Shown here piece after piece: positions 1 through 23,397 of a DNA stretch of 23,397 bases. The stretch covers positions 1 to 23,397 of IMG/VR virus record IMGVR_UViG_3300043773_001871. One strand, given 5' to 3'. Origin of the DNA: a virus. Numbering within the stretch: position 1 is the first letter of the stretch; the number at the start of each line of letters is the position of its first letter. The position numbers were made by a program, and so were the translations under genes. The notes under the pieces were generated by a model. That model ran no database searches and had not been told where the DNA came from. It worked only from the letters and a program-made list of their open reading frames with translations.

Positions 1-128
1 AACGACCGGCTCTCTGATTCCGTCGCGCGATGGATCAGGCTGAACCCAGACTCAGCAATGGCAGTCGAACACTTATTCAGAGTTGGCTCCGGCCTTGGCG
101 CCGAAAGAATTCCGACGGAGATTCTCAC
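1..128 (-). CDS. probable glycosyltransferase, N-terminus only (runs off the left edge)
   Basis: An open minus-strand frame starts with GTG at 128 and stays open for 42 codons to the window edge. Its start overlaps the stop of the preceding glycosyltransferase gene as GTGA (128-125), the same coupling used through this operon, and GGAG lies 8 nt upstream. The protein begins MRISVGILSAPRPEPTLNKC and continues to an AGFSLIH-like turn. A short beta strand, an APRPEPTL-type turn, a helix and a second strand (sxxGFSLIHR) resemble the entry to a GT-A fold, but only 42 residues are visible, so the family is inferred. It would add a further sugar-transfer enzyme to the cassette. It could instead be an unrelated small protein. 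The catalytic DxD region, if present, lies outside the window. Confidence 0.55.
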   Translation of the reverse strand, partial: MRISVGILSAPRPEPTLNKCSTAIAESGFSLIHRATESESRS

Positions 129-868
129 TTCAACTTCTCCGCTTTATATCGGTCCTGCTTGTTCTCACGGCGATTCTTCAGCAGCATCATCCGATGTTCG
201 TTCCGCAGCATCGCCTTCTCGGGAGTCGTCCCATCGGCGAACGGAGTGACTCGTCCGCACCAGTTGATGAACGGAGGACCGAGATGCAGAACTTCGAACG
301 GTGGCCGAACCTTATTCGACTCTGACCACTTCTGATGGAAGAACGAGTCAGCGCCGCCGGCCCACGTCCAGTCCGTCTCATGCCACGGAGTTTTCTGAAG
401 AAACGGTTCGCTCGCATGGAACAACTGGAAGTAGCCTGCGAACTCTTCGTTGTTCATCGCTCTCTTCGACTGTCTCCATAGGCGATGTTCCGGGATTTCC
501 GTTGGGATCTGGTGGAGAATTCTGCGATGCGGAGTGTAGATCTTCCCGACCTTCGGCACCCAGGCGAGCTTGTTCTTCGGGATGACGATGTCAGCATCAA
601 TGATGCACATCCAGTCGTGCCGACCGAAAACGTCAAGCCCCTCTTCCATCGCTGCAAACTTATTGAACGCAGCGCCTCGAGCGTAAAAAGCATCGCTGAG
701 ATGGACATGACAGTCGTTCTCCTGCGCAAGCTGGATCGTCTTGTGATCCTTAACCGTCGTGACCACCATGAACTCGCTGAAGAACTCCCGATTGTACGGA
801 AGCGTCAGGGCGAGGATGTCGGCGTAGTCGACGCAGACGGTGATGCCTCGGGGCTTGATTGCTGTCAT
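125..868 (-). CDS. GT-A fold glycosyltransferase
   Basis: This is a 247-aa cytoplasmic protein that probably transfers a sugar from a nucleotide donor. An Asp-x-Asp metal/nucleotide-sugar motif sits at residues 91-93 in WMCIIDADIV. An EFAGYFQLFH segment (about 142-151) and a GGADSFF segment (171-177) look like the acceptor-side region that follows DxD in GT-A enzymes. A His-Leu-Gly segment near 195 could supply the late metal-binding His. I chose the ATG at 868 because GGAAGAGG lies 6 nt upstream and it leaves a 20-nt gap after the preceding methyltransferase stop. A start at 928 would overlap that gene by 40 nt. No membrane segment or signal peptide is present. Its neighbours are a methyltransferase upstream and another probable glycosyltransferase downstream. 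The acceptor is unknown; virion protein, lipid or DNA are all possible. Confidence 0.75.
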   Translation of the reverse strand: MTAIKPRGITVCVDYADILALTLPYNREFFSEFMVVTTVKDHKTIQLAQENDCHVHLSDAFYARGAAFNKFAAMEEGLDVFGRHDWMCIIDADIVIPKNKLAWVPKVGKIYTPHRRILHQIPTEIPEHRLWRQSKRAMNNEEFAGYFQLFHASEPFLQKTPWHETDWTWAGGADSFFHQKWSESNKVRPPFEVLHLGPPFINWCGRVTPFADGTTPEKAMLRNEHRMMLLKNRRENKQDRYKAEKLK

Positions 869-888
869 AAAACGCCTCTTCCTTGGAA

Positions 889-1431
889 CTATCTCTTGAT
901 CGCCCACCATGACGGCATATCGTCGCAAGTCAGGTTGACCTGAAGTCCGCTCTTGATCCTGAATTCTTCCACAGCAGCAACAACTCCGGGAAGCATGTAA
1001 CTAAAGTCGTGACCTGCAATGATCCCTCCACTGGCAACTTTCGGAAACCATGTGTTGATATCGCTGATCACGTCTTGATACTCGTGAAGTGCGTCGATGT
1101 AGACAATGCCGACTGATGAATCGGCAAACGAATGAGACGCCTGCTCACCCGTCGTCTGCATAAAAGTCACCCGTCCGTAGAATTCCGTCATGATCCCGAC
1201 GGCGATCTGCATGTCCTTTGATCGAGTCTTGCTTGTCGGGTCGACAGAAGGATAAAACGCATCCTTGCCCTGCTCGTAGTCGAGCCAAGGATCGACAAGC
1301 GTGATCGATCCCCTGAATCTCTTCATGAATGAGTGGGCAAATACTGCCTGATGAGTCCCTACCTCGACAGCAGTTCTAAGGCCCAAAGCGTTCGCAACAT
1401 CACCCAAGCAGTCACGAGTTTGTATTCTCAT
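889..1431 (-). CDS. class I SAM-dependent methyltransferase (Methyltransf_24-like)
   Basis: This is a 180-aa Rossmann-fold methyltransferase. SAM-binding motif I is AVEVGTHQAVF (21-31), the acidic residue after strand 2 is in LVDPW (46-50), and the characteristic VYIDALHEYQDVISDI segment lies at 110-125, followed by GGIIAGHDF (135-143). The IDxxHxYxxVxxDIxxW pattern is typical of small sugar- or O-directed methyltransferases found in polysaccharide clusters (family knowledge). The ATG at 1431 overlaps the stop of the radical SAM gene as ATGA, so translation is probably coupled. Set between a radical SAM enzyme and a glycosyltransferase, it most likely decorates a sugar or its precursor. The substrate cannot be read from sequence, and a nucleic acid or protein target cannot be excluded. 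Confidence 0.8.
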   Translation of the reverse strand: MRIQTRDCLGDVANALGLRTAVEVGTHQAVFAHSFMKRFRGSITLVDPWLDYEQGKDAFYPSVDPTSKTRSKDMQIAVGIMTEFYGRVTFMQTTGEQASHSFADSSVGIVYIDALHEYQDVISDINTWFPKVASGGIIAGHDFSYMLPGVVAAVEEFRIKSGLQVNLTCDDMPSWWAIKR

Positions 1432-2348
1432 GTTCCAAGGTACTCCGTCACGATGCGATTTTCTTCGGGAAGAATGTCATTGACACTGTCGACGATCTGG
1501 AATGTTCCTCCAGACTTCAACTTCAGGTGCGAATACTCTTCCGTGACCTGCGTCTTCTTGTCGGCCTGAGCCAGCGCCCCGTGACCGTTAAGCGGAACCA
1601 AACATCGATGGCAATGAAAGTCGACTTGTGCGCCGTATTCCGGCATCGCCTTCTTCCACCATCCAGTTTCGATCTTCACGCCCGTGTCAGGGTATTCGGG
1701 ATTCTCTTGATTCAGCATCGCCTGCCCGCCGGCGATCTCGCAGAAGTATCCGCGAAGCTCGCCACGGAACTGACAGATCATCGCCGACCAGTTCTGGTTG
1801 ATCGCACAGTTGCCGATCAGATCCCATCGCTGCGACTCGTCCGGAACAAGTTTCTCCAGCGATCCGTAGACGGGAGAGTGACGAGAGTCGTGATGCAGCC
1901 CGAACGGTTCTGACTCTGGCCAGTCGCGTTTGAATTCGTCGTAGGCATCCTTAACCAGATGAACATTTAGGTTCGACACCTTCGGGTTAAACACCCGACG
2001 CATCAGTTTGCCGTGCCCCCGGGGGTTGTTGCACCAGAGCCCACGACGATTCTTCGGGATGTGCTTCTCGAGAATTAGACAGAGTGCTTCGAAGTTCGGA
2101 GCCAACGCCGCATTCCCGCCAAAGATCCCGACGACACCGAAGTAGTCCTTCAGGCTGATGACTGCCGCCTCGAAGTTTTCTTCGGTGATGAACGATGCCT
2201 TGCCGCCAAACTGAGATCCCTGCGTGCAATTGGAGCAGGCCAGATCGCAGGCGCGCGTAACGTGGATCTGGATGATGCCGTTTAGCCAGGCAGTCCTCCG
2301 CTTCTGGACCGGGGCGACCATCTTTGCAAGTGCTTGCTCTCGGTTCAC
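1428..2348 (-). CDS. radical SAM protein with Cys-rich C-terminal region
   Basis: This is a 306-aa protein. The N-terminal radical SAM core has the canonical CX3CX2C cluster at Cys34, Cys38 and Cys41 (VTRACDLACSNC), which would bind the 4Fe-4S cluster that cleaves SAM. A GIFGGNAAL segment (about 74-82) matches the SAM-contacting GGE-type loop. The C-terminal third adds Cys181, Cys192, Cys203, Cys246 and Cys249, with the last pair in DFHCHRC, suggesting a SPASM/twitch-like auxiliary cluster. The start is GTG, overlapping the preceding methyltransferase stop as GTGA, with GAGG 5 nt upstream. Known relatives modify peptides, sugars or cofactors. Its place among glycosyltransferases and methyltransferases suggests sugar or virion-protein modification, which is inference. 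No small precursor peptide is adjacent, although the 66-aa gene at 5271-5471 could be considered. Confidence 0.85.
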   Translation of the reverse strand: MNREQALAKMVAPVQKRRTAWLNGIIQIHVTRACDLACSNCTQGSQFGGKASFITEENFEAAVISLKDYFGVVGIFGGNAALAPNFEALCLILEKHIPKNRRGLWCNNPRGHGKLMRRVFNPKVSNLNVHLVKDAYDEFKRDWPESEPFGLHHDSRHSPVYGSLEKLVPDESQRWDLIGNCAINQNWSAMICQFRGELRGYFCEIAGGQAMLNQENPEYPDTGVKIETGWWKKAMPEYGAQVDFHCHRCLVPLNGHGALAQADKKTQVTEEYSHLKLKSGGTFQIVDSVNDILPEENRIVTEYLGT

Positions 2349-3067
2349 AGCGACCTCACTGCATCATAAACGTATTCGCGATTGCTCCAGACAGCGAAAC
2401 GATCGGAGTCCGGATGCGTGCCGCGAGGATAGAAGACTCGCGAGGGATTCTCCGCAATCTTCTTCATGTCAAATTTTTTGAACGCCGCAGCGACGATCTC
2501 GTCGTTCAGGACGTGAGGCTCAGTGACTGTTGGCGCGTGATAGTGGATGTCCATGCGGATTTCGCCGTCTTCGTCGCATACTTTTTCACAGACTTCGATT
2601 GCCTTTTGAAAACTGTCGACATGATCAATTGCGTTGACAGAGATCACAGCGTCGTAAGATGAAGGAGTAATCCACATCTCTTCAGCCTCTTCGATCGTGC
2701 ATTCCAAAGTCCCCGGACACCGAATGTATCCACACTTGTCATACCATCCATGAAGCGGGTCAAGCAAGTGAACAGCAGCCCCCGCAAAGAACCTGCTGAG
2801 ACCCAAAGGCCCAGATCCGACTTCAAGGACTCGCTTGCCCGAGAAGTATGTCGGTTCAATGTGCAGTCTCTTGCAATATCGCCATTTGTCGGCATTGATC
2901 CACGTCTCGATCGCATTCAGTTCTTCCGAAGAGAAACGCTGAATCTTCTGATGCTGCTTCGGACAGGGGACTCCGTACAGTTCTTTAATTCTTCCGTTGA
3001 ACCATCGGACGTAGAATGAGATCTCGTCCTTCCAGAACCGCTTCTCTTCATCGTACTTCGTCGTCAT
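2345..3067 (-). CDS. class I SAM-dependent methyltransferase
   Basis: This is a 240-aa protein. Motif I is RVLEVGSGPLGLSRFF (79-94), with the acidic residue after strand 2 in HLLDPLHGWY (D103). A motif IV/post-I region follows in YDAVISVNAIDHV, and a C-terminal strand reads GEIRMDIHYH. The N-terminal 70 residues (FWKDEISFYVRWFNGRI) are helical and resemble the cap of methyltransferases in saccharide clusters. The ATG at 3067 is preceded by GGGAG with 6-nt spacing and overlaps the 3' end of the bifunctional glycosyltransferase by 20 nt. A longer reading from 3109 would lack this site and overlap by 62 nt. The stop overlaps the radical SAM start. The enzyme probably methylates a sugar or glycan intermediate; the substrate is unknown. 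Confidence 0.82.
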   Translation of the reverse strand: MTTKYDEEKRFWKDEISFYVRWFNGRIKELYGVPCPKQHQKIQRFSSEELNAIETWINADKWRYCKRLHIEPTYFSGKRVLEVGSGPLGLSRFFAGAAVHLLDPLHGWYDKCGYIRCPGTLECTIEEAEEMWITPSSYDAVISVNAIDHVDSFQKAIEVCEKVCDEDGEIRMDIHYHAPTVTEPHVLNDEIVAAAFKKFDMKKIAENPSRVFYPRGTHPDSDRFAVWSNREYVYDAVRSL

Positions 3068-4538
3068 ACCAATCTCCCTTCCAAGATCGATCATTGACAT
3101 GATCTGCAATCTTCAAACTGAATGGATGATCCGCAACTCTGAATTCGCCGTCAGACTTTGCAACATCCTTCCACTTCTCGTAATCCTTCACAGTCCAGGA
3201 GAAATGTTCATTCCCATAAGGCGACGAAACCGCATACGGATTCCACCCCATCGCAATCGGGTCAGCCTCGCTGATCTTCGCGTCTCGCAGTTTCTTTGCA
3301 AGCCGAAGGTCTTCTCCGAGAGAAACGGAATCAAATCCACCGACACTCCAAAACGCAGACTGAGTCACTCCCCAGGTACACTGAAACGCTTTATCAGCTT
3401 TGTCTTCGCGCCAGTAAGTTTTACATCTCATCAGATCGCAAGAGCCACGAACGAGAACCTGACTTGCCCTGCACCAGTCTGATCGACTCAATGCATTCTC
3501 AACCGCAGATAACGCATCCGGAAGGAAGATGTCGTCGTCATCCCAGAATACAAAGGCATCGACCGAATCACCGAACATCTGAGCAATAGCGTTTCTCTTG
3601 TTTCCCAGAGAGGCGTGAGGCTCGTTGCGACTTACGATCTTCCAGCGATCTCCAGACGACTCGGGAATCTCTCCGTGGTCGTCGTATGCGATCAGGAGCC
3701 GGTCTTCGTAATTCTGGTTTTCAAAGCAGGAAATTAAATGACCCAGTAGCTTCGGCCTGCGGAATGTCGGAACGCAAACTCCGATCCTCATTTGGTCGTG
3801 CGACAATCGCCTCTTGTTAAAAAGTTTATGAATCAGCAACTTCGATGATTGAGATCTCATTCGAAAGTGCTGGCTTTCGTGCCCCGCCGCTCTCATCTCT
3901 CCAGCATACTTTCGAGTCATCAGCGAGTGGTTAAGACCGATCGCGACAGAATCTGCTGAAGGTTTCCAGGGAGAAACACCAAAAAACCTCTGCACTTCGG
4001 TGTCAATCTCAATGGGAAGAAACGTGTCGAGTGGCCAGTCGATCGTGTTTTCGCTGGAATCAACGGCAGGAGTCAGGCATCGCTCACCGAGATCAGTCCA
4101 CCCATGCTTCCCCTGCTCGAGCATTGCATTGATGTTCGCAACCCACTTCTTCGCGACTTCGCTGCCTGGGCAACAGTAAATGTAACCAGCGATCACTCGC
4201 CGGGGTGGAGTCGACCACGTCATAAATCCACATTCATGCCCTGTGTCTAATTCCTTTGGCGATCGCATCATCAGCGTATCGGAGTCGACGTAAAGCCCTC
4301 CGTACTGCATCAGCACAGCAGCGCGGACGCAATCAGACTTCACCCCGAGTTCCTTAATGTTCTTCCATGACGGATGCAGAATTCCGTCCGGAATGTACTG
4401 ATCGATATTCGCTGAAGTGATGTGGTGGAATAAACAACCGTCAAGACACTTCGATCTAATCGTGTCGAGGCAAAATTCAATGTAAGGCCACTTGCGAGCT
4501 TTCGGAGCATGCTCCCAGTAGGTAAAAACATTGAGCAT
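3048..4538 (-). CDS. two-domain glycosyltransferase (GT32-like plus GT2-like fusion)
   Basis: This 496-aa protein carries two glycosyltransferase domains. Residues 1 to about 240 look like a GT32/Gly_transf_sug domain: a KSDCVRAAVLMQYGGLYVDSD segment (67-87) holds the YGGLYVDxD DxD motif. Residues from about 250 to the end look like a GT-A family 2 enzyme: RIGVCVPTFRRP at the start of the fold, a DDHG loop, and FVFWDDDD (329-336) as the metal-binding motif, then WCRASQVLV and a FDSVSLGEDLRLAKKL region that fits the late ED motif. It could add two different sugars in succession. The ATG lies 1 nt after the preceding stop (TGAGATG). An internal Met250 has no well-placed ribosome site, so I favour one polypeptide. 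No signal peptide or membrane anchor is seen. Confidence 0.82.
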   Translation of the reverse strand: MLNVFTYWEHAPKARKWPYIEFCLDTIRSKCLDGCLFHHITSANIDQYIPDGILHPSWKNIKELGVKSDCVRAAVLMQYGGLYVDSDTLMMRSPKELDTGHECGFMTWSTPPRRVIAGYIYCCPGSEVAKKWVANINAMLEQGKHGWTDLGERCLTPAVDSSENTIDWPLDTFLPIEIDTEVQRFFGVSPWKPSADSVAIGLNHSLMTRKYAGEMRAAGHESQHFRMRSQSSKLLIHKLFNKRRLSHDQMRIGVCVPTFRRPKLLGHLISCFENQNYEDRLLIAYDDHGEIPESSGDRWKIVSRNEPHASLGNKRNAIAQMFGDSVDAFVFWDDDDIFLPDALSAVENALSRSDWCRASQVLVRGSCDLMRCKTYWREDKADKAFQCTWGVTQSAFWSVGGFDSVSLGEDLRLAKKLRDAKISEADPIAMGWNPYAVSSPYGNEHFSWTVKDYEKWKDVAKSDGEFRVADHPFSLKIADHVNDRSWKGDWYDDEVR

Positions 4539-4539
4539 C

Positions 4540-5274
4540 TCATTCCTCCGTAAACCGACCTCTCAGCCAATCTCGCATGGTCGGCCTCCATACGTTACTC
4601 TGGTAGTTGAGCACATTGGCATCAATTTCATTCAACTGGCGGAGCATCAGCGGCCTTAGCAGTCTCTTCAAGAACTGCGGGTACTGAACACCCTGCCAAT
4701 TGCCTCCGTAAGGTATCGGCGTTCTATCCAATTGCCAATGATTTTCGTACAGTATTTCGAACAGGTACAGATTATTCGGGAACCCGTATTCGGCGAACAT
4801 CTGTTGCAGTTTCGTCTTCTCGAACACATGCGGAAGATGAGTGCCGGCCTGAAAGTTCGATCGGCCATTCGCAGCCAGCGCACCGAACGTCAGTTTAATC
4901 AGCCGATGCCACTCTCGTTTCGAATTTGTCCGATACCACGGGTCATACCGGAAGACTCTGAGATCCTCGAGTGACGTTGGTTTTAGGAAGAACTGGTCGT
5001 CCATCATCCAGACGAACTCTTCGTCGATCTCCGGATGAGACGCTGCCAGCATGATCTTTGCCTGAGTGTCGCGAAACGCCATGCGTCCGGGAAGTTCTCT
5101 CATCTTCGTCAGGCGCGAAGCCGGAATGTGATGCCCTGTGTACCAGCTCGGCTTTTCGCCGATGATCGTGAAAGAGGAATCCCCAGTGAAGTTCTTCTGG
5201 ACGGATGCCATTGACAGCCGGAGTTCTTCGCCGTTGTCCGGGCCGATGACGTTGAGGTAGACGAATTGGGTCAT
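4540..5274 (-). CDS. Stealth/glycosyltransferase-like protein
   Basis: This is a 244-aa protein with an N-terminal strand-rich segment (FVYLNVIGPD, then RLSMASVQKNF) and a central FVWMMDDQFFLKP motif (88-99). The double Asp followed by aromatic residues and KP resembles the NDD(V/F)F(F/L) block of Stealth-type phosphotransferases and also the DxD of GT-A enzymes. The upstream GRMAFRDTQAKIML helix and a later Trp/Tyr-rich region (ENHWQLDRTPIPYGGNWQ) fit such a fold. The start overlaps the stop of the 66-aa gene as ATGA, and the fused glycosyltransferase starts 1 nt after its stop, so it opens the enzyme cassette and ties it to the tail genes. It may transfer a sugar or sugar phosphate. The family call is moderate because I matched motifs by eye only. 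Confidence 0.6.
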   Translation of the reverse strand: MTQFVYLNVIGPDNGEELRLSMASVQKNFTGDSSFTIIGEKPSWYTGHHIPASRLTKMRELPGRMAFRDTQAKIMLAASHPEIDEEFVWMMDDQFFLKPTSLEDLRVFRYDPWYRTNSKREWHRLIKLTFGALAANGRSNFQAGTHLPHVFEKTKLQQMFAEYGFPNNLYLFEILYENHWQLDRTPIPYGGNWQGVQYPQFLKRLLRPLMLRQLNEIDANVLNYQSNVWRPTMRDWLRGRFTEE

Positions 5275-5471
5275 TTTTTTTTACCGCAACCGCATCCGCG
5301 TTTTTTTACGACGACACTCGACCCTGTATCAGACGATTCAGAATGGGCGGATGATGTCCTTCTTTGCACGATTGCCTGCCGTTCACTTTCCGTAAATGGC
5401 TCGCCGTTTTTTTTGACAGCCGTCCCGTCACATATGCTTTTTAATCTTCCCGGAAGATCATTGCAGTCCAT
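5271..5471 (-). CDS. 66-aa protein with Ser-rich linker and CGCG-Lys tail
   Basis: I do not recognise the family. Three parts are visible. A possible compact N-terminal domain (MDCNDLPGRLKSICDG ... FTESERQAIVQRR, residues 1-38) has two cysteines. A Ser/Glu/Asp-rich linker (SSAHSESSDTGSS) follows at 40-52. The end is a basic, cysteine-bearing tail, VVVKKRGCGCGKKK (53-66). The gene begins 4 nt after the stop of the 534-aa tail protein, using GGAG next to that stop as its ribosome site, and overlaps the next gene by ATGA. The tail echoes the 19-aa microgene at 17755-17814 and the start of the 55-aa protein at 19883-20050. The cysteines could bind metal or form disulfides. A peptide substrate for the downstream radical SAM enzyme is conceivable but unsupported. 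Confidence 0.7.
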   Translation of the reverse strand: MDCNDLPGRLKSICDGTAVKKNGEPFTESERQAIVQRRTSSAHSESSDTGSSVVVKKRGCGCGKKK

Positions 5472-5475
5472 GTAT

Positions 5476-7080
5476 TTACTCCGTGATTGTCACTCTTGTC
5501 CTGCAAATCAAATCGGGGATCGGGGGAACCACTCCCGGAAACTTTTCGAAGCATGTAAATGTGACTTCAAATACCGCATAAAATGGAACGCATGTTGATT
5601 CAATCAAGACGCCCTGAATTCCATTTACCGTTAAGACACCGACCTGCTCAATTAAATCAGAATTTGACTCTGAACCAGACGCAGAATCTTCTTCGTAAGA
5701 TCCACACAGATATTCGATGCTTTCCAGCTTCATAAAGTTTCTTGCTGTGTCGCATTTGATTTCAGTTTCAGGATCATATCTCCAATTGCCTCGCTCATTA
5801 CCTGGCAGGCAATCCACCTTCGCCAATTCAACACTGAACGTGCATGGCGCACAGTCACAGTCCATGACTTCAAAGGTAGCAGTCACAGCAAGTGGTTGAT
5901 CTTCGCAAAGGATGTCGCAGCAAGGTGCTGGTGGCGGAGGAGGTGGCTCACACGGATCTGCACAGTCTTTTATAGAGCATGCCCTGATGATAAACCATTC
6001 AACCGGAGGACATGATACGTCTGGGTTTAATGGCAGTCTGAATGGGACTTTTGCAATGATGACACGTTCACAAACTTCCAAGTCATCGATCCCACACGCC
6101 TCAGCGTCAACTTCATCAATGATCTCATCTGCTTGAGATGTGCATGGATCAATATCATGAGGATCTGAGTATATCAGGATGCGATAACTACAACCTCCAC
6201 ACATTTCCAGTGGGCCAGTATTGACGACGACTTCAAGCCGACAAAGCGATCCTCCTTGAGCGGCACATAAAGAAAGAGAAGCCTCATCGCTTGCGCTCAA
6301 ACTTTCGCTTGAACTTTCGCTTAAACTATCGCTGTTTTCGCAAATACATTCTTCTGAGAATTCGCCTGGATATGCAACTCCATTACATGAAGTAATAGGT
6401 GCGCAGCAGTCAATCGAAACGATTTCTTCGACAGGAGACCCGCAAACGCTGATTAGCCAGTCCGCTGGATCATTAAGTTCCGATCCTGATTCTGCGCTGC
6501 ACCCAACAGTGATTCTCATCGGGTTTTCTGGGTCGCACTGATTTCCATTTATTCCGCGAAGAACAAACTCGTCACAGGCTCTGTAGTCACCACACAAGCT
6601 GGGAGTTACAGAAAGGATCCTTGCAAACAATTTTGAATTTTGCGGAGTCATTCCGCAACACCGGCAACCGTTGCTAGTTGATGTCACTCCCCCTGTAAAT
6701 GAAGTTGACCTAACTCTCAGTATTTGCCATTTGCCGTCAATTTTACCAACGATGCATTCTGCTTGAATGTCTGTCGATATCGTATAGTTGCAATTCAGAA
6801 CACATCCGTAAGCCTCAATTGGATTATCGATCGGATCAATGGGAGTTGTGACAGTGCGGACGTTTCCCCCTATGTTTCGTATGTCGTTGAATTTTGATCC
6901 AATCCCATTGTCGCCACATACGTGTAACGGCCAATACTGATTGTCAATCATTGCCAGCAACAACATTAACCCAGTTGGATCTGCGGCAGGGTTGATTGAC
7001 ACACCAGTAAAAGCACCTTCGACACCGACGATTATCTCATCGCCAACGTCTGTGTTTATTCCGCATCCCTCGTTCATCAT
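5476..7080 (-). CDS. cysteine-rich tail tip or fibre protein
   Basis: This is a 534-aa protein with about 41 cysteines spread along its whole length, many in pairs or CxC groups (NGCRCCG 138-143, ECICEN 244-249, MCGGC 293-297, CDCAPC 408-413). A Ser/Glu/Asp-rich spacer lies at 250-270 (SDSLSESSSESLSASDEAS), a shorter one at 465-474, and a polyproline run at 379-385. The pattern suggests several small beta domains joined by flexible linkers, stabilised by disulfides or metal. At the DNA level the first Ser spacer is a decayed 12-bp tandem repeat near 6297-6334. The start overlaps the previous stop as ATGA. Position downstream of the tape measure and two other tail-tip candidates suggests a distal tail, receptor-binding or fibre role. 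No enzymatic motif was found. Confidence 0.7.
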   Translation of the reverse strand: MMNEGCGINTDVGDEIIVGVEGAFTGVSINPAADPTGLMLLLAMIDNQYWPLHVCGDNGIGSKFNDIRNIGGNVRTVTTPIDPIDNPIEAYGCVLNCNYTISTDIQAECIVGKIDGKWQILRVRSTSFTGGVTSTSNGCRCCGMTPQNSKLFARILSVTPSLCGDYRACDEFVLRGINGNQCDPENPMRITVGCSAESGSELNDPADWLISVCGSPVEEIVSIDCCAPITSCNGVAYPGEFSEECICENSDSLSESSSESLSASDEASLSLCAAQGGSLCRLEVVVNTGPLEMCGGCSYRILIYSDPHDIDPCTSQADEIIDEVDAEACGIDDLEVCERVIIAKVPFRLPLNPDVSCPPVEWFIIRACSIKDCADPCEPPPPPPAPCCDILCEDQPLAVTATFEVMDCDCAPCTFSVELAKVDCLPGNERGNWRYDPETEIKCDTARNFMKLESIEYLCGSYEEDSASGSESNSDLIEQVGVLTVNGIQGVLIESTCVPFYAVFEVTFTCFEKFPGVVPPIPDLICRTRVTITE

Positions 7081-7730
7081 ACGCTTTCACTGGAACTGTC
7101 GCTTGTACACTCCGGACAACCGGAGTCAAGGTATCTGCGAACTCTCTGAACCTTGTATGTACTGCAAGCTGTGTTACATTTTGAAAGAATTATTCCATGG
7201 TAAAGTTCAATGCCTCCGCCTCCTCCGGCAAGAACTTCCCATCTCTTGGAGCTTGTATTGTAAATGACATAGAACACGTCACAAATAGACTTGCTTGTAG
7301 ATGCTGCCCCGGATTCGCTCGAAGAAATAGACCCTGATGCACTGCTCGAATCGCTCAAAGGGTTGCATATTGCTCCGTCCAACGCACTTACTGGGTCGTA
7401 AGCAATGAATGGCTTCTCCGCAGAATCTTCACCGTGAGTGCCTGACCTGCGGTTCAGTCGCACCTCTTTGACAAATCCAGACGGAACATCATCAGCATGG
7501 GCCGCGATGTCTGTCGGCGTCTCTGAGATTGCGAAGTCCGTTATTGCAACGACCAGTTTTATCTGTTGAAACCTTCCGGTCGCCGACTGGTTCCCCATCG
7601 TCTCATTTACCAGCGACGATCCGTTACCGAGAGAAATGTCTCGGCGCGGACGAACAGATTCGCTGATGACCTGATTAAGGCGCTCAGCAGTTAAAGGATC
7701 GCCGGGAGTCCATCGTTTTGGTTGTGTCAT
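7077..7730 (-). CDS. tail-tip/baseplate-associated protein with Ser-rich insert
   Basis: This is a 217-aa protein. The N-terminus (KRWTPGDPLTAERLNQVI, 5-22) is a short conserved-looking helix-turn segment of the kind that starts many phage fibre or baseplate-attached proteins (PGxxLTAxxLN). A predicted beta domain follows (FQQIKLVVAITDFAI, then VKEVRLNRR). A Ser-rich acidic linker occupies 126-148, then a second small domain with a Gly5 run (169-173) and four cysteines, ending in SDSSSESV at 210-217. The start overlaps the 396-aa gene as ATGA and the stop overlaps the 534-aa gene the same way. A structural tail role is inferred from position. The low-complexity linker splits the protein into two modules. 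Confidence 0.68.
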   Translation of the reverse strand: MTQPKRWTPGDPLTAERLNQVISESVRPRRDISLGNGSSLVNETMGNQSATGRFQQIKLVVAITDFAISETPTDIAAHADDVPSGFVKEVRLNRRSGTHGEDSAEKPFIAYDPVSALDGAICNPLSDSSSASGSISSSESGAASTSKSICDVFYVIYNTSSKRWEVLAGGGGGIELYHGIILSKCNTACSTYKVQRVRRYLDSGCPECTSDSSSESV

Positions 7731-8917
7731 AGGACTGGGTAGAATATGTCAACAAAGTTTTTCAGCGGGAAAAGCGGATCTTCAGTTGCGTTGTCGACGC
7801 TGACACGCATCCACTCGCCAGGGGAGTCGTCCTCAGTATTCCGATCAAAGAACAAATGATTCCAGCCGTAGGCTTCGTCGTCATTATCGGGACATGGATC
7901 AGTGTCGCTGTAACTCGCTGTTGGCGTCGGTCTTTCGATTCGCTTCTGCTTGAAGATCAGCTTAAGCGTCGTCGTGTTCATGTTGTGGGCTGGATCGCCA
8001 GCAACCAAGAAGTTTCCGCCGAAGGCATCGGTCCTCTTCGACCTGTCTTCCTGATAGTCGATGAACATGATTGTCTCTGGCTCGTACTGACCGCATCCGC
8101 ACGCAGCCGAATCTTCAGGAGCAGCATCGCATTGCAGAACATCACCCCAGACCGTACTGTTTACTTTCCCCCTGAATTCTCTCAGGTGGTTTTCAATTGC
8201 ACAGATGTTTCTGACCGGCACGTTGTGCCAACTTACGATGATGTCGGCCTTCGGGATAATCTTGTAGGCATAAGAGTCAGACTTCAACTGCCTTGCTCTC
8301 TGCTCGTCTTCCGTCGATGATGGCAGATCCTTCCAGACGAGATTCCCGTTTGGCAGCGTCAGCATCTCGTAGGCCGGATTTCTCTCCACAGAAACGCACG
8401 TCCCCGGAAGGATATACTCATTAACGACCCACTCGCGATAAGTCGGGCTTGCCCCATTCGTATTGTCGTACCCGCAACAATCACACGGATTTTCTTCGTA
8501 AGTCAATGTTACTACGCATTCGCAGCATGAATTGTCTGCACCTTCGCCTTCATCGAAGTACAATGCCATCGTGTTTATGTCTGCAGGATCGCCAACAGGA
8601 GCCCTCGGGGTGCTAAGATTGTTGCCGAAGCACGCGGCAGACAGTGGCTCAATTGAGAACCCTGTTGCCACGAGATTCATTCGCCCATAGCCTCGTGGCT
8701 GATCTGTGAGTTCATCGAACGGGAATGGCACCGGAAGCACAGGACTTGGCGCAGCTTCTGTCCAGAATTTTCCCATCTGCCGAAGTGCGAACTCCTCGGC
8801 ATGCTCACACGACATCACAAACTTCAGCGATGACGATGCCTTGCCGGACTGGTAATTCAGGAACCCAGACGGATCAATGGCAATGACATCAAAATCGTAA
8901 CCGTTGTACATGCTCAT
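7727..8917 (-). CDS. tail protein directly after the tape measure (distal tail/tip candidate)
   Basis: This is a 396-aa protein with no signal peptide or membrane segment and a mixed beta-rich composition. The cysteine clusters are conspicuous: SCCECV and PCDCCG near residues 130-150 and AACGCGQ near 270. Mid-protein segments such as YKIIPKADIIVSWHNVPV resemble the beta strands of phage tail structural domains. The C-terminus is acidic and aromatic (SVDNATEDPLFPLKNFVDIFYPVL). The start overlaps the tape measure stop as ATGA and the end overlaps the next gene by ATGA. In siphoviruses the gene just after the tape measure usually encodes the distal tail or a tail-tip protein, so I infer that role from position. 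I cannot match a named family. Confidence 0.65.
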   Translation of the reverse strand: MSMYNGYDFDVIAIDPSGFLNYQSGKASSSLKFVMSCEHAEEFALRQMGKFWTEAAPSPVLPVPFPFDELTDQPRGYGRMNLVATGFSIEPLSAACFGNNLSTPRAPVGDPADINTMALYFDEGEGADNSCCECVVTLTYEENPCDCCGYDNTNGASPTYREWVVNEYILPGTCVSVERNPAYEMLTLPNGNLVWKDLPSSTEDEQRARQLKSDSYAYKIIPKADIIVSWHNVPVRNICAIENHLREFRGKVNSTVWGDVLQCDAAPEDSAACGCGQYEPETIMFIDYQEDRSKRTDAFGGNFLVAGDPAHNMNTTTLKLIFKQKRIERPTPTASYSDTDPCPDNDDEAYGWNHLFFDRNTEDDSPGEWMRVSVDNATEDPLFPLKNFVDIFYPVL

Positions 8918-11445
8918 TGTGCCCTGGCTCCCACATTCAATTTCCGAACAGCATCCGTCGTCTGTCTTTGCTCGCCGACAACCGGGGCAACAAATCCCTG
9001 CATTGCTTCGCGGACTCCTTTGTTGACTGCGTCGGCGATGTCATTGGCGACAGTATCCGGAGCCTTGAAGTTCTCTGGGCGAATCTGTGCCATTGATTCC
9101 AAGGCAAAACCAAGTGAATTGAAGTTCCCGAATCCACCCAGCGGAGTCGCACGCAGAGCCTGCGATGGTGAGCCACCAAGTCGCATATTTGCATTCAACT
9201 CAGAGATCGCTGAATCCAGTGTTGCCAGTTCCTGATTTAGCTTCTCAAGTTCCTGTGTGTTTCTGTCCAACGGATCATTCGACAACACGTTCTTTTGCAA
9301 GTTCTGGGCAAACTGTTCAAAGTTCGTCAGTGCAGACTTTCCGCTCGCCTTATCTTTCTTCTCAGAGATCTTCTCGATCTCATCGCGGACATCTTTCTGC
9401 CGCAGAAGAAGTTCTGTCTCCGTTTCAATTCGCAGTGCCTCTCTGGCCGAATCTGCTTCTTTATTGACAAGACCTCGAAGATCTTCTGTAGGAGCAAGAG
9501 CCAGTTTGGCTTCGCGAATCTTCTCAATCAGCGTCTGAAACTGTTGAGCAGACCTCTGCACCTCAAGTGTGAATAGCGTCTGATCGTTTGCAGTTCCTGC
9601 GATTGTCCGGCGGATTACTTCCTGCGTGTCTGTGAATTCGTCGATCTTCGCCTGAGCAGAAGTAAGCCCATTGATCAATTGATTACTGAATGACTCGATC
9701 TCCTGAGACGCCTGCGACAACTCGTTAATTACGCTCTGAACTGAGTTTAGCGTTTCAGTAAACTTTCCTGCCGCTTCCTCATCAGCAAGATCCAGATCCT
9801 TGAAGGTTGCTTCAATCGACTTCTTGACATCTTCGAATAATTTTACGGTACGACTAAGCTGTTCTGGGTCTGACTTGCCTGTTAGTCCGTTTTCTCTGGC
9901 AACCCGAAGTTCGTCGTACAAATTGCGAACTGATTCTAGTTGAGGGGCCAAAACCTTCAGTTGATTCGTCGACTGCTCGAATCTGGCCTTCGCCAACAAC
10001 TGAGCCTCTGCTGCCTCCGGTGTGAGCGCGATTCCGCTCTCTGCGGATGCACGACTTCTGTCTCGAAGATTCTCGAGAATTTGCCTGCGTCCATCCAGTA
10101 AACTGTTCGCTTCACGCAACTGATTCAAAGTGTTTGACAAAGCGTCAGTGTCATCCAATCCAGAAAACAATTTCTGAAGGTCTTGAGTTTTGTCGCCGGA
10201 TTTTTCCGCAACATCTCCCAACTGCTGAAGCACGTCTCTCAGTTCTTTTGCTCTTTCGATCGAGCGAGCGAAATCCCTTTCTCCACCACGAAGGCCAACG
10301 TCGAACTTCACATTCGAAAACTCGGCACTCACCAAACCTGATATGTCTTCAAATTTCGACTCAATGTCATTGAGTGACTCGAGCCATTCAATCAAAGATG
10401 GAAGAACCGTAATCGCCAAGGCCGATCCTACGGCTGCGACAAGCGGCAACATATTGGCAAACCGCTGCCCAATCAGGGATTGCAACGCAGGCATTCTGGA
10501 CAGGTCATTCAGAATGAAAGCGACGTTATTTGCTGACCCTCGGATGCCACCAGCAATGCCGTTAAGGCTAAAGCCAACTGCAAAGTCTTCAAACGCTTGG
10601 CCAAGCTGATAAGCATTATTGCTTAGCGTATTCATCGACTGAGAGACCTGCTGGGCCTGCTGATAAACCTCCTTCAGTTCTTGATTCCTCACTGCGAGGT
10701 TCTGTGTTGCATTAGACAGGTTCTCGACACTTTCTTGCGTTCCGTTGAATGCCGCAGACAGCCTTCGCACATCGGCTTCAGCAAGCTCAATCTCCGACCG
10801 AACGATCGCAATCGACCTGCGAATCTCAGCGGACGGCAAGCCACGCACCAGCGATGCCTCGAGCCGGTTCGTAATTCGGCCTTCGCTGATTGCCTCTCGC
10901 CCGCGACCAACCTCCAGATCAAACTGTTCCTTCAGCGGCCTTTGGTTCGACACGTCCTGGAAGACTCGCAGGATCTCCTGCCGTAATGGTTCGACGTACT
11001 GCAGGCTCGCCTGAATGCCCAACAGGTCTCTGTCCTGAGTCTGCCGGCGAACATTCAGCACCAAGTCCGACAACTGGTCCTGCAGTCGCTTTACCTCGTC
11101 GTCGAACTGCACAATCCCGCTCAGCGATGATTCCCGGCTGACCGTTCGCAGGTTCCGCTGAAGATCCTCTAGGGCTCTTGCTGCGTCACGGTATTCCTGC
11201 GCAAGCCCGCCTCGACCGCCGCCACCTGTTCCGCCTCCGCCTGAAGACCCCCCACCTCCGCCTCCCGATCCGCCGCCACTAACATTCGGAGGGCCGAGTC
11301 TTGGAGATGGGATGGACGCTGTGGAGAAGATACGAGCGTACTCGGCAATCGCCTCATTCGCTGACGTGCGGATGATGTCCTGAAAGTTCGGATCCGGACG
11401 AATGTTGACAAACACGTCCAGCAGTGATTCGTCGCCGTCAGCCAC
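8914..11445 (-). CDS. tail tape measure protein
   Basis: This 843-aa protein is the longest in the window. It is dominated by long helical, Gln/Glu/Leu/Arg-rich coiled-coil segments (about 85-270, and most of 360-750) and has a hydrophobic stretch at about 331-351 (LPLVAAVGSALAITVLPSLI) able to cross a membrane during DNA injection. A glycine-rich spacer (57-80) separates a short N-terminal region from the coiled coils. These are standard tape measure features, and the gene follows the frameshifted chaperone gene as expected. The start is GTG at 11445 with AGGAG 9 nt upstream; the frameshift product ends at 11438, so the two overlap by 8 nt. The length sets tail length in known phages. No lytic or peptidase domain was recognised. 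Confidence 0.92.
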   Translation of the reverse strand: MADGDESLLDVFVNIRPDPNFQDIIRTSANEAIAEYARIFSTASIPSPRLGPPNVSGGGSGGGGGGSSGGGGTGGGGRGGLAQEYRDAARALEDLQRNLRTVSRESSLSGIVQFDDEVKRLQDQLSDLVLNVRRQTQDRDLLGIQASLQYVEPLRQEILRVFQDVSNQRPLKEQFDLEVGRGREAISEGRITNRLEASLVRGLPSAEIRRSIAIVRSEIELAEADVRRLSAAFNGTQESVENLSNATQNLAVRNQELKEVYQQAQQVSQSMNTLSNNAYQLGQAFEDFAVGFSLNGIAGGIRGSANNVAFILNDLSRMPALQSLIGQRFANMLPLVAAVGSALAITVLPSLIEWLESLNDIESKFEDISGLVSAEFSNVKFDVGLRGGERDFARSIERAKELRDVLQQLGDVAEKSGDKTQDLQKLFSGLDDTDALSNTLNQLREANSLLDGRRQILENLRDRSRASAESGIALTPEAAEAQLLAKARFEQSTNQLKVLAPQLESVRNLYDELRVARENGLTGKSDPEQLSRTVKLFEDVKKSIEATFKDLDLADEEAAGKFTETLNSVQSVINELSQASQEIESFSNQLINGLTSAQAKIDEFTDTQEVIRRTIAGTANDQTLFTLEVQRSAQQFQTLIEKIREAKLALAPTEDLRGLVNKEADSAREALRIETETELLLRQKDVRDEIEKISEKKDKASGKSALTNFEQFAQNLQKNVLSNDPLDRNTQELEKLNQELATLDSAISELNANMRLGGSPSQALRATPLGGFGNFNSLGFALESMAQIRPENFKAPDTVANDIADAVNKGVREAMQGFVAPVVGEQRQTTDAVRKLNVGARAQ

Positions 11446-12084
11446 TGATCGTCGCTCCTAACGCAAGATAAGCCTCAACCAATGACAGACTCATTGCCTC
11501 CCGGAGTCCGATCCCGGAGTTCTTTGTCACTGCGAGCGCCAGCATCTTATAGCGATTTCCGTCAACCACATCCACCGGAGCTTTCTTCTCTACGGTGATG
11601 GTTGTGGATTTTGTGGCCCCAGCGTCTGGCTTTGGTCGCTCGGGCCATTTGAGTTTCCCAGCGTGTTCGACTCATCCGTCGCAAACAACGCTAGCTTTAA
11701 CTGGGCCTGTTCCTCCGGAGTCGCGCGGTCCCAGAGATCCTTGATTCGCTGGATCCCTTCTTCCCACGTCTCGTCGCGAGATCCCTTCGCAGTCCTGATC
11801 TTCCGCTTGTTGCATCGCCAAACGTCGAAGAAAAAGCCTTCCAGCGATCGGTCGTACTGCAATTCTTCCTCGATCGAAACCGCTGAAGAATTGCAGTAAA
11901 CCTGCTTCATCGCTATCCCGACGAGAACCTTGTAGTTCTCCTCGGTCATATCCTTGGGGAAGCCAGAGATCAGATTCCACGGTTTGTCGCGCCGAGACTT
12001 AATATGCTCGAGCTTCTCAACGTAGTTCAATAATCTCTTCGGCCTCACCTCAATCGTTGTTCCGCCAAGAACGACTGAGATCAT
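11438..12084 (-). CDS. tail assembly chaperone GT (product of -1 frameshift)
   Basis: Residues 1-144 are shared with G (read to the AAC codon at 11653). The ribosome would then slip back one base and read 71 further codons (11653 to the TGA at 11438), giving about 215 aa. The -1 frame has no stop across this region and encodes a protein-like sequence: a linker (LKWPERPKPDAGATKS), a strand (TTITVEKKAPVDVV), then a helical segment (NRYKMLALAVTKNSGIGLRE, then LSLVEAYLALG). No conventional start with a ribosome site explains this frame. In lambda the T part of gpGT binds the tape measure. This frame ends 8 nt inside the tape measure start, which fits the same role. Protein-level proof would be a peptide spanning the shift. 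Confidence 0.8.
11590..12084 (-). CDS. tail assembly chaperone G (short, unshifted product)
   Basis: This 164-aa acidic-helical protein lies between the tail tube gene and the tape measure gene, where lambda gpG-type chaperones sit. It starts ISVVLGGTTIEVRPKRLLNY, a beta/helix opening, then has helical segments rich in charged residues to about residue 140 (TPEEQAQLKLALFATDES). The last 20 residues (NTLGNSNGPSDQSQTLGPQN...) are low-complexity, as expected for a tail read only when the ribosome does not shift. The start follows the tail tube stop by 14 nt. It would bind and protect the tape measure during tail assembly. A -1 frameshift at 11653-11659 produces the longer GT form described separately. 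I rate the family from position, frameshift and size rather than sequence match. Confidence 0.8.
   Translation of the reverse strand: MISVVLGGTTIEVRPKRLLNYVEKLEHIKSRRDKPWNLISGFPKDMTEENYKVLVGIAMKQVYCNSSAVSIEEELQYDRSLEGFFFDVWRCNKRKIRTAKGSRDETWEEGIQRIKDLWDRATPEEQAQLKLALFATDESNTLGNSNGPSDQSQTLGPQNPQPSP
11614..11647 (-). promoter_or_regulatory. frameshift-stimulating stem-loop
   Basis: Reading the minus strand, TGGCCC (11647-11642) pairs perfectly with GGGCCA (11619-11614). Inside it, after one G-G mismatch, AGCG (11640-11637) pairs with CGCT (11624-11621), leaving a 12-nt loop. The lower stem starts 5 nt after the slippery heptamer, the usual distance for -1 frameshift stimulators. A pseudoknot was not searched for. 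Confidence 0.65.
11653..11659 (-). promoter_or_regulatory. programmed -1 ribosomal frameshift slippery site GGGAAAC
   Basis: In the zero frame the codons are CTG GGA AAC, so the heptamer reads G GGA AAC, a perfect X XXY YYZ slippery sequence close to the GGGAAAG used by lambda G/GT. It sits in codons 142-144 of the chaperone gene. Five nucleotides downstream a stem-loop begins. The -1 frame is open from here to 11438. Confidence 0.85.
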
Positions 12085-12098
12085 GCCTCACTCCTCAA

Positions 12099-12563
12099 TT
12101 ACTGAATTTCCTGAGTCTGTGTCGTTGGCTCATGCAGCCACTCGTCCACTTCAAACCCATAGTTGTAAACCACTGGGGAATTCCCAGCGATGTCGAAGTC
12201 GACAGGAACCGACACGATGCGAATGTTCGCTTCGTAGTACGGATCTGACGGTGACTCCAGAATGTTGTCGCAGTTCACCGACCACATGATGTGGTAGATG
12301 CCGTTGATCGCGAACGGAGCCGGAGCAGTGCCGTCGTGGCAGGCAATCGCAAGGTTGCCAGCGCTGGTCACTGTTCCGCATGCAGTCTTCTCGTTGCCGC
12401 CGGTTGACGACGTGACGAGCTTCTTGACCGCAGAAGTCTTCGTGAATGAGATTCTCGTAACGTGTGGGATCGTGTCCCAGGACGCAGAACTCTCGGCAGC
12501 AGTCGTATCCAGCAACACGCAGGCTTCCGATGGGCAGCACAGTTCACCAGCAGAAAATGGCAT
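12099..12563 (-). CDS. major tail tube protein (probable)
   Basis: This is a 154-aa beta-rich protein with no helix-rich segments: alternating strands (VTRISFTKTS, NLAIACHD, YHIMWSVNCDNI, EANIRIVSVPVDFDI, VVYNYGFEVDEWLH). Its size and position, between the tail terminator candidate and the frameshifted chaperone, are those of siphovirus tail tube proteins. The ATG at 12563 has GGAG upstream (GGAGAGTTGAA then ATG). Six cysteines are present, including CCPSEAC near the start, which is unusual for a tube protein. Polymerised rings would form the tail tube. The family is inferred from position and strand pattern. Confidence 0.68.
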   Translation of the reverse strand: MPFSAGELCCPSEACVLLDTTAAESSASWDTIPHVTRISFTKTSAVKKLVTSSTGGNEKTACGTVTSAGNLAIACHDGTAPAPFAINGIYHIMWSVNCDNILESPSDPYYEANIRIVSVPVDFDIAGNSPVVYNYGFEVDEWLHEPTTQTQEIQ

Positions 12564-12575
12564 TTCAACTCTCCA

Positions 12576-13010
12576 TCAAACAGATTCAGACGCGGATACG
12601 GAATCTGAAGACTCCGACTGCTTGTACGTCCCACGAAAAACAAGACTATAAACGATCACGCCACCAGTGCCACTGCGAATCGACGAAGTTGCGTTTCCTC
12701 GCTGGCAAAAACATCCACAAGAACCAAGATCCACACATCCCGCTGCGAACAACCAGTCCTCAACGAGACTCCGATACTCCTGAGCTTTCTTCTGCATCGT
12801 ATCAGAAAAGTAAGCCTTCAGGTCCACCGTGTGGCTCTTCTGAACTGCAGACGATGTCCGGAGCCCAGACTGTGTATCGATCTTGACCACGACATACGGA
12901 AGACAATCCGAACATCGCTTCTCATTCAGAAAGTGATTCTCGCTCTTGATGGTCGTGCAGTTCAAACCCCGGAGGGTTTCAAGAACTGCGTCTTCGATGC
13001 AACATGACAT
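12576..13010 (-). CDS. tail terminator/completion protein candidate with Ser-rich C-terminus
   Basis: This is a 144-aa protein. It has an N-terminal helix (CCIEDAVLETLRGL), a strand (PYVVVKIDTQ), a helix (TMQKKAQEYRSLVEDWLFAAG) and a late strand (GVIVYSLVFRGTY). That alpha/beta order is compatible with tail terminator proteins that cap the tube. Nine cysteines occur, including CCIED and SCGCFC. The last 13 residues (SESSDSVSASESV, 132-144) form a Ser-rich acidic tail like those on other virion proteins here. AAGGA lies 6 nt before the ATG. The start overlaps the preceding 53-aa gene by 32 nt, a genuine overlap because both have good ribosome sites. Role assigned from position just before the tail tube gene. 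Confidence 0.55.
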   Translation of the reverse strand: MSCCIEDAVLETLRGLNCTTIKSENHFLNEKRCSDCLPYVVVKIDTQSGLRTSSAVQKSHTVDLKAYFSDTMQKKAQEYRSLVEDWLFAAGCVDLGSCGCFCQRGNATSSIRSGTGGVIVYSLVFRGTYKQSESSDSVSASESV

Positions 13011-13140
13011 CTGACTTCCTTACGACAACCAAATTCTCAAGGGCCACTCCATGATCTCGGATCACGACGGCCTCAGCGATCTCCGGACTCAAGGCTTCCA
13101 CCTCAATTGGAGATCCCGCGCCGTAAACAATGTACTTCAT
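12979..13140 (-). CDS. 53-aa protein, head-tail junction region
   Basis: This small protein begins MKYIVYGAGSPIEVEALSPE. It reads as a compact strand-helix-strand unit (KYIVYGAG, EIAEAVVIRDHG, ENLVVVRKSDVML) ending in a basic HRRRSS. The ATG at 13140 shares one base with the stop of the previous gene (TGATG) and has AAGGA 8 nt upstream. A longer reading from 13218 would overlap 79 nt of the preceding gene without reason. The family is not recognised. In head-tail modules such small proteins are often connector accessories. Confidence 0.6.
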   Translation of the reverse strand: MKYIVYGAGSPIEVEALSPEIAEAVVIRDHGVALENLVVVRKSDVMLHRRRSS

Positions 13141-13619
13141 CAATCTGTTCCTTCGAATGCCGACTTCGCTACTCGAGCCATTTCCGATTTCGCCGATCGG
13201 TACAACGGAATCACCCAAGGGCGACCCTGTCTGTCATGATCCAGCAGATAGTTCTGCTCTCGACTGGTCACATGACTTGGCAGGAATCCTACATATCCAT
13301 CGACGATTCCGAAAACGTCATCTGCACCACCATCAATGTAAGTCGACAAATAATCCGTCTGAACCGCAGAAAAACCGCTCTCCGGAGTGTTGTTCGGCTC
13401 GCCAGTCCCGAACACAGGCCCGAATCCTCCTGGCCTGTGACCCAAGTATCGATGCGGAATTTCCCCAACTCGTGAATGCTGAGGAGCCTGAGTAAACTGA
13501 AGTCCAACTCTGTACGCCTCCGCCAAATCTTCCGCTGCCGCTCCTATCGCTGCTGCCAACTTCCTGTTCAGCATTGCAATCACTCGTTCGCTATGATCCT
13601 CGAACCGAGCAGTCAGCAC
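13140..13619 (-). CDS. head-tail connector/neck protein candidate (HK97 gp10-like position)
   Basis: This is a 159-aa protein. The N-terminal RFEDHSERVIAMLNRKLAAAIGAAAEDLAEAYRV is a long amphipathic helix of the type that opens HK97 gp10-family tail-completion proteins. The C-terminal part has GRPWVIPLYRSAKSEMARVAKSAF, a late helix also typical of that family. I chose the GTG at 13619 because GGAG lies 7 nt upstream. It overlaps the preceding gene by 29 nt. Alternatives are TTG at 13652 and ATG at 13574, the latter lacking a good ribosome site. The gene lies between a capsid-proximal protein and the tail completion genes, consistent with a neck role. Family call by pattern only. Confidence 0.58.
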   Translation of the reverse strand: MLTARFEDHSERVIAMLNRKLAAAIGAAAEDLAEAYRVGLQFTQAPQHSRVGEIPHRYLGHRPGGFGPVFGTGEPNNTPESGFSAVQTDYLSTYIDGGADDVFGIVDGYVGFLPSHVTSREQNYLLDHDRQGRPWVIPLYRSAKSEMARVAKSAFEGTD

Positions 13620-14274
13620 TTTCCTTCTCCAATCCAACTTTGAACGGAACAAATTTCCCCTGATCCGAAACCCTCGTGATCTTGTAAGAACCTGTCTTCG
13701 TCTTCAGTCGATGTCTGGCCGATGGTTTGTCACCAAGAGGCCATTTGACCAGATCTCCGGAATATTGGTACACCAGATCTCGCCCGTCGTTCCTCGACTG
13801 AATCTGCCCTGTCTCTGCGTAGATGCTTCCCTTGACTCTCGCAACTCTCCGGTAAACCGTTTCCTGACTGCAGTCGCAGTCCTCACAGTCTTCTTCGAGT
13901 ACATCGATAGTCTCCGTCAGCAGGAAACATGCCGCAACCGACCGAGCCCACAACTTCCAGACACAGAACGATGCCAGATACTCGGTCGCGTAAACGACCC
14001 ACTCCGCACCGTCCGCATCCGTAATCACCGCTCCCGCGCCGACCTCGACCGCATTCTCCTGAGTTGACACCCGGAAGATCCGATCGCTCATATGCACGTT
14101 CGTGTGATTGTTCGTCGCCTCGAATTTCACGCCCTTCGATCTGGCCGACAGAAACTGCGTCGTCTCTCCGCAATACTCGAAAGTCAGCGGAACATAGTCG
14201 CAGAACGCTGTCAGCCAACTTGTGCAGCCGCACGGGATCTCGAGACAGCACGATTCAGATTCTGACTCGCTCAT
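13591..14274 (-). CDS. head-tail region structural protein with SESESES start
   Basis: This 227-aa protein begins MSESESESCCLEIPCGC, a Ser/Glu tag followed by clustered cysteines. The body is mixed: FCDYVPLTFEY, AVITDADGAEWVVYATEYLASFCVWKLW, a cysteine group EEDCEDCDCS near 130, and a C-terminal beta region (KTKTGSYKITRVSDQGKFVPFKVG). The ATG at 14274 overlaps the stop of the preceding gene as ATGA. An upstream start at 14352 would overlap it by 82 nt. Position and gene size fit a connector, adaptor or minor head protein, but I do not recognise the family. The DADG plus WVVYATEY segment recalls small beta-barrel stopper proteins; this is weak. Confidence 0.6.
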   Translation of the reverse strand: MSESESESCCLEIPCGCTSWLTAFCDYVPLTFEYCGETTQFLSARSKGVKFEATNNHTNVHMSDRIFRVSTQENAVEVGAGAVITDADGAEWVVYATEYLASFCVWKLWARSVAACFLLTETIDVLEEDCEDCDCSQETVYRRVARVKGSIYAETGQIQSRNDGRDLVYQYSGDLVKWPLGDKPSARHRLKTKTGSYKITRVSDQGKFVPFKVGLEKESADCSVRGS

Positions 14275-14579
14275 CGGCGATACCTGCGATTCCTCCGAAT
14301 CAACGGAGTCGAAATGCAGACATCCCCGATACAGCTTACCGGAGTCACGCACGGCACATGAATGAACTCGAACAAGTCATTCGATGAGCCGCACTTCTTC
14401 GTAGCGTACAAATCCTTGTACGTCTTCAGAACCTCAATCTTGGCCTTCAGTCCCGGAGTTCTGTCCTCGGAGGTGTCGCCCTCTTTCGTGATCGATGCCG
14501 TGCAGGAGGCTGCTGTGATCTCTTCTGAAAGATCACAGATCTTCTGCTCTAGCTCTTCACACGAAAGACAGCTTGCCAC
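14271..14579 (-). CDS. 102-aa helical connector-region protein
   Basis: This protein starts MASCLSCEELEQKICDLSEE, an amphipathic helix with three cysteines, continues with LKAKIEVLKTYKDLYATKKCG, and ends in a Cys-bearing strand region (IHVPCVTPVSCIGDVCIS) and a basic RRNRRYRR tail. The start codon is GTG at 14579, chosen because AAGGAG lies exactly 7 nt upstream. The stop overlaps the next gene as ATGA. The family is not recognised. Size, helical N-terminus and place after the capsid gene are compatible with a head-tail adaptor accessory. Confidence 0.6.
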   Translation of the reverse strand: MASCLSCEELEQKICDLSEEITAASCTASITKEGDTSEDRTPGLKAKIEVLKTYKDLYATKKCGSSNDLFEFIHVPCVTPVSCIGDVCISTPLIRRNRRYRR

Positions 14580-14590
14580 CGCAGATCTCC

Positions 14591-14854
14591 TTAGACTTCA
14601 ACGATTCGCCATTCCCGACCACTGCTCGGAGACGGGGCACAAACCTGTGCGAATTCCTTCTGGAATTCCGTCTCGTCAATCGGTTTCAGGATTGGCCACT
14701 TCAACTCTTTGTCCTTGTCGACTTCCGTCCGAATCTTCGAAAACGATTCAAGGTAGGCTTCCTTAACCGTGTTCTCGCTGATCGGCTTCTTCGACTTCAC
14801 AACCTTCGTTGGCCCGCCAGGACAACGAACAGCCCACATCGTGCTACTTGCCAT
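14591..14854 (-). CDS. 87-aa protein after the major capsid gene
   Basis: This small protein starts MASSTMWAVRCPGG, has a basic segment (TKVVKSKKPIS), a helical region (NTVKEAYLESFSKIRTEVDKDKEL) and ends FQKEFAQVCAPSPSSGREWRIVEV. I chose the ATG at 14854, which has AGGAAGG about 6 nt upstream. A start at 14884 would fall beside the terminator hairpin. The family is not recognised. It lies immediately after the capsid terminator and before connector genes. A short capsid-associated or connector role is a guess from position. Confidence 0.6.
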   Translation of the reverse strand: MASSTMWAVRCPGGPTKVVKSKKPISENTVKEAYLESFSKIRTEVDKDKELKWPILKPIDETEFQKEFAQVCAPSPSSGREWRIVEV

Positions 14855-14882
14855 TCTACACCTTCCTTCAGGAACTGGAAAC

Positions 14883-14916
14883 AAAAAGAGCGGCGACGAT
14901 CACTCGCCGTCGCTCT
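14883..14916 (-). terminator. terminator after the major capsid gene
   Basis: On the minus strand AGAGCG-a-CGGCGA pairs with TCGTCG-c-CGCTCT (one A-C mismatch, one G-U pair) around a GTGA tetraloop of the GNRA type (14903-14900). The stem is followed directly by a run of five T (14887-14883, sharing the last stem base). It lies 27 nt after the capsid stop. It probably trims or partly ends transcripts from the capsid gene, keeping downstream connector genes lower. Confidence 0.75.
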
Positions 14917-14942
14917 TCGATGCGTCATCTGCTCACCGCAGA

Positions 14943-16163
14943 CTATGTTGATTCGCTGGAATCTCCGGTCAACCAAACAGCCTTTTGTGGCTCCTTGATG
15001 TAGGCGTATCCCTTGCTGATGCTGTCGTACTGAGCCACGATGCGACGACGTTGAGATTCTTCGCTCAGGTTCAATCGTGTGACAGTCGGGCGGATCTGGA
15101 AGACCCACGCCATGAACTCAGGAATCTTGCCGAAGAAGATCCATTCACGAGCCTGAGCCAGCGTCAAACTGTATCGAGCCGCGATTGCAGAAGTCAGTCG
15201 CTGATATTCGACAGGAGCGAAAGTCATCCCGTTGGCGACTTCCGGAGTCATGAAGAAGTGTGTCAGGTCGCCTGATCCCGGGCAGGTCGATTCTCGCTCA
15301 ACGCTGGTTGCGTTAAGCAGTGGCAGAATCCGGTCCCGAGTTCGCTGACTCGTGAACACGTTCAGATTCATCACGTCGACCGACATCGGACGACCGTGAA
15401 CCAAGTCCGTCATGTCGTAGAACAGATTCTTGACAGTCTGCAGGTCTTCGCCGCAGGTCAAAGTCAGTGAAGCTGCATTGATCCAAGGTCCACCGGAACC
15501 GTCGTCGAACGGAGTGCCTGTCGCGCCATCTTCGTAGAAGATGTCGTACAGAGTTCCGCTGCGGTCGTAGGTCACGTTGTAGCCGATCAAAGCGTCGACC
15601 AACTTTTCTTCGCGGTACAGGTTGTGAGCGTCAGCGATCTTCGGAACCTGCTGCAACGCAAATCCATTCGGATCTTTACAGAGTGCTTCGCGAGTGAACG
15701 CAAGGCCCAGACCAACAGTCTTGCCATTCGGATGTTCCAGATAATCACTGGCAACACCGTACAGCGGGCTGGCTTCCAATTCGCACAACTCATGGGCCTT
15801 CATGTCGCTGAAGACACCCCAGTCTTTGAACGACTCTTCGCACTCACCACGAGTCTCGACAGGAGTGATCGCGGAGAGCTTGTACTCTTCACGAGGGTTT
15901 TCCTGCAGCGAGTAGCGGATGGTTCGCTGAACCATCTTGTTGAACGTGCCGCTGGTCACGATGGCTTCCATCGCATCCGCGTCCATGTTCAGGATCTTCT
16001 CTTTGAAGTTCGGCCCGAAGTCCTGCTCAACGCAGAAATTCAAGTCGATATCAAAAGGCTTGATCTGCTTGGACTCGAGAGCTTCATCGAATTCTTCGAA
16101 GACCTGCTCGCCGTGCTTTTTGTAAGCGTCAACAACCTTTTTCGTGAGTTGGCGATTCGCCAT
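14943..16163 (-). CDS. major capsid protein
   Basis: This is a 406-aa protein following the protease-scaffold and decoration candidates. The N-terminal region to about residue 85 is strongly charged and helical (KKVVDAYKKHGEQVFEEFDEALESKQ). The core contains mixed strands and helices with KLSAITPVETRGECEE and a long P-domain-like region. The C-terminal half includes GRPMSVDVMNLNVFTSQRTRD, TFAPVEYQRLTSAIAARYS and VFQIRPTVTRLNLSEESQRRRIVAQYDSISKGYAYIKEPQKAVWL, an ending of the kind found in HK97-fold capsids. It finishes GDSSEST, a short echo of the Ser-rich tails seen elsewhere. AAGGA lies 7 nt before the ATG. The strong terminator just downstream fits a highly expressed structural gene. I see no sequence match to a named family. 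Confidence 0.75.
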   Translation of the reverse strand: MANRQLTKKVVDAYKKHGEQVFEEFDEALESKQIKPFDIDLNFCVEQDFGPNFKEKILNMDADAMEAIVTSGTFNKMVQRTIRYSLQENPREEYKLSAITPVETRGECEESFKDWGVFSDMKAHELCELEASPLYGVASDYLEHPNGKTVGLGLAFTREALCKDPNGFALQQVPKIADAHNLYREEKLVDALIGYNVTYDRSGTLYDIFYEDGATGTPFDDGSGGPWINAASLTLTCGEDLQTVKNLFYDMTDLVHGRPMSVDVMNLNVFTSQRTRDRILPLLNATSVERESTCPGSGDLTHFFMTPEVANGMTFAPVEYQRLTSAIAARYSLTLAQAREWIFFGKIPEFMAWVFQIRPTVTRLNLSEESQRRRIVAQYDSISKGYAYIKEPQKAVWLTGDSSEST

Positions 16164-16202
16164 TTTACTGTCCTTGTCTGAACCTTGGAATCACCACACA
16201 AA

Positions 16203-16736
16203 TTACGACTTGAATTCGACGAGAGCGTAAGCTTGGCTTTCGGCTCCACTGTCATTCACTGCCTGAAAGATGATCTCGCCGGCAGTGCTTGTCTTCTGGA
16301 TCGTGTCGTTACTCAAGAGATTCGATCCGGAAACCTTACCGAACGTGAATCCCTGCCCGCGAGTCCACGTTGTCGGAGCAGCAGCCCCGTTCGTATCGAC
16401 GATCTTGTAGGCTCGCTGGAAGGTTGAACCTTCTCGATACAGGGCAAAAGGAATGCAATCCGGAGCGTCGTTACAAACGCCGTCTTCCGAATCGATTTCC
16501 TGCAGATTTACTCCCTGAAACTTGAGCTTGGCTGCAGCCTGAGTTGTCGTGAGATTGGAAGTCCATGCCTGATCCGTCTGAATCAGAGCGGCCTTCAAAA
16601 CTCCGGTCGCACTGTCGCTCCCGAGGAAGTCGCCAGGGCACATATCAACCAGAGTGTCAGGCGGAGTCATGTGACGGATGTCAGTGACCGCAGGAACCTG
16701 ACCGTACTGGTGCATTACATTCAAACAGCGTGGCAT
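16203..16736 (-). CDS. head decoration protein candidate
   Basis: This 177-aa beta-rich protein lies between the protease-scaffold gene and the capsid gene, where lambda-like phages encode the decoration protein. It starts MPRCLNVMHQYGQVPAVTDI, with the short strand-turn opening typical of capsid-cement proteins. Later segments alternate strands and turns (GVLKAALIQTD, AAKLKFQGVNLQEI, FQRAYKIVDTNGAAAPTTWTRG, GEIIFQAVNDSG, AYALVEF). AAGGG lies upstream of the ATG. It is longer than lambda gpD (110 aa). The role is inferred from position and strand pattern; a minor head protein is the alternative. Confidence 0.55.
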   Translation of the reverse strand: MPRCLNVMHQYGQVPAVTDIRHMTPPDTLVDMCPGDFLGSDSATGVLKAALIQTDQAWTSNLTTTQAAAKLKFQGVNLQEIDSEDGVCNDAPDCIPFALYREGSTFQRAYKIVDTNGAAAPTTWTRGQGFTFGKVSGSNLLSNDTIQKTSTAGEIIFQAVNDSGAESQAYALVEFKS

Positions 16737-16777
16737 GTCTCGCCCTTTTCAAACAAACGAACCGAAACGGTCAGTGA

Positions 16778-17248
16778 CTACTTCTTCAGGCCGAGTTCTT
16801 CAAGCAAAGAACCCTTCTTGTAACCGGCCTTTGATCCCTGCGACGGACGGTAGGCAGGCTTCTTCGGCTGCTCTTCCTCTTCCTTCACAGGAGTTTCTTC
16901 TGTGTCGTCCGGATTGTCGTTGATCAGCATCGGGCTGATCTTGGACAGAACCGAACTGAATTTCTTGCGAGCACCTTCCTGCATTTCGCAGGCGCACTCG
17001 ACGATTTCTTTCATCAGGTCAGCTTCGATGGTCACGCCTTCAAAGACCTTCGTGAACTCGGCAGACACTTCGCCTCGCAACTTCTCAGTCGCTCGTTCCG
17101 CTTCCAGTGCGTCCAGACGAGCTTTCAATTCGTCCTTCTCTTTCTTCGCCTGAGCGAGCGCGGCTTCCGTCGCATCGGTCGCAGTGGCTTCTTCGAGAAT
17201 TGACTTCACGAGTTCTGGATGCTTGTCGCGGAGTGTCTTCAGGTCCAT
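16778..17248 (-). CDS. possible nested scaffold protein (internal start)
   Basis: Met171 of the protease-scaffold gene (ATG at 17248) begins MDLKTLRDKHPELVKSILEE, exactly at the boundary between protease and coiled-coil scaffold. The sequence before it is purine-rich (GAGGAAGAAGAGATC), which offers ribosome-binding possibilities at 3 to 10 nt. Translation from here would give a free 156-aa scaffold, as lambda Nu3 is made inside gene C. The purine run also encodes the acidic EEEE stretch, so the signal could be incidental. Confidence 0.4.
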   Translation of the reverse strand: MDLKTLRDKHPELVKSILEEATATDATEAALAQAKKEKDELKARLDALEAERATEKLRGEVSAEFTKVFEGVTIEADLMKEIVECACEMQEGARKKFSSVLSKISPMLINDNPDDTEETPVKEEEEQPKKPAYRPSQGSKAGYKKGSLLEELGLKK

Positions 17249-17758
17249 GATCTCTTCTTCCTCTGATTCGAAAATGCCAGCAGTTGTTGCCGGCTTCGTG
17301 ACAATGTCGACAGACCGGAGAACTTCGATGGACTCAACAATCACGTCCCCGTCGGAACCGACTTTTCCGGACTTGATTGAGGAATTGATCGACATCCCCA
17401 ACGACTTCGGAGCGTTCACAACATCCCACAAGAACTGTTCTGCAACAGCATGTTTCGGGTTAAAATGCACGTCCCCGAAGTAACCTTCGCCTGGACGGTA
17501 CTCAACCTTCTGGCCGACAACAGCGAATTTGTCACGATAGGAGCGATTGGTTGTGGCTGTCGCTGGATGGTCGATGTAAATCGATGTCCCCGGCAGTAAC
17601 TTCATCGCTGACTTCTGGACTCCGGGTGTGTCGTAGTTGCGTTTGTTGAGACTTCTCAACCCCAGCAACTTGACTCCCCGGATGATTCCCCGCTCTCGAT
17701 CAATTCGATCTTCGGCAATGGCTTCGAACGCATCTTCTGTTACGAGGATGTCACTCAT
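16778..17758 (-). CDS. prohead protease fused to scaffold domain
   Basis: This is a 326-aa protein in two parts. Residues 1 to about 165 look like a prohead protease: RGVKLLGLRSLNKRNYDTPG, a candidate catalytic His64 in YIDHPATA, a strand GYFGDVHFNP, a candidate Ser in KSLGMSINSS (119 or 123), and VESIEVLRSVDIVTKPA, the conserved-looking end block of this protease type. Residues about 171-326 are a charged, helical scaffold: Ala/Lys/Glu coiled coil (AALAQAKKEKDELKARLDALEAERATEK), then an acidic, Pro/Lys-rich tail ending KKGSLLEELGLKK. The protease cleaves scaffold and capsid delta domain during maturation in known phages. The start overlaps the 19-aa microgene as ATGA. A nested start for the scaffold alone is described separately. 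Confidence 0.82.
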   Translation of the reverse strand: MSDILVTEDAFEAIAEDRIDRERGIIRGVKLLGLRSLNKRNYDTPGVQKSAMKLLPGTSIYIDHPATATTNRSYRDKFAVVGQKVEYRPGEGYFGDVHFNPKHAVAEQFLWDVVNAPKSLGMSINSSIKSGKVGSDGDVIVESIEVLRSVDIVTKPATTAGIFESEEEEIMDLKTLRDKHPELVKSILEEATATDATEAALAQAKKEKDELKARLDALEAERATEKLRGEVSAEFTKVFEGVTIEADLMKEIVECACEMQEGARKKFSSVLSKISPMLINDNPDDTEETPVKEEEEQPKKPAYRPSQGSKAGYKKGSLLEELGLKK

Positions 17759-17814
17759 TTTGTTCCGCCTTTGCCGCCCTTCGGTTTCTTCTTACTTCCG
17801 CAGCCACATCCCAT
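17755..17814 (-). CDS. 19-aa microgene MGCGCGSKKK...
   Basis: A 20-codon frame encodes MGCGCGSKKKPKGGKGGTK. It has a consensus AAGGAG ribosome site 6 nt before its ATG and its stop overlaps the protease-scaffold ATG as ATGA. The site is too good and the overlap too exact to be accidental; it is either a translated microprotein or a leader whose translation delivers ribosomes to the protease gene. The CGCG-Lys composition recurs at the C-terminus of the 66-aa protein (KKRGCGCGKKK) and in the start of the 55-aa protein (MSKRGCGHCREK). It could bind metal or nucleic acid. The family is unknown. Confidence 0.6.
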   Translation of the reverse strand: MGCGCGSKKKPKGGKGGTK

Positions 17815-17826
17815 GGCAAACTCCTT

Positions 17827-17875
17827 TTGTCAAATCGCCAAATTGACAATAAGTCATTTTGTACGAACTTGACAA
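17827..17875 (-). promoter_or_regulatory. candidate promoter/operator between portal and protease genes
   Basis: This 78-nt gap (17815-17892) is among the largest between virion genes. It holds TTGTCAA/TTGACAA words three times: 17827-17833 and 17843-17849 form a 7-bp inverted repeat with a 9-nt spacer, and a third lies at 17869-17875. On the minus strand TTGTCA (17875-17870) is 18 nt from TATTGT (17851-17846), a weak sigma70-like pair. It could drive the protease, decoration and capsid genes. Evidence is pattern only. Confidence 0.3.
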
Positions 17876-17892
17876 GTCCCGTGCAACCGAAT

Positions 17893-19497
17893 TTAAGCGT
17901 TTCGAGTCGGATCTTTCTTCGAAACACCCTTTTCTTTCATTGGATCGGCTTTATTGCCCGCAACTGGACCCGGAGTGCCCATGTTTTGCGGCGATTGCGG
18001 CGATCCCGCCGGCAACGGAAGCTCCGTTACCAGTTCTGACTTCCGCTGAGCATTCTCGGCCACCGATTCCAGCCCTTCCGGAGCCAGAACCGTCTTATTC
18101 CCCAGCAAGCCACGATCCCACCAGTCTTTCATCACCTCGTGATCTTCCTGGCGGTTTCTCGTCTGAACTCGTGGCGGCTTGATCTCCAGCACAACCTGCA
18201 GCACGTCAGCCGTTGTGATGTCATGCTCTCCTGACTCCGCAGCGTACCACAGAGCCTGCTTCAGAATCCGCAGGTCTTCCTGAACCATAAGAGACTGCTC
18301 GAACCGCATCGACTTGTGGAACGGCCCCTCAGAGACCAGCGTCGAGGCGAAGTTCCCCTCGCTGACGTTCGCCGTCAGCATAAACTCCGGCAACTTCATC
18401 CCCGCAGCGCACGACCGAAGCAGCGATACCAGAGTTTCTATGTGGTTACTGTTACCGGCGCCTGTCTCCGGAAACTCGTACTTGATCTGCGACGGAATTG
18501 TGACAACCGCTGCCGACGGAAAGTCGTATGTTTCTGATTGCCCGCTGCTCGCGCCGCCATTTTGCTGCGTATTCAGGTAACTCTTGACCGAATCGCTCGA
18601 CGGATTCCCCATGATCGTCCGGATCGCCCCAAACGCAGCCTGAAACGAACTCGTTCGCATCAGATTCGCCAGCAACTTCTTCGCGAAGATCAGTTCTTCC
18701 CTGACTGGCCAGTACAGCGTCAGTCCTCGTGGATCCGCCGACAACACGTTTCTCTTGCGATGCTGAACCAGAATCCGATCCTGAGATTCTTCCATCTGCG
18801 GAATCGTGTCGCCCCGGTAATTCGCAAGACTACCGTCCTTCGTCATTTTCGTGACAAAACGCAGGTCCGGATACCAAACATCCTTCAGGAAGTACGCGAC
18901 CGGCTGAGCGCGGAGATCATTTGTCTTCCGGACGCCCAGCGAATCAAAGTATTCCTTCGAAGCGTCGTCCGGATCCACGAAACTGCTCTTCGGGTCATCG
19001 TCGAGATCCTGTGGCTCGCCAAAATAAACCCGGACCATCCCGTCATCGTCATAACTCAGCAGGTCGAACACCTCACCGTGCCGATCGCACCGTTGACTGA
19101 CTTCGGACTGCCGCATTTGCCACTGATTCTCAGCCGTCCACAGCTCAATGAACGCCTCAATCCGCTTCACCGCATCAGAGTTCGGCTGATTCTCGTCCCT
19201 CGGCTTTACCGTGATTGCGTGCCCTGTATCAGCGATGTAATAACTGCGATTGTCCTTCGCATTCGTGCCCCAGGGCATTCTGCCAAGCTGATCCCCGAGA
19301 ACAATCGCCTCCCGGACATCCTGAATCGTCTCGAGCGGCTCGTCGCCACCGAACGGAAGTTGATCGCCGTTCGCGTTCACTCCGCCGCAACTGACTCCAA
19401 GCTCTTCGAAGATCCGCGCCGCAGCCTTCGTAGCCTCGATTGCCAGTTTCTCGTTCTCAATCACCCAACTTGTCGGTAAACCGTTCGCATATGCCAT
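17893..19497 (-). CDS. portal protein
   Basis: This 534-aa protein follows the terminase module and precedes the protease, the standard portal position. It has long helical segments (EKLAIEATKAAARIFEEL; VKRIEAFIELWTAENQWQMRQSEVSQRCDRHGEVFDLL), a strand-rich middle (GMVRVYFGEPQDL, DILxxQHRKRNVLSADPRGLTLYWPVREELIFAKKLLANLMRTSS) and a late helix ending. The SADPRGLTLYWPVREEL and LVSEGPFHKSMRFEQSLMVQEDLRIL segments look like the wing and stem helices of portals. The acidic Pro/Ser tail (PAGSPQSPQNMGTPGPVAGNK) is flexible. I chose ATG 19497, with GAGGAG 7 nt upstream. A start at 19545 would begin inside the upstream gap without such a site. It forms the dodecameric entry ring for DNA. Confidence 0.82.
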   Translation of the reverse strand: MAYANGLPTSWVIENEKLAIEATKAAARIFEELGVSCGGVNANGDQLPFGGDEPLETIQDVREAIVLGDQLGRMPWGTNAKDNRSYYIADTGHAITVKPRDENQPNSDAVKRIEAFIELWTAENQWQMRQSEVSQRCDRHGEVFDLLSYDDDGMVRVYFGEPQDLDDDPKSSFVDPDDASKEYFDSLGVRKTNDLRAQPVAYFLKDVWYPDLRFVTKMTKDGSLANYRGDTIPQMEESQDRILVQHRKRNVLSADPRGLTLYWPVREELIFAKKLLANLMRTSSFQAAFGAIRTIMGNPSSDSVKSYLNTQQNGGASSGQSETYDFPSAAVVTIPSQIKYEFPETGAGNSNHIETLVSLLRSCAAGMKLPEFMLTANVSEGNFASTLVSEGPFHKSMRFEQSLMVQEDLRILKQALWYAAESGEHDITTADVLQVVLEIKPPRVQTRNRQEDHEVMKDWWDRGLLGNKTVLAPEGLESVAENAQRKSELVTELPLPAGSPQSPQNMGTPGPVAGNKADPMKEKGVSKKDPTRNA

Positions 19498-19547
19498 CTG
19501 ATGTCTCCTCGACAGCAGATTACACAGGAAAACACGCCGAAACAATC

Positions 19548-19886
19548 TTAGTAAGACTTGTATGCCGCCATTCCGGCCTGAACGAGCAGGTCATTCACGC
19601 AAACATCGTCCTTGAACACCTCTGCCAGATATCTGCCGTACTTCTCCTGGCTGTCCTTGATCGTCCTCACGTCGATCTCAGAGCCCGCCGGCATCAGGGC
19701 GATCAAATAGTCCCTCGCCGCAATCCCCTGTTCTCGCTGCGGGCCTCTGACTTCCGGTGTGTTGATCCGCGCCAGTCGCAGTTTCTGCTTCGTGTGCGAC
19801 CCAAAACCAAGGTCGACCATCACAGTGATCGTGTCGCCGTCGTAAATCGAAATGACGGTCGCCGAATACTGGTATTTCGTGATCAT
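19548..19886 (-). CDS. staphylococcal-nuclease-like (SNase/TNase) protein
   Basis: This is a 112-aa single-domain nuclease of the OB-fold SNase family. Visible motifs: IYDGDTITVMVD (14-25, metal-binding Asp16/Asp18 region), KLRLARINTPE (35-45, with Arg37, Thr43 and Glu45 corresponding to the catalytic Arg35, Thr41 and Glu43 of the staphylococcal enzyme), and EKYGRYLAEVF (81-91, Arg85 for the second catalytic Arg). The Asp before TPE is Asn42 here, a change also seen in other family members. There is no signal peptide, so it acts inside the cell. The ATG at 19886 overlaps the stop of the 55-aa gene as ATGA. A longer start at 19907 adds seven residues and lacks this fit. Location between terminase and portal suggests help in packaging or host DNA degradation, which is inference. 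Confidence 0.85.
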   Translation of the reverse strand: MITKYQYSATVISIYDGDTITVMVDLGFGSHTKQKLRLARINTPEVRGPQREQGIAARDYLIALMPAGSEIDVRTIKDSQEKYGRYLAEVFKDDVCVNDLLVQAGMAAYKSY

Positions 19887-20050
19887 CGAAGAAACCTCCA
19901 CCACCAATGCGTCGATCTCACCGCGCGCCGGTAAATCCCGATGTTCGCATTCTGCTGAAACGATTGGTCGACGACCATGGAGATCGTTTGAATCGCGAAT
20001 TCCACCGGATCCGACTTTTCACGACAGTGACCGCATCCTCGTTTACTCAT
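19883..20050 (-). CDS. 55-aa CxxC protein upstream of the nuclease
   Basis: This short gene encodes MSKRGCGHCREKSDPVEFAI, a hydrophobic-polar middle (QTISMVVDQSFQQNANIGIYRR) and a Trp-rich end (AVRSTHWWWRFLR). AAGGAA lies 7 nt before its ATG and its stop overlaps the nuclease ATG as ATGA, which supports real translation. The N-terminal CGHC pair could bind zinc or iron, or act as a redox pair. I do not recognise the family. The KRGCG start resembles two other tiny Cys-Gly proteins in this window. Confidence 0.68.
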   Translation of the reverse strand: MSKRGCGHCREKSDPVEFAIQTISMVVDQSFQQNANIGIYRRAVRSTHWWWRFLR

Positions 20051-20076
20051 GGTTACATTCCTTCTGTGAGATGGAG

Positions 20077-20101
20077 CTCCGGCGGAGCGATTCCGCCGGA
20101 G
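20077..20101. other. perfect 10-bp inverted repeat in the gap before the 55-aa gene
   Basis: CTCCGGCGGA and TCCGCCGGAG are perfect complements around a 5-nt loop, in the 62-nt gap between the secreted coiled-coil gene and the 55-aa gene. No T-run follows on either strand, so it is not a standard intrinsic terminator. It may shield mRNA ends or bind a regulator. Confidence 0.6.
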
Positions 20102-20112
20102 TCGTGTTGTGA

Positions 20113-20430
20113 CTACGGAGTCAATGTGTCCAGCGCCAGCCTGACTTCTGTCTGTTCAATCTGCAGCATCCCCAACTGCATCCACAGGATCTGCAGGTCG
20201 TACTGAAGGAACGGGTCATCAGGGTTCATCGCTGCCACCAACTCGTAATACGCAATCTTCTGGGTGAGTGCCGCGATCTCCTGATTGATCTTCAGCAGTC
20301 TCGCCAGAAACTGCTGGTACAACTGGTACTGACTGTAGGTCGGTGGCTGCGGAGATTCCTGCGCTGAGGCTAAATTCCCCGCAAGCACTGCGATCGCACA
20401 ACACATCAAGAACTTCTTCAAACTGAACAT
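20113..20430 (-). CDS. secreted small coiled-coil protein
   Basis: This is a 105-aa protein with a clear N-terminal signal peptide: basic start (MFSLKKF), hydrophobic core (LMCCAIAVLAGNL) and a likely signal-peptidase I site after ASA (residue 23). No lipobox Cys follows the core. The mature part is helical and heptad-like (YQQFLARLLKINQEIAALTQKIAYYELVAAM ... LQILWMQLGMLQIEQTEVRLAL). The start has GGA upstream. Sitting between terL and the nuclease genes, it is unusual for a packaging module. Possible roles are a spanin-like or superinfection-control envelope protein, but no named family is recognised. It follows a terminator, so it may be expressed independently of terL. Confidence 0.7.
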   Translation of the reverse strand: MFSLKKFLMCCAIAVLAGNLASAQESPQPPTYSQYQLYQQFLARLLKINQEIAALTQKIAYYELVAAMNPDDPFLQYDLQILWMQLGMLQIEQTEVRLALDTLTP

Positions 20431-20451
20431 TTCTCTTCCTTTTTTACGAAC

Positions 20452-20484
20452 AAAAAACGCCTGAGGTTACTTCTCTTTCCTCAG
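20452..20484 (-). terminator. terminator overlapping the terL stop
   Basis: On the minus strand CTGAGG (20484-20479) pairs with CCTCAG (20466-20461) around a 12-nt loop that holds the terL TAA stop, then GCG and six T (20457-20452) follow. The stem is only 6 bp, so termination is likely partial and may depend on whether ribosomes are clearing the stop codon. Confidence 0.55.
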
Positions 20485-21900
20485 ATTCTCCCAGTATTCC
20501 ATCTCATATCGCGGCAACTGAGTACACATCGCCAATGCATCCGGCCCGTCGTCGTGTTTCCCGACGCCCGGGATGCCGTCGAACTGCTTAATCTGCTGCA
20601 GCAAAAGCGTCGTCCCCGGATTCTCGAGGAACCGGAACTCTCTCTGCGTCAGTCGCTTGTCCAGCCCTCGACGGATTCTCATTTCCTTCTTCAGCATGTC
20701 CTCGACCGGAATTATGATCCCCCCGGACATCAAATATTTCGACAGGGCATAGTCCGGGTGATTCGCCGCGTAGTTCATGATCAAGTCGCGGAAAATACTC
20801 TGGAACTGCGTCGATTCAATCCCAATCAGGTCGCCTGATCTGATCCGGTGATGATCCTGATCGCAGAACAGGAATAAGTCTTCGATGATCTCCGACGGCG
20901 ATCGTCGTTTTAAGTCAGCATCGACATACGCCAGTTCTGACGTTTGTGCCATGCAAACAATCGCCGAATAGTCACCCTTCTTGACGCAGCGCCCCTTGCT
21001 TGGGTCGACGCAGAACATTCGGACAATGTCGTTGGCGTGTTTCGGGACGGGGAACTTCTCGAGCGGGATGTAAATATCCGTAAACAACTCGCGGTCCCAC
21101 TCGGCGCCCGTCTTCGACGACACCAACCAGCAGCCGTTCAGGAAGCGGTCTCGCTCGTCTTCTGACATTGCCTCGAGTCGTTGGCGATATGTCGGGTCGG
21201 ACTGCATCAAGTGAGTGTTGTCTCGCAGTGTCGCGCCGATGAATGTCGCGGATGTCGAAACACACTCGTTCTCGCCGGTTTCTTCGTTGATCTCGTAGTG
21301 CGGCTCGTCGTACCAGTGAAAATCCGGTTCGACGTACCGGAAATGCCGAATAACTCCTGATCGCTCAGGTATCGGCAGGCCCGTCTCCGGTGAAAGCCAC
21401 CAGTACAGAAAACGATAGAGAAACGAATCGTTATCCGGATTGCAGGATAACTTCATACGGGGCTGGATCCCGGATTTCGATCTACAGCGACCCCAGAGGT
21501 ACTGTACGAACTTCAGAGGCCACTGTGTCGCCTCGTCAATTGCCAATGCGTCAAGCTGGGCTCCCTGATAGTCCTCAAGGTTCTTTTCGAACTGACAAGA
21601 CCCCAGAGCGATCTTCGCCCCGCACGGAAACTCGAACTCGTTGCGAGTATGATTGTAAATCGCACCATAAGGCCGATACATCTCCTTGCAGTGATCCAGC
21701 AGGGCTCCTGACTTGGTCAACTGCGGATAGGTTCGACGCATGATCAAACCACGGAACAACGGATTCGCATGCGGCCCCTGACAATGCCTGAGCATGTCGA
21801 GCGTCACAATGTGGCTCTTCCCGGAACCTGCTGCGCCGCCATAAATCAGCCACTCGGCAGGCGATTGCAGGACGCGGTATTGTGGATCAGAGAGTTTCAT
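20467..21900 (-). CDS. terL: terminase large subunit
   Basis: This is the ATP-driven DNA packaging motor with a nuclease domain, 477 aa. N-terminal ATPase: Walker A GGAAGSGKS (residues 21-29), Walker B LDALAIDEA (116-124, acidic pair IDEA), coupling motif around KLSCNPD (about 150-156). C-terminal RNase H-like nuclease: MFCVDPSKG with Asp299, then KKGDYSAIVCM, a middle acidic LIGIES, and a late HDDGPDALAM block. These are hallmark residues of TerL. The ATG at 21900 is preferred; a TTG four codons upstream (21912) is possible. Neither has a strong ribosome site, and a terminator hairpin lies just upstream, so terL may be made at low level. The small terminase was not identified. Confidence 0.95.
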   Translation of the reverse strand: MKLSDPQYRVLQSPAEWLIYGGAAGSGKSHIVTLDMLRHCQGPHANPLFRGLIMRRTYPQLTKSGALLDHCKEMYRPYGAIYNHTRNEFEFPCGAKIALGSCQFEKNLEDYQGAQLDALAIDEATQWPLKFVQYLWGRCRSKSGIQPRMKLSCNPDNDSFLYRFLYWWLSPETGLPIPERSGVIRHFRYVEPDFHWYDEPHYEINEETGENECVSTSATFIGATLRDNTHLMQSDPTYRQRLEAMSEDERDRFLNGCWLVSSKTGAEWDRELFTDIYIPLEKFPVPKHANDIVRMFCVDPSKGRCVKKGDYSAIVCMAQTSELAYVDADLKRRSPSEIIEDLFLFCDQDHHRIRSGDLIGIESTQFQSIFRDLIMNYAANHPDYALSKYLMSGGIIIPVEDMLKKEMRIRRGLDKRLTQREFRFLENPGTTLLLQQIKQFDGIPGVGKHDDGPDALAMCTQLPRYEMEYWENLRKEK

Positions 21901-21917
21901 TCGAACACTCAATAAAC

Positions 21918-21953
21918 AAGCAGCCAGCGACTCGGGGGAATCGCTGACTGCTT
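21918..21953 (-). terminator. hairpin terminator upstream of terL
   Basis: On the minus strand AAGCAGTCAGCGA pairs with TCGCTGGCTGCTT (13 bp, one G-U pair) around a 10-nt loop, followed by GTTTATTG. The T-run is imperfect. It lies between the 88-aa gene and terL and would reduce read-through into terL, or protect the terL 5' end. Confidence 0.55.
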
Positions 21954-21963
21954 TCGGGGAGAA

Positions 21964-22230
21964 TTACTCGGTGACGTTTGCGACAGTGATCTCAGGATCG
22001 TCCAGTGATCGCGCGGTCATCGAACGGACACTCTGGTCAACCCGAAACCTCGGCTGATCAATGCTTACACCCGTAATCGTCGCCTTCACGTCCGAGGACG
22101 GACGACCTCGCTTTTTCTCGGACTGCATCTGAGTCAGCAGTGCAAATGCTGCTGTCCTCGCAATCGACTCGGAATCCGCGTTCTGAACGTCACACTCGAC
22201 GTTAATCCTGAAACGAAACTGCTTCGACAT
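21964..22230 (-). CDS. 88-aa protein with AT-hook-like KKRGRP
   Basis: This protein is a strand-helix unit (KQFRFRINVECDVQ, then SESIARTAAFALLTQMQSE) followed by KKRGRPSSDVKATITGVSI. KKRGRP resembles an AT-hook minor-groove motif. The C-terminal half is strand-rich (RFRVDQSVRS, EITVANVTE). AAGGA lies 6 nt before the ATG. It sits just upstream of terL, where a small terminase is usual, but no helix-turn-helix is evident, so I leave the function open. A DNA-binding role is a fair inference from the motif alone. Confidence 0.6.
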   Translation of the reverse strand: MSKQFRFRINVECDVQNADSESIARTAAFALLTQMQSEKKRGRPSSDVKATITGVSIDQPRFRVDQSVRSMTARSLDDPEITVANVTE

Positions 22231-22258
22231 TTCTGATCCTTCGGCTTGTGGTTGTTGT

Positions 22259-22278
22259 GTTTCACGACGCTGTGAAAC
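22259..22278. other. 7-bp inverted repeat between two small genes
   Basis: GTTTCAC and GTGAAAC are perfect complements around a 6-nt loop, in the 56-nt gap between the secreted 94-aa gene and the 88-aa gene. No T-run follows. It could be an operator or mRNA hairpin. Confidence 0.4.
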
Positions 22279-22286
22279 CTGATGAA

Positions 22287-22571
22287 CTAACGCCCGATTC
22301 TACACGCCTTGCATCGTGTTCGCATCCCAATCACATCCCCAGACGCATTCCGCAGGTAAACCCCGTCGAATGTGACGGATGGTGCTGCGGTTTTCTCAGT
22401 CGTCTTTTTGCGGACCACAGGTGGTTTTTTTATTTTCGGTGGGGCCGGCGGCGTCGGCGCAACTGACTCCATCGCTGCGAAATACCTGTCGGCAAACGCA
22501 GGGTCAGCCGAGAATGTGATTCGGCTTGTGGCTGTGGTGAGCAAGATGAGAGCGAGGAATATCCGGATCAT
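22287..22571 (-). CDS. secreted 94-aa Pro/Lys-rich protein
   Basis: The protein starts MIRIFLALILLTTATSRITF, a hydrophobic signal-peptide-like segment with a likely cleavage near FSA/DPAF (about residue 22). A Pro/Lys-rich spacer follows (PTPPAPPKIKKPPVVRKK), then a short strand unit (SVTFDGVYLRNASGDVIGMRT) and a CKAC pair at the end. The ATG at 22571 overlaps the stop of the 68-aa gene as ATGA, which settles the start; a longer reading from 22727 duplicates that gene's region. The spacer recalls TonB-like periplasm-spanning segments, but no other TonB feature is present. Function unknown; an envelope role is likely. Confidence 0.65.
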   Translation of the reverse strand: MIRIFLALILLTTATSRITFSADPAFADRYFAAMESVAPTPPAPPKIKKPPVVRKKTTEKTAAPSVTFDGVYLRNASGDVIGMRTRCKACRIGR

Positions 22572-22774
22572 CGCTGGACTCCTGAACTGTCGATTGTGAT
22601 GGTTGTGTTTTGCGGAATGTAAACGCCATGCAACGGACATGCGTTCGCATGAATGAACCGACGCAGATTCGGCGTGTTCGTCGATACGCCGTTGCCCTGG
22701 TTGTTCATCGAGATCGGGCAGAGACAACCTGCCGCGATTGCTGCGGGGGAACCGGGGTTGGATATTGGGATCAT
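22568..22774 (-). CDS. 68-aa Cys/His protein (CxCP...CPxHG)
   Basis: This small protein has GCLCPISMNNQGNG (16-29) and NACPLHGVY (44-52). The CxCP...CPxH spacing suggests a zinc-binding site made of three Cys and one His, similar to a pattern I associate with small phage proteins of unknown function. Both ends are coupled: ATGA overlaps with the 74-aa gene upstream and with the secreted 94-aa gene downstream. No enzymatic motif was seen. It is probably a cytoplasmic metal-binding protein. Confidence 0.65.
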   Translation of the reverse strand: MIPISNPGSPAAIAAGCLCPISMNNQGNGVSTNTPNLRRFIHANACPLHGVYIPQNTTITIDSSGVQR

Positions 22775-22995
22775 TCTTTCCTCACTAACTCGAAGACCGC
22801 TGTCTCCTGCTTGTCACTGATGAAATCGCCGTTCTCCGCGATGTCACAGAAGAACTCGGCTGTCACCGTTACCGGATCAGTCGACGCAAAATCCAGATTG
22901 ATCTGCATCTTCGTAATGTGCTGAGGTAAGTTCGCAAAGTGCGGTGAGATTGCCCTGAAGAACTCGTGCGATGACATCAGGCGGATGATGGACAT
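22771..22995 (-). CDS. 74-aa protein, first gene of the visible late operon
   Basis: The protein has an N-terminal helical part (IIRLMSSHEFFRAISPHFANL) and strands (MQINLDFAS, PVTVTAEFFCDIAENGDFI, TAVFELVRKE). It has AAGGA 8 nt before the ATG and its stop overlaps the next ATG as ATGA. It is the first gene after the repeat region, so any promoter for this operon should lie just upstream. The family is not recognised. Confidence 0.65.
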   Translation of the reverse strand: MSIIRLMSSHEFFRAISPHFANLPQHITKMQINLDFASTDPVTVTAEFFCDIAENGDFISDKQETAVFELVRKE

Positions 22996-23143
22996 AATTG
23001 GGATCCTTGTTGATGGAAGTAGAAGTGTAGACGAAATATTGGAGAAATGGAACGCAAATTTGTTTTTTTATTTTTGGAGTAGTTGAGTGACAGCGTTAAT
23101 GCCCCCATTGCCGCCCCTACGATTTCGTCGATAGTTCGAACTC
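22996..23143 (-). promoter_or_regulatory. AT-rich leader with possible late promoter
   Basis: This gap separates the tandem repeats from the first gene. It holds an A/T-rich run at 23060-23077 (T-rich as printed). On the minus strand TACACT (a fair -10 word, about 23029-23024) follows a poor -35 word TTCCAT at 17-nt spacing. It is placed correctly for the operon promoter, but the -35 match is weak. A phage-specific sigma factor or activator could be needed. Confidence 0.28.
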
Positions 23144-23305
23144 GATCACCGCTGCAGCCCGATCACCGCTGCAGCCCGATCACCGCTGCAGCCCGATCAC
23201 CACTGCAGCCCGATCACCGCTGCAGCCCGATCACCGCTGCAGCCCGATCACCGCTGCAGCCCGATCACCTCTGCAGCCCGATCACCGCTGCAGCCCGATC
23301 ACCGC
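23144..23305. repeat. 17-bp direct tandem repeat array (nine full copies plus 9 bp)
   Basis: The unit is GATCACCGCTGCAGCCC. Nine full head-to-tail copies run from 23144 to 23296, then GATCACCGC (23297-23305). Seven copies are identical. Copy 4 (23195-23211) and copy 8 (23263-23279) each differ only at base 8, to A and T. Each unit has GATC and the palindrome CTGCAG, within GCTGCAGC in most copies. The period is not a multiple of three and no frame across it is convincing, so it is probably non-coding: iterons, a packaging-initiation site or a simple intergenic repeat. Confidence 0.9.
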
Positions 23306-23311
23306 CGGCGC

Positions 23312-23346
23312 ACAAAAAAACGCCGTCCACAATGTGGACGGCGTTT
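23312..23346 (-). terminator. strong intrinsic terminator of an upstream minus-strand gene
   Basis: A perfect 13-bp stem (AAACGCCGTCCAC with GTGGACGGCGTTT) has a 3-nt loop (23331-23333). On the minus strand it is followed by a run of T that begins inside the stem's end (23320-23314). It would stop transcription arriving from beyond the right edge. Two short frames run from the edge to stops at 23362-23364 (TAG) or 23366-23368 (TGA); one is probably the end of that upstream gene, but I cannot decide which. Confidence 0.85.
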
Positions 23347-23397
23347 CCGTTGTTCCGTCGTCTACTCAATAATCTGGCAGAAACCGCTCGCCATTGC

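Follow-up and report, generated by a model that had tools for sequence, protein, structure and literature searches.

A GC-rich tandem array whose unit differs among related phages at a fixed site ahead of the late operon

The window, the whole stretch of DNA that was analysed, is a 23,397-base linear virus record carrying genes for the terminase large subunit, portal and tape measure on its minus strand. Read along this strand, a GP88 gene is followed by a terminator, a tandem array, a conserved block, a promoter-like stretch and the late operon. The array lies ~1.2 kb upstream of the terminase large subunit (TerL) gene. The features are as follows.

23362-23397, minus strand: 3' end of a GP88-like (PF17338) gene, 11 codons, cut by the window end
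23314-23346, minus strand: intrinsic terminator, a hairpin then a minus-strand T-run, closing the upstream operon (fold -32.3 kcal/mol, z -4.16)
23143-23305, minus strand: tandem array with a 17-bp unit, GGCTGCAGNGGTGATCG in the late sense; 9 full units and a partial one
23111-23142, minus strand: conserved block beside the array, late-sense consensus CATCGAATTCGAACTATCGACGAAATCGTAGGGGCGG (15-contig alignment, 11 distinct sequences)
23024-23076, minus strand: promoter-like stretch of the late operon, with an A-tract at ~23060-23075 and TACACT at 23024-23029; largely conserved in relatives
22771-22995, minus strand: first late gene, 74 aa, without a confident family (families tested on the relative L003:2051-2275)
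20467-21912, minus strand: terminase large subunit gene (phrog_979, E 4.1e-87; PF03237)

GP88 is the last gene of the operon upstream of the array. Translated on the minus strand, the final 36 bases of the window give ...AMASGFCQIIE, which by eye is the end of the GP88 protein of the relative G015. The PF17338 assignment was made on another relative, G026; a family search of the window returned nothing for the GP88 fragment, a piece of only 11 codons. The hairpin at 23314-23346 was not listed by a generic terminator scan of 21900-23397, but we call it a terminator because of its fold and because the same hairpin and T-run are present in the relatives spanning the site. The terminator that an earlier note on this DNA had placed upstream of the array was thus confirmed. 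The promoter-like stretch is without a good -35 and a generic promoter scan gave no minus-strand site; we infer that it is the late-operon promoter. Between the first late gene and TerL, an 88-aa protein (21964-22230, minus strand) was matched in all 18 typed contigs compared, partially in some. It contains a KKRGRPSS stretch that we take to be AT-hook-like.

Tandem Repeats Finder reported 23143-23305 as the single array at the site (period 17, 9.6 copies, 97% matches, score 312). We then scanned the whole window with CGATCACCNCTGCAGCC, allowing up to 3 mismatches, and found 9 units at 23143-23295 and no further match. In 100 dinucleotide-preserving shuffles the mean number of matches was 0.32 and the maximum 2, so that 9 was never reached. 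Two units are variants, with A at 23202 and T at 23270, and both changes fall at the same unit position. The earlier note had described nine near-identical units with two variants at one base, and this was confirmed; of the extent that it gave, 23144-23305, the end stands and the start moves by one base to 23143. The array is real and phage-borne. Its units lie head to tail in one locus, in the window as in the relatives, as those of a minisatellite (variable-number tandem repeat, VNTR) do.

To compare the site among relatives, we collected contigs with a 24-base pattern of the unit, terminase searches and flank searches. This gave 32 related viral contigs: the window (G000), G001-G026, L066, L067, L069, L070 and L074. 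The 24-base pattern itself occurs in two other viral contigs, G001 and G002, so that, as the earlier note had proposed to check, related phages do carry the same 17-bp unit at the same site. L069, L070 and L074 were found by flank only; their terminase protein is 63% identical to that of the window and their DNA 85-94% identical to other contigs over 2.3-8 kb. An exact 20-mer of the conserved block was found in 16 viral contig stretches. Searching the viral contigs with a GP88 profile brought in no further member. No DNA match to 22950-23397 was found among 50,697 phage records, and none to 23130-23320 among 72,556 plasmid records (BLAST, low-complexity filter on). TerL matches 1483 phage records, every one below 60% identity. 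One in-frame TAA was seen in the matched terminase stretch of each of G018 and G019.

The site was reached in 21 of the 32 contigs, including, probably, G018, and 19 of the 21 have a tandem array there. It is spanned in ten (G000, G002, G005, G007, G008, G011, G015, G017, G020 and G026) and, in G021, visible at either end of the contig. A further ten start inside the array (G001, G003, G004, G006, G016, G018, G024, L069, L070 and L074), and the remaining 11 stop short of the site. The G018 array is separated from a degenerate conserved block by a minus-strand gene, so its position at this site is only probable. Since G001/G002, G003/G004, G007/G008, G011/G026 and L069/L074 are near-identical pairs, the independent count is ~16 sites, 15 of them with arrays. 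The G011 and G021 contigs each overlap themselves by 126 bp; both genomes (G011, 55.7 kb) are thus apparently circular and complete.

The site is fixed in these phages: on one side is the terminator of the GP88 operon, on the other the conserved block of ~30 bp that precedes the late operon. Lineages whose flanks are still recognisable differ in their unit. Its period is 8, 17, 26, 27 or 43 bp, and the sequences fall into about eight types.

T1, 17 bp: window, G001, G002; a variant in G016
T2/T2b, 26 or 27 bp: G003, G004, G017
T3, 8 bp: G005, G021
T4, 27 bp, distinct in sequence from the other 27-mers: G006, G015, L070
T5, a third 27-mer: G007, G008
T6, a different 17-mer: G018
T7, a fourth 27-mer: G020, G024
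T8, 43 bp: L069, L074
T5-short, 51 bp only, ~1.4 copies: G011, G026

Copy number, which the earlier note had suggested comparing, differs between relatives with an equal unit: in assembled counts, T1 has 9.6 copies in the window and 13.5 in G002, and T5 has 15.6 in G007 and ~1.4 in G026. The short form of G011 and G026 shares 36 of its 51 bp with the G007 array, so that a near-unexpanded form of the array exists. We consider a collapsed array in G011 unlikely because 51 bases are fewer than the 126-base self-overlap of its ends. With only 51 bp in two near-identical relatives, one of them apparently circular, the array looks dispensable. Pattern searches of IMG/VR with units T3, T4 and T7 returned contigs of this group only, with one exception: an unrelated phage contig has 3.4 copies of the 8-bp GCCTCCGG (L083:5772-5798), apparently between genes, which is a chance match.

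We then compared the array type with the DNA on either side. Over the 1,600 bases that begin with the conserved block, G002 and G005 have 5 differences (99.7% identical). Their arrays are unrelated, with 17-bp and 8-bp units, and their upstream GP88 genes are 76% identical. Identity thus changes sharply at the site, as at the module boundaries of mosaic phages. Similarly, different 27-bp units stand beside 320 bp of downstream DNA that is 98.4% identical between G015 and G024. Conversely, the leaders of contigs with the same unit are 54-78% identical for T4, 65% for T7, 55% for T3 and 90% for T1, and the GP88 genes of G005 and G021, both with the 8-bp unit, are 65% identical in DNA. Equal units beside diverged leaders and unequal units beside near-identical DNA mean that the array type is not tied to the late leader; it is uncoupled from the downstream DNA. 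The T4 unit is equal in L070, G006 and G015 despite the 63% identity of the L070 terminase protein to that of the window. That T4 and T7 persist on backbones that have diverged could reflect transfer as well as constraint.

The earlier note had proposed that the array could be a protein-binding platform for packaging, replication or late gene activation. A conserved site of this kind finds no support in the relatives, in which terminase DNA is 78-94% identical yet other units stand at the same place, or in G011 and G026, near-identical contigs with only ~1.4 copies. A packaging start site (pac or cos subsites) would suit a position beside the terminase genes, and in 11 of the 21 contigs the sequence does stop within the array, of which 82-200 bp remain. 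Such a site is expected to be conserved with its terminase, but in G000, G003 and G005, whose terminase DNA is 94% identical, the units are 17, 26 and 8 bp long and different. In addition, ten contigs run through the site, and short-read assembly yields contig ends in tandem arrays anyway. We read the ends in the array as assembly breaks, to which the self-overlaps of G011 and G021 also point, and consider a packaging site very unlikely. For an iteron origin several repeats would be expected; the apparently circular G011 has only 51 bp at the site, and a second array, described below as array B, could be the origin instead.

The alternative offered in the earlier note, a host intergenic repeat of variable copy number lying at the edge of a prophage, is hardly credible. 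The 24-base pattern was matched in none of 84,980 species genomes (contigs of at least 3 kb, a set from which the host may be absent), the TerL profile finds no relative in those genomes, and phage genes lie on the far side of the array in the relatives. We found no point in favour of a host repeat.

The late-site units are 67-88% GC, compared with 52-54% for the contigs. Variants within an array recur over several copies; in G017, for example, one position has 11 C to 9 T in 20 units. Such recurrence is as predicted for block copying. Among 12 units (8 late-site types and 4 from array B), 16 of the 66 pairs have a common word longer than in composition shuffles (p≤0.05), with ~3 pairs expected and p values given without multiple-test correction. 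The common words fit common descent and would also fit a common recognition vocabulary.

Other roles for the repeated sequence were considered and rejected. For a hairpin or structural role, 14 tiled units compared with shuffled ones gave z from -1.84 to 0.82 and no consistent signal, and only the G017 unit reached 0.04 in the folding test. For a known RNA, the one Rfam match inside the array has E 0.89, far below the gathering score. For a coding role, an open frame does run through the array, because a 17-bp period opens all frames alike, but the units of relatives are 8, 26 and 43 bp.

Clear intergenic arrays are confined to two places in both apparently complete genomes, the late site and array B, ~2.5 kb upstream of the late-site array; a 19-mer is further repeated 2.3 times at 30.5 kb in G021. 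Relative to TerL, array B extends from -5029 to -4484 in G015 and from -4265 to -4118 in G026 (L016, L060). It consists of a 17-bp GC-rich array and AT-rich palindromic 24-mers around TTGTATTAATACAA, followed in G015 by another GC-rich array. Array B is a candidate replication origin or operator. By eye, a sequence resembling the G015 repeat is present once at array B of G026, which gives a second hint of expansion in place. The 111-aa gene before array B was considered as a small terminase but had no PHROG or Pfam match and was left unnamed; a structure model of its product was too poor for use (mean pLDDT 45).

Exchange boundaries are places where homing endonuclease genes sit, and AP2 domains prefer GC-rich DNA, as stated in the part of Barth et al. 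2023 available to us (PMC10448857). The array might be a target or by-product of an HNH-AP2 homing endonuclease, with GC-rich repeats expanding during break repair near the terminase. HNH-AP2-like genes, which match phrog_99, adjoin array B in three contigs (G026, G011 and G021). In G021 one also follows the late array, and a search of the 32 contigs placed one before the terminase in 15 of them. The G026 protein scores above the Pfam cut-off for HNH_3 and just below it for AP2. However, the window, G002, G005, G007, G018 and G020 have arrays and gave no HNH-AP2 match on their available sequence, and we regard this explanation as unlikely. In L028/L060 and others, HNH-AP2-like genes lie directly before TerL and before array B.

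The main rival explanation is that the array is bound by a sequence-specific protein, as an iteron or upstream activator, and that this reader changes with the unit type. The array has a fixed site ahead of an operon, T4 and T7 units are equal across diverged backbones, and T1 variation is confined to one of 17 positions in all 28 full units. A precedent may be found in the lambdoid phages, whose iterons differ in type together with their origin-binding proteins, according to the accessible part of PMC8022706. A 129-aa gene, separated from the array by GP88, provides the strongest hint of a reader, though it rests on one pair: the T3 genomes G005 and G021 have a divergent allele, 85% identical mutually and 59-71% to the other eight contigs compared, and GP88 itself is 71% in G005 versus G021. 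Against a reader, the T1, T2b, T4, T5, T5-short and T7 contigs have similar 129-aa proteins (78-94%, identical pairs apart), G011 and G026 have only ~1.4 copies, and the structure model of the 129-aa protein is of too low quality (mean pLDDT 56) for a DNA-binding fold to be recognised. We consider a bound array possible, at odds well short of even. Its more specific form, in which the unit of each lineage would be read by a lineage-specific form of a phage protein (the 129-aa product being a candidate) and array and reader would be exchanged as cassettes at the module boundary, seems to us rather doubtful. If true, recognition types would bar a phage from making use of the late or packaging region of its relatives.

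Our preferred explanation, to which we give a probability of roughly one half, is that the array is a GC-rich minisatellite expanding in place at a phage module exchange boundary, with types swapped via the conserved block. New arrays would arise when a short sequence already at the site is amplified by slippage or unequal recombination. Whole array types could then be swapped between phages by crossovers in or near the conserved block. The spacer would tolerate such changes because it is probably transcribed from neither side, lying after a terminator and before a promoter, and the 17-bp sequence itself would be no required signal. The site would be a fast-changing module junction able to take inserts, such as the extra small genes found beside the array in G005, G021 and G018; G005 and G021, with the 8-bp unit, share a small-gene context before the array. 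Several observations weigh against a minisatellite. The restriction of clear intergenic arrays to two places in the apparently complete genomes implies that something about these places matters, constraint explains the equal T4 and T7 units as well as transfer does, T1 variation is limited to a single position, and a shared recognition vocabulary would equally account for the common words.

Bacterial minisatellites likewise consist of head-to-tail units and show turnover of copy number and of variants. In contrast to these VNTRs, the unit itself, beyond its number, changes between relatives here, at one fixed phage site. We class the array with the minisatellites, at a boundary between phage modules, the unusual part being unit replacement at a fixed site. 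Among the literature matches listed, which include few subscription papers, unit replacement of this kind in phages is undescribed, which is weak evidence of novelty.

Three known systems are similar in part, as far as the available portions of the sources describe them. The lambdoid origin iterons (lambda O, P22 and L gene 18) are the nearest precedent for type-differing repeats, being likewise short direct repeats at a homologous place; they sit inside the gene of their binding protein, while the arrays here are intergenic, without a known reader, range from 1.4 to ~27 copies and can be nearly absent (PMC8022706). The boundaries of Barth et al. 2023 also have exchange breakpoints near the terminase and HNH-AP2-like genes nearby, but are marked by nuclease genes, whereas the boundary here is marked by an array and a short conserved block, also where no nuclease gene is seen (PMC10448857). 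Cluster O mycobacteriophages have a 17-bp repeat with no known function, whose copies show signs of having recombined; their repeats are dyads scattered genome-wide and conserved in the cluster, in contrast to head-to-tail units at one site where the unit is replaced (PMC4351075).

At a fixed phage site where the unit is replaced between relatives 99.7% identical over the adjacent 1.6 kb, one can measure how fast and by which route non-coding DNA turns over in phages. Such a site also calls for caution, since arrays beside terminase genes, seen in one genome alone, give no basis for a pac or iteron call. It would account, too, for the many contigs of the group that end at one point in short-read assemblies.

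Among other features of these genomes, no tRNA genes were found in G021 or G011, and two structural-region proteins without assigned function (144 and 406 aa) had no match in plasmids or phages. The window has a 12-bp repeat at 6290-6333, inside a gene for a Ser-rich protein (5476-7080, minus strand). Long runs of 12- and 15-bp repeats were observed in G001, G011, G014 and G026, at about +14.7 to +15.4 kb from TerL.
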